Source of the DNA: Synechococcus sp. MEDNS5
GTDB taxonomy: Bacteria; Cyanobacteriota; Cyanobacteriia; PCC-6307; Cyanobiaceae
NCBI RefSeq assembly: GCF_014279875.1
Contig: NZ_CP047952.1
Location: 2,356,001-2,420,000, forward strand
Direction of reading: 5' to 3'
DNA: 64,000 bases
Below the pieces are notes generated by a model. It did no database searches and was not told where the DNA came from. It was given only the letters and a program-made list of their open reading frames with translations. Position 1 is the stretch's first letter, and every line of letters begins with the position of its first letter. A program made the position numbers and the translations under genes. Shown piece after piece: positions 1 to 64,000 of the stretch.

Positions 1-527
1 GCGAACGGGCCCAGCTGAACGCGAACCTCACCGACGTGCGGGTCACCAACAAAAACCAGACCCTGCGCGCTCCGGTGGATGGAATCGTGTTTGATCTCAA
101 ACTCAACAACCCCGGCTTTGTCTCCCAGGCCATGTCATCGGAGGTGGCCTTGAAGGTGGTTCCCTTCAACACCCTGGAAGCCGATGTGGAGATCCCCAGC
201 AACAAGATCGGTTTCGTACGCCCTGGCCAACCAGCCGATATCAGCATCGATTCCTTCCCCGCCACAGACTTCGGCGTGCTGGCCGGAACCGTGCAAGCGG
301 TCGGCTCGGACGCCCTCGCCCCTGACCCCCAGCAGATGCGTCAGGAATACACCTATCCGGCAGTGATCAAGCTTGATAGCCAGCAACTCAAACTCAACGA
401 CGGCAAGGAGTTACCTCTGCAGGTGGGCATGTCGCTAACGGCCAACATCAAACTGCGCAGCGTCAGCTATCTGCAGCTCCTGCTGAATACATTCCAAAGC
501 AAAACTGATTCCCTGAGGCAGCTCTGA
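1..527 (+). CDS. HlyD-family secretion adaptor, 5' truncated
   Basis: This is the C-terminal part of a membrane fusion (periplasmic adaptor) protein of a type I or bacteriocin-type export system. The reading frame is open from base 3 to the stop at 525-527, so the start lies outside the window. After a coiled-coil-like stretch, the segment TLRAPVDGIVFDL is the typical lipoyl/barrel-sandwich edge, followed by the beta-barrel part (EADVEIPSNKIGFVRPGQPA). The family bridges an inner-membrane ABC exporter and an outer-membrane channel. The partner genes, if linked, are upstream of the window. The substrate cannot be deduced. The following gene, ecotin, is convergent. Confidence 0.85.
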   Translation, partial: ERAQLNANLTDVRVTNKNQTLRAPVDGIVFDLKLNNPGFVSQAMSSEVALKVVPFNTLEADVEIPSNKIGFVRPGQPADISIDSFPATDFGVLAGTVQAVGSDALAPDPQQMRQEYTYPAVIKLDSQQLKLNDGKELPLQVGMSLTANIKLRSVSYLQLLLNTFQSKTDSLRQL

Positions 528-541
528 GCCCCCAGGCCAAT

Positions 542-556
542 CAGCCCAAAGGGCTG
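542..556. terminator. short GC-rich hairpin between convergent genes
   Basis: CAGCCC-AAA-GGGCTG forms a 6-bp perfect stem with a 3-nt loop in the 30-bp gap between the HlyD-type gene and convergent ecotin. No clear T-tract follows on either strand, so termination is only a suggestion. Confidence 0.35.
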
Positions 557-557
557 T

Positions 558-1100
558 TCAAAGCTTCACTGCTTTCTGCTGGCGGGTTTCCGCTTTCCAG
601 AGGCGCCAACGCAGTTCGGCACCCTCTGGCAAATCCACCACAATCGGCCATGACGGGTTGTAAGGCACCAGATAGGGCTGCAGGCCCAGGGAGAGGAACG
701 AGCGTTTCACGGGCTCTCCAGGTGGGCAAGCCTTTTTGGTGCTGATCACGCGCAACGGTCCCCCCACTTCAAACAGGGCCTTGCCCGACGCCTGGGGCAG
801 CATGCGCATGGTCATCCCAGGACCGGACAACCTCTGAAGGTTGCAATCCAAGGTCACCTCCTGGCCCACGATCAACTGAATGCGCCAGTCGAGCGGATGG
901 GCTGAAACCAGCGGATCGGTGGTCTTCGGCAGCAGCCCGGACGGCTGGATCACCCAGCGCTGCAATCCCGGTGCCGGTTGCGGATAACCGCTCAGGTTCA
1001 AGCGGGGGATTGCTGCCACGGGGTCGAGAGCACTCACCAGGATCAAGGAGGCCCCGGCAAAAGCCCTGGAGATCGTCGTCAGAGACTGAGAGAAGGCCAT
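558..1100 (-). CDS. eco: ecotin, periplasmic serine protease inhibitor
   Basis: This 180-aa protein matches the ecotin family along its length. An N-terminal hydrophobic stretch (residues about 10-30, ending VAA) looks like a signal peptide, so the protein should act in the periplasm as a dimeric inhibitor of trypsin-fold proteases. Diagnostic blocks are GLQRWVIQ, the LDCNLQRL strand, the ACP motif and a C-terminal RWRLWKAE. Cys86 and Cys125 correspond to the E. coli disulfide. The reactive-site loop reads STKKAC where E. coli has STMMAC, so P1 would be Lys122 rather than Met. The ATG at 1100 was chosen because the longer frame upstream runs antisense through queC and encodes nothing ecotin-like. 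Transcription is divergent from queC. Confidence 0.93.
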
Positions 1101-1133
1101 CGTCGACACCCGTGCGGCAACAGAATGCCCAGC

Positions 1134-1814
1134 ATGACCGATTCCACCGCGATCGCCCTGCTCTCCGGAGGGCTCGACTCCGCCACTGCCGCTGCGCTGG
1201 CTCAGGAAGCCGGTTATCGCGTGATCGGCCTGTCGTTCGATTATGGCCAGCGCCACCGCCGGGAACTTCAGGCCGCTGAGGAGATCGCCCAGGTCCTGAA
1301 CCTGTTCGAACATCACATCATCAGCGTGAACCTGGCGAGCTGGGGAGGGTCATCCCTCACGGACACAACGCAATCTCTTCCCACCGATGGGGTCCGGGAG
1401 GGCACGATTCCCAGCACCTACGTGCCCGGTCGCAACACAGTGTTCATCAGCATCGGCCTGAGCCTGGCGGAAGCCCGCAGTGCCACACAAGTGGTGTTGG
1501 GCATCAATGCCGTGGATTACTCCGGCTATCCGGATTGCCGACCGGATTACCTCAACGCCTTTCAGACGTTGGCAGATCTCAGCAGCAAGGTGGGCCGGGA
1601 AGGTCGGGGCCCGCGCCTATGGGCACCACTGGTGGTGTGGAGCAAACAAAAAATTGTGGAAGAAGCACTACGCCTGGGGGTCCCGATCGAACGCACCTGG
1701 AGCTGTTACAGCGGCGGTGATCACCCCTGCGGCGTGTGTGACAGCTGCCGGATCCGCGATGCCGCGCTGCGGGATGCCGGTCGCCCTGATCTCTGCAGCA
1801 GCAACAGCCGATGA
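1134..1814 (+). CDS. queC: 7-cyano-7-deazaguanine (preQ0) synthase
   Basis: QueC converts 7-carboxy-7-deazaguanine to preQ0 with ATP and ammonia, a step of queuosine biosynthesis. The 226-aa product opens with the PP-loop motif [14 protein letters not shown] for ATP pyrophosphatase chemistry and ends with a zinc-binding cluster ([15 protein letters not shown]). The ATG at 1134 places the PP-loop about ten residues from the N-terminus, as usual in the family; an ATG at 1125 is an alternative that adds three residues. Its stop overlaps the pabB start by 4 bp (ATGA), which suggests translational coupling. No preQ1 riboswitch is visible in the short leader. Confidence 0.96.
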
Positions 1815-3124
1815 CCCTGCTGCGCAGGCGACTGCCCTGGATCAACCCCACCAGAGCGGCGGCGGCGCTGGCCCGCCACCACGGTGAGCAGGGACTGGTC
1901 TGGCTCGATGGTGACGGTGGCCCCCTCGGGCAACGCATCACCCTGGCGGTGGACCCCGTCGAGCAGCACTGCTGCCGCGGCCTGCCTGGAGATTCCGGCG
2001 CCCGCAATCCCTTCACCACTCTGCGGGAGCTGACAGCGGGGCACTGGACCGGTTGGCTGAGTTACGACGCCGCCGCCTGGACAGAACCCGGCAACCCATG
2101 GCGCCGGGACCCGATGGCCAGCCTCTGGATCGCCCGCCACGACCCTGTGCTGCGCTTTGACCTGCAGGCCAGAGAGCTTCACCTGGAAGGCATCGACCCC
2201 TCTCGCCATGCCGCGATGGCACAACTGCTGGAGACCCAGCCAATCGAAGCCATCCCATCCGAAGCCAGCACGAAGCAGCCGCTGGGCTGCACCTGGCAAC
2301 GCCAAAGCGACCGTGAAGCCTTCATGGCCGGGGTGATGCGCATCCGCGAACTGATCGCCAGTGGCGATCTGTTTCAGGCGAATCTCACTAGCTGTGCCAG
2401 TGCCGAGCTGCAAGACCCGATCAGCAACCTCAACCTGTACGAACGCCTGCGTCAACGTTGCCCGGCCCCATTCAGCGGTGTGCTGATCGGCGGCGGAGCG
2501 GCCGCCGGCGAAGCGGTGCTCTCCACCTCCCCAGAGCGGTTCCTGCAAGTGAATCCGGAGGGCGCTGTGCAGACCCGACCGATCAAGGGCACCCGTCCAC
2601 GCCATGCCGACCCCTTGATCGACGATGCCCTCGCAGCGGAGCTGGTGTGCAGCGCCAAGGACCGGGCCGAAAACGTAATGATCGTGGATCTGCTGCGCAA
2701 CGATCTCGGTCGCGTCTGCAAACCGGGATCCGTGCAGGTGCCGGACCTGGTACGGCTTGAAAGCTATGCCCGTGTGCATCACCTCACCTCGGTGGTGACC
2801 GGCCAGTTGCGCGCCGGCACCACTTGGGTGGATCTGCTTGAAGCCAGCTGGCCGGGGGGCTCGATCACGGGCGCTCCCAAGCTGCGCGCCTGCCAGCGAC
2901 TGCAGGAGCTAGAGCCTCTGGGCCGAGGCCCCTACTGCGGCTCGATCCTGCACATCGACTGGGATGGCGGCTTCGACAGCAACATCCTGATCCGCTCCCT
3001 CCTGCGCAAGGACCACCAGCTCCGTCTGCACGCGGGATGCGGGATCGTGGCCGACTCCGATCCTGCAGAAGAGGCGGAGGAACTCAACTGGAAACTGCTG
3101 CCCCTGCTGGAGGCGCTGGCATGA
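1811..3124 (+). CDS. pabB: aminodeoxychorismate synthase component I
   Basis: PabB is a chorismate-using enzyme that makes 4-amino-4-deoxychorismate for folate synthesis, normally with a PabA glutaminase subunit. The 437-aa sequence has the chorismate-binding fold of the TrpE/PabB family, with hallmark segments [19 protein letters not shown]-type (here [12 protein letters not shown]), [27 protein letters not shown] and the [10 protein letters not shown] active-site loop. Adjacency to pabC, overlapped by 4 bp, favours PabB over anthranilate synthase TrpE. No PabA domain is fused to it, and none is visible in the neighbouring genes. Confidence 0.93.
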
Positions 3125-3957
3125 GCGCTCCGGTACTGGGATGGATCAACGGCCACTGGAGTGAAGCCAAGACCCTGGGTCTCCCCTTGACGGACAGGGG
3201 GTTGCAGCTCGCGGACGGTCTGTTTGAAACCGTGCTCGTCCTTAACGGGGACGCCCAATTGCTGGACGCCCACCTGCAGCGCTGGCAGCACAGCGCAGCC
3301 CTTCTGGGGATGGCACCGCCACCCAGCCAGTCCTGGCTCCATCTGCTGATCCAAGAGGGCATCGCCAAAGCAGACCTCAACGGTCCAGGCCTGGCGGGGG
3401 CCCTGCGGCTGAACTGGAGCCGCGGCCAAGCAGCCGAGCGGGGCATCGGCCTGCCCCCTGGCGAACCCGATCGCGACGCGCACTGCTTCTGGCTCACCCT
3501 GCAGCGCCATCACCCCTGCTTCACCCCTGCCCAGGCCTGGATCAGCGTTGAGGAGCAACGCAACGCCTCCAGCCGGTTGAGCCGCTGCAAAACCTTTGCC
3601 TACGGCCAGGCGATCCAGGCCCGCCGGGAAGCCCAGACGCACGGCGCCGAACTGGCCCTGCTGCGCAACACCAGCGGAGAGCTCTGCTGTGGCGACAGCG
3701 CCAACCTGCTCCTGCGGCGGCAGGGCCAGTGGATCACACCGCCTCTGAGCAGCGGCTGCCTGCCCGGGGTGATGCGGGCCCGGGCTCTGGAGCTGGGTCT
3801 GGCCGTGGAGGCGCACCTTGGCCCCGACCTGCAGACAGGGGACCTAGCTCTGCTCATCAACAGCCTCAGCTGCCGCCCCCTGCAGATGCTCAATGCACAG
3901 GCATTGCAACCGTGCTCGAATCCGGAGCAGCTCTGGAGAGAGCTCCTGCAGGCTTAG
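3121..3957 (+). CDS. pabC: aminodeoxychorismate lyase (class IV aminotransferase fold)
   Basis: PabC is a PLP enzyme that releases 4-aminobenzoate and pyruvate from aminodeoxychorismate. The 278-aa product shows the class IV pattern: LTDRGLQLADGLFETV near the N-terminus, the probable PLP lysine in LSRCKTFAYG, and the TSGELCCGDSANLLL cofactor loop, followed by the GCLPGVMRARAL segment. The ATG at 3121 overlaps the pabB stop (ATGA), so queC-pabB-pabC read as one translationally coupled unit. D-amino-acid or branched-chain aminotransferases share the fold; the neighbour decides the call. Confidence 0.9.
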   Translation: MSAPVLGWINGHWSEAKTLGLPLTDRGLQLADGLFETVLVLNGDAQLLDAHLQRWQHSAALLGMAPPPSQSWLHLLIQEGIAKADLNGPGLAGALRLNWSRGQAAERGIGLPPGEPDRDAHCFWLTLQRHHPCFTPAQAWISVEEQRNASSRLSRCKTFAYGQAIQARREAQTHGAELALLRNTSGELCCGDSANLLLRRQGQWITPPLSSGCLPGVMRARALELGLAVEAHLGPDLQTGDLALLINSLSCRPLQMLNAQALQPCSNPEQLWRELLQA

Positions 3958-3978
3958 GTGTTACGTATTCGCATTGTA

Positions 3979-3994
3979 TCAGTTACTTAACTGA
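3979..3994. promoter_or_regulatory. 16-bp palindrome upstream of the permease gene
   Basis: TCAGTTA-CT-TAACTGA is a perfect 7-bp inverted repeat with a 2-bp spacer, in an AT-richer gap about 90 bp before the permease start. It has the look of a dimeric regulator site, but no known consensus was recognised. Confidence 0.25.
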
Positions 3995-4085
3995 CGCGTA
4001 AACGTGCTTTTGCCCGCACGCATGCACCGCGTCGGAGCGTCTGCCAACCTTTTGCGAAGGCAGACCCTCCGCAAGATCCTGATCC

Positions 4086-5663
4086 TTGGCAGCGACCCTC
4101 AAACGCGACCTGGGCCTCAACTCCCTGATTCTTACGGTGGTGACCGGCACCATCGGCTCAGGCTGGCTGTTCGCTCCCTATTTCTGTGCCCGCATCGCAG
4201 GCCCCGCAAGCCTGCTGGCCTGGGTGATCGGCGGAGTCATGGCCTTTCTTCTCGCTCTGGTGTTCGCTGAGCTGGGCGCTCTGGTGAGCAGCTCCGGAGC
4301 CCTGGCCCAGCTGCCCCTGCTCAGCCACGGACGCCTGTCGGGATTCATCGGCGGCTGGAGCGCCTGGATCTCCTACGTGTCGCTGCCCACAATCGAAGTG
4401 CTGGCCCTGCTCCAATACCTCTCGAGCGTGCTGCCCTGGCTCACCCGCGATGTGGGCAGCTCTCAGTACCTCACGGGCGCCGGCCAGCTTGTGGCGGTGG
4501 CCCTGCTGGTGCTGTTCACCTGGATCAATCTTGCAGGCGTCAGCCAACTGGCGCGCTGGATCGACGGTCTCACCCTGTGGAAACTCGTCGTTCCCCTGCT
4601 GGTGTCCATCAGCCTGATGCTGATGTCAGGCCACTGGAGCAATCTGCAACTGCCGGTACCAGGGCAGCAAGACACGCTGGTGGATGCCATCGGTAGCGGC
4701 GGAATTCTGTTCAGCCTGCTGGGTTTCCGCACGGCGATGGACCTCGCCGGGGAAGTGCGCGATCCCCAGCGCAATGTCCCCCTTGCCATGGGGGTCGGAC
4801 TGGGCCTGTGTTTGCTGATTTATCTCGTGCTGCAGCTCGGCTTTCTGGTCAGCATCCCACCGGAGGCCTTGCAAGAGGGTTGGAGCCGTCTCAGCCTCAG
4901 TGCCCATGGGGGTCCGCTCGTGGCGCTGGCCACAGGTTTGGGCCTGGGCTGGATAGCCACCCTGCTGCTCATCGATGCCGTGGCCTCCCCCGGTGCCACA
5001 GGCATGGCCTACCTGGGGATTTCCGCACGGGTGAGCTGGATGATGGGAGAGTGCCGACTGCTTCCGGGCGCTCTCGGGCGCTTGAACAGTCGGGGGGTCC
5101 CCCACTGGTCGCTGATCAGCAGCCTGGTGATCAGCACCGTTCTTCTATGGCTGGCGCCGAGCTGGCAGGACGTGGTCAGCTTTCTGACCTCCACCTTGAT
5201 CATCGCCCTGGCCATGGGCCCGGTGAGCCTGCTCGCCCTGCGCCGCCAACTGCCGAACGCTCCCAGGCGCTTTCAGATTCCCTGCCCCTGGCTGCTCAGC
5301 GGCATGGCCTTCGTGATGGCCACCTGGGCGACAAGCTGGAGCGGGCGGGAGGCTTTGGAGGGAGCCGTGCTGGTGATTGCGGTTCCCAGCCTGATCTACG
5401 CCCTCAGCAACGCCTGGAAAGGCCAGCCGATCGAGCTGTCAAGCGGACTGTGGTGGGCGCTGTATCTCGGTCTGTTGATTCTTGATATGGAACTGTTCAG
5501 CACAGGCCAGCCCCTGGAATTGCCCATGGGCTGGCACCTCTCCGTGCTGGCAGGTCTGGCTCTAGGGGTGATGCCACTGGCGGTGAACAGTGCGCTGAAG
5601 GATGCCTCACCCCATGCGCTCACGCCGCTGACACAACCGACAGGCAGCACTCAATCCACCTGA
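4086..5663 (+). CDS. APC-superfamily amino-acid permease
   Basis: This is a 525-aa integral membrane protein with about 12-14 hydrophobic segments. The first membrane segment carries TGTIGSGWLFAPY, the glycine-rich unwound helix typical of amino acid/polyamine/organocation transporters. A later GFRTAMDLAGEVRDPQRNVP block matches the conserved loop seen in AdiC/GabP-like carriers. The substrate is not deducible. The start is a TTG at 4086, chosen because the mature-looking N-terminus begins there and no ATG is in frame upstream of the first helix. The 3' end overlaps the convergent phosphatase gene by 13 bp. Confidence 0.85.
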   Translation: MAATLKRDLGLNSLILTVVTGTIGSGWLFAPYFCARIAGPASLLAWVIGGVMAFLLALVFAELGALVSSSGALAQLPLLSHGRLSGFIGGWSAWISYVSLPTIEVLALLQYLSSVLPWLTRDVGSSQYLTGAGQLVAVALLVLFTWINLAGVSQLARWIDGLTLWKLVVPLLVSISLMLMSGHWSNLQLPVPGQQDTLVDAIGSGGILFSLLGFRTAMDLAGEVRDPQRNVPLAMGVGLGLCLLIYLVLQLGFLVSIPPEALQEGWSRLSLSAHGGPLVALATGLGLGWIATLLLIDAVASPGATGMAYLGISARVSWMMGECRLLPGALGRLNSRGVPHWSLISSLVISTVLLWLAPSWQDVVSFLTSTLIIALAMGPVSLLALRRQLPNAPRRFQIPCPWLLSGMAFVMATWATSWSGREALEGAVLVIAVPSLIYALSNAWKGQPIELSSGLWWALYLGLLILDMELFSTGQPLELPMGWHLSVLAGLALGVMPLAVNSALKDASPHALTPLTQPTGSTQST

Positions 5664-6472
5664 TTCACGTCATCGAGAAGTCCTGGAAGCCAGCGCTCAA
5701 CGGCTGCAGACCACCCCAGCGCATGGGGGGCCGGTGCCAACTTGAAACGACCATCCGCCAGTCCGGCCTGAAGGTCGGGATGCGGTCCATCCACCCCTGG
5801 CACCACGATCGAGCGGTCGCCGGCGTGCAGCAAAGGAAGATCATTGGGCGAATCACCCAAAGCCAGAACAGCCACCTCAGACGCTCCCTGGCGCTGCTTC
5901 AGCACCGCAAGGGCCCGGCCTTTGCTGACGTCGGCTCCCAGCAGATGCCCCAAGCGATTTCCCTGCACAACTGCAAGTTGACGGGCCTTCGCCAGCTGTT
6001 GCAGGCGCCTGCGGGACTCGGCATCCAGCGGAGAAACGAACGGCACACTGCAGGCCCGACGCTGGGCCTGTCGCAGTGCTTCCCCGCCCAGGCCAAGCAA
6101 GCGATCGGCGTCCTGATCACTGAGATCGTCAAGCGCCTGCAACGGTTGCCCCAGATCCCGTGCCAGCACTGAGAGCTGTGGGCGCAGCTCCTGCCATGAC
6201 GGACCGAGCCGCTGCTGCCAGGGGCTCCCATCGGCGTTCTCACCATGAATGGCTCCCCCATTCTCGACGATGAAAGGATCCCGAAGTCCGGTTTGTTCAC
6301 GGAAACGACGGACTTCTTCCGCTGTTTTGCTCGTACATGGAATGACGGGAATACCCCGACGCTGCAGCAGACGAATCGTGCCCAGAGCCGGTGCCCAGTC
6401 GTAGCGATGGTCCATCAACGTGCCATCGAGGTCGGTAACCACCCACCACTGACGCCTCAGGGTTGTCTTCAT
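5651..6472 (-). CDS. gpgP: glucosyl-3-phosphoglycerate phosphatase (MpgP-like HAD)
   Basis: This 273-aa HAD-superfamily IIB phosphatase is of the mannosyl-3-phosphoglycerate phosphatase type. Motif I is TDLDGTLMD with Asp14 and Asp16, followed by the IPVIPCTSKTAEEV and PFIVENGGAI segments of the family, and GDSPNDLPLL near the C-terminus as motif IV. Next to GpgS it should dephosphorylate glucosyl-3-phosphoglycerate to the compatible solute glucosylglycerate. It overlaps the upstream GH13 gene by 4 bp, so the two are probably co-translated. The substrate assignment rests on the neighbourhood; the HAD family call is firm. Confidence 0.88.
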   Translation of the reverse strand: MKTTLRRQWWVVTDLDGTLMDHRYDWAPALGTIRLLQRRGIPVIPCTSKTAEEVRRFREQTGLRDPFIVENGGAIHGENADGSPWQQRLGPSWQELRPQLSVLARDLGQPLQALDDLSDQDADRLLGLGGEALRQAQRRACSVPFVSPLDAESRRRLQQLAKARQLAVVQGNRLGHLLGADVSKGRALAVLKQRQGASEVAVLALGDSPNDLPLLHAGDRSIVVPGVDGPHPDLQAGLADGRFKLAPAPHALGWSAAVERWLPGLLDDVNQVD

Positions 6473-8199
6473 GACCTCACCAGCCAGAGCACCTCATAAG
6501 GGTTCAACAGATGGCGTTTGCAGGGCTCCAGGGTGCGGCCACTGAGGCAATCGACCCAGAGTGATGCATCCTCCTGGTCGAGCAGTCCGGAGGGATCCAG
6601 GCTGAGACGGGTCGATGTGACGTTATGAACCGCCAGAAGGTCATGACCTGCGTGGGAACGGCGCAACACGACACGATCCACCCGGTCTGGGGTCAGCACC
6701 TGAAGCTGGCCATCCGGATGCAGCGCCGGCAGCGTTGCCCGCACCGCAAGTGCCTGCTTCAGCGCAGTCAAAACGGCTGAGGCATCACTGTCTGGATCCT
6801 GCAGACGACGTTCCAGCGTCCTTTGCTTGAACTGGGGTCGGTTGAGATCCCGTCGATGCCCCGAGCGCCTGAAGCGACCGAGGTCATTGGCGGTGGCGAG
6901 CAAAGCCGGCAGATAGAACGCCGGAACTCCAGGCAGAGCGAGCACCATCAACTGGGTGAGCAGAAAGCGTTCCCTCTGCCGATAGCTGGGGTCAACGCCC
7001 CCATCGGCCATGGCGCTCCACCAGCTGATGTTGATTTCGTAGGGCACTTCAGTGCCATCGGCCAACCGGCGATGGCTCACCAGACCCCCGCGCTGCTCAC
7101 ACGCGATCAACAGCTCCCTCAACCGTGACGGCGGCATCAATCCCTCCAACGGTCTCAGCCCCACGCCGTCATGACAGGCGGTGAAATTAAGCAACGACGT
7201 CGACTCCGGTAGCGACGGCCAGCGCGACAGCCAACGATTGAGCAATTCAGCGGAGCCGCTGACAGCCGCCTCAAGCAGCAGCGGTGGCAGGGGAAAGTTG
7301 TAGGCCAGATGGGCCTCTCGACCCGTGCGCAGATACGACAGATTCTCCTGTTCAGGGACATTCGTTTCCGTGACCACCACTCCGTCGGCGCAGGCGATCG
7401 TCAGCAACTGACGCAAAAGTTCCACCAGCTGATGGGCTTGAGGCTGGTGAATACAGGTGGTGTTGGGTTCCTTCCAGACGAACCCCACCGCATCCAGACG
7501 GATCCAGCCCACCCCATGAGCCACCATGCGGGCGAGCAGGCGGGTGAATCCGAGCAGAACCTCGGGGTGGCGCCAATCCACATCCACCTGGTCGGGCCCA
7601 AACGTGGTCCAGACCTGACGCATGCTGATGGGGCCCTGGAGCTTGGTGAACAGTGCGGAACTGCGGGGACGCACCACGTTGTCCCAACAGGGATCAGGAC
7701 CCGCCTCCAACACGCAGAACCGACCCGGCTCCTGATCGCGCAAGAACTGGCGCACCCAGGGATGGGAGGCCGACACATGGTTCAACACCAGATCAGCCAT
7801 CAACTTGCGCCCCTGGGCAAGATCAGCGAGATCGCTCCAATCACCATGGCGTTCCTCTAGACGTTCGTGACTGGCCACCGCGAATCCGCCATCGCTCGAG
7901 GCCTCCAGGAACGGCAACACATGGAGAACCGCCGCGAACTCAGAGAGCTGGCTGTTCAAAAAGGTGCGAAGGCTCACCAAGGCCGGCTGATCGGCCTCAA
8001 CGACCGTGTCGGCGTAGGTGATCAGCACCACATCGTCGACACTCCAGGGATTGCCTTTGGTGCGGATTTCGCCATTCGCCGATGTGGAGCCGAGAATCTG
8101 CAGCAATTGCGACGACAACGTCTCGAGATCCCCGGAAGGATGATCTGAGTAAAGGCTCCTCAGCAGATTTCCCAGCGTTTGCTCGCTCTGAAGCTGCAC
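6469..8199 (-). CDS. GH13 sucrose-phosphorylase-like enzyme, probable glucosylglycerate phosphorylase
   Basis: This is a 576-aa (beta/alpha)8 glycoside hydrolase of the sucrose phosphorylase group. Visible landmarks are ADLVLNHVS, the nucleophile block WIRLDAVGF (Asp236), the acid/base TETNVPEQE (Glu278) and the third acid in TACHDGVGLRP. Related GH13 enzymes include sucrose phosphorylase and glucosylglycerate phosphorylase. Co-location with the gpgS and gpgP genes makes reversible phosphorolysis of glucosylglycerate the likeliest activity, though sucrose or another glucoside cannot be excluded from sequence. It overlaps gpgP by 4 bp and is divergent from gpgS across a 68-bp gap. Confidence 0.82.
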   Translation of the reverse strand: MQLQSEQTLGNLLRSLYSDHPSGDLETLSSQLLQILGSTSANGEIRTKGNPWSVDDVVLITYADTVVEADQPALVSLRTFLNSQLSEFAAVLHVLPFLEASSDGGFAVASHERLEERHGDWSDLADLAQGRKLMADLVLNHVSASHPWVRQFLRDQEPGRFCVLEAGPDPCWDNVVRPRSSALFTKLQGPISMRQVWTTFGPDQVDVDWRHPEVLLGFTRLLARMVAHGVGWIRLDAVGFVWKEPNTTCIHQPQAHQLVELLRQLLTIACADGVVVTETNVPEQENLSYLRTGREAHLAYNFPLPPLLLEAAVSGSAELLNRWLSRWPSLPESTSLLNFTACHDGVGLRPLEGLMPPSRLRELLIACEQRGGLVSHRRLADGTEVPYEINISWWSAMADGGVDPSYRQRERFLLTQLMVLALPGVPAFYLPALLATANDLGRFRRSGHRRDLNRPQFKQRTLERRLQDPDSDASAVLTALKQALAVRATLPALHPDGQLQVLTPDRVDRVVLRRSHAGHDLLAVHNVTSTRLSLDPSGLLDQEDASLWVDCLSGRTLEPCKRHLLNPYEVLWLVRS

Positions 8200-8267
8200 T
8201 CTGTTTCACCTGAACCGCCTCAGGTATGAAGCAGCCGCCTTTTTTCCGTTGTTGCATCGCACACCGC

Positions 8268-9563
8268 ATGGATTTTCAGCAGAGCCTGATCGCCACGGTT
8301 CACGACTACAGCCTGGGCAATCTCAACGCCATTGCCTTTAACAAGGAGCTCCAGCAGAGACCAACCGCTCTGCTGATCCCCTGTCTGATGGAGGAATTCA
8401 GCAGACCCGCTCTGCGCCTGATTCGCGACACGCTGTCCTCGCTCACGGGACTGTCCAATCTGGTGATCGCCCTGTCAGCGGACAGCGCAGCCGATGTCAA
8501 AGCTGCAGAGGCGTTCTTCGCGGGCATGCCATTCCCCGTGCATGTGCACTGGACAAACGGTCCGGCTGTGAGCGACATCCTCCCGTCGATGGAGCAGCAC
8601 GGACTCGATCTCACAGGCCCTCCCGGCAAGGGCTGGGCGGTTTGGCAAGGCCTGGGGGTTGCCTGTCAGCACGCGGAAGTGATCGGCCTGTTCGACGCCG
8701 ACATCCGCACCTTCGGTTCGGGCTATCCGGAACGGATGCTCAGACCCCTACTCGACCCATCCCACGGGATGGCCTACGTGAAAGCGTTCTACAGCCGGCT
8801 TTCACTGGAAACCCAAGCCCTTCAAGGCCGAGCCACCAGGTTGTTTGTTGGTCCGTTGCTGACGAGCCTGGAGCAGATCTTCGGACCACTGCCCTACCTG
8901 CGTTATCTACAGACCTTTCGCTATCCATTGGCAGGGGAGTTCGCCTTTACAAGGGATCTCGCGATGAATCTGCGCATCCCGTCGGACTGGGGCCTGGAAA
9001 TGGGCTTGCTCTCAGAGGTGTATCGGCACGTCGCACCCAGCCGCATCGCCCAGGTGGACCTGGGTCTGTTCGATCACAAGCACAAGAGCCTGGGCCAACG
9101 GCCGAACGAGGGACTGCAGCGCATGGCCAGCGAAATCTTCTGCACGGTGTTGCGCAGCCTGATGGAGCACGAGGGATGCGTGGTGTCCATGGATCAGCTG
9201 CCGACCTTGGAGGTGCTGTACCGGCGGGTTGGCGAAGATCGGGTGCGTCAGTTCGGACTCGACTCAGCGATCAATCGGTTGCCCTACGACCGACATGGAG
9301 AAGAACTGGCGGTCCATCGCTTCTCCGAACTCCTGAGGCCAGGCCTCACGTCTTTGATGGCATCGCCGATCGCCCATCAACTGCCGAGCTGGTCGAGGTT
9401 GCAGAGTTGCAACCCGTCCTTTGCCTCCGACCTCGCCCTGGCGGGACGTGCCGACCGAGCGCCCACCTTGCGCAGTCAGGGAGCAAGGCGTCCACGTCGG
9501 CCCAATTGCCCCACCGTGACACCCCCCGCTGAACGCCGCTCAGCCACCAGCACTGCGGCCTGA
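8268..9563 (+). CDS. gpgS: glucosyl-3-phosphoglycerate synthase
   Basis: GpgS transfers glucose from an NDP-glucose donor to 3-phosphoglycerate, the first step to glucosylglycerate. The product resembles the GT81 family: ALLIPCLMEEF near the N-terminus, KGWAVWQGLGVA, and the metal-binding DXD-type FDADIRTF. Later blocks are PLAGEFAFTRDLAMNLRIPSDWGLEMGLL and the metal/acceptor region LFDHKHKSLG. The ATG at 8268 (MDFQQSL) was preferred; an in-frame ATG at 8226 would add 14 residues that do not look like family sequence. The last roughly 50 residues, after PSWSRLQSC, are Arg/Pro/Ala-rich and look like an added tail. Confidence 0.9.
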   Translation: MDFQQSLIATVHDYSLGNLNAIAFNKELQQRPTALLIPCLMEEFSRPALRLIRDTLSSLTGLSNLVIALSADSAADVKAAEAFFAGMPFPVHVHWTNGPAVSDILPSMEQHGLDLTGPPGKGWAVWQGLGVACQHAEVIGLFDADIRTFGSGYPERMLRPLLDPSHGMAYVKAFYSRLSLETQALQGRATRLFVGPLLTSLEQIFGPLPYLRYLQTFRYPLAGEFAFTRDLAMNLRIPSDWGLEMGLLSEVYRHVAPSRIAQVDLGLFDHKHKSLGQRPNEGLQRMASEIFCTVLRSLMEHEGCVVSMDQLPTLEVLYRRVGEDRVRQFGLDSAINRLPYDRHGEELAVHRFSELLRPGLTSLMASPIAHQLPSWSRLQSCNPSFASDLALAGRADRAPTLRSQGARRPRRPNCPTVTPPAERRSATSTAA

Positions 9564-9681
9564 GCGCAAGCACAAGCATGAGTCATGAAGAAAAGCTAAA
9601 GCAATTGATTTTCGGTCGCCAAACCAACACTTTTTTCAACTCAAAAACACGACATTGAAAGACTGATTTTTTTTGAAACTC

Positions 9682-9939
9682 ATGATCGAGTGCTTGTACA
9701 GCAACGACACCGACCGGATGGTGATTCTGAAGTGCATTGGTGAAGGGCATTTCTATCGAGAAAAGGTTGTCATGCCTCAGGAGTTGTTCTGGTTTGAGGC
9801 ACCTCTCAGCAGCAGACTGGAGATCTGGCAGATGTCACCTCAAGGACAGATGCTCCAAGTGCGCGCTGATGTATCCGATTATGCATTAAACGAAAAATCA
9901 GCCGAGGAGTCTCCTACAGCGTCTCTATGGGCATGTTGA
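9682..9939 (+). CDS. DUF1830 family protein
   Basis: This 85-aa protein has the cyanobacterial DUF1830 pattern: an N-terminal YSNDTDRMVILKCIGEG, then FYREKVVMPQELFWFEAP and LEIWQM. The function of the family is unknown. It has no signal peptide and no membrane segment. The ATG at 9682 was preferred over a TTG at 9673. It lies in an AT-rich stretch between the glucosylglycerate locus and a minus-strand nitrogen block, with no evident operon partner. Confidence 0.8.
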   Translation: MIECLYSNDTDRMVILKCIGEGHFYREKVVMPQELFWFEAPLSSRLEIWQMSPQGQMLQVRADVSDYALNEKSAEESPTASLWAC

Positions 9940-10258
9940 ACGATCGAATGAGATTGGATCAAACACTGAGAAATTGATCGACCACCGACTGACTTAATTC
10001 ACTGGTTAGACCACGGGCCACAATTCCTCCACGCTGCATTGCGTAATGCCGGTTTCAGAAGCGATACATCGCGCTGTCGCTTCATTGAGGAATGACTTCC
10101 CTCCCTTGAGGCACAGACCCCAGTCCCGCGCGTAAAAACTCTGGCAATGAACCTAGAGAGTAGTTTTTGCAACTTTGTGCATGCATCAGCTTGCCTACGA
10201 AGCAGATATTGCTGGCATCGCCCTGAGTTGGACAAAATTCATTCACAATGAATACTGC
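9940..10258. other. 319-bp non-coding gap
   Basis: No convincing gene was seen here. The minus-strand frame at 9999-10235 has no recognisable family and an odd composition. Bases 10134-10168 can fold into an imperfect AT-rich hairpin (AAAAACTCT with AGAGT...TTTT) that may act as a terminator. No tRNA-like structure was recognised. Confidence 0.4.
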
Positions 10259-10933
10259 TTAGGCAACGAGACGGTTTAATTGCGGCAATTCTGCAAACGA
10301 ATCACGCCATTGTTGAGCCCAGAGTTCTTGGCTTCGTTCGTACACGTTCATCAGTTCGGCAACTGCCGAATCCCGAAAATCCACCCTCAGATCTAATAAT
10401 GGAAACGCTGCTTCTCCACTAATTTGCAGCGCAGCTGAAGTTGAATACGGAGAACGAGCATCACCTCCGGCAGCTTCACCTGCCATCAGTGCCGTCATCA
10501 AACGGCGACCCAACTTCCAGCATGGATCGCTTGCCAGAAAAGCCTGTTCCATGGATGTGAGAACCGTCTCGCCCACCAGATAGTTGCCAGCCACAGAAAG
10601 ATTCATTCGATGGCGATGCCCAGCCCAGAGTCCACAGTCCCCCCCCGTCCAGACAGCGGTTCGACCTTGTGCATCAATCAGGTGAAACTGGCGGCGTTCA
10701 CGGAGTGGATCATCTGCAAGCAAGCTGGCCAGCACCACATCTGCATCAGCACTCTGTTCGAGCCGTTCCAGGCCACAGATTCCTAGATATGGATTGGTGT
10801 GGGCTTGTGTCGCAACTGCACCCACTCCAGAGCGAATGTGGGGAACCGTGGAGCCCACTGCGAGATGACAGGTGGCAACGGCAACACCGAAACGACCATT
10901 GCTGGGATCACGAGCAACGATCGAGAACGTCAT
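10259..10933 (-). CDS. DUF1028 protein, predicted Ntn-hydrolase fold
   Basis: This 224-aa protein begins MTFSIVARDPSNGRFGVAVA and contains VPHIRSGVGAVATQAHTNP and GNYLVGETVL, the standard landmarks of DUF1028. The family adopts an N-terminal-nucleophile amidohydrolase-like fold, and Thr2 would be exposed after Met removal. The biochemical role is not established. It overlaps the upstream N-carbamoyl amino acid hydrolase by 4 bp and is last in a minus-strand block that also contains an amidotransferase and a carbamoyltransferase. An amide- or ureido-bond hydrolysis role is therefore plausible but unproven. Confidence 0.85.
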   Translation of the reverse strand: MTFSIVARDPSNGRFGVAVATCHLAVGSTVPHIRSGVGAVATQAHTNPYLGICGLERLEQSADADVVLASLLADDPLRERRQFHLIDAQGRTAVWTGGDCGLWAGHRHRMNLSVAGNYLVGETVLTSMEQAFLASDPCWKLGRRLMTALMAGEAAGGDARSPYSTSAALQISGEAAFPLLDLRVDFRDSAVAELMNVYERSQELWAQQWRDSFAELPQLNRLVA

Positions 10934-12219
10934 GAGAGCACACGATCCAATTGTTCAAGGGTGTGCAAGAGAACAGCGGTTCCTGAAAGACACTGACTGT
11001 CACTGGTGAACTCAGCTGCTGAATGGCTCAAACCTTCGCGGCTGGGCACAAAGATCATTCCCATGGGCCAACGCCGCCCTATCTCTTGGGCGTCATGGCT
11101 GGCACGGCTCGGCAGCCGACTCATACTCAACCCCAAATCTTCAGCCACTGTTTCAATCGTGGCCATCACCAGCGCGTCAGCGGGTGTAGGCGACACCTGA
11201 AACTGCGGCTCCAACCGGATTGCACAGCCGGTTGCCAAGCCGATGGATTCCAACTCCTCCTGCAGGCAGGACACCAATTGGTCCAGAACAGTGGAATCCA
11301 GATCACGAATGTCCACCGTCATCGACACGGAGCCTGGAACGACGTTGGCGGCATTGGGCCAAACCTCCAGACGCCCCACCGTCGCCACCGGATCACCGGG
11401 ATGACACCGAGCCATCTCCTCCACCGCCAGCACAATCCGGGAAGCAGCGGCGAGGGCATCATGACGGAGCCCCATCGGCGTTGTGCCGGCATGGTTGGCC
11501 TGACCCTTCACATGAATGCTGAAACGTCTCTGCCCGACGATGCCCTCAACAATGCCAATGGCATCGCGCCGCTGCTCGAGCACAGCACCTTGCTCAACAT
11601 GCAGTTCAAGAAAAGCTGCAACGGCTGAATCAGGTCGTGCCGCCGAGGGCAGGGATGACCAGTGACCACCGATTCGTTCCAGGTTGATGTCAATCGGGTC
11701 CCCGTTGCTTGTGGTGTAAGCCGAGGGGTCCATCGATGCCGTTCCAGCCATGCCCTTACAGCCGACCATGGTCGACTCTTCATCAGCGAAAGCCACGACC
11801 TCGAGGGGGTGTCGTAGACGCCGCCCCACATCGCTCAGGGCACGGACGCATTCCAGGCCCGCCAAGACGCCTAGAACACCATCAAAACGACCACCTGTTG
11901 GCACCGTGTCCAAGTGCGAACCCGTCATCAGCACCGGCAACGACGGGTCCTGCCCCTCGAGCCGGCCAATCAAATTGCCAGCGGCATCCACACGCACCTG
12001 CATGCCGGCCTCTTGCATCCAGCACGCGAGCTGGTCTCGGCCTTGAACGTCCGCCGGACTAAACCCGCGGCGGCAAACGCTTCCATCTCCTTGAAGGCCG
12101 ATGGCCGCCATGGACTCGAGCGAATCGATCAACCTGTCCCGCCGAGGCAGAGCTCCTAACCACTCCCGATCAGCATCAGCTGGAGCGATTTGTGAGCGAT
12201 GAATCAGCAGCTCGGGCAA
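10930..12219 (-). CDS. M20-family N-carbamoyl-L-amino acid hydrolase / allantoate amidohydrolase-like
   Basis: This 429-aa dinuclear-metal amidohydrolase belongs to the hydantoinase/carbamoylase branch of peptidase family M20. Metal-ligand motifs are SHLDTVPTGGRFDG (His102, Asp113), FADEEST, LELHVEQG, and a C-terminal GLSHSAAEF. The dimerisation/lid segment GQANHAGTTPMGLRHDAL is characteristic of this branch. Enzymes of the group cleave the carbamoyl group from N-carbamoyl amino acids, beta-ureidopropionate, allantoate or ureidoglycolate; sequence alone does not say which. It is translationally coupled to the DUF1028 gene and lies downstream of an AsnB-type gene and a carbamoyltransferase, which favours a carbamoylated amino-acid derivative. 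Confidence 0.87.
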   Translation of the reverse strand: MPELLIHRSQIAPADADREWLGALPRRDRLIDSLESMAAIGLQGDGSVCRRGFSPADVQGRDQLACWMQEAGMQVRVDAAGNLIGRLEGQDPSLPVLMTGSHLDTVPTGGRFDGVLGVLAGLECVRALSDVGRRLRHPLEVVAFADEESTMVGCKGMAGTASMDPSAYTTSNGDPIDINLERIGGHWSSLPSAARPDSAVAAFLELHVEQGAVLEQRRDAIGIVEGIVGQRRFSIHVKGQANHAGTTPMGLRHDALAAASRIVLAVEEMARCHPGDPVATVGRLEVWPNAANVVPGSVSMTVDIRDLDSTVLDQLVSCLQEELESIGLATGCAIRLEPQFQVSPTPADALVMATIETVAEDLGLSMSRLPSRASHDAQEIGRRWPMGMIFVPSREGLSHSAAEFTSDSQCLSGTAVLLHTLEQLDRVLS

Positions 12220-12314
12220 GGATCGTGACCTTCAGTTCAAACCAAATGTCACTTTCGCTTTGAAACCCAATTGAACTTGTCGTCAATGCGACGTTTTAAC
12301 GCTCACCAAAGAAA

Positions 12315-14339
12315 TCAAACGGGCATCAGCACCCGCCAACCGAGGTGATCGGCCTGCTCACGAGCTTGGGCTGGCACATCAGCCGCCACAAACATCCGAT
12401 GCAACATCTGCACACCCAAGAGGTGGTTGATCACGGCGTCCATCTGAACCCGCTCGGCGTCTGTGGTGGCAGGGTCGTCGTGGCGCGCAAACAAGGCACG
12501 CACTCCCTGTTTGCTCAACAACCCAGCCGCATCAATCGCCTCATCACTCAGGTAGTCATCAGCTAACTGCTTCATCTGCGCCCACTTCTCAGGCTCCGTG
12601 TGGGCGGGAGGAGCCATGAAGGCAAATTTCTCGCGCTTGTAAAGCACTTCCGGCAGCAAGCCCGCCATCGCCTCACGCAGCACGTATTTCTCGGTTTTGC
12701 CCTTGATCCGCAGCTCCGGAGGCACCTGCACCGCTGCAGCCGCCAGATGATGATCCAGGAAAGCCGGCCGTGCCTCCATGGAATTGGCCATGTCGACGCG
12801 ATCCCCTCCCCAGGTGAGGATCTGGCCTTCCAACATCGTTTTGATCCAGACGTACTGAGCCTTGTCGAGGGCATGGCGACCCTCGAGTTGCTGGGGATTC
12901 AACTGATCGGCAATCGCCTTACCCGGCGAATACTCCGCTAACGCCTGACGGTGCTCGTCAGCAAGCAGATCCGGCACCAGCGGCGCGCAGGCCAGCCAGG
13001 GCTGCAGACAGCTGGGGGTGAACCCCACCACGGCATCAAGGTAGGGATCATCCACCTGATCAGCCGCCAGCATCGCTCCCTGCACCAGGGAATTGTTGGT
13101 CTGAAGCAGAGATTCCCAATCCTGGCGGTCGCTTTGCGGCAGATCATCCAAACCATGGAGGAACATGTCGCGCCGGAAGGCGGGATAGCCACCGAACAGC
13201 TCGTCTGAGCCTTCCCCGGTCATCACGACCTTGTAATCAACGTTGTTGACGTGGCGACTCATCAGATATTTGGCCACAGCCAGGGTGTTGTAGATCGTGC
13301 GCTCGGTGTGCCAGAGCGTCTGTTCCATGTGGCCGTACAACTCACGACCGGACAGACGCATCACGTCCTGTTCAGCACCAGTGGCCTCCGCCATCTCGGC
13401 AGCAATGGGTGTTTCGTCGTAGCGGACATCATCAAATCCGATCGTGAAGGCCTTGACGGGACCCTGACTCACCGCCGATGCCAGACCGAGGATCGAACAA
13501 CTGTCGATGCCGCCGGAGAGATAACAACCAACCGGCACATCCGCCACCATCCGCATCTCCACGGCTTCCAGCAGAGCAGCCCGCACATTGGCAATGTGAT
13601 CGGCCTCGGTGAGGGTGCTGTCCCGCTGATCCAAACGGGGAAAATCAACATCCCAATAGGTGGACTCCGACACCTCAAGCCGGTCACCCCTGCGTTGCAC
13701 CTTCAGCACATGCCCGGGCTGAACCTGGTGCACCCCGGCAAAGGCGGTCGTTCCAGGAACCATGGTCTGCATCAACTGATGAAACAGACCCTCCGAGGTG
13801 AAACGTCGCTCCACAGCCGGATGGGCAAACAGCACCTTCAACTCGGAGCCGAACACCACTCCCTCCGGCGTCATCGTCCAGTACTGGGGCTTGATGCCAA
13901 AGCGATCCCTCACCAGATACAGACAGTCGTCCACGGCATCAAACAAGGCGAAGGCGAATTCCCCCCGCAGCAAGGGCAACGTGGACTCGAGACCTTGCCG
14001 CTGATACAGGCGCAACAAGATCTCGGAATCACTCTTGGTGCGGAAGCGCGCCCCCTGGGCCGTGAGGTCAGCCCGGATGCGCTGGAAGTCGTAGAACTCG
14101 CCGTTGTGCGCCATCAGCACCTGGCGGTCGTCGCTGAGGAAGGGCTGCCTCGCCCGCGATTCGTTCAGATCAATGATCGACAAGCGGGCATGACAGAAGC
14201 CGACACCAGCAGCGTCGATGCATTCCACACCGAAACCATCCGGACCCCGATGGGACTGAATGGCCGCCATGTTCACCAACAACTGACGATCCAACGTCTG
14301 ACGACGATCCGCCAGAAAGACACCTCCGATTCCGCACAT
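12315..14339 (-). CDS. asparagine synthetase (glutamine-hydrolysing) family amidotransferase
   Basis: This 674-aa protein has both halves of the AsnB family. The N-terminal class II glutaminase starts MCGIGGVF (Cys2 nucleophile after Met removal), with SHRGPDG and AHNGEFYDF. The C-terminal ATP-pyrophosphatase domain has the PP-loop SGGIDS at 275-280 and TGEGSDELFGGYPAFRR. Standard AsnB makes asparagine from aspartate and glutamine. Relatives such as AsnO amidate other carboxylates, for example in N-acetylglutaminylglutamine amide synthesis. It lies 9 bp downstream of a carbamoyltransferase gene on the same strand, so a specialised amide-forming role is as likely as plain asparagine synthesis. 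Confidence 0.9.
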   Translation of the reverse strand: MCGIGGVFLADRRQTLDRQLLVNMAAIQSHRGPDGFGVECIDAAGVGFCHARLSIIDLNESRARQPFLSDDRQVLMAHNGEFYDFQRIRADLTAQGARFRTKSDSEILLRLYQRQGLESTLPLLRGEFAFALFDAVDDCLYLVRDRFGIKPQYWTMTPEGVVFGSELKVLFAHPAVERRFTSEGLFHQLMQTMVPGTTAFAGVHQVQPGHVLKVQRRGDRLEVSESTYWDVDFPRLDQRDSTLTEADHIANVRAALLEAVEMRMVADVPVGCYLSGGIDSCSILGLASAVSQGPVKAFTIGFDDVRYDETPIAAEMAEATGAEQDVMRLSGRELYGHMEQTLWHTERTIYNTLAVAKYLMSRHVNNVDYKVVMTGEGSDELFGGYPAFRRDMFLHGLDDLPQSDRQDWESLLQTNNSLVQGAMLAADQVDDPYLDAVVGFTPSCLQPWLACAPLVPDLLADEHRQALAEYSPGKAIADQLNPQQLEGRHALDKAQYVWIKTMLEGQILTWGGDRVDMANSMEARPAFLDHHLAAAAVQVPPELRIKGKTEKYVLREAMAGLLPEVLYKREKFAFMAPPAHTEPEKWAQMKQLADDYLSDEAIDAAGLLSKQGVRALFARHDDPATTDAERVQMDAVINHLLGVQMLHRMFVAADVPAQAREQADHLGWRVLMPV

Positions 14340-14348
14340 CAGTTCGCC

Positions 14349-15464
14349 TCAGATCACATCCATCACCCGCTCGGCACGGTTCACCATGCAGGTGAGCAAT
14401 GCCATGCGCAGAAACACCGCCCCACGCGCCTGGCTGAAGTACCAGTTGTGCGGCGTGTCATCCAAACAGGTGCTCAGCTCGGGGCCTCGGGCCAAGGGGT
14501 GCAGCACGATCGCCTCCGGCTTGAACGGCAGATCCCGCGTGAGACGAAATCCACCGCCGTGCACTTCATAGCTGTCGCCAACCCAGGCGATCGCATTGAT
14601 GTAAACGACATCGAGATCGGGAATCTCAGCAGCCAGATCTGAACTGCAGCGGATGGACATCCCGCTCGCTTCCAGTTCCTCCAGCTGGCCCGAATCAAAC
14701 AAAGGCGCTTCCGACTCCACCCCGGCCGCATGAATCACCACCACCTCTTCAAGGATCTGAGGGAATTTGCTGAGGATCCGCAGCAATGAACGCACAGTGC
14801 GCATCCGCGACGGCAAACCGATCACCCCGATGCGGATCCGGTCCTTGGGTGACACCTCCGTCTTGGCGAGGCTCGGACGCCACTTGAAAATCGTGTAGAG
14901 ATCCGCCATTGCCTGGGTCGGATGCTCATCAATGCCATTGCCGGCATTGATAATCGGAATCCGCAGGGTGGATGTCATGGCGTAAACGGCCTCTGGGTTG
15001 CTGTCGCGCAGCACCACACAGTCGCCGTAGTTGTTGAACATATGCGCAATATCCTCCAACGACTCACCTTTGGCGATGCCTGTGGTGCTGCGATCGGTGA
15101 TGTTGATTGAATCACCGCCGAGGCGATGCCAGGCGCTATCGAAAGAGAGACGCGTCCGCGTGCTGGGCTCGTAGAAAGCGTTGATCAGGATCTTGCCGGT
15201 GAGCGGAGTGTTGTGCCGGCAGTAACGGTCCGGATTGCTCTCGAATTTGGCAGCCAATCGGAACAACTGGAGCAGGGTTTCGGAGCGAAACGCCTGAATC
15301 GAAACCACATGCTGGTCGACAAGATCCAACAACGGCTCGCCATCTTCTGTGATGGAGGCCAGAAGCTCTTGAGGCTGGTTTTGGCCGAACACGTCGGGAC
15401 CCATTGGTTGGAATCGAAGTGGCGCCGATGCCTCCTCGACCACGGCTATGTGGGGTTGTGCCAT
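14349..15464 (-). CDS. aspartate/ornithine carbamoyltransferase-superfamily protein of altered specificity
   Basis: This 371-aa protein shows the carbamoyl-phosphate half of ATCase intact: STRTR at 101-105, an 80s-loop-like KGESLED with Lys132, HPTQ at 181-184 and HPLAR at 322-326. It also has a C-terminal DDTPHNWYFSQARGAVFLRMALL typical of ATCase. The amino-acid-binding 240s loop is not that of ATCase: the expected RVQxER is replaced by AIAWVGDSYEVHGGGF at about 291-306, and the SMG motif of ornithine transcarbamylases is absent as well. There is an N-terminal extension of roughly 50 residues. It is therefore probably not housekeeping PyrB, and its acceptor is likely an unusual amine. It pairs with the AsnB-type gene downstream. 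Confidence 0.85.
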   Translation of the reverse strand: MAQPHIAVVEEASAPLRFQPMGPDVFGQNQPQELLASITEDGEPLLDLVDQHVVSIQAFRSETLLQLFRLAAKFESNPDRYCRHNTPLTGKILINAFYEPSTRTRLSFDSAWHRLGGDSINITDRSTTGIAKGESLEDIAHMFNNYGDCVVLRDSNPEAVYAMTSTLRIPIINAGNGIDEHPTQAMADLYTIFKWRPSLAKTEVSPKDRIRIGVIGLPSRMRTVRSLLRILSKFPQILEEVVVIHAAGVESEAPLFDSGQLEELEASGMSIRCSSDLAAEIPDLDVVYINAIAWVGDSYEVHGGGFRLTRDLPFKPEAIVLHPLARGPELSTCLDDTPHNWYFSQARGAVFLRMALLTCMVNRAERVMDVI

Positions 15465-15640
15465 AAGTCATTGCATCAACACCCGACTTGCCAGATCGCG
15501 TGGTGTGCTGTGAATCACATCATCCCTCATTAACAACGGACGCCAACTGCCGCCCCACCACAGCACAAGTTCTTTAGATAATTCTCCAAAAAATGGTTTG
15601 GATCAATACAAAAGTGGGTCGATATGTTCGGCACGAACAC
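15465..15640. other. 176-bp gap, probable promoter region of the carbamoyltransferase operon
   Basis: This stretch separates the carbamoyltransferase start from the symporter/microprotein genes on the same strand. It is AT-richer than its surroundings in bases 15570-15620. No perfect GTA-N8-TAC or other recognised operator was found, and no small gene is apparent. Confidence 0.3.
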
Positions 15641-15787
15641 TTACCAGACGCGACCACCTCTCCACTCAATCCACCAGATCAACAGCAACGTAAGAACAGA
15701 ACCAACGAGCGCCACCTGGCTTCCCACCAGAACCACACGGAACCAGTGTTGATCCACCAAAACCGTAAGCAGCAACGACATAACCAT
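15641..15787 (-). CDS. 48-aa single-membrane-span microprotein downstream of the symporter
   Basis: Starting at the ATG at 15787, four bases after the symporter stop, the frame encodes 48 aa with one strong hydrophobic helix (about residues 15-40), a terminal WWIEWRGGRVW and no other motif. Position, strand and tight spacing suggest co-expression with the symporter, possibly as an accessory subunit. No family was recognised. The frame could be extended upstream to 15823, but that would run into the symporter gene. The coding call rests on composition and spacing only. Confidence 0.5.
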   Translation of the reverse strand: MVMSLLLTVLVDQHWFRVVLVGSQVALVGSVLTLLLIWWIEWRGGRVW

Positions 15788-15791
15788 GGCC

Positions 15792-17222
15792 TTACCCCTC
15801 CTCCTGCAGGCAATGGAAATCAAACCGTTCCGGCTGGCAACGACTACCCACCACCATCACGACGGCAGAGACAGCCGCGGAGAACACGGCCGCGCAATAA
15901 GGAGCAATCAAAACGTAGGCCGTCAGACCAACGACACTGCCGGCCAGCATGGCCACGATCGCCGCAGCCCGACTTGCAGATGACCAGTAAAGACCGCAGG
16001 CCACAGGCCAGACCGTTGAGGCCACCAGCGAACCAGTGAAGAACAACACCGTCGCCAGAGAGTCCAGCCGCGGCCAGGACAAAGCCAAAGTGACTACGGC
16101 CAGAAGCACCACCATCTGCCGTGCCGCTTGCTTGAGCTGCGCATCGCTCGCCTGAGGACTTAGCAAGCGGAAATAAACGTCTTCAGCCAGCAGATCCGCA
16201 GTGGACGCCAACAGCGAATCCAAGGTGGAGGTCAGTGACGCGAACACCACCACAAACACCAGAGCGGCCCCGCCAGCCCCAAGAAGATTGGCCGCCATCA
16301 CAGGGAACACCATGTTCACTTGCTCCAGCGGCAGATCCCGCGCCAGCGCGACCAGACCAATCGAGCCGGTTACCAGGGGGACACTCATCCAGGCCAGGCC
16401 CCCCAGCACAAACGAGGTCATCACCACGCCGCGGCGGCTGGCGAACACCCGCGACCACCAGATGTTGTTGTGAAACACCTCACCCATTGAGAACAGAGCG
16501 GAATTCCAGGCGATCAACAGACCGGCGGGAAGCAGCAGATCAAGCCGGTCGGGGTGCTCGGCGACCAACCGAGCATGCACCTCGGGCATCGAGAACTGAC
16601 GAAACGCCAGCACCGCCACCACCGCCAGCAACACCATGATCAACAGCGATTGGATGAAATCGGTTCCAATCACCGCCCGCATGCCACCAAACAACGTGTA
16701 AACCGTTGCGACGCCGATCACCACCACCATGCCCACGTGGTAGTCGAACCCGGATAAAGCCTGAAGCAAAAGGCCAGCTCCCATGGCCTGGGTCATCAGA
16801 AAGCCAAGGGTGTACACGGCAGTGATCACCATGAACACCCACCAAGCCAAGCGTCCATAGCGCAGCCGAATAAAATCGCCACTGGTGCGTCCGTTGGGCA
16901 TCAGCTGCTTGATGCGTGATGCCAATGGCGCAAACAGAATCAACCCCAGTCCTGCCAAGGCGTAACTGAACATGCCCCAGAGGCCTGTTCTGTAGCCGAA
17001 TTCCGGGGCCAGAAGGGTGGTGTTGCCCGTCACCCAAGACGCCATCAAAGTGGCTGTGCTCAAGGCCAACCCGATGTTGCGGCCCGCCAGCATGAAATCG
17101 TCGGCATCACCTTTGCCGCGGCGGCCCCAGGCGATCCCTAGCGCAATCCACAACACGGAGAACAGCACCACAAGCGCCCATGCAATCCCTGGTGCCAGAA
17201 AAGGGGCAGCGTCAGCGGACAT
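15792..17222 (-). CDS. sodium:solute symporter (SSS family)
   Basis: This 476-aa protein with about 13 hydrophobic segments has the SSS (LeuT-like) landmarks: GRNIGLALSTATLMASWVTG in the first core helix, ALAGLGLILFAPLASRIK, the GGMRAVIGTDFIQSLLIM loop-helix, and FASLTSTLDSLLASTADLLAEDVY. Family members carry proline, pantothenate, sugars, urea or other small solutes with sodium. The substrate here is unknown; neighbours suggest a nitrogenous compound. The ATG at 17222 overlaps the upstream microprotein by 11 bp. A longer start at 17261 would add residues that belong to that other frame. Confidence 0.88.
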   Translation of the reverse strand: MSADAAPFLAPGIAWALVVLFSVLWIALGIAWGRRGKGDADDFMLAGRNIGLALSTATLMASWVTGNTTLLAPEFGYRTGLWGMFSYALAGLGLILFAPLASRIKQLMPNGRTSGDFIRLRYGRLAWWVFMVITAVYTLGFLMTQAMGAGLLLQALSGFDYHVGMVVVIGVATVYTLFGGMRAVIGTDFIQSLLIMVLLAVVAVLAFRQFSMPEVHARLVAEHPDRLDLLLPAGLLIAWNSALFSMGEVFHNNIWWSRVFASRRGVVMTSFVLGGLAWMSVPLVTGSIGLVALARDLPLEQVNMVFPVMAANLLGAGGAALVFVVVFASLTSTLDSLLASTADLLAEDVYFRLLSPQASDAQLKQAARQMVVLLAVVTLALSWPRLDSLATVLFFTGSLVASTVWPVACGLYWSSASRAAAIVAMLAGSVVGLTAYVLIAPYCAAVFSAAVSAVVMVVGSRCQPERFDFHCLQEEG

Positions 17223-17337
17223 CCGACGCTCCCCGATCACGGCAGCGAAGATGACCGGCAAGAATCATCGCCACTGTGGCCAGGGTCACTGCAGCACCAA
17301 GGGCAAAGATCAGTCCAGCCCAGAGATTGTCATCCAA
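17212..17337 (-). CDS. 41-aa membrane microprotein upstream of the symporter, TTG start
   Basis: A TTG at 17337, preceded at about 8 nt by an AGAGGA ribosome-binding site, opens a frame of 41 codons. It encodes an acidic/Trp N-terminus (DDNLWAG), one hydrophobic helix (LIFALGAAVTLATVAMILAG) and a basic tail (HLRCRDRG). The stop overlaps the symporter start by 11 bp, so the two are likely coupled. Small single-span proteins preceding SSS symporters are annotated in other bacteria as symporter accessory proteins, and this one fits that pattern. It was identified by manual translation. Confidence 0.6.
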   Translation of the reverse strand: MDDNLWAGLIFALGAAVTLATVAMILAGHLRCRDRGASDVR

Positions 17338-17536
17338 AACGAATGTCCTCTTCAGCAGATCTCAGACAAGCAAATCGCGGTGTTCGCAAGCTTCCACCGA
17401 CTGATCACAAGGTCGCCAGGGCTACCTGAATCACAGGCTGCCAGTGGCTTGATGCCTCCAATCTCGAAATGTGTAGCAATCACAACCCGCAGCGGCTTGC
17501 TCGAGTTTTTGGATGAATCTGTTACATGTTCAGGCA

Positions 17537-19009
17537 ATGTTCACCGAGTACCGACCAACGCAGGGGTACGACGAATATTTCTGCCGAGAACAGTCCGCTC
17601 CCCGTGCTGATCTGGAGCCGCTGCTGTCCTCCCTCGGCGCCATGGGGCTGGCGGAGCTGAATCGCAGTCATGCATCAGCGAGCAACCTGTTGCGACGCCT
17701 CGGCGCCACCTTCCGACTCAACGGATCAGGTCTGCATGGCGGAGAGCGGATTCTGCCCTTCGATCCGCTGCCAAGACTCATTCACCGTCAGGAATGGTCC
17801 GTTCTGGAGCGCGGATTGGTGCAACGCCTGGAGGCCATTGATCAGTTTCTGGCGGACGTTTATGGACCCCAAAGGATCCTCAACGATGGCGTGATCCCCC
17901 GTGAGGATGTGGAGAGCTCTCAGGGCTGGCGGCCCCAGATGCAGGACATCACCGTGCCGCTCAACCGCTGGTGCCACATCTCCGGTCTGGATCTGATCCG
18001 CGATGGCAACGGCACCTGGAGGGTTCTGGAGGACAACCTGCGCTGCCCCTCCGGCGTGGCTTATTTCCTAGAGAACCGGCGGGTGATGAAACGGTTGTTC
18101 CCGAGCCTGTTTGCGGGCCGCACAGTGCAGCCAATCGACGATTACCCCTCCCATCTCTTGCGCACGCTGCAGGATCTGGCCCCCTGGAGTGATGCCCCAC
18201 GGGTAGTGCTGCTCACCCCGGGCGTGTTCAATAGCGCCTACTTCGAGCACAGCTATCTGGCCCAACAGATGGGCATTGCCCTGGTGGAGGGCCGCGATCT
18301 GATCTGTGAGGACGGACGCGTCTGGATGCGCAGCACTGCCGGCCGGGAACCTGTGGATGTGATCTACCGGCGCATCGATGACGATTTCCTCGATCCAAAT
18401 GTCTTCCGGCGTGATTCGATGCTCGGTGTCCCCGGGCTCATCGATGCCATGCGCTCCGGTCGGGTGGCCATCGCCAACGCCCCTGGGAGCGGAGTCGCCG
18501 ACGACAAGCTGATCTATGCCTACGTGCCGGCAATGATCAGGTATTACCTCAACGAAGAACCGATCATTGACAACGTTCCCACCTATCTCTGTTCAAGGGA
18601 CGACGACCTCCGTTTTGTGCTCGAGCATCTCAACGAGCTGGTGGTGAAATCAGTCGCCGAAGCCGGCGGCTATGGAATGTTGATCGGGCCTCACGCCAGC
18701 ACTGAGGAGATTGAGAACTTCGCGGTGAAGATCAAAGCACACCCGCGCAATTTCATCGCCCAGCCCACCCTTCAGTTGTCCACAGTTCCATCCCTTAGTG
18801 AAGGAGAGCTGTACCCCTGCCATGTGGATCTGCGCCCCTACGTACTGAGGGGTAAGAGCGACTGGGTCAGCCCCGGGGGCCTGACTCGAGTGGCATTGAA
18901 ACGCGGTTCCCTGGTGGTGAACTCCTCCCAGGGGGGCGGCTGCAAGGACACCTGGGTGGTCAGCGACAGCGCCGTAAAGGCCGGCAACCCGGAGCTCGTG
19001 CCGTGCTGA
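17537..19009 (+). CDS. circularly permuted ATP-grasp protein (DUF404/DUF407 type)
   Basis: This 490-aa soluble protein has the hallmarks of the circularly permuted ATP-grasp family: the QGYDEYF start, LPFDPLPRLIH, EWSVLERGLVQRL, FLADVYGPQRIL, WRVLEDNLRCPSGVAY, VDVIYRRIDDDFLDP, and a C-terminal GGYGMLIGPHAS plus SPGGLTRVA. ATP-grasp enzymes form amide or peptide-like bonds; for this branch a peptide-tagging role has been predicted computationally, without a fixed substrate. The ATG at 17537 (MFTEYRP) was preferred to an upstream one at 17513. It is the first gene of a three-gene unit with an alpha-E protein and a transglutaminase, with a 7-bp overlap to the next. Confidence 0.9.
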   Translation: MFTEYRPTQGYDEYFCREQSAPRADLEPLLSSLGAMGLAELNRSHASASNLLRRLGATFRLNGSGLHGGERILPFDPLPRLIHRQEWSVLERGLVQRLEAIDQFLADVYGPQRILNDGVIPREDVESSQGWRPQMQDITVPLNRWCHISGLDLIRDGNGTWRVLEDNLRCPSGVAYFLENRRVMKRLFPSLFAGRTVQPIDDYPSHLLRTLQDLAPWSDAPRVVLLTPGVFNSAYFEHSYLAQQMGIALVEGRDLICEDGRVWMRSTAGREPVDVIYRRIDDDFLDPNVFRRDSMLGVPGLIDAMRSGRVAIANAPGSGVADDKLIYAYVPAMIRYYLNEEPIIDNVPTYLCSRDDDLRFVLEHLNELVVKSVAEAGGYGMLIGPHASTEEIENFAVKIKAHPRNFIAQPTLQLSTVPSLSEGELYPCHVDLRPYVLRGKSDWVSPGGLTRVALKRGSLVVNSSQGGGCKDTWVVSDSAVKAGNPELVPC

Positions 19010-19986
19010 GCCGTGTGGCCGATTCGCTGTACTGGATCAACCGGTATGTCGAGCGGGCCGAGAACATCTCCCGGTTTCTGGAAGTGAGCGAAGCCATGGC
19101 CCTGGACTGCCCCCCCGGCAGCGCTGAGCCTTGGCTTCCCCTGGTGGATGCCAATGGAGACCGCAAGCGTTTTGACGAGGCCTATCCCCAGGGCACGCCA
19201 CGGGACGTCGTCAGCTTTCTGCTGCTGGATCGCAACAACCCCAACAGCATCGTCAGTTGCATCGCCAATGCCCGCGAGAACGCTCGCCAAATCCGCGATG
19301 TGATCACCACAGAAATGTGGGAACAACTCAATGATCTCTATTGGAACGTTCAAGACGGTGAAGCGCTCTGGCAGGAACCGGATCAAGAGCAACTGCGCAG
19401 CATCCGACGTGGATGTCAGCTCTTCTACGGCATCACCAATGTGACTCTCAGTCGCGATCAGGCCTGGCTGTTCAGCCAGCTGGGACGGCTGATCGAACGG
19501 GCGGACAAAACCTCACGCATCCTCGATGTGAAGTACTTCCTGCTGTTGCCGACGCCAACGGAGGTGGGCGGCGTTCTCGATGAATTGCAGTGGATCTCCC
19601 TGCTGCGCACAGCTGGGGCTTATCAGATGTATCGCCAGAGCGTTCAGCAGGCGATCACACCAGCATCGGTGGCACAATTCCTGCTGCTGGATCCGATCTT
19701 TCCCCGCTCGGTCCGCTTCTGTCTGCAGGAGATCAACGCCACGCTGGAACGCATCCGGCCAGGACCCCATGCAGGTCCTCCGGATGATCTGGAGTGCCTA
19801 CGCGGCCAGCTGTTGGCCCAATGGAGCTATGTCCGCATCGATGCTGTGATCGAACGGGGACTGCATGAGGCTGTGGATCAACTGCAGAGCGACCTCAACA
19901 AGCTGCATGAACTCATCCACCGTCGTTACTTCACCACCACCGACTTCGGCTCCATTCCCACCGACCCGTCATGCGCGCTGAGCTGA
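19003..19986 (+). CDS. alpha-E domain protein (DUF403)
   Basis: This 327-aa, largely helical protein begins MLSRVADSLYWINRYVERAENISRF, the signature of the alpha-E family that nearly always accompanies permuted ATP-grasp genes. It contains repeated RENARQIRD- and ERADKTSRILDVKYF-type helices and no catalytic motif that I recognise. It starts at a GTG (19003) inside the end of the ATP-grasp gene and overlaps the transglutaminase start by 16 bp. All three proteins are probably made together and may form a complex. Confidence 0.88.
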   Translation: MLSRVADSLYWINRYVERAENISRFLEVSEAMALDCPPGSAEPWLPLVDANGDRKRFDEAYPQGTPRDVVSFLLLDRNNPNSIVSCIANARENARQIRDVITTEMWEQLNDLYWNVQDGEALWQEPDQEQLRSIRRGCQLFYGITNVTLSRDQAWLFSQLGRLIERADKTSRILDVKYFLLLPTPTEVGGVLDELQWISLLRTAGAYQMYRQSVQQAITPASVAQFLLLDPIFPRSVRFCLQEINATLERIRPGPHAGPPDDLECLRGQLLAQWSYVRIDAVIERGLHEAVDQLQSDLNKLHELIHRRYFTTTDFGSIPTDPSCALS

Positions 19987-20870
19987 TCCACCGTCTCAAC
20001 TATCGCTACGAGGCACCGGTTCAACTGGGGGAACACCGCCTCTGTCTGCGACCCCGTGCCCAGGGCCATCAACGCCTGATTCAGCATTCCCTGCAGATCT
20101 CACCGGTTCCTGTTCACAGCCATGAGCTGTTGGCAGCCAGTGGTGATGCGATCGAGCGAGTGCGCTTCCAAGGTGCGACCGCTTCGCTTCAGCTGGAAGC
20201 CAGGAGCCTGGTGGAAACCCGCCAAGCCGCTCCCCTGCTCGATTGCTTCAACGGTCTTGAGCCTCCGCTTCCCTACCCCAGAGGTCAGTTGAACCATGAC
20301 CTGTTGGGTGCCCTGGAGGGTTGGTTACCCAACGGACAGCATGATCCTTCAGCGGTGGAACTGGCTCAGGACGCCTTGATGGGAGGCAACCAGCAAGTGC
20401 TGCCTTTTCTCCACCAGCTGATGGAGATGATTCAGGACCGGGTCAAATACACCCAGCGGCATGTGGGCCCGGCCTGGCCAGCGGGCCGCACCCTGCGCGA
20501 GCGGGTTGGATCCTGCCGCGATCTGGCGATGCTGATGATGGAGTGCTGCCGCAGCGTCGGACTGCCGGCCCGATTCGTGAGTGGATACCACTTGGCGGAG
20601 CCAGCTCCTGAGCAGTACGACCTGCACGCCTGGACCGAGATCTATCTTCCCGGAGCCGGCTGGCGCGGCTTTGATCCAAGTGCAGGAGCCGAGATCGACG
20701 AGCGCTACATCGTGCTGGCCAGTTCCTCAAAACCGGATCTCAGTGCAGCTGTACAGGGCAGTTTCACCGGCCCCATGGCCATAGGAAGCCAACTCACATG
20801 GAGCATCGAAGCCGTTGTGGAGCCGAAACCTCGCGCTGCTTCCATCGAAACAGTGGTTCAGGCCGCCTGA
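19971..20870 (+). CDS. transglutaminase-like cysteine protease/transferase
   Basis: This 299-aa protein has an N-terminal beta-rich domain (LNYRYEAPVQLGEHRLCLRPR) and a transglutaminase core with Cys182 in GSCRDLAMLMMECCRS, His219 in DLHAWTEIYLPGAGW and Asp235 in GFDPS, i.e. a complete catalytic triad. Bacterial members usually act as peptidases or amide-bond transferases rather than true crosslinkers. In this operon type it is expected to process or remove what the ATP-grasp enzyme adds. No signal peptide is evident, so action is probably cytoplasmic. Its 3' end overlaps the convergent cupin-like gene by 13 bp. Confidence 0.9.
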   Translation: MRAELIHRLNYRYEAPVQLGEHRLCLRPRAQGHQRLIQHSLQISPVPVHSHELLAASGDAIERVRFQGATASLQLEARSLVETRQAAPLLDCFNGLEPPLPYPRGQLNHDLLGALEGWLPNGQHDPSAVELAQDALMGGNQQVLPFLHQLMEMIQDRVKYTQRHVGPAWPAGRTLRERVGSCRDLAMLMMECCRSVGLPARFVSGYHLAEPAPEQYDLHAWTEIYLPGAGWRGFDPSAGAEIDERYIVLASSSKPDLSAAVQGSFTGPMAIGSQLTWSIEAVVEPKPRAASIETVVQAA

Positions 20871-21349
20871 AGCAGGGGCTCCACACCATGAAGACGTGGA
20901 GGCTGGGCCTGGATCGATGTCACAGCCATCAGAGCCGGAATGCGCGCACTGTTGTAAACGCGGAACTCCTGCAGCAACGACACCCCCTCCTCCCGAACCG
21001 CCTGATTAAGAACCACGGAGCCGTCGGGGTCCGACACCGAGCGATGAAAGGTCCCTGGGGGAATGCGCAAAATATCGCCGCCACTTTGGAGACGAACGAT
21101 GTGGAACGGCTTCGTCCAAGCCAGATTCACCAGATAAAACGTACGACCACCACTGGCCGCTAGAAGATTGTCTTCCTGATGAGGGTGCAAATAGAACTGC
21201 CAGGCACCGCTATCTGGATCATCGGGTGGGCTGATCGCTGGCCCGCTGTGGATCACCAGATCACGGGCATTGGACGTGTCCACCGTCACGTCAAAGAAAC
21301 GCACCGCAGGTGTGTCGCGGAAGCGCTCGTAGGACAGCAATTCGAACAT
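20858..21349 (-). CDS. cupin-like protein, function unknown
   Basis: This 163-aa protein is rich in beta-strand-like segments with possible metal-ligand histidines in FYLHPHQEDNLL and a second cupin-like motif LRIPPGTFHRSV. The pattern (HxHQ/E ... PPGxxH) resembles single-domain cupins and the dTDP-sugar epimerase-like group, but no specific enzyme is recognised. The ATG at 21349 (MFELLSYERF) was preferred to the upstream 21373. It is convergent with the transglutaminase gene and upstream, on the same strand, of nothing related. Confidence 0.6.
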   Translation of the reverse strand: MFELLSYERFRDTPAVRFFDVTVDTSNARDLVIHSGPAISPPDDPDSGAWQFYLHPHQEDNLLAASGGRTFYLVNLAWTKPFHIVRLQSGGDILRIPPGTFHRSVSDPDGSVVLNQAVREEGVSLLQEFRVYNSARIPALMAVTSIQAQPPRLHGVEPLLQAA

Positions 21350-21432
21350 CCCTGATGTGTCCGCTAACGGCAAACAACGACGTTCGTGTTGTACAGGCCT
21401 CCGCTAAGGAAAACGGTGGCATCGGCAACGTT

Positions 21433-22476
21433 TCAGCCACCCAGATACGCCATCTCCGCATGACGGGCTGAAGCGGTGATCCCCTGACGCTCCTCGCTGT
21501 AGCGATCACGGCGTTGCCGCCAGAGTCCTCGAAGAACAGCCTCCAAGGCCTCCTCGCTCTGAAGGAAGGGACGAAGATCCGTGCCCTCAGAGGCAAACAG
21601 ACAGGTGTAAGCCTGACCATCGGCGGTCACACGCAAACGATTGCAATCCCCGCAGAAGGGCTCTGTGATCGAAGCGATCACTCCGATGCAACCACGGCCA
21701 TCTACGTAGCGCCATTGGCGGGCCGTGGCACCCGCCCGACGCGGCATCGACTGCAATGGCCATCGTGCATCGATGGACTGAATCATCTCCTCCGCAGAGA
21801 TCACCTGATCCGGCGCCCAGCCATTGCGGTTCCCCACGTCCATGTATTCGATCAAACGCAGCTCCACCCCTCGGTCCCGGGCCAGCTGAGCCAGTGGCAG
21901 CAATTGAGCGTCATTCAGTCCTCGTCGCATCACGGCATTGAGCTTGAGCCCTCCGCATGCAGGGTCAAATCCAGCGTCTCGCGCTGCCGTGAGTCCACCG
22001 AGAACCTGCTCAACCAGCTGCTCGCCAGCGCGAGTCCCGCCGCGCAGACCGGCCATCTTGGCCACCACCTCTCCTTCCAGGGCATCCAAGCTCACCGTGA
22101 TGCGATCCAAACCGGCAGCCCGCAAGGCCAGGGCCTTCTCCAGTGTCAACAACACCCCATTGGTGGTCAACGCCACGTCCCGCAAGCGAGCGAGGGGATC
22201 GGCGGCGTCAGCACGGCCTGCCGCCAACGCCTCAAGCAGTGGCAACAAGCGATTGCTGAGAAGGGGTTCACCTCCCGTCAGGCGCAACGTCTGGAGGCCT
22301 AAACCACAGGCAACACGAATCAGACGAAGCTGCTGATCTAGATCCAATAATCCCGGTGGATCTTTCACATCCGGGCAGCAATACGAACAGGCCAGGTTGC
22401 AGCGGGCGGTCAAGGAGATCCGCAGAACGCCGAACGGTCGGCCCCATTGATCGAACTCAGCTGGTGTGGCGCTCAT
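21433..22476 (-). CDS. moaA: GTP 3',8-cyclase, molybdopterin biosynthesis
   Basis: MoaA is a radical SAM enzyme that, with MoaC, converts GTP to cyclic pyranopterin monophosphate. The 347-aa product has the N-terminal cluster motif RCNLACSYC (Cys26, Cys30, Cys33), the SAM motif TGGEPLL, and the C-terminal second Fe-S cluster FCGDCNRLRVTADGQAYTC. It ends in GG, as MoaA should. It overlaps mobA upstream by 4 bp. Position beside the nitrate reductase genes fits a supply role for the NarB Mo cofactor. Confidence 0.96.
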   Translation of the reverse strand: MSATPAEFDQWGRPFGVLRISLTARCNLACSYCCPDVKDPPGLLDLDQQLRLIRVACGLGLQTLRLTGGEPLLSNRLLPLLEALAAGRADAADPLARLRDVALTTNGVLLTLEKALALRAAGLDRITVSLDALEGEVVAKMAGLRGGTRAGEQLVEQVLGGLTAARDAGFDPACGGLKLNAVMRRGLNDAQLLPLAQLARDRGVELRLIEYMDVGNRNGWAPDQVISAEEMIQSIDARWPLQSMPRRAGATARQWRYVDGRGCIGVIASITEPFCGDCNRLRVTADGQAYTCLFASEGTDLRPFLQSEEALEAVLRGLWRQRRDRYSEERQGITASARHAEMAYLGG

Positions 22477-23057
22477 CGCATCAACGCTGCCAGATCGTCT
22501 GGCCGGTTCACATTGATCAGATCCCTGTCTGGGCAGGTGAACGTGGTGTAGTCAATCCGTTCCAACCAACCAAACCATCGACCGCGTCCCTCGGCCAGCT
22601 CCTGATCGAGCGTGCTTCTACTGCGCGCTCCACAGGGATACACACCGAACAACGGCTGCAAGCGATCACCACCCTCTGCAACCAAGGCCAAGCCTTCGGC
22701 CTGATGCCAATGCCCCAAAAGCGACAGCAGCGTGCTGCGGCGAAGACCGGGCATATCCACAGGAAGGGTGAGCCATGCTTCATCCTCCCGTTCGGACAAC
22801 ACACAACTGAAGGCCTGCAAAGGGCCTGCCGGTGCCCAAGGCTCAGCCTGAACGGTCACGCCGGGTTGGCCGGCAAGACAATTCCGGTGGCTGCCATGAC
22901 CACTGAGCACCCATACCTCAAGATCCACTGAGCGCAGAAGGTTGACCGTTGCGACCAACCAGCTGTCTCCATTGGGATGGCGAAGCAAGGCTTTGTCTGA
23001 TCCCATTCTCTGGCTGGCGCCTCCTGCGAAGACCACAGCACGAAGCAAACGAGCCAT
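22473..23057 (-). CDS. mobA: molybdenum cofactor guanylyltransferase
   Basis: MobA attaches GMP to Mo-molybdopterin, giving the bis-MGD form used by assimilatory NarB. The 194-aa protein opens with the nucleotidyltransferase loop VVFAGGASQRMGSDKALL and has the metal-binding LPVDMPGL and the NVNRPDDL tail typical of MobA. It heads a mobA-moaA pair transcribed leftward. A perfect NtcA-type palindrome lies 50 bp upstream of its start. Confidence 0.93.
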   Translation of the reverse strand: MARLLRAVVFAGGASQRMGSDKALLRHPNGDSWLVATVNLLRSVDLEVWVLSGHGSHRNCLAGQPGVTVQAEPWAPAGPLQAFSCVLSEREDEAWLTLPVDMPGLRRSTLLSLLGHWHQAEGLALVAEGGDRLQPLFGVYPCGARSRSTLDQELAEGRGRWFGWLERIDYTTFTCPDRDLINVNRPDDLAALMR

Positions 23058-23106
23058 AGACAGCTATTCAACCAACTACCTATCCCTCCTCTGTCAAGCC
23101 ACTTCT

Positions 23107-23120
23107 GTAACAACAACTAC
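23107..23120. promoter_or_regulatory. NtcA box, GTA-N8-TAC
   Basis: GTAACAACAACTAC is a perfect match to the NtcA consensus GTA-N8-TAC. It lies in the 254-bp divergent gap between mobA and the nitrate transporter gene, 192 bp before the transporter ATG and 50 bp before mobA. NtcA is the CRP-family nitrogen regulator of cyanobacteria. I could not find a good -10 (TAN3T) at the expected distance on either side, so which promoter it activates is open. Confidence 0.6.
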
Positions 23121-23311
23121 TCCTTTGCCAGCAATGTCTTTCTGTGACGCCTGCAGCAACTGAGCAACCCCCAGATTTCGTAGCAAATGCAACCGAAGAA
23201 CGCCATCACGGATGGTGCAATAAGGCAGCGGTCTGCATGAGCGCCGCATTTTGAATCCTGAGCGCATTCTTTTTGAAGCCGGGGTTTGACTCTTCATCCC
23301 AACCAAACCCC

Positions 23312-24880
23312 ATGCTTGGCGAACTTTGGTCATTTCAGGGGAGATACAGAACACTGCATCTCACCTGGTTTGCCTTCTTTCTTACTTTTGTTGTCTGGTT
23401 CAATCTCGCTCCTCTAGCAACCACCGTGAAAGCCGATCTCGGGCTGACGGTTGGTCAGATTAGAACCGTGGCCATCTGCAATGTGGCACTCACCATCCCT
23501 GCACGCGTGCTGATCGGCATGCTGCTCGACAAATTTGGTCCCCGACTCACCTATTCCGCCATTCTGGTGTTTTCGGTGATTCCCTGCTTGATGTTTGCAT
23601 CGGCGCAGGATTTCAACCAGCTGGTCGTAGCCCGTCTGCTGCTATCCATCGTTGGCGCAGGATTTGTGATCGGCATCCGCATGGTTGCCGAATGGTTTCC
23701 CCCCAAGGAAATTGGTCTCGCTGAAGGAATTTATGGAGGCTGGGGTAACTTCGGATCCGCATTCTCTGCTCTCACCCTGGTAGGCCTTGCTGGTTGGCTC
23801 TCCTTCTCCGGCGGTTTCACATTGCCAACTGGAGATGTTCTGAACTGGCGTGGCGCAATTGCTCTGACGGGCATTATTTCAGCCGTCTATGGCGTGATCT
23901 ATTACTGCAATGTAACGGACACACCACCCGGAAAGGTGTATCAGCGCCCTGAGCGAACCGCAGGTCTCGAAGTAACCAGCATGCGTGATTTCTGGGGACT
24001 TCTGGGCATGAATATTCCTTTCGCAGCCATTCTCTGCGTGCTGTGCTGGAGACTTCAAAAAGTAGGTTTCCTCAACGCATCCACCTATCCTCTCGCTCTC
24101 CTCGCAGTTTTGATCTGGTTTGTCTTTCAAACCTGGGGAATCATCCGCACCAACAGAGAGCTGATTATGGGGACCAAGGTGTACCCCAAGGAGGATCGTT
24201 ATGAGTTCAAACAGGTTGCTATTCTTGAGCTGACTTACATCGTTAATTTCGGTTCTGAATTGGCCGTGGTCTCCATGCTGCCAACCTTCTTCGAGACCAC
24301 ATTCGATCTGCCGAAAGCAACGGCTGGAATTCTTGCCTCCTGCTTCGCTTTTGTGAACCTGGTGGCTCGCCCGGCCGGCGGACTGATTTCCGACAAACTT
24401 GGCAGTCGTAAAAACACCATGGGTTTCCTCACAGCAGGTCTTGGTGTCGGTTATCTGATCATGAGTCTGATCAAGCCCGGGACCTTTACTGGCACCGAGG
24501 GCATCGTGATCGCCGTCGCAATCACCATGCTCGCTTCCTTCTTCGTGCAATCAGGAGAAGGCGCCACATTTGCTCTTGTGCCTCTGGTGAAGCGTCGCGT
24601 CACCGGTCAGGTTGCTGGCCTTGTTGGTGCCTACGGAAACGTCGGTGCAGTGACCTACCTCACAATCTTCAGCCTGCTTCCACTTTGGATGGGGGGTGCT
24701 GGTGAACCCACTCCTGAAACGATTGCAGCTTCCAACAGCGCCTTCTTCCAGATCCTGGGAATTGCTGGTTTGATCGTCGCGTTCTTCTGCTTCTTCTTCC
24801 TGAAGGAACCCAAGGGCTCCTTCGCTGAGTTGCACGAAGGTGAAAACGCCACTGAGGGCACTCCCTCGATGGCTGGCTAA
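23312..24880 (+). CDS. nrtP: nitrate/nitrite transporter, MFS (NNP family)
   Basis: This 522-aa major facilitator protein with 12 predicted helices is of the NrtP/NapA type found in marine picocyanobacteria. The first nitrate signature is GIRMVAEWFPPKEIGLAEGI followed by YGGWGNFGSAF; the second is SCFAFVNLVARPAGGLISDK. It brings nitrate, and usually nitrite, into the cell. The ATG at 23312 (MLGELWSFQG) was chosen over an in-frame TTG at 23273. It is followed by a strong terminator-like hairpin and then by narB. A perfect NtcA box lies upstream. Confidence 0.95.
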   Translation: MLGELWSFQGRYRTLHLTWFAFFLTFVVWFNLAPLATTVKADLGLTVGQIRTVAICNVALTIPARVLIGMLLDKFGPRLTYSAILVFSVIPCLMFASAQDFNQLVVARLLLSIVGAGFVIGIRMVAEWFPPKEIGLAEGIYGGWGNFGSAFSALTLVGLAGWLSFSGGFTLPTGDVLNWRGAIALTGIISAVYGVIYYCNVTDTPPGKVYQRPERTAGLEVTSMRDFWGLLGMNIPFAAILCVLCWRLQKVGFLNASTYPLALLAVLIWFVFQTWGIIRTNRELIMGTKVYPKEDRYEFKQVAILELTYIVNFGSELAVVSMLPTFFETTFDLPKATAGILASCFAFVNLVARPAGGLISDKLGSRKNTMGFLTAGLGVGYLIMSLIKPGTFTGTEGIVIAVAITMLASFFVQSGEGATFALVPLVKRRVTGQVAGLVGAYGNVGAVTYLTIFSLLPLWMGGAGEPTPETIAASNSAFFQILGIAGLIVAFFCFFFLKEPKGSFAELHEGENATEGTPSMAG

Positions 24881-24909
24881 CACCTCAGCTCCATCTTCGG
24901 ATGGTGACC

Positions 24910-24936
24910 ACCCCCGATGCCACTGGCATTGGGGGT
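24910..24936 (+). terminator. strong hairpin between nrtP and narB
   Basis: ACCCCCGATGCC-ACT-GGCATTGGGGGT forms a 12-bp stem (one G-T pair) with a 3-nt loop, followed by TTTCTC. It is well placed to end the nrtP transcript or to attenuate read-through into narB, which starts 24 bp later. Confidence 0.75.
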
Positions 24937-24960
24937 TTCTCAATTCATCGGATTGCTGCC

Positions 24961-27189
24961 ATGTCGCCTATCACCGCGTCTGTGCAAAGTCAGTGTCCTT
25001 ACTGCGGCGTTGGCTGCGGGCTGGACCTGTTGCCTCCAGGAGAAGCCGGAAAAGCGGTAAAACGAGACGCCGAAGGCAATCCGATGTGGAGTGCACGCGG
25101 TCATCGCGAGCACCCATCCAGCCACGGACAGGTGTGCATCAAAGGTGCCACGGTTGGAGAGACCCTGGGACAAGGACGCCTCAGCCAGCCTCTATACCGA
25201 GCAACACTGGCTGATCCGTTTCAGGCCATCAGCTGGAACAGTGCGTTCGACCTCCTCACCGAACGCATTCGCTCCACCTTGGCCAGCAAGGGGGCTGATG
25301 CCATTGCCATGTACGGCTCCGGGCAGTTTCACACCGAGGATTACTACATCGCTCAGAAACTGCTGAAGGGCGCCCTCGGCACCAATAATTTCGATGCCAA
25401 TTCGCGGCTGTGCATGAGTTCAGCCGTGGCCGGCTATACCCGCAGCCTCGGCTCCGACGGTCCACCCTGCTGTTACGAGGATCTCGATCACTGCTCCGTG
25501 GCCTTCTTGATCGGCACCAACACAGCCGACTGCCATCCGGTGCTGTTCCAACGCCTGTTGAAACGCAAAAAGCGTGATCCCAAGGGACTCACCATCGTGG
25601 TGGTCGATCCCCGAAGCACTGACACAGCCAAAATTGCCGATCACCACCTCGCGCTTGCCCCTGGCACCGACCTTGCCCTGCTGCATGGCCTGGCGCGGCT
25701 GGTGCTTCAAGACAACGGCTTCGACAGCGACTTCATCGATAGCGCCACCGAAGGCTTCGCAGCCTTCACCCAAACAATCAAGGCCTGGACACCAGGAAAA
25801 ACCAGCAAGTTCTGCGGCATCGCCGAGAAGGACCTGCGTGCAGTGGCCAGGCTTTGGAGCCGAAAGGAAAGAATTTTGAGCCTTTGGTCGATGGGCGTGA
25901 ACCAACGGCGCGAAGGAACCGCCGTTGTGGGAGGGCTGATCAATCTGCACCTGCTCACTGGGGAGATCGGCAAAGCCGGTGCAGGCCCCTTTTCACTCAC
26001 TGGTCAACCGAATGCCATGGGTGGACGCGAAGCCGGCGGCCTCGCCCATCTGCTTCCCGGCTACCGGTTGGTCACCAATGCGGAGCACCGCAATACGGTT
26101 GAGAAGGCCTGGGGGTTTGCCCCTGGATCCATCGCTGCCCAACCAGGACTGGATGCATGGAAGCAAGTTGAAGCGATGGAACAGGGGGAGCTCGATCTCT
26201 GGTGGGTGGCTGCCACGAACCCACTGGTGAGCATGCCGGACCTCGAACGCGTCAAAACCGCGATGCAACGCTGCAAGCTCGTGGTAGTGAGCGAAGCCTA
26301 TGCCGACACCGAAACGTCTCATTACGCCCATCTGCTTCTGCCGGCAGCCCAATGGAGTGAAAAGAGCGGAGCGATGACCAATTCAGAACGGCGGGTCACC
26401 TTGTGCCCAGCGTTCAGGCCCCGCCATGGCGACAGCCGAGCGGACTGGGAAGTGTTTGCAGAACTCGGACGACGACTCGGCTTCGTCGACCAGTTTTCCT
26501 ACAACTCAGCTGCAGAGGTGTATGAGGAGTTCACCTCGCTCACGGCGGCCCGCGTTTGCGACATGTCGGGACTGAGTCATTCCCTGCTGAAGGAGCATGG
26601 CCCGCAGCAATGGCCCTATCCCAAGGGTGAAGGCCCATCCAGAACCTCCAAACGTCTCTACGAAAAGAAACGATTCCCAACGGCCAGTGGTCGGGCCAGA
26701 TTTCAACAAGACAGACCCCTGGGTCTGGCAGAACCCCCCTGCGAGATGTACCCGCTGGTGCTCACAGTGGGTCGCTATCTCGGCCAATGGCACACGATGA
26801 CGCGCACGGGCAAAGTCCCGCGCCTGAACGCCATGCATCCCGAACCCAGCCTTGAAATGAATCCCAGCGATGCCATGCGCTTTGGTCTGGAAGACAACGG
26901 CTTGGCAGCCATCACATCCCGTCGAGGCACGCTCACCGCGCGGGTCTGCGTGTCGGAACGGATCCGCGTGGGATCGGTGTTCTTACCAATGCATTGGGGC
27001 TTTACCCAGGCCGAAGCCTGCGAAGCCAATGCACTCATGCACAATCAGGCCTGCCCGATCTCCAAACAACCGGAACTGAAAGCCTCTGCCGTGATCGTCG
27101 CCCCAGCGGTGTCGGTGGTGAAACCGACGCAACAGGACACAGGCGTTCTGGAGAACCTGCGGCGGCGGCTCACCCCAGCACTTCGTTGA
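24961..27189 (+). CDS. narB: assimilatory ferredoxin-nitrate reductase
   Basis: NarB reduces nitrate to nitrite with electrons from ferredoxin. The 742-aa molybdopterin oxidoreductase has the N-terminal 4Fe-4S cluster CPYCGVGC (Cys12, Cys15, Cys19) completed by GQVCIKG (Cys59). Next come the probable Mo-ligand region NSRLCMSSAVAGYTRSLGSDG, the MGD-binding blocks GTNTADCHPV and MGVNQRREG, and a C-terminal molydopterin dinucleotide domain (TVGRYLGQWHTMTRTG, FLPMHWGF). The ATG at 24961 is preferred because the hairpin upstream occupies the extra codons of the longer frame. Its 3' end overlaps narM by 20 bp in convergent orientation. Confidence 0.96.
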   Translation: MSPITASVQSQCPYCGVGCGLDLLPPGEAGKAVKRDAEGNPMWSARGHREHPSSHGQVCIKGATVGETLGQGRLSQPLYRATLADPFQAISWNSAFDLLTERIRSTLASKGADAIAMYGSGQFHTEDYYIAQKLLKGALGTNNFDANSRLCMSSAVAGYTRSLGSDGPPCCYEDLDHCSVAFLIGTNTADCHPVLFQRLLKRKKRDPKGLTIVVVDPRSTDTAKIADHHLALAPGTDLALLHGLARLVLQDNGFDSDFIDSATEGFAAFTQTIKAWTPGKTSKFCGIAEKDLRAVARLWSRKERILSLWSMGVNQRREGTAVVGGLINLHLLTGEIGKAGAGPFSLTGQPNAMGGREAGGLAHLLPGYRLVTNAEHRNTVEKAWGFAPGSIAAQPGLDAWKQVEAMEQGELDLWWVAATNPLVSMPDLERVKTAMQRCKLVVVSEAYADTETSHYAHLLLPAAQWSEKSGAMTNSERRVTLCPAFRPRHGDSRADWEVFAELGRRLGFVDQFSYNSAAEVYEEFTSLTAARVCDMSGLSHSLLKEHGPQQWPYPKGEGPSRTSKRLYEKKRFPTASGRARFQQDRPLGLAEPPCEMYPLVLTVGRYLGQWHTMTRTGKVPRLNAMHPEPSLEMNPSDAMRFGLEDNGLAAITSRRGTLTARVCVSERIRVGSVFLPMHWGFTQAEACEANALMHNQACPISKQPELKASAVIVAPAVSVVKPTQQDTGVLENLRRRLTPALR

Positions 27190-27637
27190 ATGCAGCGTCC
27201 AGGTTGTGGTGATCATGGCCTGGCCGCGCCAACTTGCAGAGCGCAAAACGGTCCAATTCGCAGAGATCCCTCCAGTGATGCAGTGAAAGGTCAACCTTCC
27301 TCGTCCTCGCAGCCTCCAGAAGAGACTCAGGCAGAGCCTCGGATTGCTGCCAGGATTCCTGCGTGCATGGCGGGAGATCCTTCACAACCCCATCAGCCAT
27401 GGCAGCGGTGCAGAGGCGCAAGTGATCGCGCATCCGCTTCAGCTCCTGGGGCCCATCGTCCCAATCCACCAACACCTGGCGTTGCGCATGAGACATCGCA
27501 AGCCAGTGGCTGAGCCTGAGCTTGACGCCAGCCAGATCGAGTTTGCGGCGGACACACAGAGGAATGCAGCGCCAGGAGCCAATGAAATCCTGTTCAAAGG
27601 CATAACAATGCCGCGACTGATCAAGTTGCCTGCGCAT
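27170..27637 (-). CDS. narM: nitrate reductase-associated protein
   Basis: This 155-aa protein belongs to the nitrate reductase-associated (NarM-type) family. The family region runs from FEQDFIGSWRCIPLCVRRKLDLAG to the WDDGPQELKRMRDHL segment. In Synechococcus, NarM is needed for active nitrate reductase, probably in maturation; its mechanism is not settled. The ATG at 27637 (MRRQLDQSRH) was chosen because upstream residues are Lys-rich and unlike the family. The convergent 20-bp overlap with narB means the two messages are complementary at their 3' ends. Confidence 0.88.
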   Translation of the reverse strand: MRRQLDQSRHCYAFEQDFIGSWRCIPLCVRRKLDLAGVKLRLSHWLAMSHAQRQVLVDWDDGPQELKRMRDHLRLCTAAMADGVVKDLPPCTQESWQQSEALPESLLEAARTRKVDLSLHHWRDLCELDRFALCKLARPGHDHHNLDAAFNEVLG

Positions 27638-27744
27638 TGGTATCAGGAACAACCGTTTTTTCTTCTTTAGCTCAAAACAGTGACATCCACGACGAAGCGT
27701 TTGATCCAAACCATCGAAACTTCAGTATCTCGTTGGTTAGCCGG

Positions 27745-27906
27745 ATGCGTTTCGCCCTCTCCCTTGGATTGTTGTTTGGCTCTGCCCATGGCTGGCTCGC
27801 ATCCGAAGGACTGGCCTCCGGCCTGTTTGTGATCAATCAGGAGCAGGGAACAACTTTGAAAACTTTCAGTGCGTTCGGTAACGGTTCCTACAGCGTGTCT
27901 CCATGA
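27745..27906 (+). CDS. possible 53-aa secreted peptide
   Basis: A short frame starting MRFALSLGLLFGSAHGWLASEG has a signal-peptide-like N-terminus followed by about 30 residues without a known motif. There is no strong ribosome-binding site, and the family is not recognised. It lies in the gap between narM and the next small gene. The coding status is uncertain. Confidence 0.3.
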   Translation: MRFALSLGLLFGSAHGWLASEGLASGLFVINQEQGTTLKTFSAFGNGSYSVSP

Positions 27907-27932
27907 TGGTCTGATTCGCATCAACTCAAAGG

Positions 27933-28157
27933 ATGACCTTCAGCACCTCCTCCGGCCAAGCCACTCGCAGCCCGATCACCATCGCTGCTGGATTCATTGG
28001 AGCCTTCATCGTTGCTTCCCTTGCTGTTCAGATGGTTCGCAGCCAAACCTCGGCAGCCCGCCCTTCGGTGAACGCTGGCCAGGCAAGCAATGTTGAGCCT
28101 GTGATCGCTTCTCAGGCCGCGATGTGGTCCGTACTGGGTACCAGCGAATCCAACTGA
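27933..28157 (+). CDS. small hypothetical membrane protein
   Basis: This 74-aa protein has one hydrophobic segment ([18 protein letters not shown]) after a Ser/Thr-rich N-terminus, then a polar tail. An AAAGG ribosome-binding site stands just before the ATG. It is 22 bp upstream of moaC on the same strand and may share its transcript. The function is unknown. Confidence 0.5.
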
Positions 28158-28179
28158 ATTCCATCTGATTTCAGCCTGC

Positions 28180-28656
28180 ATGTCTGACCGACTCACGCAC
28201 CTCACCAGCAACGGTGAGGTGCATATGGTGGATGTGGGCGAGAAAGCCCTCACCAAGCGCACGGCTACAGCCTCCGGTGAGCTGCTGATGAAGGCCTCAA
28301 CGTTGGACTCGGTATTAGACGGAAGCAGTCCCAAAGGAGATGTTTTCGCCGTTGCCCGCATCGCTGGCATTCAGGGAGCCAAGAAAACAGCTGAGTTGAT
28401 TCCTCTCTGTCATCCACTTCCGCTCAGTGGACTGTCGGTGGAGATCAAACCCGACCAGCAGTTGCCTGGACTGCGTGTCCAGGCCACCTGCAGCACCACC
28501 GGGCAGACCGGTGTGGAAATGGAGGCCATCACCGCCGTGTCAACCGCGCTGATCACCCTGTACGACATGTTGAAGTCGGTGGATCCAGGCATGTCGATCC
28601 GGCAGATTCAGCTGCTCGAAAAAGACGGGGGTCGCCATGGCCACTGGAGGCGCTGA
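28180..28656 (+). CDS. moaC: cyclic pyranopterin monophosphate synthase
   Basis: MoaC completes the first step of molybdopterin synthesis after MoaA. The 158-aa sequence has the family blocks [45 protein letters not shown] and [10 protein letters not shown], at a typical length. It overlaps the moeA start by 20 bp, so both are likely translated from one message. Confidence 0.96.
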
Positions 28657-29908
28657 GCCCTATGGCCGTGAGGGCCTTCCACTCGACGAAGCACGTCAAC
28701 GGATCCTGGATGCGCTGAGAGCCAGACCAACCCGGTTGACAACCGTCACGTCAGAGGTGATGCCGCTTCGAGGCGCTCTAGGTCGGGTGATTGCCGACGC
28801 CGTCCAGGCCCCGGCCGATGTGCCTGGGTTTCGCGCGTCGATCATGGACGGGTATGCCTTGGGCCAAGACTGCCAACCCAACGCCGGAGACAGCTGGACA
28901 GTGGTAGGGCGCTCAGCGCCTGCTGATCCCTACCAGCAGACGCTGCATGGCGGCGAAGCGATCCGGATCCTCACGGGGGCGCCGCTTCCGGAAGGAGCTG
29001 CATGGGTTCTTCCCCAGGAATTGATTGCCAATCAGAACAGCACCATCCGCCTGGTCAGGGACGCATCCTCGAACCCCTGGATCAGACCCGCAGACGAGGA
29101 ATGCAGCCAAGGTTCCCTGCTCCTCGCCCCTGGTGAACGCCTCGGTGTGGCCGACATTGGACGTGCCTCGAGTTGCGGTATCTCCCACGTGAACGTGCAT
29201 CGACGGCCTCGGATCGGCGTTCTGGTCACGGGCGATGAGCTCGTTCCACCAGGAGAGGAACGCAGCAACGGAGCCATCTGGGAGAGCAACAGCACGCTGA
29301 TACGAGGCATGCTTGAACGTCTCGGCTACCCAGCGGTGGACTGCCGGCTGGTCGCCGATGAATGCCACCTGCTCAAACAAGCCATCCTGGATATGGCCGC
29401 AAGCTGCGACGTGCTCGTGAGCACCGGTGGCGTGTCGGCAGGCGATAGCGACTGGATCCGACCTCTGATGCAGAAACTGGGCCAGGTGGAGTTCTGGAAA
29501 CTTTTTCTTAAGCCAGGGCGCCCTTTCGCCTTCGGCTGGATCGGCGATGCGGTGCCTTTTTTCGGGTTGCCTGGTAACCCAGTCGCAGCAACCATCACCG
29601 CTCTTCAGCTGCTCTGGCCAGCCTTGCAAATCCTTGAAGGTCAGCAAAATCCTGAACTGTTGCCCAGAGTGCACGTGCGCTTGGCGACCCCCTACCGGCG
29701 GAAACCCGGACGACCGGAACTGGCACGGGCATCACTGGACTGCAGCCCAGACGGACAACTGCTCGCGCGCATCGATGGGTCCCAAGCCTCTTCGCGCATC
29801 GGATCTCTTCAAAACGCGGATCTCCTCGTGGAGATCCCCGCGGACTCAGGCTCCTTAGAAATCGGTCAACACGTGTGGGGCCAACTGCTGCGACGACGGA
29901 TTCTTTGA
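28637..29908 (+). CDS. moeA: molybdopterin molybdenumtransferase
   Basis: MoeA inserts molybdenum into adenylated molybdopterin. The 423-aa protein shows the multi-domain MoeA layout: N-terminal [16 protein letters not shown], the [16 protein letters not shown] segment, the MoCF-binding domain [14 protein letters not shown] with [12 protein letters not shown], and [13 protein letters not shown] near the end. The ATG at 28637 lies within moaC. The gene is convergent with moaE after a 12-bp gap. Confidence 0.96.
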
Positions 29909-29920
29909 CGCGTTAACGGT

Positions 29921-30373
29921 TCAGAGCGGAGTGTTCGCAGCGAGCCACGTGCCAACTCCACCACTCCACTCCCGTTTCCAAAACGGTGCCTCGTGTTTCA
30001 ACGACTCGAGCAAGTCAGAGCAGCAACGCTGGACCAGTCCCCGACGATCTCCACTGACAGCCACCAACACGATCAGCTCGCCTGGGGACAGTCGGCCGAC
30101 ACGATGCAACACCAGGGCGGACTGTGCGCCGTGATCGCGCAGTTGTTGCTGGGTAAAGCTCAGCAACAAGCGCTCGCACAAGCCTGGGTAGTGGCTGAGT
30201 TCCAGAGCCTCAAGCGGAGCACCATCCATGGTTTCAGGCCGCACATGCCCCATAAACACGGCCGTGGCCGCAGCAGCTGAAGCTGCGCGTTGAAGCCAGC
30301 CATCCAGCTGATCGGTTGCAGAAAAAGGTTGGGAATGTATTGCAACCTGCACGGCATCGTGTGCACTCTCCAT
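29921..30373 (-). CDS. moaE: molybdopterin synthase large subunit
   Basis: MoaE, with thiocarboxylated MoaD, adds the dithiolene sulfurs of molybdopterin. The 150-aa product has FMGHVRPE, LELSHYPGLCERLL and HRVGRLSPGELIVLVAVSGDRR, plus the catalytic lysine motif KHEAPFWKREW. The ATG at 30373 was chosen because it lies 4 bp after the moaD stop and the residues upstream are antisense to moaD-frame sequence. Confidence 0.94.
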   Translation of the reverse strand: MESAHDAVQVAIHSQPFSATDQLDGWLQRAASAAAATAVFMGHVRPETMDGAPLEALELSHYPGLCERLLLSFTQQQLRDHGAQSALVLHRVGRLSPGELIVLVAVSGDRRGLVQRCCSDLLESLKHEAPFWKREWSGGVGTWLAANTPL

Positions 30374-30377
30374 CCCT

Positions 30378-30641
30378 TCAACCTCCTGTGAATGGGGGAA
30401 GAAACGCCAACTCGTCTCCTTCCTGTAACGGATGATCCGCAGTGACAAAGCTCTGATTAACGGCGACACGCACACCATCGGGCCAAGCGCCGAGATCGAG
30501 CAGCTGCCAGATGTCGCGGGCCGTGCACTCCGTCTGCGATGAAAGGGTGAACGGTCGACTCGACCAACCTGCTCGATCACGCAGAGACGCGAAGAGAAGC
30601 ACCTGCACCGTGCACGCACCGCTGAATCGCGTCTCACCCAT
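30378..30641 (-). CDS. moaD: molybdopterin synthase sulfur carrier subunit
   Basis: This small ubiquitin-like protein carries the sulfur as a C-terminal thiocarboxylate. It has the beta-grasp start VQVLLFASLRDRAGW and the required C-terminal FLPPFTGG. With the ATG at 30641 it is 87 aa; a GTG at 30608 would give a 76-aa form closer to the family start, so the N-terminus is uncertain. It precedes moaE with a 4-bp gap. Confidence 0.9.
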   Translation of the reverse strand: MGETRFSGACTVQVLLFASLRDRAGWSSRPFTLSSQTECTARDIWQLLDLGAWPDGVRVAVNQSFVTADHPLQEGDELAFLPPFTGG

Positions 30642-30686
30642 GAGCACAACTGTTCACCGACAAGGTTCTAGCGTTGATTACGTCCG

Positions 30687-31217
30687 ATGCCCCGCAGGAT
30701 CCGCGTGCTGTCCATCGCCCTGTTGACGATCTCAGACAGCCGGACTCTCGCAACGGATCCAAGTGGAGACCGGCTGCAGGAACGTTTGGTCAACGCAGGC
30801 CATCAACTGTGTTGCCGGGAGCTCTGTGCCGACGACCGTTATCAGGTCAGAGCAACGGTGAGCCAGTGGATCGCCGATCCGACCGTGGATGTGGTGATCA
30901 GCTCCGGTGGCACAGGACTCACGGGACGGGATGGGAGCCCGGAAGCGATCAGCCCGCTTCTGGACAAACACATGGAAGGCTTTGGCGAACTCTTCCGTGT
31001 GCTCTCGTTTGAATCAATCGGAACCAGCACACTCCAGAGCCGCTGCCTCGCTGGCGTCGCCAACGGAACCTTTGTGTTCGTGTTGCCCGGATCCCTCGAT
31101 GCCGTCACCACAGCCTGGGACCGACTGATCGCAGCGCAGCTCAATGCGCAGACCCGACCCTGCAACCTGGCGCAAATTCGGGAACGCCTCAAAGAATCTG
31201 CCGACCATCCAGCCTGA
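30687..31217 (+). CDS. moaB: molybdopterin adenylyltransferase-type protein
   Basis: This 176-aa MoaB/Mog-family protein is predicted to adenylate molybdopterin before Mo insertion. The fold is marked by IALLTISDSR, DVVISSGGTGLTGRDGSPEAI and the FVFVLPGSLDAV loop. It is divergent from moaD across 45 bp and separated from convergent cobA by 5 bp. Confidence 0.92.
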   Translation: MPRRIRVLSIALLTISDSRTLATDPSGDRLQERLVNAGHQLCCRELCADDRYQVRATVSQWIADPTVDVVISSGGTGLTGRDGSPEAISPLLDKHMEGFGELFRVLSFESIGTSTLQSRCLAGVANGTFVFVLPGSLDAVTTAWDRLIAAQLNAQTRPCNLAQIRERLKESADHPA

Positions 31218-31222
31218 TCCCC

Positions 31223-32011
31223 TTAAAAGGGAATGGGCATGGTGACGGCCGCAGGCTCAGGTGCACAGGCGCTGATCTGCTCCTTCACCACATCGCCGAC
31301 CACCACGATGGACGGGGATGCGAACTGTTCCTGACGCGCCCGTTCAGCGATTTCCGACAGCACGGCCTCCAGACAACGCTGTCCAGCCACAGTTCCCTGT
31401 TGGATCACGGCCACAGGAGTGTCGGGGCTGAGCCCTCCAGCCATCAGCTCATCAGCGATGCGTGGCAGGTTGTGAAGCCCCATGTAAATCACCAGGCCGT
31501 CGCTCGCAGACGCCAGGGAACGCCAGTTCACCGAGGGTCGGCGCTTGTCAATCTCCTCGTGGCCGGTCACGAACGTGACCGAAGACCCTGCGCGCCGGTG
31601 GGTGACGGGAATTCCCGCGTAGGCCGGTGCTGCAATCCCCGCGGTCACCCCAGGCACGACCTCCACCCGCACGCCGTGTTTAACGAGATGCGCTGCTTCC
31701 TCACCACCCCGACCGAAGAGGAAAGGATCGCCACCTTTCAGGCGGACCACACAAGCGTGACGAGCCGACAGCTCCACAAGCACTGCGTTCGTGCTCGGCT
31801 GCGGAACGGAATGGTGCCCCCTCCGCTTCCCCACGAAATGACGTTCACAGTGCTCTGGCACAAGATCCAGAACCTCTCGTGGCACGAGCGAGTCATAAAC
31901 CAGCGCATCACAGGAGCTCAACAAGCGGTGAGCCTTCAGCGTGAGCAGCTCCGGGTCTCCCGGACCAGCACCAACGAGATAAACGATTCCAGAATGATCA
32001 GCAGTAGTCAC
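31223..32011 (-). CDS. cobA: uroporphyrinogen-III C-methyltransferase
   Basis: CobA (SUMT) methylates uroporphyrinogen III twice to precorrin-2, the branch to siroheme and cobalamin. The 262-aa protein has the SAM-binding VYLVGAGPGDPELLTLKA, the VVRLKGGDPFLFGRGGEE motif, the GVTAGIAAPAYAGIPVTHR segment and the GTVAGQRC loop. A GTG at 32011 was chosen: it overlaps the upstream stop as GTGA and begins just before the conserved region, while the longer ATG frame would run 69 bp into the upstream gene. Its role here is to supply siroheme for nitrite reductase. Confidence 0.9.
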   Translation of the reverse strand: MTTADHSGIVYLVGAGPGDPELLTLKAHRLLSSCDALVYDSLVPREVLDLVPEHCERHFVGKRRGHHSVPQPSTNAVLVELSARHACVVRLKGGDPFLFGRGGEEAAHLVKHGVRVEVVPGVTAGIAAPAYAGIPVTHRRAGSSVTFVTGHEEIDKRRPSVNWRSLASASDGLVIYMGLHNLPRIADELMAGGLSPDTPVAVIQQGTVAGQRCLEAVLSEIAERARQEQFASPSIVVVGDVVKEQISACAPEPAAVTMPIPF

Positions 32012-32667
32012 GGCAGGGAAACAAGCAAATCGATCAGGCCCTGACGGATCAGGGGATGGTGCAGCAAAGGGGGCCATTCTCCAGCGTCTCCGAAGGACTC
32101 AGTCATCCGGTTTGGAGCCAGCGCCAGGGTGAGCGGCTGGGAACCAGGGTGGCGTTGTTGGTACTCGGGCCATTGATCAAACGACACCAGTGGACGTCCC
32201 AACCGGACGGAGAGCTGGGCTAAGAAGCGATCAGCCAATCCTGGGCGGAGGGGGTGATGAATCAACACACCCGTTGTTGATACATGCAGTTGAAGCGCCT
32301 GATTCACCAGGCTCCACCAGCTCGTCCACGCACCCAGAAATGGCAGGAGTGTCACGGTCTGGCCTTCTCTCTGGAGGCGACTGCGGATCATCGGAACATC
32401 AACGCGCGCATGCGCGCCAGGCCACAGCAACATGGGCACCAGCCACAGGGACTCGTCTGATCGGCCCGGAGATGGAGTTCCGGTGAGAACTTCAAGCTCG
32501 ACAGGTGCATGGCGACGCGCCTGAACACTCTGACAAAGCCGTCGCAAGGCCTCTGGAACCTCGCCACCGGCACGGCCATGAACAACCAAACGGATTGCAC
32601 GCTGAGGCTGCAAAACGCTATTTGGTAGCAATGGCCACGCCCTGGAGGCAGAAGAGGCTGTTGTCAT
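32008..32667 (-). CDS. CbiX/SirB-like sirohydrochlorin chelatase
   Basis: This 219-aa protein is divergent overall but keeps both metal-site histidines expected of CbiX/SirB chelatases: His30 in RLVVHGRAGG and His86 in VPMLLWPGAHARVDVP. Such enzymes insert iron or cobalt into sirohydrochlorin. It is translationally coupled to cobA (GTGA overlap) and lies beside siroheme-dependent nirA, which supports siroheme formation. The later dehydrogenase step that converts precorrin-2 to sirohydrochlorin is not encoded in this window. The ATG at 32667 was chosen over the longer frame, which adds unlike sequence. Confidence 0.72.
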   Translation of the reverse strand: MTTASSASRAWPLLPNSVLQPQRAIRLVVHGRAGGEVPEALRRLCQSVQARRHAPVELEVLTGTPSPGRSDESLWLVPMLLWPGAHARVDVPMIRSRLQREGQTVTLLPFLGAWTSWWSLVNQALQLHVSTTGVLIHHPLRPGLADRFLAQLSVRLGRPLVSFDQWPEYQQRHPGSQPLTLALAPNRMTESFGDAGEWPPLLHHPLIRQGLIDLLVSLP

Positions 32668-32676
32668 CGTTGTGTG

Positions 32677-32910
32677 ATGACCAAATTCAGTTCCATGACC
32701 CCTCGTCGATACTCCAACCGTGCCGCAATGGAGGCGCGTTCCGAACGAATGCGCATCAGTGAACGCTATCTCCCGGAGACTCAGCATCGAATGAACAGGG
32801 ACCGGTTTCAGAGCGAACTGGATCGGGACTTCGCCGCCATGAAGCGGGTCTGGCAGATGTTGAGGCACGGAGCTGTGCGGATGCTTGGCGAAGTTGGACG
32901 CCAATACTGA
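32677..32910 (+). CDS. small basic hypothetical protein
   Basis: This 77-aa, Arg/Met-rich, probably helical protein (RERMR-type repeats, ERYLPETQHRMNRDRFQSEL, FAAMKRVWQML) has no recognised domain. Its start lies 9 bp from the divergent chelatase start; ATG codons at 32677 and 32695 are both possible. It precedes nirA on the same strand with a 250-bp gap. The function is unknown. Confidence 0.5.
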   Translation: MTKFSSMTPRRYSNRAAMEARSERMRISERYLPETQHRMNRDRFQSELDRDFAAMKRVWQMLRHGAVRMLGEVGRQY

Positions 32911-33160
32911 AGACGCAGCAGGGTGCCTTCTACGGCTGCAGCTGCGTCCAAGCTGTAGCTGAAGTGACACTTTGGCCGTCCAGACGCCGAGGCAAACAGG
33001 GCCTAAAAGTGTTTGAACTGCTACCGACAGCAACACAACGAACCGGTTCACTACACATGGGCGTCACTTTCTTTTTGACACGCTCTCGGACCATGGGTCC
33101 AACATCGATTGATTCACGCATTGTTTGAAGTGATCAGTCTGTCCCTTCTTTACAAAGATC
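32911..33160. promoter_or_regulatory. probable nirA leader and promoter
   Basis: This 250-bp gap holds a near-match to the NtcA consensus, TGTA-N8-GACA at 32954-32969 (one mismatch), and an 8-bp inverted repeat GACGCAGC...GCTGCGTC at 32912-32948 that may end the preceding small gene. No clear -10 was found at the NtcA-dependent distance. Confidence 0.35.
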
Positions 33161-34702
33161 ATGACGATCAGCTCTCCCTCCAGGCCCTATCTGGATGGCA
33201 AGAAGCTCAACAAGATCGAGCAGAACAAGGCCGCGAAGGATGGTCTTCTGGTCGGCCCTGAGATCGATAAATTTGCAGAAATCGGTTGGGAACAAGTTGA
33301 TGAAACAGACCTCCAACTTCGCTTGAAGTGGTACGGAATGTTCTGGCGCCCCAAAACGCCAGGACAGTTCATGCTTCGCCTGAGGGTTCCAAACGGTGTT
33401 CTCTCAGCACAGCAATTGCGTGTCGTCGCATCGATTGTTGAGCGCTACGGCGACAGCGGCAGTTGCGACATCACCACGCGTCAGAATTTGCAACTGCGCG
33501 GGGTTCTCCTTAATGATTTGCCCGAAATCCTGAAGCGTCTCAAGGAAGCAGGTCTCAGTTCAATCCAATCAGGATTCGACAACCCACGCAATGTCACTGG
33601 AAACCCGCTCGCTGGAATCGATCCCAATGAGATTGTTGACACCCGTCAATACACCACGGACCTCCAGAACTTTCTAACCAACAACTGTCAAGGCAATTCC
33701 GATTACTCCAACCTGCCGCGCAAATGGAATACGGCCGTCGCAGGCGCCAAAGATAATTTCCTCCTTCACAACGACATCGTCTTCCATCCCGTTGAACGAA
33801 ATGGTGAGATGGGCTTTGGCGTGTGGATCGGCGGCATTCTTTCATCACAAATGAATGCCTACGCCATTCCCCTCAATGCCTGGGTGAAGCCAAGCGAAAT
33901 CTGCCGGATGACCGATGCTGTGATTTCACTCTGGAGAGACAACGGCGAGAGAGACAAGCGTCCCAGAGGTCGCTTCCGCTTCTACTTGGATGCAGTGGGA
34001 ATTGATGCCTTCCGATCCAAAGTGGAGACACTGTTCGGACCTTTAACCCCGGATCCAGGTTCCGTTTTTGCCACTACGCCCCGTTCCCATTACGGAATCC
34101 ATCCACAGAAACAGGAGAGATTATCGTTTGCAGGCCTGCACGTACCAGTGGGTCGCCTGACGGCTCAGGATCTGCACGATTTTGCGACCGCGAGCTTGAA
34201 CTACGGCAGTGGAGAAGTGCGGCTCACCGAAGATCAGAACGTGATCGTCGTGGGCCTGTCTGATGAGACCATTCCAGCGTTCAAAGCGGATCCCCTGCTG
34301 CAACGTTTTCCTTTAGAGCCAGGATTAATTGCAGCGGGAACGGTGTCCTGCACGGGAAACACCTATTGCAGCTTCGGCCTCACCAACACCAAGGACCAGG
34401 CCCGAATGATCGCCCAAGAGCTCGACCAGGAGCTCAACCTCCCAGAAGAAGTGAAGATCCACTGGACCGGATGCCCCAACACCTGTGGCCAGGCCTTTAT
34501 GGGCGCCATCGGGCTCACCGGGACCAAGGCCAAGAACAGCGAGGGGGTAATGGGTGAGGGATACATGCTCACCACTGGAGGCTCCCAAGGAGAAAACCCA
34601 ACGGTGGGTGAAGTGAAAGAGAAAGCGATTCCTGCCGATCAGATCAAAACTGTTTTGAAGGATCTGCTGGTCGAGCAATTCGGAGCAACAGTCAAAGGCT
34701 GA
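33161..34702 (+). CDS. nirA: ferredoxin-nitrite reductase
   Basis: NirA reduces nitrite to ammonium with six electrons from ferredoxin. The 513-aa protein has the duplicated sulfite/nitrite reductase fold: the TTRQNLQLRGV siroheme-contact strand, a second ferredoxin-like half, and the Fe4S4-siroheme cysteines in SCTGNTYC and WTGCPNTCGQAF. Its length is typical of cyanobacterial NirA. Siroheme genes lie just upstream and a nitrite-type channel gene downstream. Confidence 0.97.
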   Translation: MTISSPSRPYLDGKKLNKIEQNKAAKDGLLVGPEIDKFAEIGWEQVDETDLQLRLKWYGMFWRPKTPGQFMLRLRVPNGVLSAQQLRVVASIVERYGDSGSCDITTRQNLQLRGVLLNDLPEILKRLKEAGLSSIQSGFDNPRNVTGNPLAGIDPNEIVDTRQYTTDLQNFLTNNCQGNSDYSNLPRKWNTAVAGAKDNFLLHNDIVFHPVERNGEMGFGVWIGGILSSQMNAYAIPLNAWVKPSEICRMTDAVISLWRDNGERDKRPRGRFRFYLDAVGIDAFRSKVETLFGPLTPDPGSVFATTPRSHYGIHPQKQERLSFAGLHVPVGRLTAQDLHDFATASLNYGSGEVRLTEDQNVIVVGLSDETIPAFKADPLLQRFPLEPGLIAAGTVSCTGNTYCSFGLTNTKDQARMIAQELDQELNLPEEVKIHWTGCPNTCGQAFMGAIGLTGTKAKNSEGVMGEGYMLTTGGSQGENPTVGEVKEKAIPADQIKTVLKDLLVEQFGATVKG

Positions 34703-34728
34703 GCCCCCTTTACGAATGAAGCTGCTAT

Positions 34729-34757
34729 GCCGTGACGCTTCCTTTTGAAGTCACGGC
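34729..34757 (+). other. hairpin downstream of nirA
   Basis: GCCGTGA...TCACGGC encloses an inner CTTC-CTTTT-GAAG hairpin with a 2-nt bulge. There is no T-tract after it, so a classic terminator is unlikely. It may stabilise the nirA 3' end or act in the leader of the 44-aa gene that follows. Confidence 0.35.
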
Positions 34758-34791
34758 CGTCACGCTTCAAAACGGATCGCTCTCTTTCACC

Positions 34792-34926
34792 ATGGCACAA
34801 CCAACAGACATCTTCTCCAAGTTCGTTAATTGGCTAAGCGCACAAGGAACTGCACCAAAAACCATCACTCACAACGATGGTGGCAAGGACCTTTTCTCAA
34901 AGCTGATGAACCGCATCTCTAGCTGA
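34792..34926 (+). CDS. 44-aa hypothetical protein between nirA and the nitrite channel gene
   Basis: The frame from the ATG at 34792 encodes a 44-aa soluble peptide with two similar amphipathic ends (DIFSKFVNWLS and DLFSKLMNRIS), an internal pseudo-repeat. An upstream in-frame start at 34732 would pass through the hairpin. The conserved-looking composition and operon position support a real gene, but the family is not recognised. Confidence 0.5.
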   Translation: MAQPTDIFSKFVNWLSAQGTAPKTITHNDGGKDLFSKLMNRISS

Positions 34927-34956
34927 ATTCACACACCCAACTTCTGAAACAGACTG

Positions 34957-35844
34957 ATGGATTACGTTCTCCCCAATGAACTTGTCGACGGCATGATTGC
35001 CGCCGGCGGCAAAAAGTCGAGCGTCAGCATCAAAGATCTGCTGCTGCGTGGTTTCTATTCAGGCGCCATCCTTGGTTTGGCAGTGATCCTGGCCCTCACC
35101 GTTGGCATCACCGTGAAGGCGCCCTTTGTCGGCTCCTTGCTGTTTCCCTTCGGCTTCGCCAGCATCGTGCTCTTCGGCATGGAACTGGTCACCGGTAATT
35201 TCGCTCTGCTGCCCATGGCCACCTGGGCAGGTCGCTGCACTTGGGGAGCCACATTCCGCAACTGGACTTGGGTGTGGATCGGTAACTGGATCGGTACTGC
35301 TGTCGTCGCACTGATCATGGCGATCAGCCTGACCAGCGGGACCATGGATGGAGCAGCCGATAATGTCGGCGCGCCGATCTGGGACCTTGTGGCTCAGAAA
35401 ATCATGGCTCTCAACAAGATCAACGTTGAGAAAAAGTATGAAGCACTGGGAAGCATGGGCTTCTTCCTGGCGTTCCTTCGCGGCGTAGTTGCCAACTGGC
35501 TTGTATGCCTCGGCGTCACCATGGCACTGGTCAGCAAAAGCGTTCCAGGAAAGATCCTGGCCTGCTGGCTTCCAATCACTGCGTTCCAATCGATGGGAAT
35601 GGAACACATCGTGGTGAATCAGTTTCTGCACACAGCGGGACCAATACTTGGCTCTGGCGTTCCTTACACCAAGGTGATCTTCTGGAATTTCCTACCCGTC
35701 ACCATTGGCAACATCGTGGGCGGCATGGTGTTCATCGGCATGCTCTTCTACAGCACCCACCGCACCACCATGGATAACGTGCTTCCGCAGGAACACGATG
35801 AAAAACTGGAGCGCGAACTTGCTGCTGAACTGGGAGCGCGCTGA
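34957..35844 (+). CDS. formate/nitrite transporter family channel
   Basis: This 295-aa FNT-family (FocA/NirC) protein has six membrane helices in two repeats. Landmarks are FGMELVTGNFALLP, FLRGVVANWLVCLGV and MEHIVVNQF, whose histidine matches the conserved central FNT histidine. Directly after nirA, nitrite exchange is the likely role, although formate cannot be excluded. It is followed after 5 bp by a HEAT-like gene, so the pair is probably co-transcribed. Confidence 0.9.
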   Translation: MDYVLPNELVDGMIAAGGKKSSVSIKDLLLRGFYSGAILGLAVILALTVGITVKAPFVGSLLFPFGFASIVLFGMELVTGNFALLPMATWAGRCTWGATFRNWTWVWIGNWIGTAVVALIMAISLTSGTMDGAADNVGAPIWDLVAQKIMALNKINVEKKYEALGSMGFFLAFLRGVVANWLVCLGVTMALVSKSVPGKILACWLPITAFQSMGMEHIVVNQFLHTAGPILGSGVPYTKVIFWNFLPVTIGNIVGGMVFIGMLFYSTHRTTMDNVLPQEHDEKLERELAAELGAR

Positions 35845-35849
35845 GCCCA

Positions 35850-36575
35850 ATGAGTGTTGACGAAGCCATCCTCTGGGAACGGCTGGCGCGATCACGCAGA
35901 GCTCCATTGGAGCCTTCCTGGCTGGAGGAGTCTTACTCCTCCAGCCTTTCTGCTGATCTGCGTCAGGCGCTCTGCGAAAAGCTGGGATCTTTGGCGGCCA
36001 ATGGCTGGCCGATCATCATGCGCCTCATGCAACAACATGGTGAGCAGAAAGAGCTCGTGCTTGCTGCAGGGTTATGCCATCAACGTGAAGCACGCGACTG
36101 GCTACTTCATCGGCTGAATGAACCCAGCCATCTTGACGATGACCATCTTTGTGTGCTCCAGGCCTTGTCCTGCTGGGGCGCCGACGTTCCTGACTCAGTC
36201 CTGCTCACATGCCTCAGACACCCCGGAATGCAACACCGTCAGATAGGCCTGCAACTGATCAGCTTCCGTGCTCACACACTTACGGATCAAGAACTTCTCG
36301 CTCTCTGCTCTGATCTGCTGGATGATTGTCGCGATCCGATTGTGATCTCCACCATTCGGGTCCTGCAACGCCGGGATGGCGGAGCCATTAGTCATCGCCT
36401 GGCCGCGCTGTGCATGAGCAACTCCGAAGTGATTGCCGACGCGGCCTTCCGAGCCCTCGGGTGTATTGCCACCTCCACCAGTCAAGAATTACTCGTCGAA
36501 CTCAGTGAATCAGTGGATGATCCAAAACGACGCAAGCTGGCACATCGTGAGCTGAACCAACAATTCCGAACTTGA
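35850..36575 (+). CDS. HEAT-repeat-like helical protein
   Basis: This 241-aa protein is made of repeated helix pairs (for example HLCVLQALSCWGADVPDSVLLTCLRH, split here into DDHLCVLQALSCWG and DSVLLTCLRH, and VIADAAFRALGCIA). It resembles HEAT or PBS-lyase-like scaffold repeats, but no catalytic residues are seen. Close linkage to the FNT gene and position before a shared terminator suggest that it serves nitrite transport or reduction, perhaps as an assembly factor. The function is unproven. Confidence 0.65.
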   Translation: MSVDEAILWERLARSRRAPLEPSWLEESYSSSLSADLRQALCEKLGSLAANGWPIIMRLMQQHGEQKELVLAAGLCHQREARDWLLHRLNEPSHLDDDHLCVLQALSCWGADVPDSVLLTCLRHPGMQHRQIGLQLISFRAHTLTDQELLALCSDLLDDCRDPIVISTIRVLQRRDGGAISHRLAALCMSNSEVIADAAFRALGCIATSTSQELLVELSESVDDPKRRKLAHRELNQQFRT

Positions 36576-36581
36576 CAACAA

Positions 36582-36604
36582 AAAGCCCGGCAATGCCGGG
36601 CTTT
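36582..36604. terminator. rho-independent terminator, bidirectional
   Basis: AAAGCCCGGC-AAT-GCCGGGCTTT is a perfect 10-bp stem with a 3-nt loop, flanked by A and T runs on opposite sides. It sits between convergent genes and can end both the nirA-FNT-HEAT transcript and the cynS transcript. Confidence 0.9.
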
Positions 36605-36649
36605 AATCCTCTCGATGTCCTTTAAAAGCTCACAGTATTAAAAACCGAT

Positions 36650-37132
36650 TCACCACTTTTTATACGGGAGGAACTTTCCGCACATGGTGATCTTTACTCG
36701 ATCACCTTTCGGATCCTCAACCTTGTCAACCTCAAGGGTGAAATCAATCGCGCTCATGATGCCATCACCGAATTTTTCCTGGATAACATCCTTCAGGGGC
36801 ATTCCATATACCTGCATGATCTCGTAGAAGCGATAAATCAGAGGGTCGGTGGGAATAACCGGCTCCAGACTGCCTTTTGTGGGGAACTCCTGGATTGCCG
36901 CTGTGATCGCGGGATCCAACGAAAGCAGTGACGAGAGTTTTTCAGCTTCCTCCGGTGATGCTGTGGCCTGTCCATAAAACAAGGAAGCTACCCAGACTTC
37001 ATCGAGCCCAAGCGCTGATCCAAGATCTGTGAAACTCATGCCTTTGGCTTTCTTTGCTGCCATCAAACTGGATGTGACAGTGCTTTGAGAAGGAGCCGAG
37101 AGCGATGCGGTCGAGAGTGTGGAGGAGGTCAT
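36650..37132 (-). CDS. cynS: cyanate hydratase (cyanase)
   Basis: Cyanase converts cyanate and bicarbonate to ammonia and carbon dioxide, giving another nitrogen source. The 160-aa protein has the N-terminal helix-turn-helix-like domain ([22 protein letters not shown]) and the catalytic region, with Arg and Glu in [13 protein letters not shown] and Ser in [10 protein letters not shown]. The ATG at 37132 gives an N-terminus slightly longer than average; a longer frame to 37183 looks non-family. It belongs functionally with the nitrate/nitrite genes but is transcribed toward them. Confidence 0.95.
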
Positions 37133-37283
37133 GCCGGAAAGGCAATTTGCAACTGCAAGGCTCACGCAACCACTGCCCCACAAAATGCATCAATGACGAC
37201 CAAAATGACAATTTGATTTTGACGCATTGGACACAGCATTGCCAAAGCAACCCTGCTGTATTTAAATCATCTGACTCGCCGCT

Positions 37284-37454
37284 ATGAGCGCACTGTTCCG
37301 TTCCTTCAGTTCCCTTCTGTTCAGCCAGCAACTTGAATCCAGTGGTGCTTCAAGCCTGGTGCTCGAGCGGCTGTATTACGCCGATGGACGCCAAAATCCT
37401 GATCACCCTCTCCACGGCAGCTTCTCTGGATTGTCCTATTTTGACTCTCCGTGA
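37284..37454 (+). CDS. 56-aa hypothetical protein
   Basis: An ATG at 37284 opens a 56-codon frame (MSALFRSFSSLLFSQQLESS ... LERLYYADGRQNPDHPLHG ... FDSP). Composition and the ordered LYY-DGR-DHP-HG pattern look like a real conserved small protein rather than noise. It is soluble, with no known domain. It is divergent from cynS and 84 bp before the TrpD-like gene. It was identified by manual translation. Confidence 0.55.
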   Translation: MSALFRSFSSLLFSQQLESSGASSLVLERLYYADGRQNPDHPLHGSFSGLSYFDSP

Positions 37455-37538
37455 GTCTCCGCCTCTAGTTTTTGGTATCAACGACTACCTCCATGCCCTC
37501 TGCGCTACAGAACACTGATTCAATCTGCTTGAACGCGC

Positions 37539-38600
37539 GTGACAAGCACTGCTCTTAGCGGTCGTGAACGGTTCAAACAGCACCTTCGCAAGGTTGGCAG
37601 CGGTGAACACACCAGCAAGGGCATGAGTCGCGAAGAAGCAGCGGACGCCCTTGAACTCATGCTTCATCAGGATGCAACTCCTGCCCAAATCGGTGCCTTT
37701 TTAATTGCACACCGGATCCGACGTCCCGAGCCCCAGGAACTCACGGGAATGCTCGACACCTACCGGAAACTTGGGCCGGTTCTGCGCAGTGCCCCCGGAC
37801 AACGTCCGCCGCTGTGCTTCGGCATGCCCTACGACGGACGAACCCGAACAGCACCGATCTATCCCCTCACCACCCTGGTTCTGCTGGCCTGCAATCAGCC
37901 GGTGGTGCTGCAGGGTGGTGAGCGCATGCCGATCAAATACGGCATCACGGCCATTGAGCTGTTCCGCAGCCTCGGGCTCGATCTACGTGGACTGCCGTTG
38001 GAAACCGTTCAAGACGGCTTTCACAACCAAGGATTTGCCCTCATCCATCAGCCTGATCATTTCGCCATCGCCGAGAGCCTGATCAGTTACAGGGATGAAC
38101 TGGGCAAGCGCCCCCCTGTGGCCAGTCTGGAACTGCTCTGGACCGCCCATCAAGGGGACCATCGTCTGATCAGCGGATTTGTCCACCCCCCAACCGAAAG
38201 TCGAGCCTGGGAAGCCCTGAAACTCGCCGGTGAAAGCGATCTCTTCACCGTGAAAGGGTTGGAAGGTGGCACCGATCTGCCGATTGGTCGGGCCTGCATC
38301 ACAGCCCGTGTTCTTGGGGAACAAACAGAACGGCTGATCCTGCATCCAAGAGATCATGGCTGCCATGCCACCGATGTGGAGTGGACGGACCTCACCACCT
38401 GGCAGGCCCAGGCCATGGACGCTTTGCAGAACCGCGGACCGCTGCAGGATTCCCTGCGCTGGAACGCCGGCGTTTACCTCTGGTTTGCAGGCCTCAGCGA
38501 CAGTCTGGAGACGGCTTTGGAGACAGCCACGACCGTGATGGACGAAGGCAAAGCCCTGCACCAGCTTGATCAGTTGTGCAGCTGCCTTTCCATCCGGTGA
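37539..38600 (+). CDS. TrpD-like (anthranilate phosphoribosyltransferase family) protein
   Basis: This 353-aa protein has the nucleoside phosphorylase/TrpD layout: an N-terminal helical domain (MSREEAADALELMLHQDATPAQIGAF, here noted as SREEAADALELML and TPAQIGAFLIAHRIRRPE) and a later GERMPIKYGITAIELFRSLG that parallels the TrpD SADVLEALG region. The PRPP-binding GTGGD loop of true TrpD is not present; the position reads CFGMPYDGRTRTAP. It is therefore unlikely to be the tryptophan enzyme. The start is a GTG at 37539. It overlaps the convergent acetyltransferase gene by 31 bp. Confidence 0.75.
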   Translation: MTSTALSGRERFKQHLRKVGSGEHTSKGMSREEAADALELMLHQDATPAQIGAFLIAHRIRRPEPQELTGMLDTYRKLGPVLRSAPGQRPPLCFGMPYDGRTRTAPIYPLTTLVLLACNQPVVLQGGERMPIKYGITAIELFRSLGLDLRGLPLETVQDGFHNQGFALIHQPDHFAIAESLISYRDELGKRPPVASLELLWTAHQGDHRLISGFVHPPTESRAWEALKLAGESDLFTVKGLEGGTDLPIGRACITARVLGEQTERLILHPRDHGCHATDVEWTDLTTWQAQAMDALQNRGPLQDSLRWNAGVYLWFAGLSDSLETALETATTVMDEGKALHQLDQLCSCLSIR

Positions 38601-39028
38601 TGCTCGAATGGCACGCCTGCGACCGTAAACGTCTCGAGCCTCAGAAACCGCCAGCCACAACGCTCCAACAGAGGGAGACTTAACAGACTCGCCTCAGCGT
38701 GGATGTGCACAAGCCCATCGGCACGGGCATCGCACTCAATCCGTTTCACCAGTGCCGCGCCATGGCCCTGGCGTGACGCCCGTCCACGGCAGTACAACAA
38801 CGCCAGCCGATCCTGCGGCTGCCGCATGGCAAAAGCAGCACCATCGCCGCTGATCCAACCGTCACCGTGTTGAAACACACAATCCAGCACGCCGGGGAGC
38901 CAGGCCAAAGAGATCCAAGCCCTGATCTGCTGTGGTGTGTACAGCCCTGAGGCCTGACTCTCAATGGCATCCGCAAAGATCTCTCGAAGCAGAAAGGCAT
39001 CGGCGGGCCGAATGCGTCGCAAAGCCAT
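38570..39028 (-). CDS. GNAT-family acetyltransferase
   Basis: This 152-aa protein has the GNAT outline: an N-terminal LRRIRPADAFLLREI strand-helix, the RGRASRQGHGAALVKRIE acetyl-CoA loop (Q/RxxGxG/A form), and a C-terminal LLERCGWRFLRLETFTVAGV. The acceptor is unknown. The ATG at 39028 gives the standard domain start; the longer frame is antisense to the MFS gene. It is divergent from that transporter. Confidence 0.82.
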   Translation of the reverse strand: MALRRIRPADAFLLREIFADAIESQASGLYTPQQIRAWISLAWLPGVLDCVFQHGDGWISGDGAAFAMRQPQDRLALLYCRGRASRQGHGAALVKRIECDARADGLVHIHAEASLLSLPLLERCGWRFLRLETFTVAGVPFEHHRMERQLHN

Positions 39029-39074
39029 CAGCAGGGCCTGTGGGAATGTGAGTCTCCTCTGAAGAGCAGCCAGA

Positions 39075-40298
39075 TTGCAGCGTCCTCGGATCCCCACCCT
39101 GCTGAGTGCCTTCCTGACACTCCTGAACGACAGGTTGAGCGAAAGCATCGTGTTTCCGCTGCTGCCCTTCCTACTGGCGAGCTTCAATGCAGACGGACGC
39201 ACCCTTGGACTGCTGGCAGGAAGCTATGCCCTCGCCCAGTTCGCCGCGACCCCATTGATCGGAGCCCTTAGTGACCGCTTCGGCCGTCGGCCCGTGATCG
39301 CCACTTGCGTCAGCGGATCCGTGCTGGGCCTGGGTTTATTCGCCCTCACCGTAAGCCTCGACTGGCCAGCCGGTGCCTCATTGCCCCTCATGCTGCTGTT
39401 TCTGGCGCGGTTGATCGATGGCGTGAGCGGTGGAACCGCCGCTACCGCCAGTGCGGTCTTGGCCGATATCACACCTCCCGAGCAGAGGGCCCGAGCCTTC
39501 GGCCTCATCGGTGTGGCCTTCGGACTCGGCTTCATCGTGGGGCCTTTCCTGGGCGGGCAGCTCGCGCGCATCAACGTGACCGTGCCAGTGTGGGCCGCCA
39601 CTGGATTCGCAGTGGTGAATCTCTTGGTGGTTCTGGGGCTCCTTCCAGAAACGCATCCTGCCGATGCACGCAGGGCTATGCCGCGCAAACGGGAGCTCAA
39701 TCCGTTGGCCCAAGTCATCAAAGTGACGGCCAATCCCGCCGTCGGAAGGCTCTGTCTGAGTTTTTTCCTGTTTTTCCTAGCATTTAACGGCTTCACCGCC
39801 ATCCTTGTCCTCTATTTCAAACAACGTTTCAACTGGGGTCCCGAACTGGCCAGCACGGCATTTCTGATCGTTGGCATCGTGGCCACCGTTGTGCAGGGTG
39901 GATTGATCGGCCCGCTGGTGAAACGTCTTGGCGAGTGGCGACTCACCCTGATCGGGCTCAGCCTAGTGATCACGGGTTGCCTGCTGATTCCGTCAACAAC
40001 CGTTGAACAAGCGGAACGAGGAGTTTTCAGTGCCGTGGCGATTTTGGCAACGGGCACCGGGTTGGTGACACCAAGCCTGCGCAGCCTGGTGTCCAGGCGT
40101 CTGAACTCAGAAGGTCAGGGAGCTGCCCTCGGCAGCCTGCAGGCCCTGCAGAGTCTCGGCAGTTTTCTCGGACCTCCCCTTGCGGGACTCAGCTATGACC
40201 TGCTGGGACAGACCAGTCCTTTCCTAGGGAGTGCCGGGTTGCTGATCGCCGTGACCCTGCTGGTGGGCGGAACGCCTCGTCTCCGTCGAAGTGTCTGA
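39075..40298 (+). CDS. MFS transporter, TetA-like drug:H+ antiporter group
   Basis: This 407-aa protein has 12 predicted helices. The MFS motif A after helix 2 reads GALSDRFGRRPVI, motif C-like glycines are in GVAFGLGFIVGPFLGG, and the loop RLIDGVSGGTAATASAVLADI resembles TetA-type exporters. The substrate cannot be assigned. The start is a TTG at 39075, directly before the first helix. Confidence 0.83.
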   Translation: MQRPRIPTLLSAFLTLLNDRLSESIVFPLLPFLLASFNADGRTLGLLAGSYALAQFAATPLIGALSDRFGRRPVIATCVSGSVLGLGLFALTVSLDWPAGASLPLMLLFLARLIDGVSGGTAATASAVLADITPPEQRARAFGLIGVAFGLGFIVGPFLGGQLARINVTVPVWAATGFAVVNLLVVLGLLPETHPADARRAMPRKRELNPLAQVIKVTANPAVGRLCLSFFLFFLAFNGFTAILVLYFKQRFNWGPELASTAFLIVGIVATVVQGGLIGPLVKRLGEWRLTLIGLSLVITGCLLIPSTTVEQAERGVFSAVAILATGTGLVTPSLRSLVSRRLNSEGQGAALGSLQALQSLGSFLGPPLAGLSYDLLGQTSPFLGSAGLLIAVTLLVGGTPRLRRSV

Positions 40299-40395
40299 AC
40301 GGACGCCACAACGGCCTCAGCTCGATTCCTAGAACACATTCCGGTTAATCCACGATTGCTACGTTGCGCGCACCGGCTCCCTTACTGGTCACGCC

Positions 40396-42534
40396 ATGAG
40401 TGACAAAGTTCTTTCTCCCGATCTCTACATCAACCGGGAGCTCAGCTGGATCGCTTTTAACGAAAGGGTTCTCGTTCAAGCATTGGACGAGCGGACACCA
40501 CTGCTGGAACAAGCGAAATTCAGCGCCATTTTCAGCAACAACCTCGATGAATTTTTCATGGTGAGGGTGGCCTCCCTGAAGGCCCAGGTTGAAGCCGGCA
40601 TCGAAAAACTCAGCGAAGACGGACGCACACCGATCGAGCAGCTGCTCGCGATCCGCGAGCAGCTCACCCCACTGCTGCACAAGCAACAGGAGCATTACCG
40701 CTCCCGCCTGAAGATCCAGCTTCTCGACCACGGCGCCCATCTGCTGGATTACGAACAGCTCAACGAACGCCAGCGGCTCTGGGTTGACAACTACTTCCAG
40801 ACAGCGATCTTTCCTGTCCTCACCCCCCTGGCCGTTGATCCGGCTCATCCCTTCCCGTTCGTGAGCAATCTGAGCCTGAATGTGGCAGCTCTGATCCACG
40901 ACCCCCAAAGCGGTCAACGCCAACTCGCCCGAGTGAAGGTCCCTCAAAAGATCCTGCCCCGCTTCGTCACCATTCCCACCGATCTCGCGAGCGGTGATTG
41001 TGAACCGATTCACACCGCCGTGCCTCTGGAGCAGGTGGTGGCATTCAACCTGGGCTTGCTCTTCCCTGGCATGGCCATCGAAGGGCACTATTTCTTCCGA
41101 GTCACCCGCGATGCGGACCTGGAATTGAGGGATCTCGAGGCTGATGACCTCATGATCGCCATCGAACAGGGCTTGCGCAAACGGCGGATGGGTGGCGAGG
41201 TCGTACGCCTGGAGGTTGCCGATGAAATGCCCCAGGACGTGGTCGAGATGCTGATGGAGGGAATGTCCGTTGAGGAGGAAGACCTCTACAGGGTCGATGG
41301 TCCTTTAGGCCTGGACGACCTCTTCGGTCTGATGGGGATTCCCCTGCCGCAAATCAAGGATGAGAGCCACTCAGGACTGACTCCCGCCATCCTCGGGCGT
41401 GCGCAGCGGAGCATGTTGGAGGACGGGTCCCTTAAAGAAGAAGAGTTCGAAAGCATCTTCTCGGTGGTGCGGCGCCGCGACGTTTTGCTTCACCATCCCT
41501 ACGACCTCTTCTCCACATCCGTGGAGGAATTCATCAACCAGGCGGCCGATGATCCCCTGGTGATGGGCATCAAGATGACCCTGTATCGCACCTCCAAGGA
41601 TTCACCGATCATCGCCGCATTGATTCGCGCCGCTGAGAATGGCAAGCAAGTGATGGCCCTGGTGGAACTGAAGGCCCGCTTCGATGAAGACAACAACATT
41701 CAATGGGCCAAGCATCTGGAACGTTCCGGCGTGCATGTTGTGTATGGCGTTCTTGGTCTGAAGACCCACACCAAAATCGTTCTGGTGGTCCGCAAGGAAA
41801 AAGAGCGCCTGCGTAGCTACGTGCATATCGGAACTGGAAATTACAACTCCAAAACCTCGCGGCTTTACACCGACCTCGGACTTCTTTCAGCGCGACCGGA
41901 ACTGGGCCAAGACCTCGTGGAGCTGTTCAATTACCTCACGGGATTCTCCAAACAGCAGGGGTTCCGCAAGCTTCTGGTGGCGCCCGTTTCCCTGCGCAAG
42001 GGAATGGAAAATCTGATCCGCAGAGAGATCGAGCATGCCCAACAGGGCCGGGGAGGTCACATCCGGGCCAAGATGAATTCCCTTGTGGACCCTGGAATCA
42101 TTGCCCTGCTGTATGAAGCCTCACAAGCCGGGGTCACGATCGAATTGATCATCCGTGGAATGTGCTGCCTCTACCCAGGCCGCAAAGGGCTCAGTGAGTC
42201 CATCCGCGTGGTCAGCATTATTGGGCGTTTCCTTGAACACTCACGCATCTTCTGGTTCGGAAATGGTGGCAACCCTGAGGTCTACATCGGCAGTGCTGAC
42301 TGGATGCCCCGCAATCTTGATCGACGCGTCGAAGCGGTCACTCCAGTGGAAGAACCGACGCTACGCGAACAACTCGAACGACTGCTGCAGGTTTACCTCG
42401 ACGACAACCGCGGCGCCTTTGATATGCAGAGCAACGGCGATTTCACGCAGCGTCATCCCGAAGGCACAGAGCGGAATTCTCAACTTCAACTCATTGAAAC
42501 CTGGAAAAAAGGTGTTCCCGCTCAGAATGAATGA
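40396..42534 (+). CDS. ppk: polyphosphate kinase 1
   Basis: PPK1 polymerises ATP gamma-phosphate into polyphosphate. The 712-aa protein begins YINRELSWIAFNERVL and has the PLD-like catalytic domains: HTKIVLVVRKEKERLRSYVHIGTGNYN, split here as LKTHTKIVLVVRKE (phospho-acceptor His) and YVHIGTGNYN, and a second IYIGSADWMPRNLDRRVE-type block (VYIGSADWMPRNLDRRVE). Its length is standard. No regulatory element was recognised in the 97 bp upstream. Confidence 0.96.
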   Translation: MSDKVLSPDLYINRELSWIAFNERVLVQALDERTPLLEQAKFSAIFSNNLDEFFMVRVASLKAQVEAGIEKLSEDGRTPIEQLLAIREQLTPLLHKQQEHYRSRLKIQLLDHGAHLLDYEQLNERQRLWVDNYFQTAIFPVLTPLAVDPAHPFPFVSNLSLNVAALIHDPQSGQRQLARVKVPQKILPRFVTIPTDLASGDCEPIHTAVPLEQVVAFNLGLLFPGMAIEGHYFFRVTRDADLELRDLEADDLMIAIEQGLRKRRMGGEVVRLEVADEMPQDVVEMLMEGMSVEEEDLYRVDGPLGLDDLFGLMGIPLPQIKDESHSGLTPAILGRAQRSMLEDGSLKEEEFESIFSVVRRRDVLLHHPYDLFSTSVEEFINQAADDPLVMGIKMTLYRTSKDSPIIAALIRAAENGKQVMALVELKARFDEDNNIQWAKHLERSGVHVVYGVLGLKTHTKIVLVVRKEKERLRSYVHIGTGNYNSKTSRLYTDLGLLSARPELGQDLVELFNYLTGFSKQQGFRKLLVAPVSLRKGMENLIRREIEHAQQGRGGHIRAKMNSLVDPGIIALLYEASQAGVTIELIIRGMCCLYPGRKGLSESIRVVSIIGRFLEHSRIFWFGNGGNPEVYIGSADWMPRNLDRRVEAVTPVEEPTLREQLERLLQVYLDDNRGAFDMQSNGDFTQRHPEGTERNSQLQLIETWKKGVPAQNE

Positions 42535-42707
42535 GCGAAATTCAGTTAAATCGGCAACAAAAAACCCAGTGGAGACTGCGCATCTGCTTGTTGAATGATC
42601 AAACCCTTGCCGATGCATTTGCAGTTACGGAAAGACTTTCGATTCACAGAGGTCACACCCCTAAACGAGTGCTAAATTGCGCGCAAATCTAATTTCAGGA
42701 GGCCAGG

Positions 42708-43730
42708 GTGATGGGGATCCCTCTGGAGTCTGAGGTTGAGGCCTCCGCGGTCTCTTCCAAAGAACCTGTTTTGCCGGCCACAAGCCAGCGCAATCCAGGG
42801 TCACGTTCACGCTCAACGTCAAATCGCTCGAGTCGACAAACAGGTCGACTCTCTACCGATTCCATTGGCTATTACCTCAGCAGCATTGGCCGCGTGCCCC
42901 TGCTCACTGCTGCAGAGGAAATAGAGCTTGCGCATCACGTGCAGGCCATGAAGGAACTCTTGGATGTTCCGGATGATGAACGCACCCCTCGGCAGCGTCA
43001 TCGCATCCGCATGGGCAAACGGGCCAGAGATCGGATGATGGCGGCCAACCTTCGCCTCGTGGTGAGTGTTGCCAAGAAGTATCAGAACCAGGGATTGGAG
43101 TTGCTAGATCTCGTCCAGGAAGGAGCCATCGGCCTGGAGAGAGCGGTCGACAAGTTTGACCCCGCCATGGGCTACAAATTCTCGACCTATGCCTATTGGT
43201 GGATCCGTCAGGGAATGACCCGGGCTATCGACAACAGTGCACGGACCATTCGTCTGCCGATTCACATCAGCGAAAAGCTCTCGAAGATGCGCCGCATCAC
43301 CAGGGAGCTATCCCATCGTTTCGGTCGTCAACCCAATCGCCTCGAGCTTGCCAACGCGATGGGGATCGAACCACGCGATCTCGAAGAACTGATCTCTCAA
43401 AGTGCACCCTGCGCATCCCTCGATGCCCACGCCAGGGGAGAAGAAGATCGCAGCACGCTCGGAGAATTGATTCCAGACCCCAACGGTGATGAGCCGATGG
43501 AGGGCATGGATCGCAGCATTCAGAAAGAACACCTCGGAGGCTGGCTGGCCCAACTCAACGAGCGGGAACAGAAAATCCTTCGCCTGCGCTTTGGACTCGA
43601 TGGAGCCGAACCATTGACCCTGGCCGAAATCGGTCGACAGATCAATGTCTCCCGGGAACGCGTCAGGCAACTGGAAGCGAAAGCAATCCTCAAGTTGCGC
43701 ACCATGACCGACCAGCAACAGGCAGCCTGA
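42708..43730 (+). CDS. group 2 RNA polymerase sigma factor (RpoD-like)
   Basis: This 340-aa sigma-70 protein has a short Ser/Arg-rich N-terminus and lacks region 1.1. It has region 1.2 (DSIGYYLSSIGRVPLL), region 2 (NLRLVVSVAKKYQNQGLELLDL, YKFSTYAYWWIRQGMTRA, here in two parts), and regions 3 and 4 ending LAEIGRQINVSRERVRQLE. This is the pattern of cyanobacterial non-essential group 2 factors. A strong AGGAGG lies 7 nt before a GTG at 42708, with an ATG at 42711 as alternative. Which Sig class it is cannot be told here. Confidence 0.93.
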   Translation: MMGIPLESEVEASAVSSKEPVLPATSQRNPGSRSRSTSNRSSRQTGRLSTDSIGYYLSSIGRVPLLTAAEEIELAHHVQAMKELLDVPDDERTPRQRHRIRMGKRARDRMMAANLRLVVSVAKKYQNQGLELLDLVQEGAIGLERAVDKFDPAMGYKFSTYAYWWIRQGMTRAIDNSARTIRLPIHISEKLSKMRRITRELSHRFGRQPNRLELANAMGIEPRDLEELISQSAPCASLDAHARGEEDRSTLGELIPDPNGDEPMEGMDRSIQKEHLGGWLAQLNEREQKILRLRFGLDGAEPLTLAEIGRQINVSRERVRQLEAKAILKLRTMTDQQQAA

Positions 43731-43734
43731 TCCT

Positions 43735-44379
43735 TTGGTGCCGTCGCTGCTGGTGATTGGGGCCTGGATGGCTCTGGTTCTCTCAGCTGCGGTGCTTTGC
43801 CGACGCGTCTTGCCGGAGCAAAAGGAACTCAGTCGCAAAATCGTTCATATCGGTACCGGACCTGTCGTTCCCCTGGCCTGGTGGCTGCAACTTCCAGCCT
43901 GGGTAGCTGTTCCAGCCGCACTGTCAGTCACCGTCATCACCGCGATCAACCATCGCTGGCGACTACTCCCGGCTGTTGAGGATATCGACCGACACAGCTA
44001 TGGAACAGTGGCGTATGGACTGGCAATCACTCTTCTTCTCATCCTCTTCTGGCCCGAGCAGGCCATCGCAGCCTGTGCTGGAGTGCTGGTGATGGCCCTG
44101 GGAGACGGCTTTGCAGGCTTGGTTGGGCGCGGTCTCCACTCACCAACCTGGAGCCTCTGGCAACAGCGGAAATCTGTCGCTGGAACACTCACAATGGCCC
44201 TGGTCACGGCTGCTGTGCTGACCATGCTCGTGTTGGTCAGTGACAGCGCATTCCAGCCGATTCGCGTTTTGATCGTGTGTGTTCTGGCCGTTGGCCTAGA
44301 GCAACTGAGTCGATGGGGGATCGACAACCTCAGCGTGCCGATCGCTGTGGGCTTGAGCTGGTCTTGGATGATCTCTTAG
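43735..44379 (+). CDS. phytol/dolichol kinase-like membrane protein
   Basis: This 214-aa integral membrane protein has about six helices and the CTP-dependent lipid kinase signature: LSRKIVHIGTGPVVPLAWWL, DIDRHSYGTVAYGLAI and ALGDGFAGLVGRG with QRKSVAGTLTM. Cyanobacterial relatives phosphorylate phytol or phytyl phosphate for tocopherol and chlorophyll recycling. The start is a TTG at 43735 or GTG at 43738, 4 bp after the sigma-factor stop. It overlaps the convergent hypothetical gene by 4 bp. Confidence 0.78.
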   Translation: MVPSLLVIGAWMALVLSAAVLCRRVLPEQKELSRKIVHIGTGPVVPLAWWLQLPAWVAVPAALSVTVITAINHRWRLLPAVEDIDRHSYGTVAYGLAITLLLILFWPEQAIAACAGVLVMALGDGFAGLVGRGLHSPTWSLWQQRKSVAGTLTMALVTAAVLTMLVLVSDSAFQPIRVLIVCVLAVGLEQLSRWGIDNLSVPIAVGLSWSWMIS

Positions 44380-44696
44380 ACACGCAGCAACCGTTCCAAA
44401 TGCAGGCCCCAGTCACGGCTGCTGCCAAGGGCTGCAACAAGACACTGATCATCCGGCAAAGAACGGAGCCTGACCTGCCACGTCTGAATCTCGCCTGCTC
44501 GATCAACCCAGAAGTGCATCACCTGCTGATGCAAGGCATCCAGATCCCAACGCTGCTGATCAGCAACGCCACCGGACCAATCGAGAAGAGCATCGAGCTG
44601 AAGCGGACGAAAACCCTGAACCCAGAGCCCGGTTTCCCGCTCCAGTTCGTACAGGCGCATCAAATCGCCAAAACCGAGAATACGAATCCCAAACAT
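44376..44696 (-). CDS. hypothetical protein
   Basis: This 106-aa protein is soluble, with alternating strand/helix-like pattern (FGIRILGFGDLMRLYELERE, LWVQGFRPLQLDALLDW, EIQTWQVRLRSLP). No domain was recognised. Full-length coding is supported by a sensible composition and by placement between converging genes. Confidence 0.55.
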   Translation of the reverse strand: MFGIRILGFGDLMRLYELERETGLWVQGFRPLQLDALLDWSGGVADQQRWDLDALHQQVMHFWVDRAGEIQTWQVRLRSLPDDQCLVAALGSSRDWGLHLERLLRV

Positions 44697-44804
44697 GCCG
44701 ACAGCTTCTTGATGAAGTTGCCCAAAATTAAAATAATCGAACAGATGAAAAGTTCACGATGAACTGAACAACAACAAGGTCTATTTCAAGCCCGAAGCTG
44801 TCAG

Positions 44805-44839
44805 AAAGTTGGCACTCATGCAGCTCGAGTGCCAACTTT
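44805..44839. terminator. 13-bp stem-loop at the 3' end of the DAHP synthase gene, CIRCE-like sequence
   Basis: AAAGTTGGCACTC-N9-GAGTGCCAACTTT is a perfect 13-bp stem, with TTTTTT on the + side. The DAHP synthase stop codon lies inside it. A terminator role is likeliest. The core TTGGCACTC-N9-GAGTGCCAA also matches the CIRCE operator TTAGCACTC-N9-GAGTGCTAA apart from one compensated base pair. Confidence 0.7.
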
Positions 44840-45880
44840 TTTCAGCGAATCAGCCAAACCTTCCAGCAGTTCGGCTGTCGTCTCAAGACTGATGCAAGCG
44901 TCAGTGACACTCTGGCCGTAGGTCAGCGCTGATCGATCCGCGCTGATCTTTTGATTGCCCTCAACAAGATGACTTTCCAGCATCACCCCCATCACGTGCG
45001 CTGAACCCTCCTCCACTTGAGCTGCCACAGATTTCAACACCTCACCTTGACGGCGGAAATCCTTGTTGGAATTGCCATGGCTGCAATCCACCATCAACCG
45101 ATCAGGCAGTCCCGCAGCTTTCAATTCTTCAGCAGCGTCCTGAATCGCCTCGAGGTGGTAATTCGTACCCCGGTTGCCTCCCCGCAACACGAGATGTCCA
45201 TCCGGATTACCGGTGGTGCTCACGATCGATGCATGCCCCTCGCGATTGATACCTAGAAAATGATGGGGTTTGGACGCGGCCTGCATGGCGTTGATGGCAA
45301 TGGTGGCGCTGCCATCAGTGCTGTTTTTGTAGCCGATCGGCATCGACAAGCCTGAAGCCATCTCGCGGTGCGTCTGGCTTTCGGTGGTCCGGGCGCCAAT
45401 CGCCGTCCAGCTGATCAGATCGGCGATGTATTGGGGAACCACAGGATCGAGCAGTTCTGTGGCACAGGGCATTCCATCCCTTGCCAAATCGAGCAGTAAC
45501 GAGCGCGCCATGCGCAACCCCGTGTTGATGTCGTAGGAGCCGTCGAGATTTGGATCATTGATGAGGCCCTTCCAACCCACGGTGGTGCGTGGCTTCTCGA
45601 AATAGACACGCATCACAACCTCGAGCTCAGAAGCATGACGTTCACGCAGGGGAGCCAATCTGCTGGCGTACTCCCTCGCTGCATCCACATCATGGACAGA
45701 GCAGGGGCCAACGATCACCAACAGTCGCCGGTCAAGACCCCTGAGAATGGCCTGAATCCGACTGCGCGACGTGGCAACGGTCTCCGTTGCCCTGGCATCA
45801 ATCGGCAAATCTCCATGCAGCAGGGCGGGAGGGACCAGAGGTCTGGTATCCACCACGTGGAGATCGTGTGTGGTGGTCAT
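44816..45880 (-). CDS. aroG: 3-deoxy-7-phosphoheptulonate synthase, class I
   Basis: This enzyme condenses phosphoenolpyruvate and erythrose-4-phosphate, the entry to the shikimate pathway. The 354-aa product has the class I (E. coli AroFGH) blocks LLVIVGPCSVHD, YFEKPRTTVGWKGLINDP, GARTTESQTHREMASGLSMP, IGYKNSTDG and MVDCSHGNSNKDFRRQ. The ATG at 45880 was chosen; the longer frame is non-family. Which feedback type it has cannot be decided, so the symbol is generic. Confidence 0.93.
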   Translation of the reverse strand: MTTTHDLHVVDTRPLVPPALLHGDLPIDARATETVATSRSRIQAILRGLDRRLLVIVGPCSVHDVDAAREYASRLAPLRERHASELEVVMRVYFEKPRTTVGWKGLINDPNLDGSYDINTGLRMARSLLLDLARDGMPCATELLDPVVPQYIADLISWTAIGARTTESQTHREMASGLSMPIGYKNSTDGSATIAINAMQAASKPHHFLGINREGHASIVSTTGNPDGHLVLRGGNRGTNYHLEAIQDAAEELKAAGLPDRLMVDCSHGNSNKDFRRQGEVLKSVAAQVEEGSAHVMGVMLESHLVEGNQKISADRSALTYGQSVTDACISLETTAELLEGLADSLKKVGTRAA

Positions 45881-45993
45881 ACCAAAAGAATTAGGTTGAA
45901 TCAGGTTACGCAAACTAAGGAAACCCGCCGGCTTCCGAATCGGGACGGTGACGCAGGAGAATGGCCTGCAAGTCCGTTCCTGTGCTGATTCTG

Positions 45994-48576
45994 ATGCTGA
46001 GCACCTACCGCGAGAACGCTGCCGAACGTTTGGCCCTTGGGATTCCGCCGCTGCCCCTGGACGCAAACCAGGCCAAGGCACTCACGGAGCTGTTGGGGAA
46101 TCCACCGTCAGGGGAAGAGCAGGAGCTTCTACATCTACTGATCGAACGCATCCCGCCCGGCGTCGACGAAGCGGCCTACGTGAAAGCCACCTGGCTCAGC
46201 GCCATCGCTCAAGGCCAGTCCAGCAGTCCCTTGGTGTCGCCACTGGAGGCCACCCGCCTGCTTGGAACGATGGTGGGCGGCTACAACGTGGCGGCCTTGA
46301 TCGAGCTGCTCCAACACAGCGACGCGCAGCTGGCCGGCTGCGCCGCTGAAGGCCTTAGCCGAACCCTGCTGGTGTACGACGCCTTCAACGAGATGATGGA
46401 GCTGGCCACCAGCAACCGCTTCGCCAAGCAGGTGGTGGACAGCTGGGCGACTGCCGAATGGTTCACTTCGAAGCCGGAGCTGGCCGACACGATCACGGTG
46501 ACGGTGTTCAAAGTGGAAGGAGAAACCAACACCGACGACCTCTCGCCCGCCACCCACGCCACCACCCGACCAGACATTCCTCTGCACGCCTTGGCGATGC
46601 TGGAGACCCGCGATCCAGACGGCCTGAAGACGATCGAAACCCTCAAAGAAAAGGGCCATCCCGTGGCCTACGTGGGCGACGTGGTGGGCACCGGCAGCTC
46701 CAGGAAAAGCGCCATCAACTCCGTGCTCTGGCACACCGGCGATGTCATCCCCCACGTACCCAACAAACGAGGCGGCGGCGTCATCCTCGGCGGCAAGATC
46801 GCGCCGATCTTCTTCAACACCGCCGAAGACTCCGGCGCCCTGCCGATCGAATGCGATGTCACCGTGCTGAACACCGGTGATGTGATCACCATCCGGCCCC
46901 ATGCGGGCACGATCGAACGGGATGGTGAGGTGGTGAGCCGGTTCGCGCTGAAGCCCAGCACCATCAGCGACGAGGTGCGGGCCGGTGGCCGCATTCCCCT
47001 GATGATCGGCAGGGCCCTCACCGACAAAGTGCGCGCCAAGCTCGGTCTCGCTCCCTCCGATCTGTTCATCCGGCCCTCGGCACCGGCCGACACCGGTAAA
47101 GGCTTCACCCTCGCCCAGAAGATGGTGGGCAAGGCCTGCGGCCTGCCCGGCGTGCGCCCCGGCACCAGCTGCGAGCCGCTGATGACCACCGTTGGCTCCC
47201 AGGACACCACTGGGCCGATGACCCGGGATGAAATGAAGGAACTGGCCTGCCTGGGCTTCTCCTCCGACCTGGTGATGCAGAGCTTCTGCCACACCGCGGC
47301 CTATCCCAAACCGGTGGACCTGCAAACCCAGAAGGATCTGCCTGATTTCTTCGCCCAGCGCGGTGGTGTGGCCCTGCGCCCCGGTGACGGGATCATCCAC
47401 AGCTGGCTCAATCGCATGCTGCTGCCCGACACAGTGGGCACCGGCGGTGACAGCCACACCCGCTTCCCCCTGGGCATCTCCTTCCCCGCCGGTTCGGGCC
47501 TGGTGGCCTTCGCCGCGGCCATCGGCGCCATGCCGCTGGATATGCCGGAATCGGTGCTGGTGCGCTTCAGCGGCTCCCTGCAACCGGGCGTCACCCTGCG
47601 GGATGTGGTGAATGCGATTCCCTGGGTGGCCATTCAACGCGGGCTGCTCACCGTGGAGAAGGCCAACAAAAAGAACTTGTTCAATGGCCGGATCATGGAG
47701 ATCGAAGGTCTCCCCGACCTCAAGCTCGAGCAGGCCTTCGAACTCACCGACGCCAGCGCCGAACGCTCCTGCGCGGGCTGCACCATCAAGCTCTCGGAAG
47801 AAACCGTGAGCGAATACCTGCGCAGCAACGTGGCCTTGCTCAAGAACATGATCGCCCGCGGCTACAGCGATGCCCGCACCCTGGCTCGCCGCATCAAGGA
47901 GATGGAGGCCTGGCTGGCCAATCCACAGCTCCTCAGTGCCGACGGCGATGCGGAGTATGCCGAGGTGCTGGAGATCAACCTCGACGAGCTCACCGAACCG
48001 GTGGTGGCCTGCCCCAACGATCCCGACAACGTGAAGCTTTTGAGCGAGGTGGCCGGTGATCCGGTGCAGGAGGTGTTCATCGGCTCCTGCATGACCAACA
48101 TCGGCCACTACCGCGCCGCGGCAAAAGTGCTGGAAGGCGCCAGCCCGAACCAGGCCCGCCTCTGGGTCTGTCCCCCCACCCGCATGGACGAAGAAACCCT
48201 CAAAGCCGAGGGCTACTACGCCACCTTCGAAGCCGCCGGATCCCGGATGGAGATGCCGGGCTGCTCCCTCTGCATGGGCAACCAGGCACGGGTGGACGAC
48301 AACACCACCGTGTTCTCCACCAGCACCCGTAACTTCAACAACCGTCTTGGCAAGGGCGCCCAGGTTTACCTGGGCAGTGCCGAACTGGCAGCGGTTTGCG
48401 CCCAACTGGGCCGGATCCCAAGCCCTCAGGAGTACCGCAGCATCGCGGCAGAGAAGATCGACCCGCTCTCCGATGAGCTCTACCGCTACCTCAACTTTGA
48501 CCAGATCTCCGGTTTCGAGGATCAGGGCCGAACCATCAGCGCGGACGATGAAGCCGAAGTGCTGGCTGGGTCCTGA
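45994..48576 (+). CDS. acnB: aconitate hydratase B
   Basis: AcnB interconverts citrate and isocitrate. The 860-aa protein begins [20 protein letters not shown], the family start, and has the HEAT-like and swivel domains first ([20 protein letters not shown]). The 4Fe-4S ligands are in [14 protein letters not shown] and [12 protein letters not shown]. The ATG at 45994 is preferred over 45961 on homology of the N-terminus. It is divergent from the DAHP synthase gene. Confidence 0.96.
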
Positions 48577-48593
48577 CCCGGATCAGCACTGCC

Positions 48594-50111
48594 ATGACCG
48601 TTCTGAGTGAACTGAAACAACGACGCCACCAACTCGGCTCCAGCCGAAGCATCCGCCGCCTGCTGGAACGACGCTGGTGGGTGGTGGTCCTCGCCCTGAT
48701 GTTCACCGGGCTCGGGGCCGCCCTGACAGGCGTGCTGTTCAAGGCAGGCATCAAGACTCTCGGGGCATGGCGCCTCGAACTGCTGGCCGATCTGCCCGCC
48801 TGGGCGGTGCTGCCAGGACTCGGGGCCGCGGGTGGATTGGTCTCAGGCCTCCTCGTCACCTGCCTGGCGCCTGCTGCTGGCGGATCTGGCATCACCCACA
48901 TCATGGGCTTTCTCAAGCACCGGGCCGTTCCCATGGGACTGCAGGTGGGCCTGGTGAAACTGGTGGCAGGAATCGTGGCCATCGGCAGCGGCTTTCCCCT
49001 TGGCCCCGAGGGACCCTCCGTGCAGATGGGGGGATCTGTTGCCTGGCAGATGGCGCGCTGGCTGAAGGCTCCTGTGGCCTTCCGGCGGGTGATCGTGGCC
49101 GCCGGCGGCGGTGCCGGAATCGCTGCCGTATTCAGTGCACCCATCGGTGGGTTTGTTTACGCCGTTGAGGAGCTGCTGCATTCGGCCCGGCCCGTGGTGT
49201 TGCTGCTGGTGATCGTGACCACCTTCTGGGCCGATGCCTGGGCCGATGTCCTCGGTCTTGCCGGGCTCAGTCCCAGTGGAGGCGGTCTCGATGCAACCCA
49301 GGGGTTCCAACTGGAACGGGAATACACCCCTCTTGTGAGTTTCCTACCGATCGATCTGGGCTACCTGATCGGGCTCGGCGTGGTGGTTGGCCTGCTGGCG
49401 GAGCTCTACTGCCGCTACGTACTGGCCATGCAGCGGAAAGGAGATGCCTGGTTTGGCGATCGGCTGGTGCTGCGCATGGTGCTCAGCGGTGCCGTACTGG
49501 GCAGCGTTTATGCCTCTCTTCCTGAAGAATTCCACAACCTAGAGGGACTGCAACATCTGATCGCCGACGGCAAGGCCGACATTCCGATGGCACTTGGCAC
49601 CTTCATCGTGCTCTTCTTCAGCACTGGTCTTGCCGCGGCATCAGGCGCACCGGGAGGACTTTTTTACCCGATGCTCACCCTCGGCGGAGCGATCGGTCTG
49701 GCCTGTGGCTACTGGGTGGAAGCTCTCACGGGGCACGTTCCCAGCACCTATGTGTTTGCGGGCATGGGGGCCTTTGTGGCCAGCTGTTCGCGCACTCCGA
49801 TCACCGCCATGTTTCTGGCCTTCGCACTCACGAAGGACCTGCTGATCCTCAAACCAATCCTTGTGGCCTGTCTGGCCAGTTTTCTGGTGGCCAGGTTGTT
49901 TGATGAACGCTCGATCTACGAGCGCCAGCTGGGCATGGAACTGAAGGAAGAGGATCACCGAGAAGCGCGCCGCCAGCGCCACGGCACCATCCATCACGCC
50001 TGGGGGGGCTCGATCCGCCGACGGGCCTTCACACCGCCGCCAGCACCTCCCCCCTCGCCGTCAGCGTCACCTCCAGACGAGAACAATCCCAACCTCGGTC
50101 AAGACCCCTGA
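48594..50111 (+). CDS. ClC-family chloride channel/antiporter
   Basis: This 505-aa ClC protein has the selectivity-filter motifs AAGGSGITHIMGF (usually GSGIP), PLGPEGPSVQMGG with the gating glutamate, and FSAPIGGFVYAVEELL, in which a glutamate at the proton-transfer position suggests Cl-/H+ exchange. The C-terminus carries a Pro/Ser-rich tail (about 30 residues) after LFDERSIYERQLG and no CBS pair. It is 17 bp after acnB. Its stop overlaps a probable CTG start of the radical SAM gene. Confidence 0.9.
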   Translation: MTVLSELKQRRHQLGSSRSIRRLLERRWWVVVLALMFTGLGAALTGVLFKAGIKTLGAWRLELLADLPAWAVLPGLGAAGGLVSGLLVTCLAPAAGGSGITHIMGFLKHRAVPMGLQVGLVKLVAGIVAIGSGFPLGPEGPSVQMGGSVAWQMARWLKAPVAFRRVIVAAGGGAGIAAVFSAPIGGFVYAVEELLHSARPVVLLLVIVTTFWADAWADVLGLAGLSPSGGGLDATQGFQLEREYTPLVSFLPIDLGYLIGLGVVVGLLAELYCRYVLAMQRKGDAWFGDRLVLRMVLSGAVLGSVYASLPEEFHNLEGLQHLIADGKADIPMALGTFIVLFFSTGLAAASGAPGGLFYPMLTLGGAIGLACGYWVEALTGHVPSTYVFAGMGAFVASCSRTPITAMFLAFALTKDLLILKPILVACLASFLVARLFDERSIYERQLGMELKEEDHREARRQRHGTIHHAWGGSIRRRAFTPPPAPPPSPSASPPDENNPNLGQDP

Positions 50112-51760
50112 ATCAGGAAACGCTGCTGTTCGATCCTGCCGTTCCGGAACCCGGTGCCCTGCGCACGGTCCTGGCGTTCCCCAGCACATACACGGTGGGA
50201 ATTACCAGCCTTGGTTACCAGATCGTTTGGGCCACGCTGGCCTCGCGATCCGATCTGGATGTGCGCAGGCTGTTCACCGATCAAGGAGATCCCCAGCACC
50301 GCCGCTGCGATCTGTTCGGTCTGTCCCTGAGCTGGGAACTGGATGGCCCTGTGTTGCTGGATCTGCTCGAAGGCCAGAGCATCCCGATCTGGAGCGAACA
50401 GCGAACAGACGCTGACCCGATCGTGTTCGGAGGTGGCCCTGTGTTAACCGCGAACCCCGAACCGTTGGCACCGTTTTTCGATGTGATCCTGCTGGGGGAT
50501 GGGGAGGACCTTCTTCCAGCCTTCATCAACGCCCTGCAGGCGGTACGCAACGCACCACGGGCCGAACGTCTGCGGCACCTGGCGAAGATTCCTGGCATCT
50601 ATGTGCCGGCGCTGTACGCCCCACACTTCGATTCCGAAGGGTTGCTGCAGTCGATCAAGCCGATCGAAGCGGATCTCCCCACCACCGTGGCCAAGCAGAC
50701 CTGGCGCGGCAACACCCTCAGCCACTCCACGGTGATCACCCCCGACGCCGCATGGCCTGACATCCACATGGTGGAAGTGGTGCGCAGCTGCCCTGAGCTC
50801 TGTCGCTTCTGCCTGGCCAGCTATCTCACCCTTCCCTTCCGCACACCCTCGCTGGATGACGGCTTGATCCCCGCAGTCGAACGGGGCCTGATGGCGACCC
50901 GGCGTCTGGGACTTCTGGGGGCTTCCGTGACCCAACATCCTCAGTTCGGTGATCTGCTCGCTTGGCTGAACAACGCTCGCTTCGATGACGTCCGCGTCAG
51001 CGTGAGCTCTGTGCGGGCCGCCACCGTGACCCCCCAACTGGCCTCCAGCCTGGCCAATCGGGGCAGCAAGTCGCTGACCATCGCCATTGAAAGCGGCAGT
51101 GAACGGATGCGACGCGTCGTGAACAAGAAGTTGAGCAGCGAGGAGATCAGCGCTGCTGCACGCCATGCCAAGCAAGGTGGTCTCAGTGCCCTGAAGCTCT
51201 ATGGAATGGTGGGCCTACCCAGCGAGCAGGAGGAGGACGTGGAGGCAACGGCCGATTTACTGCTTCAACTCAAGAAAGCCACACCAGGGCTGCGCTTCAC
51301 CCTCGGTGTGAGCACCTTTGTTCCCAAGGCCCACACGCCGTTCCAATGGCAAGGCGTGCGACCCGAGGCCGACAAACGCTTGAAACGCCTTGGCAAACGG
51401 CTGAAACCGAAAGGCATTGATCTACGACCAGAGAGTTATGGCTGGAGCGTGATCCAGGCGCTCCTGTCGCGAAGTGATCGTCGACTGGCTCCCGTGATCG
51501 TGGCCGTTCGCGGCACACAGGAGAGTCTTGGCGGTTGGAAGAAGGCCTACCGAGCGGCTCGGGCCGGCGAGCTACCCGCGGCCAAAAGCGCCGGTGTGGA
51601 GTTACCTCTGCCGCCAGCCTGGGAGCAGGTGATTCACGAAATCTGGCCAGATGACACCGTGCTTCCCTGGTCGCACCTGCAGGGCCCCCTCCCCCAGGAC
51701 ACCCTGCTCAAGCATCAGCGACAGGCACTGCATCCTGAACCGGCTGAAAACTTGAACTGA
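50108..51760 (+). CDS. radical SAM protein with N-terminal B12-binding-like region, probable CTG start
   Basis: The radical SAM cluster is VRSCPELCRFCLASY (C-x3-C-x2-C), with SLTIAIESGSERMRRVVNKK and KLYGMVGLPSEQEEDV further on, as in the TIGR03960/YgiQ-like group; the substrate is unknown. Recognisable family sequence starts upstream of the first standard start codon (GTG 50195): TVLAFPSTYTVGITSLGYQ. Reading back, the frame reaches CTG at 50108, which overlaps the ClC stop as CTGA, and no ATG, GTG or TTG lies between. With that start the protein is 550 aa; with GTG 50195 it is 521 aa. The 3' end overlaps a convergent gene by 53 bp. Confidence 0.8.
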   Translation: MNQETLLFDPAVPEPGALRTVLAFPSTYTVGITSLGYQIVWATLASRSDLDVRRLFTDQGDPQHRRCDLFGLSLSWELDGPVLLDLLEGQSIPIWSEQRTDADPIVFGGGPVLTANPEPLAPFFDVILLGDGEDLLPAFINALQAVRNAPRAERLRHLAKIPGIYVPALYAPHFDSEGLLQSIKPIEADLPTTVAKQTWRGNTLSHSTVITPDAAWPDIHMVEVVRSCPELCRFCLASYLTLPFRTPSLDDGLIPAVERGLMATRRLGLLGASVTQHPQFGDLLAWLNNARFDDVRVSVSSVRAATVTPQLASSLANRGSKSLTIAIESGSERMRRVVNKKLSSEEISAAARHAKQGGLSALKLYGMVGLPSEQEEDVEATADLLLQLKKATPGLRFTLGVSTFVPKAHTPFQWQGVRPEADKRLKRLGKRLKPKGIDLRPESYGWSVIQALLSRSDRRLAPVIVAVRGTQESLGGWKKAYRAARAGELPAAKSAGVELPLPPAWEQVIHEIWPDDTVLPWSHLQGPLPQDTLLKHQRQALHPEPAENLN

Positions 51761-53012
51761 AGGACGCCCGCAAGCCCGCGAGCAGAATCCAGCCGGCGAT
51801 ATTCAGACGGCTATCGAAGAACGGCAGATCTGTGGCGTGCAGAACCGTCAGCACCAGGGCAGCCGTCCACCAAGCTCGATCAAACAAGCCCAGAGGTCCA
51901 CGGCGCAGACTCACCACCAGCAGCAACAGCACCAGACCCACAACCAACACAGCCGCCGGCACGCCATGGCTGATGGCCAGTTCCAGAGGGAGATTGTGGG
52001 CATGGCCGTGCCACTTACCGGTTCTGAGGGGGTAGATCACAGAAAAGGCCGCGGCACCCCAGCCAAACCAGGGGCGTTCCGCAATCAACTGCAGCGCAAG
52101 TCCCCACTGGCTGAGCCGTGTGGACGCCAAGGCACGCTGACTGGCGTACTGCGTATCGCTGAGACGGGCCCAGATCCCTTCGGGAACGAACGTGCGCGCA
52201 GGATCTTGGATCAGAGGAGGCACCCCTGGCAAAACAGCCACCAGCACGGGTAACAGAGCCAACCCCAGCAGAGGCAGCAGCCAGGGCCAGCTCGGAGGAC
52301 CGAGCACCAGGGGAACAGCGAACACCAGCGCTCCCCAGCCATTGCGCGACTCTGTCAGCACCAGAGACAGCACCACTGCCGCAGCCATGGTCAGAACCAC
52401 CCCGCGGCGCACGCGGTTGAGACCAGGCTGCACCAAAGCCGCCAGCATCAGCGGCCAGACCATCGCCAACCAGGCCGAAGCGATGTTGGCGTAGTCGAAC
52501 AGTCCCGACAAACGTCCCTCGGGGCGGCCACCAGCGGACATAAACCAGATGATCAGTCCACCGAAGATCTGCCAAGGTCCCTGCCAGCCAAACCACAACT
52601 GGCCCAGGCCGGTCACGACCACGGGAACACTCCCTGCAACAAGCCAGAGGCAGCTGCGCCTGCGAGAGGACGGCAGAGTCACATAAGGCTGAAACCCCCA
52701 GAACCCCCAGAAAAAAGGAATCCAGTTGCCCAGGCCAACCCAGGCCAACGGGCCGGAATACGACCGAACACAACCGACCACCATGAACAATCCAGCCAGC
52801 AGCAGGGGGGCATTCCAGGGATCACACCAGAACGGACGCTCCCGACCCAAACTTCCCAGGATCAGAGCTGGAAACAAGAGAAGACCAGCCAGCAGAGCAC
52901 TGGACGGCAGCAAGAACAAACCGAGCTGAAAGCAGCGCCATCCCCAGGTGGATGCCGATGAAGGGCTCTCTCCGTCCAACCAGGCCGAAACCTTGCGCAG
53001 GGAACGGGTCAT
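51708..53012 (-). CDS. O-antigen ligase/polymerase-like membrane protein
   Basis: This 434-aa protein has about 12 hydrophobic helices and the Wzy/WaaL-type periplasmic loop with ERPWFGWGAAAFSVIYPLRTG followed by KWHGHAHNLPLELAISHGVP. The GHAHNLPLEL pattern is typical of the Wzy_C superfamily, which also contains cyanobacterial IctB-like proteins. The glycan substrate is unknown. It is coupled to purU upstream by a 4-bp overlap, although no functional link is evident. Confidence 0.82.
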   Translation of the reverse strand: MTRSLRKVSAWLDGESPSSASTWGWRCFQLGLFLLPSSALLAGLLLFPALILGSLGRERPFWCDPWNAPLLLAGLFMVVGCVRSYSGPLAWVGLGNWIPFFWGFWGFQPYVTLPSSRRRSCLWLVAGSVPVVVTGLGQLWFGWQGPWQIFGGLIIWFMSAGGRPEGRLSGLFDYANIASAWLAMVWPLMLAALVQPGLNRVRRGVVLTMAAAVVLSLVLTESRNGWGALVFAVPLVLGPPSWPWLLPLLGLALLPVLVAVLPGVPPLIQDPARTFVPEGIWARLSDTQYASQRALASTRLSQWGLALQLIAERPWFGWGAAAFSVIYPLRTGKWHGHAHNLPLELAISHGVPAAVLVVGLVLLLLVVSLRRGPLGLFDRAWWTAALVLTVLHATDLPFFDSRLNIAGWILLAGLRASFSSSFQPVQDAVPVADA

Positions 53013-53863
53013 GCGAACACAGCCGTGCGTCCGCGGTAAACCATCACCTGACGACGGAGGTGGAGACGCAAAGCACGGGCCAGGGCCAGCCTTTCGGTGT
53101 CACGCCCTTTTCGAATCAGATCCTCCACCTCATCGCGGTGACTCACCGTGGCGATCGTTTGCTCGATGATCGGACCGTCATCGAGTTCCTCGGTGACGTA
53201 GTGCGCTGTGGCACCGATCAGCTTCACACCGCGCTCCCAGGCCCGGTGATAAGGCTGCGCACCCTTGAAAGCGGGCAAGAACGAGTGGTGAATGTTGATC
53301 ACCTCGGAAAAACGCTCCAGAAACCCCCCGCTCAGCACCTGCATGTACTTGGCGAGCACAGCCAGATCAATTTGATGCTCGTCCAACAGATTAAGAATGG
53401 TGGCCTCCGCTTCTGTCTTGCTGCCTGATGTGACAGGAACGCAGACGAAAGGAACTCCAAAATCAGCGCAGCAGGGTTCCAAGTTCGGATGATTGCTGAT
53501 CACCAAGGGAACCTGCATGGGCAACTCTCCGCTGCGTGCCCGCCAGAGCAGATCGAGCAAACAATGGCTCTGCTTGCTCACCAAAATTGCAACCCGGGGA
53601 TGGTCGTCGGAAAAATGAACCTGGGCGTCACCACGAAGACGCTCCGCCAGGGCTTGCACCGCTAAAGGGATGGCGTCCCTAGGTAAACCGAAACCCTGCA
53701 GATCCCATTCGATCCGGCTCAGAAACAATCCAGCACCAGCGTCGGTGTGGTGGTCCGCATGGCGAATATTGCCGCCGTTCGCTGCCACCCAGCCGGCGAT
53801 GTCACTCACGAGTGCCGGGCGATCAGGACAGATCAGCTGCAGGATGACCGAAGCGGATGACAC
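53009..53863 (-). CDS. purU: formyltetrahydrofolate deformylase
   Basis: PurU hydrolyses 10-formyl-THF to THF and formate. The 284-aa protein has an N-terminal ACT domain (VILQLICPDRPALVSDIAGW) and a C-terminal formyltransferase-type domain with VISNHPNLEPCCADFG, VINIHHSFLPAFKGAQPYH and GATAHYVTEELDDGPIIEQ. Catalytic Asn, His and Asp equivalents are present in those blocks. A possible 58-codon frame overlaps its start. Confidence 0.95.
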   Translation of the reverse strand: MSSASVILQLICPDRPALVSDIAGWVAANGGNIRHADHHTDAGAGLFLSRIEWDLQGFGLPRDAIPLAVQALAERLRGDAQVHFSDDHPRVAILVSKQSHCLLDLLWRARSGELPMQVPLVISNHPNLEPCCADFGVPFVCVPVTSGSKTEAEATILNLLDEHQIDLAVLAKYMQVLSGGFLERFSEVINIHHSFLPAFKGAQPYHRAWERGVKLIGATAHYVTEELDDGPIIEQTIATVSHRDEVEDLIRKGRDTERLALARALRLHLRRQVMVYRGRTAVFA

Positions 53864-54009
53864 ACAAAAGACCGTGACAGACCCCGATTCTGCCCCCGGG
53901 GTGTGGCCTGGCGGATCCTGGCCTGGATGGTGGAGAGACCGAGGCGTTCATAGGCGGCGACCCGGTGGCTGAAGGGGGCGTCGCACTGAAGCGAGAAGCA
54001 CCGACGCAA
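53833..54009 (-). CDS. possible 58-aa protein overlapping the purU start
   Basis: A frame from a TTG at 54009 encodes 58 aa with a protein-like stretch (QCDAPFSHRVAAYERLGLST, then IQARIRQATPRGQ). It ends 31 bp inside purU. No family is recognised, and it could be a remnant of a degraded gene. It was seen only by manual translation. Confidence 0.25.
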   Translation of the reverse strand: MRRCFSLQCDAPFSHRVAAYERLGLSTIQARIRQATPRGQNRGLSRSFVCHPLRSSCS

Positions 54010-54090
54010 CTCTCGTAAGCGAAGTCGTAACGAGTATGAGCTAATTCACTGGAGGCCGCGGTTAAAGTCGCCTCACTTCCTTAAGTTTCC

Positions 54091-54549
54091 ATGCTGAGCG
54101 CCCTGCGTCGCCTTGCTGCGTTCTGCCTCTGTCTCGCTCTCTGCTTCGGCCTGGCCGCCTGCAGTGGCGACGCCAATGGCAAGCCTGCCACCATCAGTCC
54201 CGACGACATGGCGGTGATTCGTCGCCAAGTTGAAGGTTTCACTGCTGCTAAGGAGCGTTTACCTGAACTGGCTCAGCTTGTGAACGAGCGCGACTGGACG
54301 TTCACGCGCAACTTGATCCATGGCCCTATGCAGGAGGTGGGTCGGGAGATGCTCTACATCAATCAGCGACTGCTTCCCCAGGACCGCGCCCAGGCCAATG
54401 ATCTGGCAGCAGCCCTCAAGGAGGCCATGGCCGATCTGGATGAGGCTGCCCGGCTGCAAGACGGTGCTCGCCTCCAGAAGGCCTATGTGGAGGTGGCTAC
54501 CGGCTTCTCCAACTACTCCCAGGTCATCCCTGCCCAGGCTCTGAACTGA
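54091..54549 (+). CDS. psbQ: PsbQ-like photosystem II lipoprotein
   Basis: This 152-aa protein has a signal peptide and lipobox (FGLAAC at about residues 19-24) and a four-helix-type mature part (IRRQVEGFTAAKERLPELAQ, REMLYINQRLLPQDR, ATGFSNYSQVIP). Cyanobacterial PsbQ sits on the lumenal side of photosystem II and stabilises the oxygen-evolving complex. The ATG at 54091 gives a normal signal sequence. Its stop overlaps a CTG that probably starts the next gene. Confidence 0.92.
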   Translation: MLSALRRLAAFCLCLALCFGLAACSGDANGKPATISPDDMAVIRRQVEGFTAAKERLPELAQLVNERDWTFTRNLIHGPMQEVGREMLYINQRLLPQDRAQANDLAAALKEAMADLDEAARLQDGARLQKAYVEVATGFSNYSQVIPAQALN

Positions 54550-55652
54550 CGGCCTCCATCGCCGTCATCGGTGCCGGCATCGTCGGCACCGCCACGTCCT
54601 GGCATCTCAGCCGCCTTGGACATGCAGTATTGCTGCTGGACCCCTGCCTGGCATCAGCAGTTCCGAAGGCATCGAGCCAACGCCGTTTGAACGGGAGCAC
54701 AGCGTCCCTCGGCGTACTCATGGGCCATGCCTTTCGCCGTTCCAGCGGCCGAGGCTGGCGACTGCGCCAGCTGAGCATGGCGCTCTGGCCATCCTGGGTC
54801 TCACAGCTTGACCATCCGACCTCACCGCTCAGCCTGCAGACCCCTCTGGCGCAGCTAGCCGCCAGCGAGGAAGAAGCAGAGCGCATGCGACAGCTCGCGC
54901 AAGCCAGGCAGGGAAGGGGACTGCGCTTTCTCGATGAGCCAGCGTTGCCTCCAGCGCCCACGCCATGGCCGCGACCAGGCCACGGGGCTCTGCTGTCCGA
55001 ACAGGATGGACGGGTGGATCCTCTTGGACTGATGCGCGCCCTCCGGCGGGCTTTCGACGCGCAAGGCGGAACGATGCAGGCGACCACGGCTCAGCGTCTG
55101 GAGCGCTCCGGTGCCGGCTGCGAAGGTCGGTGGCGAGTGATCACGGCCGATGGGGATCCGCTGCGCGTTGATGCCGTGGTGATCTGTTCGGCCCTGGGCA
55201 GTTCGCAATTAATCGAACCTCTGGGACACCACCGACCGATGGGCGCCGTGCTCGGGCAGGTGCTGGATTTGAAACTGCCGAACCCTCAGTCCAGCTGGAA
55301 AGACTGGCCAGCCGTGCTTACCTGCGGCGGCGTCAATCTGATCCCCCACGGCGATCAGCAGCTGTGGTTGGGAGCCACCGTGGAGCCGGGCACGGTGGCG
55401 GATTCCTCCCACGTGTTCGCGATGAAAACGCTGAACAAGCTGGCGCCCCCGTGGTTGAAGGATGCTGAATGCATCGGCCAGTGGCAAGGATTGCGTGCAC
55501 GCCCGCAGGACCGGCCGGCACCGCTTCTGGAGCATTTGGAACCTGGTTTGATACTGGCTTCTGGCCACTACCGCAATGGCGTACTGCTGGCTCCAGCCAG
55601 CGCCGAATGGGTGGGCCAGCAAATTGATTCATCAATCCTTACCGGCTCTTAA
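54546..55652 (+). CDS. FAD-dependent oxidoreductase (DadA/glycine-oxidase type), probable CTG start
   Basis: This is an FAD-binding protein of the D-amino-acid oxidase superfamily. The dinucleotide motif SIAVIGAGIVGTATSWHLSR lies upstream of the first in-frame standard start (TTG 54630), so the true start must be earlier. The only plausible codon is CTG at 54546, overlapping the psbQ stop as CTGA, giving MTASIAVIGAGIVG and 368 aa. Later features are DPLGLMRALRRAF, DAVVICSALGSSQLIEPLG and a C-terminal GHYRNGVLLAPASAEWV. The substrate is unknown. Without the extension the protein would lack its FAD-binding loop. Confidence 0.82.
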   Translation: MTASIAVIGAGIVGTATSWHLSRLGHAVLLLDPCLASAVPKASSQRRLNGSTASLGVLMGHAFRRSSGRGWRLRQLSMALWPSWVSQLDHPTSPLSLQTPLAQLAASEEEAERMRQLAQARQGRGLRFLDEPALPPAPTPWPRPGHGALLSEQDGRVDPLGLMRALRRAFDAQGGTMQATTAQRLERSGAGCEGRWRVITADGDPLRVDAVVICSALGSSQLIEPLGHHRPMGAVLGQVLDLKLPNPQSSWKDWPAVLTCGGVNLIPHGDQQLWLGATVEPGTVADSSHVFAMKTLNKLAPPWLKDAECIGQWQGLRARPQDRPAPLLEHLEPGLILASGHYRNGVLLAPASAEWVGQQIDSSILTGS

Positions 55653-55727
55653 TTCGACGCTGAAAGGGTGTTTATAAGGTCCGAGCGGAGCTCGACCTCC
55701 TGACAAGCCGTTTTCGTCATCGAAATC

Positions 55728-56735
55728 ATGCGTCGTTCTTTTCAAGCCCGAGCGCTCACTACCGTTGCGGGAATCACCGCAGGCATCAGCCTCGCCGCCT
55801 GCTCTTCAGGCGGTGGCGGCGGCGGAGACCAACTCAAGGGCAGCCTGTCTGGAGCTGGCGCCTCATTCCCAGCAGCCATCTACACCCGTTGGTTCCAGGA
55901 ACTGGCTCCCCAGGGCATCCAGGTGAACTACCAGTCGGTTGGCTCCGGCGCCGGTGTGCGTCAGTTCCAAGCCGGCACCGTGGACTTCGGAGCCTCTGAC
56001 GCGCCGATGAAGCCTGAGGACATCGCCAAAGTGCCGCGCGGCGTGCTGCAGATCCCGATGACCGCAGGGGCCATCGCCGTGGCCTACAACCTTCCGGGCT
56101 GCGAACTGAAGCTCACCCAGGAACAACTGGCCGGCATCTTCCTCGGCAAGATCAAGAACTACAGCGAGGTGGGCTGTGATGACAAGGCCATCTCCATTGT
56201 CCGTCGTTCCGATGGCTCCGGCACCACTTACAACTTCACCAAGCACCTCTCAGCCATCAGCGATGCCTGGAAGAACGGTCCCGGAACCGGCAAGTCTGTG
56301 GCCTGGCCCACAGGCGTTGGTGCCAAAGGCAACGAAGGTGTCGCCGCCCAGCTGAATCAGATCGACGGTGGTCTGGGTTACGTGGAAGTGGCCTACGTGA
56401 AAGGGAAGCTGCAGGCCGCTGCCTTGGCTAATGCATCCGGTGAGCAGGTGAAGCCCACCAACGAGAGCGAGAGCACGGCTCTGGCTTCGATCGATCTGGG
56501 TCCCGATCTGATCGGGGGCAATCCCAATCCTCCCAAGGGCTATCCGATCGTGACCTTCACCTGGATCCTTGCTTACAAGGAAGGCAACGCCGACAAGACC
56601 GAGCTTCTGCAAAAGGCCTTCAACTTCATGCTCTCTGAGAAGTCCCAGAGCCAGGCACCGGAACTGGGCTACGTCTCCCTGCCGGCCGAGGTTGTGGAGA
56701 AGTCCAAGGCTGCCGTGGCCCAGATCAGCCAGTGA
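55728..56735 (+). CDS. pstS: phosphate ABC transporter substrate-binding lipoprotein
   Basis: PstS captures phosphate in the periplasm. The 335-aa protein has a signal peptide with lipobox SLAACSS and then a Gly-rich linker. The phosphate-site strands are GAGASFPAAIYTRWF, YQSVGSGAGVRQF, DFGASDAPM and VRRSDGSGTTYNFTKHL. No pst permease genes follow in this window. I could not identify a Pho box in the 75 bp upstream. Confidence 0.95.
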   Translation: MRRSFQARALTTVAGITAGISLAACSSGGGGGGDQLKGSLSGAGASFPAAIYTRWFQELAPQGIQVNYQSVGSGAGVRQFQAGTVDFGASDAPMKPEDIAKVPRGVLQIPMTAGAIAVAYNLPGCELKLTQEQLAGIFLGKIKNYSEVGCDDKAISIVRRSDGSGTTYNFTKHLSAISDAWKNGPGTGKSVAWPTGVGAKGNEGVAAQLNQIDGGLGYVEVAYVKGKLQAAALANASGEQVKPTNESESTALASIDLGPDLIGGNPNPPKGYPIVTFTWILAYKEGNADKTELLQKAFNFMLSEKSQSQAPELGYVSLPAEVVEKSKAAVAQISQ

Positions 56736-56767
56736 TCGCCCAGCGCTGAGGAGCAGGAACCAACAAA

Positions 56768-56789
56768 AAGGGGGCCTTCCGGCCCCCTT
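56768..56789. terminator. rho-independent terminator between pstS and dnaK
   Basis: AAGGGGGCC-TTCC-GGCCCCCTT is a perfect 9-bp stem with a 4-nt loop and an A-run before it. It can terminate both pstS and convergent dnaK. Confidence 0.88.
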
Positions 56790-56812
56790 CCTTATAGATC
56801 ACTTGATTTCAA

Positions 56813-58729
<1,917 letters not shown>

Positions 58730-58852
58730 TCGGTGCCTCCTGACTCCCTTTAGTGACTGATTAGATCCTTTGCATCTTCGTCAGAGGAAACGCCTGCAGG
58801 CGAGGTGTGGTTCCCGAACAGGCAGGCTGGTGGCCAGACACTGAACGGCACC

Positions 58853-59746
58853 ATGATCAGCGGAACCACCGGTCTGATCGGCCTGCTGGGACAACCGGTG
58901 CGTCACTCGCTCTCACCGGCGATGCACAATGCCGCCCTCGAGGCCATGGGGCTTGATTGGCGCTACCTGGCGTTGCCCTGTGCGCAGTCGGATCTGGGCT
59001 CCGTGCTGACAGGCCTCAGAGCCGTGAACTGCCGCGGCCTGAACGTGACCATCCCGCACAAGCAAGCCGTGGCTTCCCACTGCACGGAGCTGAGTGCTCT
59101 GGCCTCTCGTCTCCAGGCCGTGAACACCCTCATCCGAGCCGACAACGGCGGCTGGCACGGCCACAACACGGACGCTGAGGGATTTCTGGCGCCCCTGCAA
59201 AACTGCTCAGAGGCATGGCGAGGCGGCACAGCGATCGTGCTGGGCTGCGGTGGCAGTGCCCGTGCCGTTGTGGCAGGGCTTCAGCAACTGCCTCTGAACG
59301 CCATCCACATCGCCGGACGACGGGAGACAGCTCTGGCCACCTTCCTGAACGATCTGCGCCAACCCGAGGAAGAGGAGCGGGTCCCTCTCGTTGGCATCCC
59401 CCTCGAAGCCAGCCAGATCCGGGAGGTTCTCGCCCAGGCCTGCCTTGTGGTGAACACCACCCCGCTGGGGATGGAGGGGCACCAGGAAGGATGCGCCATG
59501 CCCCTAGATCAGGAGATCTGGAACGATCTCAGACCAAGCACAACCCTCTACGACCTCATTTACACGCCAAGGCCCACGCCCTGGCTGACGCTGGGGGCGG
59601 AACGGGGTTGCCGCACGATCGATGGCCTGGAAATGCTCATCCAACAGGGCGCAGCATCCCTGCGCCGCTGGAGCGGCTGCTCCACGGTGCCGGTGGAGGT
59701 CATGCGCCAGGCGGCTCTCAACAGCCTGGCCTCGACCGCACGCTGA
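58853..59746 (+). CDS. aroE: shikimate dehydrogenase
   Basis: AroE reduces 3-dehydroshikimate with NADPH. The 297-aa protein has the N-terminal substrate domain (GLLGQPVRHSLSPAMHNAA, NVTIPHKQAV with the catalytic Lys, NTDAEGF) and the NADP domain loop VLGCGGSARAVVAGL, plus TTPLGMEG and DGLEMLIQQGAASL. The ATG at 58853 gives the family start; an earlier one at 58805 is too long. Confidence 0.95.
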   Translation: MISGTTGLIGLLGQPVRHSLSPAMHNAALEAMGLDWRYLALPCAQSDLGSVLTGLRAVNCRGLNVTIPHKQAVASHCTELSALASRLQAVNTLIRADNGGWHGHNTDAEGFLAPLQNCSEAWRGGTAIVLGCGGSARAVVAGLQQLPLNAIHIAGRRETALATFLNDLRQPEEEERVPLVGIPLEASQIREVLAQACLVVNTTPLGMEGHQEGCAMPLDQEIWNDLRPSTTLYDLIYTPRPTPWLTLGAERGCRTIDGLEMLIQQGAASLRRWSGCSTVPVEVMRQAALNSLASTAR

Positions 59747-59793
59747 GCCTCTGCATCCCCAGACTTCGGGCCTACGCTCGAACCGTTTGAACC

Positions 59794-60264
59794 GTGGTCA
59801 TGTCCATCCCTTCCTGGCAACGGTTCCTGGGTCTTCTGGCCTACCTCCTTCCTTGGAGCGACGCAATTCCCTTCGGAAGTCACCTGATGGGGCAGTTTCC
59901 TTGGCTGCAATGGCTGACGCTGCCCGCGCTGCCGATCGCTCTCCTGGAGCAGGGAATCCCCTTCGGCAACCTTCTGATCTTCTTCCTGCTGTTCCTGGCC
60001 GTGGTGCGCAACCCGGCTGTGCCTTATTTCATCCGCTTCAACACCCTTCAGGCGTTGCTGGTGGACATCATCGTTGTGCTGCTCGGGTACGCCTTCATGA
60101 TTCTCCTGCAGCCTTTGGGCGGGGGTTTGATGCTGAGAACACTCTCCAGCACAGTGGTGATTGCGGTTCTGGCCGTTGTGATCTTCGCACTGGTGGAATG
60201 CATCCGCGGCCGAGAGCCAGATCTGCCTGGCCTGAGCCAGGCAGTGCGAATGCAGCTTTACTAA
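59794..60264 (+). CDS. Tic20 family membrane protein
   Basis: This 156-aa (GTG start) or 154-aa (ATG 59800) protein has four predicted helices and Tic20-type blocks: RFLGLLAYLLPWSDAIPFG, RNPAVPYFIRFNTLQALLVD and LRTLSSTVVIAVLAVVIFAL. The family is conserved in cyanobacteria and related to a plastid import channel component; its bacterial function is uncertain. Confidence 0.88.
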   Translation: MVMSIPSWQRFLGLLAYLLPWSDAIPFGSHLMGQFPWLQWLTLPALPIALLEQGIPFGNLLIFFLLFLAVVRNPAVPYFIRFNTLQALLVDIIVVLLGYAFMILLQPLGGGLMLRTLSSTVVIAVLAVVIFALVECIRGREPDLPGLSQAVRMQLY

Positions 60265-60302
60265 AGCTGTCAACCCCAAGGGGATAGGCTGTTGGATCCG
60301 TC

Positions 60303-60318
60303 GCTCACCCGGGTGAGC
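60303..60318 (+). promoter_or_regulatory. 16-bp GC-rich palindrome in the rpsF leader
   Basis: GCTCACCCGGGTGAGC is a perfect palindrome 27 bp before the rpsF ATG. It could be a transcription operator or, in RNA, part of a site used by S6 for autoregulation. No known consensus is fully met. Confidence 0.3.
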
Positions 60319-60344
60319 CATCAGTCCCTGTCGGAGCTGTCTCC

Positions 60345-60716
60345 ATGACCCAGCAGCCTTACTACGAAACCATGTACATCCTCCGCCCGGACATTCCGGA
60401 AGAGGAGGTTGAATCCCATCTCACCAAATACCGCGACATCCTGGTGGAAGCGGGAGCCGACGTGCTCGACAACCAGATGCGCGGGAAGCGGCGCCTGGCC
60501 TATCCAATCGCCAAGCACAAAGAAGGCATCTACGTGCAGCTCAGCCACAACGGTGATGGTCAACAGGTTGCCGTGCTCGAAAAAGTGATGCGTCTCAGCG
60601 AAGATGTGATTCGTTATCTCACGGTGAAGCAGGAAGGACCTCTGCCCGCACCGCGCGTCGTACCTGGCACCGAGCCTGCTGCTGCCCAACCAGAACCCGC
60701 TGAAACCTCAGCCTGA
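60345..60716 (+). CDS. rpsF: 30S ribosomal protein S6
   Basis: This 123-aa protein has the S6 fold markers [40 protein letters not shown], and [15 protein letters not shown] Pro/Ala/Glu-rich C-terminal extension of about 20 residues follows, which is common in cyanobacteria. Confidence 0.96.
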
Positions 60717-60759
60717 ACAAGGGATTGTGGAAGTCGTGACCGGGCGATAGCGTCCGGTC

Positions 60760-61137
60760 ATGCATCCCCAGGACCCCTACCACCAGGCTCCGGTACCCCT
60801 TTGGCATCCGCAGCCTGATGCTGTTGAAGTCGACATCGCCGAGGATGCAGCGATCAGTGCTTTGAAGCAACGCATCGCTGAGCTCGAGCAGACCGTCAGT
60901 GACTATGAATTGCTGCTCAAAGAGTTGCCGGACCTGTTCGAGCGCAAATTCCAGCAGCGGCTCGAGCCGCTGCTGGAACGGTATCGATTGCTGGCCAGTG
61001 CCCAGCAACTGCTCGAAAACCCAGCTGCTGGGTTGATTGCAGAGCATCACAACAACGAACAGCGTTCTCAGTTGTTCCGCTGGCGGGCAGAACGGCGCAG
61101 CGGCAGACGGCAAGCGGATATGGATGCTGCGGCATAA
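60760..61137 (+). CDS. coiled-coil hypothetical protein
   Basis: This 125-aa protein has a predicted coiled coil (about residues 30-85, ISALKQRIAELEQTVSDYEL, then LLKELPDLFERKFQQRLEPL) and a basic tail (WRAERRSGRRQ). No enzyme motif was seen. It is 43 bp after rpsF and ends 8 bp from convergent argG. Confidence 0.65.
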   Translation: MHPQDPYHQAPVPLWHPQPDAVEVDIAEDAAISALKQRIAELEQTVSDYELLLKELPDLFERKFQQRLEPLLERYRLLASAQQLLENPAAGLIAEHHNNEQRSQLFRWRAERRSGRRQADMDAAA

Positions 61138-61145
61138 GCCAGCCG

Positions 61146-62351
61146 TCAACGACGACGGGCAGCTGACCAGAGACGAATGGGCAGACCCCAGACGTAGATG
61201 AAACCCTCAGCAGCCCGATGATCAAACTGATCCTCGCTGCCGTAGGACGCCATTTCGGGAACGTAGAGGCTGCTGTCGCTGGACCCTCTCCCGGTGACGA
61301 TGGCATTGCCCTTGTGCAGACGTAGCCGCACCACCCCGTTCACATGGGTCTGAGTGCGATCCATGAAGCCATCGAGGGCCTGCTTGAGCGGACCGAACCA
61401 CAGTCCCTGATACACCAAATCAGCCCACTGCATCTCCAGTTGTCGCTTGGTGCGGAGCACATCGGCAGCAAGGGTGAGACTCTCCAGTTCCTGATGGGCC
61501 TGGATCAGCAGTAGCAAACCTGGCGTTTCATAGATCTCTCGACTCTTGATCCCCACCACCCGATTCTCGATCATGTCGAGTCGACCGATGCCATGGGATC
61601 CAGCCAGACGATTGGCCTCTCGAATCAAGGCAACAGGATCCAGACGCTGGCCATTAATGCTCACCGGATCACCAGCTTCGAATGCGATCTCGATCTCTTC
61701 GGCCACCGAAGGCGCCGCATCGATGGACACCGTCATGGCGAACACCTCTTCAGGGGGAGCCTGCATCGGATCCTCCAATGGACCGGCTTCAACGCTGCGA
61801 CCAAGAAGATTGAGATCGATGGAGTAGGGAGATTTCTTGCTCACCGGCGCTGGGAGGCCGCAGCGCTCGCCATAGGCAATCGTTTCCTCCCTGCTCATCC
61901 CCCATTCCCTTGCTGGCGTGAGCACCTTGAGATCGGGAGCCAAGGCGGCAATCGCCACATCAAACCGCACCTGATCGTTGCCCTTGCCAGTGCATCCATG
62001 GGCCACAGCGTCCGCGCCGACCTCCCGCGCCACCTCCACAAGCCGCCGGGCAATCAGCGGTCGCGCCAGAGCGGTTGACAAGGGGTAGCGACCCTCATAT
62101 AGAGCATTGGCGCGGATAGCGGGAAAGGCAAACTCTTCGATGAAAGGCTGAATGAGATCACCAACCAAAGACTGACTGGCGCCGGCCTCGAGAGCCTTGC
62201 GCCGAATCGGCTCCAGCTCATCGCCCTGGCCGAGGTCAGCAGCAAACGTGATCACCTCCTCAACACCCCACTCCTGCTTGAGATACGGAATGCAGACACT
62301 CGTATCCACACCACCGGAGTAAGCGAGCACAACCTTCTTGGCGCGTCCCAT
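61146..62351 (-). CDS. argG: argininosuccinate synthase
   Basis: ArgG ligates citrulline and aspartate with ATP. The 401-aa protein has the N-type PP-loop [18 protein letters not shown], the [14 protein letters not shown] block, [10 protein letters not shown] and [12 protein letters not shown]. The ATG at 62351 overlaps the stop of the upstream small gene (TGATG), which also favours it over 62411. Confidence 0.97.
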
Positions 62352-62575
62352 CAAGCGGACTCCTGATCTGTATCGGACTGCTCCGATTCTCCACTCCCGC
62401 GGGACGACCACAGCAACCAGAGGGTGATCAACACGGCAGGAGCCAGCACCAGCACCAGCGCCGGACCCGATCGAACCTCCAGTGGCTCAGGGTGACGCGC
62501 ACCCCAGAAGCGCAGTGCTGCACTCAGGAGCAGTGCTCCACCCCACAGGGATCCAAGCCAACCCGCTTTGTTCAA
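62351..62575 (-). CDS. small hypothetical membrane protein
   Basis: This 74-aa protein has two hydrophobic helices ([14 protein letters not shown] and [18 protein letters not shown]) and an acidic Ser/Glu/Asp tail. It is coupled to argG by a 1-bp stop/start overlap. The function is unknown. Confidence 0.6.
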
Positions 62576-62645
62576 GGAACTGTCACGGACTGTCTTCTAT
62601 GATGACGGATTGGCTTGCGAGATCTTGTCCTCAGCCCTCACGGAC

Positions 62646-62897
62646 ATGAGCGCCCTTGACGGCGTCAATCCAGCTCTCACCCGCTACGGCCGAAAAGAAC
62701 CAGCCCCGGTGCTTCCCTTGAGGGAAGAGCCTGATCTGTTGAGCTGGCTCGAAACCAGTGGGCGACTGGTGGAGGATGAGGAATCCAGCTCACCGGAAGT
62801 GAGCACCGTGGAAGAAGAAGAGCTGTCAGCTCTCATGGGCGAGAAAGAGGACTACAACGCTGCTGACGAGCAGAACGAGGAAAACTGGGAAGACTGA
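62646..62897 (+). CDS. DUF3134 family protein
   Basis: This 83-aa cyanobacterial protein has the DUF3134 core NPALTRYGRKEPAPVLPLRE followed by DLLSWLETSGRLV, and a very acidic C-terminus. The function is unknown. The ATG at 62646 (MSALDGV) was preferred over 62568, whose extra residues are antisense to the small membrane protein gene. Confidence 0.82.
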   Translation: MSALDGVNPALTRYGRKEPAPVLPLREEPDLLSWLETSGRLVEDEESSSPEVSTVEEEELSALMGEKEDYNAADEQNEENWED

Positions 62898-62927
62898 TTT
62901 AACGTCCAGCCGATTTGCGGTTGGGTT

Positions 62928-64000
62928 TTGAGCGAAGCTTCGGACCAGACACCCCGTCTTGATGGTCGATGGCCGGCCGCCGTTCTGATCGGCGCGGTTG
63001 GCACCGCGGCCTTTGTTTCGGACCGCTTGATCCCGAACAGCCTGTTGAGCCTCCCGCTCATAGCCGCGACACTGGTGTCAACCCTGATCACCTGGTGGGG
63101 AGTCCCCAGGTTGCGCGCCCTGAAAATGGGTCAGGTGATCCGAACGGAAGGCCCCCAGGGCCACCTGAGCAAATCAGGCACGCCCACGATGGGGGGGCTG
63201 CTTGTGGTTCCCGTTGGCGTGATCATTGGGGGACTGGTGAGCAGCGAAGGGCGCAGCGCGCAACAGCTTCTGGCCATCGCACTTGTCACCCTCGCCTACA
63301 TGGTCATCGGTGGTGTGGATGACTGGAGCAGCCTGACCAAGCGCACAAACACCGGTCTCACGCCCCGGGGCAAGCTGCTACTTCAGGCCACAGCAGCCTT
63401 GCTGTTCCTGGGCTGGGCCGGATGGCAGGGCTGGATTGCACACACGGTGAGCCTGCCGTTCAATCTGGAGCTTCCCCTCCATTGGCTGATCTGGCCCCTG
63501 GCTCTGTTTGTGTTTCTTGCCGAGAGCAATGCCACCAACCTCACCGATGGCCTCGATGGTCTGGCATCCGGCTGCGGAGCCCTGGTGTTCACCGGGCTGG
63601 CCCTGCAGCTGATGCTTCGAGGCAATGCCGGCGATCCGGCGCTGGCAGGATTTTGCATAGCCATGGCTGGATGCTGGCTGGGATTTCTGATCCACAACCG
63701 CAATCCCGCCAAGGTGTTCATGGGAGATACAGGCTCCCTCGCAATGGGAGCAGCGCTCAGCGCCGTGGCCCTCCTCTCCGACAGTCTCTGGCCCCTGCTT
63801 CTGATGGGCGGAGTTTTTCTCGCCGAATCCGTTTCAGTGATCTTGCAGGTGTGGGTGTTCAAAGCCACCAAGGGAGCCGACGGTCAGGGGCGCCGCATCT
63901 TCCGGATGGCACCGCTGCATCACCATTTCGAACTCGGAGGAACACCGGAGCAGGTTGTGGTGCCCTTGTTCTGGCTGGTTACGGCAGGTCTGGTCATGCT
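62928..64000 (+). CDS. mraY: phospho-MurNAc-pentapeptide transferase, 3' truncated by the window
   Basis: MraY makes lipid I on the cytoplasmic membrane for peptidoglycan synthesis. The visible 357 codons hold ten or so helices and the family motifs [64 protein letters not shown] and the HHHFELGG loop. The start is a TTG at 62928 ([11 protein letters not shown]), since no ATG is in frame before the first helix. Only a handful of C-terminal residues should be missing. Confidence 0.94.

Follow-up and report, generated by a model that had tools for sequence, protein, structure and literature searches.

A widespread carbamoyltransferase–amidotransferase cassette in marine Synechococcus and halophilic bacteria, a candidate pathway for carbamoyl-glutamine amide

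What compound could be made, taken apart and transported by a gene cassette that joins an aspartate transcarbamylase (ATCase)-fold enzyme to an asparagine synthetase-like amidotransferase, two hydrolases and a sodium:solute symporter? Seven minus-strand genes form one such cassette at positions 10259–17337 of the window, by which we mean the whole 64,000-nucleotide stretch of Synechococcus sp. MEDNS5 (NZ_CP047952.1) that was analyzed. The cassette contains two microproteins (mic1 and mic2), a symporter of the SSS family, a carbamoyltransferase (CT), an AsnB-type amidotransferase (AsnB), an M20 carbamoylase (M20) and a DUF1028 protein (Table 1). The gene families that a first-pass annotation of this DNA had claimed for the block were all found in place on the minus strand, with strong domain matches.

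Table 1. Genes of the cassette, in order of transcription.
Gene	Position	Strand	Description	Remarks
mic1	17212..17337	-	41-aa single-TM microprotein, overlaps symporter start from upstream	kept in nearly all cyanobacterial copies
SSS	15792..17261	-	SSS-family sodium:solute symporter, 489 aa	PF00474
mic2	15641..15787	-	48-aa single-TM microprotein, between SSS and CT	start is the ATG at 15787
CT	14349..15464	-	ATCase-fold carbamoyltransferase, altered amino-acid pocket	PF02729 and PF00185
AsnB	12315..14339	-	AsnB-type glutamine-dependent amidotransferase	PF00733 and GATase with Cys2; TIGR01536 above cut-off; MCGI... N-terminus
M20	10930..12219	-	M20 N-carbamoyl-L-amino-acid hydrolase	TIGR01879 above cut-off
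DUF1028	10259..10933	-	DUF1028 protein	PF06267, 2.6e-64

The gene order is kept in 11 loci of relatives, where the main enzymes share 71–99% protein identity; the whole cassette is retained as a unit in about one-third of the congeneric genomes, and of 31 genomes of the genus, 10 carry the AsnB subfamily, and these are precisely the 10 that carry CT. Among 80 scanned loci, SSS adjoins CT in every case and AsnB lies beside SSS–CT in 79, the remaining contig stopping within CT. SSS–CT–AsnB also occurs in Idiomarina, Kangiella, Pseudoalteromonas, Nitrosomonas halophila and others, and diverse genomes of deeper gammaproteobacteria encode an operon in the order FN3/TM protein – M20 – isochorismatase-type hydrolase – SSS – CT – AsnB, which could represent two synthetic enzymes, two hydrolases able to reverse them and one transporter. 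The Idiomarina loci retain SSS–CT–AsnB without the hydrolases, no M20 being found within ~10 kb, and the clusters of Ectothiorhodospira and Prochlorococcus-like genomes retain CT–AsnB and lack SSS. The gene set is widespread in marine and halophilic bacteria, the named carriers being mostly one or the other; a scan of viral contigs found no relatives. The co-occurrence on which the first-pass annotation had staked its reading is thus real: the genes are found together across cyanobacteria, in many gammaproteobacteria and in a few other groups. Its further argument, that an adjacent glucosylglycerate locus also makes a compatible solute, has little weight, because all 11 loci of relatives lack gpgS and the sucrose-phosphorylase-like gene of the window next to the cassette. 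Plasmid relatives of CT in Comamonas, Burkholderia and Variovorax were set aside; they resemble second ATCases, and the sole annotated neighbourhood among them has no cassette context.

The roles of the ATCase residues compared here are well established. Arg167 and Arg229 lie in the active site (PMC6056424). All 129 CT sequences compared keep, without change, the residues corresponding to ATCase S52, T53, R54, T55, K84, R105, H134, Q137 and R167. The R229 equivalent is Ala, Ser or Thr and the Q231 equivalent Ala, Ser or Val in all 129, whereas Arg229 and Gln231 are present in 11 of 11 pyrB rows of the same alignment. N290 and W294 are also invariant in CT, and the pocket motif YIN[AS]I[AS]W varies hardly at all, reading YINAIAW both in the window CT and in the CT of a genome resembling that of Ectothiorhodospira marismortui, to which it is 61% identical overall. 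As judged by family models, CT falls below the ATCase cut-offs (TIGR00670, 189.4 vs 236.95; NF002032, 182.3 vs 263) and far under those for ornithine, putrescine, N-acetylornithine and YgeW carbamoyltransferases. The window's genome encodes two further members of the carbamoyltransferase family, PF02729 having three members in each of seven genomes checked, and CT is only 33% identical to its own PyrB; the cyanobacterial and ectothiorhodospiraceal CTs form one clade apart from pyrB. CT is thus a third paralogue, with housekeeping-type paralogues existing apart from it, and the outcome that the first-pass annotation named as fatal to its proposal, an ordinary aspartate transcarbamylase, was not found. 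The retained carbamoyl-phosphate chemistry and Arg167, together with the loss of Arg229 and Gln231, would fit an α-amino acid with an uncharged side chain, and we propose that CT acts as a glutamine (or similar) N-carbamoyltransferase, a specificity read from residue loss.

AsnB scores 423.5 against a TIGR01536 cut-off of 267.1, with both domains present; the glutaminase Cys2 and the L-S-G-G-I-D-S stretch of the SGGxDS ATP site are invariant in the alignment, and the window protein is 65% identical to that of the E. marismortui-like genome. Its proposed role would be to amidate the α-carboxylate of the carbamoyl-amino acid.

M20 exceeds the cut-offs of TIGR01879 (399.7 vs 204) and NF006771 (404.5 vs 399), among solved structures its closest relative is N-carbamoyl-L-amino acid hydrolase 3n5f, and its gene also lies inside the operon of deep gammaproteobacteria; it is proposed to strip the carbamoyl group in recycling. 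DUF1028, which has 2imh as a relative, stands where the gammaproteobacterial operon has the isochorismatase-type hydrolase, a protein with a D-K-C triad and biuret amidohydrolase as its nearest named family. Thr2 of DUF1028 is kept in all cyanobacterial copies listed, and our guess is a putative Ntn-hydrolase-like amidase of the recycling arm; a literature search on DUF1028 found nothing.

By sequence, the nearest solved structure to SSS is the urea/H+ symporter DUR3, and SSS is a candidate transporter for re-uptake of the product. Its start is listed as TTG, and the real start may lie a little further downstream. The mic1 profile aligns with the TM segment at the C-terminus of the 145–190-aa protein encoded ahead of SSS in gammaproteobacteria (hhalign probability 95%), a single comparison of a single TM in which hydrophobicity may inflate the score and which rests partly on position; mic1 is likely a small symporter subunit. 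mic2 is kept at 44–81% in a subset of cyanobacterial copies, and no counterpart was found in gammaproteobacteria.

Carbamoyl-glutamine amide (CGA; N-α-carbamoyl-glutamine 1-amide), a solute on record since 1991 from one organism, is reported only from E. marismortui (PMC3857566, PMC1224877), and literature searches for its biosynthesis found no gene or enzyme. CT is present in 41 of 47 Ectothiorhodospiraceae genomes, including 11 with PufLM. One of these genomes, G393, matches E. marismortui DSM 4180, an assignment made from genome statistics and relatedness, and carries M20–hydrolase–CT–AsnB, so that CT and AsnB occur together there; another, G177, is likely that of Ectothiorhodosinus mongolicus, and a third, G446, encodes a HiPIP 100% identical to 1hpi. 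In this family sucrose synthase adjoins the cluster with fructokinase beyond, and MscS follows AsnB in G177, G446 and G478. This linkage to osmolyte genes is not conserved in the 11 cyanobacterial neighbourhoods. Of 12 carriers of the gene set, 10 have no ectoine synthase. The CGA-type product suggested by the first-pass annotation thereby gains a cluster near osmolyte genes in a genome matching the CGA producer, while the product itself stays at the level of a proposal.

Based on the conservation of the unit, the loss of the ATCase specificity residues, the presence in a genome matching the CGA producer and the osmolyte-gene setting there, we propose, with a probability of roughly two in three, that the cassette is a pathway for making, recycling and re-importing CGA. 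CT would use carbamoyl phosphate to carbamoylate the α-amine of glutamine or of a neutral amino acid like it; AsnB would adenylate the free α-carboxylate and then amidate it with glutamine-derived ammonia. In recycling, the amide would be removed by DUF1028, or by the isochorismatase-type hydrolase in gammaproteobacteria, and the carbamoyl group by M20, while leaked solute would be recovered by the symporter and its small TM partner. Several observations count against CGA: it is a minor solute in E. marismortui (PMC3857566), where several AsnB paralogues could in principle also amidate; M20 of the cyanobacterial cassette shares only 38% identity with its G393 counterpart and, as noted, was not found near the Idiomarina loci; and G483, probably Thiorhodospira sibirica, has a CT without an adjoining AsnB.

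The same two-step logic might yield another product in cyanobacteria and Idiomarina if the acceptor used by CT there is some other neutral amino acid or a small peptide (e.g., asparagine, alanine or a glutaminyl peptide). Sequence alone cannot give the specificity of CT, and the identities of the window's CT and AsnB to the E. marismortui-like proteins leave room for drift; we nonetheless regard this as unlikely, given the near-fixed pocket motif, the same in both genomes, and the single clade. That CT is merely a second ATCase and AsnB an asparagine synthetase, clustered by chance, is what generic annotation would say, and the window's genome encodes no full-length Asn_synthase domain outside the cluster AsnB. 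This account is already contradicted and scarcely tenable: the other paralogues, the sub-cut-off scores and lost residues of CT, and a linkage conserved across phyla all oppose it, and several near-complete congeneric genomes lack AsnB homologues altogether. Asparagine synthesis therefore does not need the cluster AsnB, and its role as a required sole asparagine synthetase was rejected.

Catabolic carbamoyltransferases exist, and a nitrogen-scavenging island is conceivable in which the symporter imports ureido or amide compounds, M20 and DUF1028 hydrolyse them, and CT runs in reverse, phosphorolysis giving carbamoyl phosphate. The affinity of SSS to DUR3-type urea symporters and the two hydrolases would suit such a scheme, but it is improbable: the partner most tightly linked to CT is AsnB, a biosynthetic enzyme with intact Cys2 and SGGxDS sites, and loci without hydrolases (Idiomarina) or without a transporter (Ectothiorhodospira, Prochlorococcus-like) persist. 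AsnB-type enzymes also work in natural-product cyclisation, so a secondary metabolite or a modified thiol rather than an osmolyte was considered as well. Glutathione amide, for one, is found in Chromatiaceae and Ectothiorhodospiraceae, but E. marismortui and E. mobilis lack the glutathione reductase that serves as its proxy (PMC8877833). It needs neither a carbamoyltransferase nor a carbamoylase, no thiol or assembly-line genes are among the conserved neighbours, and the carriers' mostly marine or halophilic habit also speaks against this option, which we consider very improbable.

Returning to CGA, we hold it somewhat likelier than even that this is the first gene set for CGA and that numerous marine bacteria, among them open-ocean Synechococcus and some Prochlorococcus-like cells, make CGA, or a compound very close to it, as a nitrogen-rich compatible solute that has been overlooked and is shed and then regained via a dedicated symporter. 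If the cluster makes CGA, it would: (i) give a function to a new branch of the carbamoyltransferase superfamily, (ii) make the route to an orphan compound testable in culturable Idiomarina loihiensis and marine Synechococcus, and (iii) imply that the surface ocean may harbour, unnoticed, a circulating metabolite with four N per six C. A gap already pointed out would close as well: Ectothiorhodosinus mongolicus is without betaine and ectoine synthesis, and CGA has been offered as its candidate solute (PMC7824335); its likely genome, as noted, carries the cluster.

Each component resembles a known system and departs from it. M20 is homologous over its whole length to L-carbamoylases of the hydantoinase–carbamoylase M20 family (3n5f; ErtE), but is linked to a synthesis operon and falls below the ErtE cut-off. 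The gammaproteobacterial hydrolase shares the fold family and triad of BiuH and RutB in the isochorismatase superfamily, but lies far under their equivalog cut-offs; the cyanobacterial cassettes differ from the gammaproteobacterial operons in having DUF1028 in place of this hydrolase. SSS has DUR3 as its best match among solved structures, but is 489 aa long against about 700, is linked to CT–AsnB and has a small TM companion. CT has the ATCase fold (TM-score to target up to ~0.9) and the STRT, K84, R105, H134, Q137 and R167 equivalents of PyrB, but differs in the small residues replacing Arg229 and Gln231, the new invariant Asn290 and Trp294, an N-terminal extension of ~50 residues and its existence as a distinct paralogue in all the genomes checked. 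Like the AsnO/TIGR03104 amidotransferase of the N-acetylglutaminylglutamine amide (NAGGN) pathway, to which it is moderately similar, AsnB is of AsnB type and would amidate the α-carboxylate of an N-capped glutamine osmolyte; unlike that enzyme, it is partnered by a carbamoyltransferase and scores below TIGR03104 (294.6 vs 570.1 bits), the XrtA-type TIGR03108 being closer, yet with AsnB far under its cut-off. CGA differs in being known only as a compound, and from one organism; its structure calls for exactly the carbamoyl transfer and carboxylate amidation that the cluster would provide, and the cluster is present in the genome matching DSM 4180.

The seven cassette genes run head to tail, and the symporter (SSS), two microproteins, carbamoyltransferase (CT), AsnB-type amidotransferase, M20 hydrolase and DUF1028 protein that the first-pass annotation described as one minus-strand block are all present. 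Apart from the cluster AsnB, this genome encodes no full-length Asn_synthase protein. An adjacent glucosylglycerate locus had also been cited; genes for a GpgS-like glucosylglycerate synthase and for a GH13 enzyme resembling sucrose phosphorylase do adjoin the cassette (window 6469-9563), but such neighbours are missing from all 11 cassette neighbourhoods of relatives. At 17513-20870 the cassette is bordered by CP-ATP-grasp, Alpha-E and transglutaminase genes, which hold that position in 8/11 neighbourhoods; the CP-ATP-grasp genes are missing in three (L045-L047).

Genes of the cassette, with window positions and strand
Feature	Position	Strand	Description
mic1	within 10259-17337	-	41-aa TM microprotein
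SSS symporter	within 10259-17337	-	
mic2	within 10259-17337	-	48-aa TM microprotein
CT, carbamoyltransferase	within 10259-17337	-	
AsnB-type amidotransferase	within 10259-17337	-	
M20 carbamoylase	within 10259-17337	-	
DUF1028 protein	within 10259-17337	-	

The cassette is a conserved unit, with the order mic1-SSS-CT-AsnB-M20-DUF1028 in 11/11 neighbourhoods. Among 60 relatives searched, 10 of 31 congeners and one further member of the family have CT; the AsnB subfamily is found in exactly the same 10 congeners, and AsnB homologues are missing altogether from several near-complete congener genomes. In one congener (G017) the whole cassette is present twice, as diverged copies at separate sites (L040 and L047), a pattern suggestive of mobility or of specialised functions. 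In a survey of 390 cyanobacterial genomes, CT is confined to 5 of 159 genera, all in the family of the window's genome. Two Prochlorococcus-like genomes (G688 and G829; 34% GC, 1.7 Mb) have CT-AsnB-M20-DUF1028 without the symporter (L282, L283). A Synechococcus-type cassette also lies on a contig (L053, NYVG01000026.1) that is assigned to a gammaproteobacterial MAG, probably through misbinning.

A wider scan with the CT C-terminal domain as query found matches in Idiomarina, Pseudidiomarina, Aliidiomarina, Kangiella, Pseudoalteromonas, Pleionea, Bowmanella and Nitrosomonas halophila, and in one Rhodomicrobium and one Spirochaetia MAG; 23/369 gammaproteobacteria carry CT (all matches E <= 1e-100). 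The proposed pathway presupposed that the cluster genes co-occur in other genomes, and they do, both in the cyanobacterial neighbourhoods and in the SSS-CT pair, intact in 80/80 loci; AsnB follows CT in 79 of the 80, the exception being a contig end. Many CT-bearing gammaproteobacteria have the operon FN3-like TM protein - M20 - isochorismatase-family hydrolase - SSS - CT - AsnB. This hydrolase has a D-K-C triad, and its closest models are biuret amidohydrolase and RutB, with scores well below both cut-offs. It was not found in cyanobacteria, where DUF1028 is present; a complete set of either kind thus combines a transporter and two synthetic enzymes with two hydrolases that could in principle undo the synthetic steps. 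Upstream of the symporter, 54 of ~62 gammaproteobacterial loci encode a protein of 145-190 aa (e.g. L119:7311-7874) whose signal-like N-terminus and beta-sandwich-like domain are followed by a single TM at the C-terminus; the one copy tested has no Pfam match, and the protein may be a symporter subunit. Mic1 resembles its TM segment, although a match over one helix carries little weight.

Photosynthetic reaction centres are encoded in two of the gammaproteobacteria that carry CT. Their family is Ectothiorhodospiraceae, since the G446 HiPIP is identical over 71 residues to 1hpi, E. vacuolata HiPIP II. Likewise, G177 and G483 have a single HiPIP gene each, which matches the two species with only one HiPIP, Ectothiorhodosinus mongolicus and Thiorhodospira sibirica (G483 is likely T. 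sibirica), and G447 matches Ectothiorhodospira sp. BSL-9 (PMC8877833). CT is present in 41/47 genomes of the family and in 11/11 phototrophs found among those checked. By genome statistics G393 matches E. marismortui DSM 4180 (sampled G+C 67.6% vs 68.2%); G444, with a locus 94% identical to that of G393, fits E. mobilis. Carbamoyl-glutamine amide (CGA), a compatible solute, has so far been described only from E. marismortui (PMC3857566; PMC1224877), as a minor solute (PMC3857566); its biosynthetic genes were not found in the literature searched, which excluded most subscription journals. The G393 cluster reads MarR, M20, hydrolase, CT, AsnB, between sucrose synthase and fructokinase. Sequence identity to the G393 counterparts is 61% for the window's CT and 65% for its AsnB, and both CTs have the pocket motif YINAIAW. 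An MscS channel follows AsnB in G177, G446 and G478, and ectoine synthase is missing in 10/12 CT carriers tested. The G483 CT (L276:8408-9493) has no adjoining AsnB or hydrolases, and the E. marismortui-like genome has several further AsnB paralogues.

From the observed genes, linkage, residue changes and distribution, we predict a route to CGA. CT would make N-carbamoyl-glutamine, and amidation of its alpha-carboxylate by AsnB would yield CGA, which is uncharged. DUF1028 or, alternatively, the isochorismatase-type enzyme would remove the amide, M20 the carbamoyl group, and SSS with a small TM subunit would recover leaked solute. Because Thr2 is conserved, our guess is that DUF1028 might be Ntn-hydrolase-like.

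The pathway would have foundered had CT been ordinary aspartate transcarbamylase (ATCase); judged by its sequence, it is not. CT, one of three PF02729 proteins in the genome, is 33% identical to its own PyrB, and its predicted model has the ATCase fold (pLDDT 80.9). In the tree, CTs form a fully supported clade apart from the pyrB rows, with the cyanobacterial copies as one clade within. In ATCase, Arg167 contacts PALA and Arg229 points into the active site (PMC6056424). All 129 CT sequences retain the carbamoyl-phosphate residues and the Arg167 equivalent, as in ATCase, and share Asn290 and Trp294 as new invariants; unlike in ATCase, the Arg229 and Gln231 equivalents are small residues in 129/129, whereas 11 aligned pyrB rows keep both. 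In ATCase, Arg229 and Gln231 serve the side chain of the aspartate substrate and Arg167 its alpha-carboxylate; the retention of Arg167 and the small residues at the other two positions thus point to an alpha-amino acid with an uncharged side chain as the probable CT acceptor.
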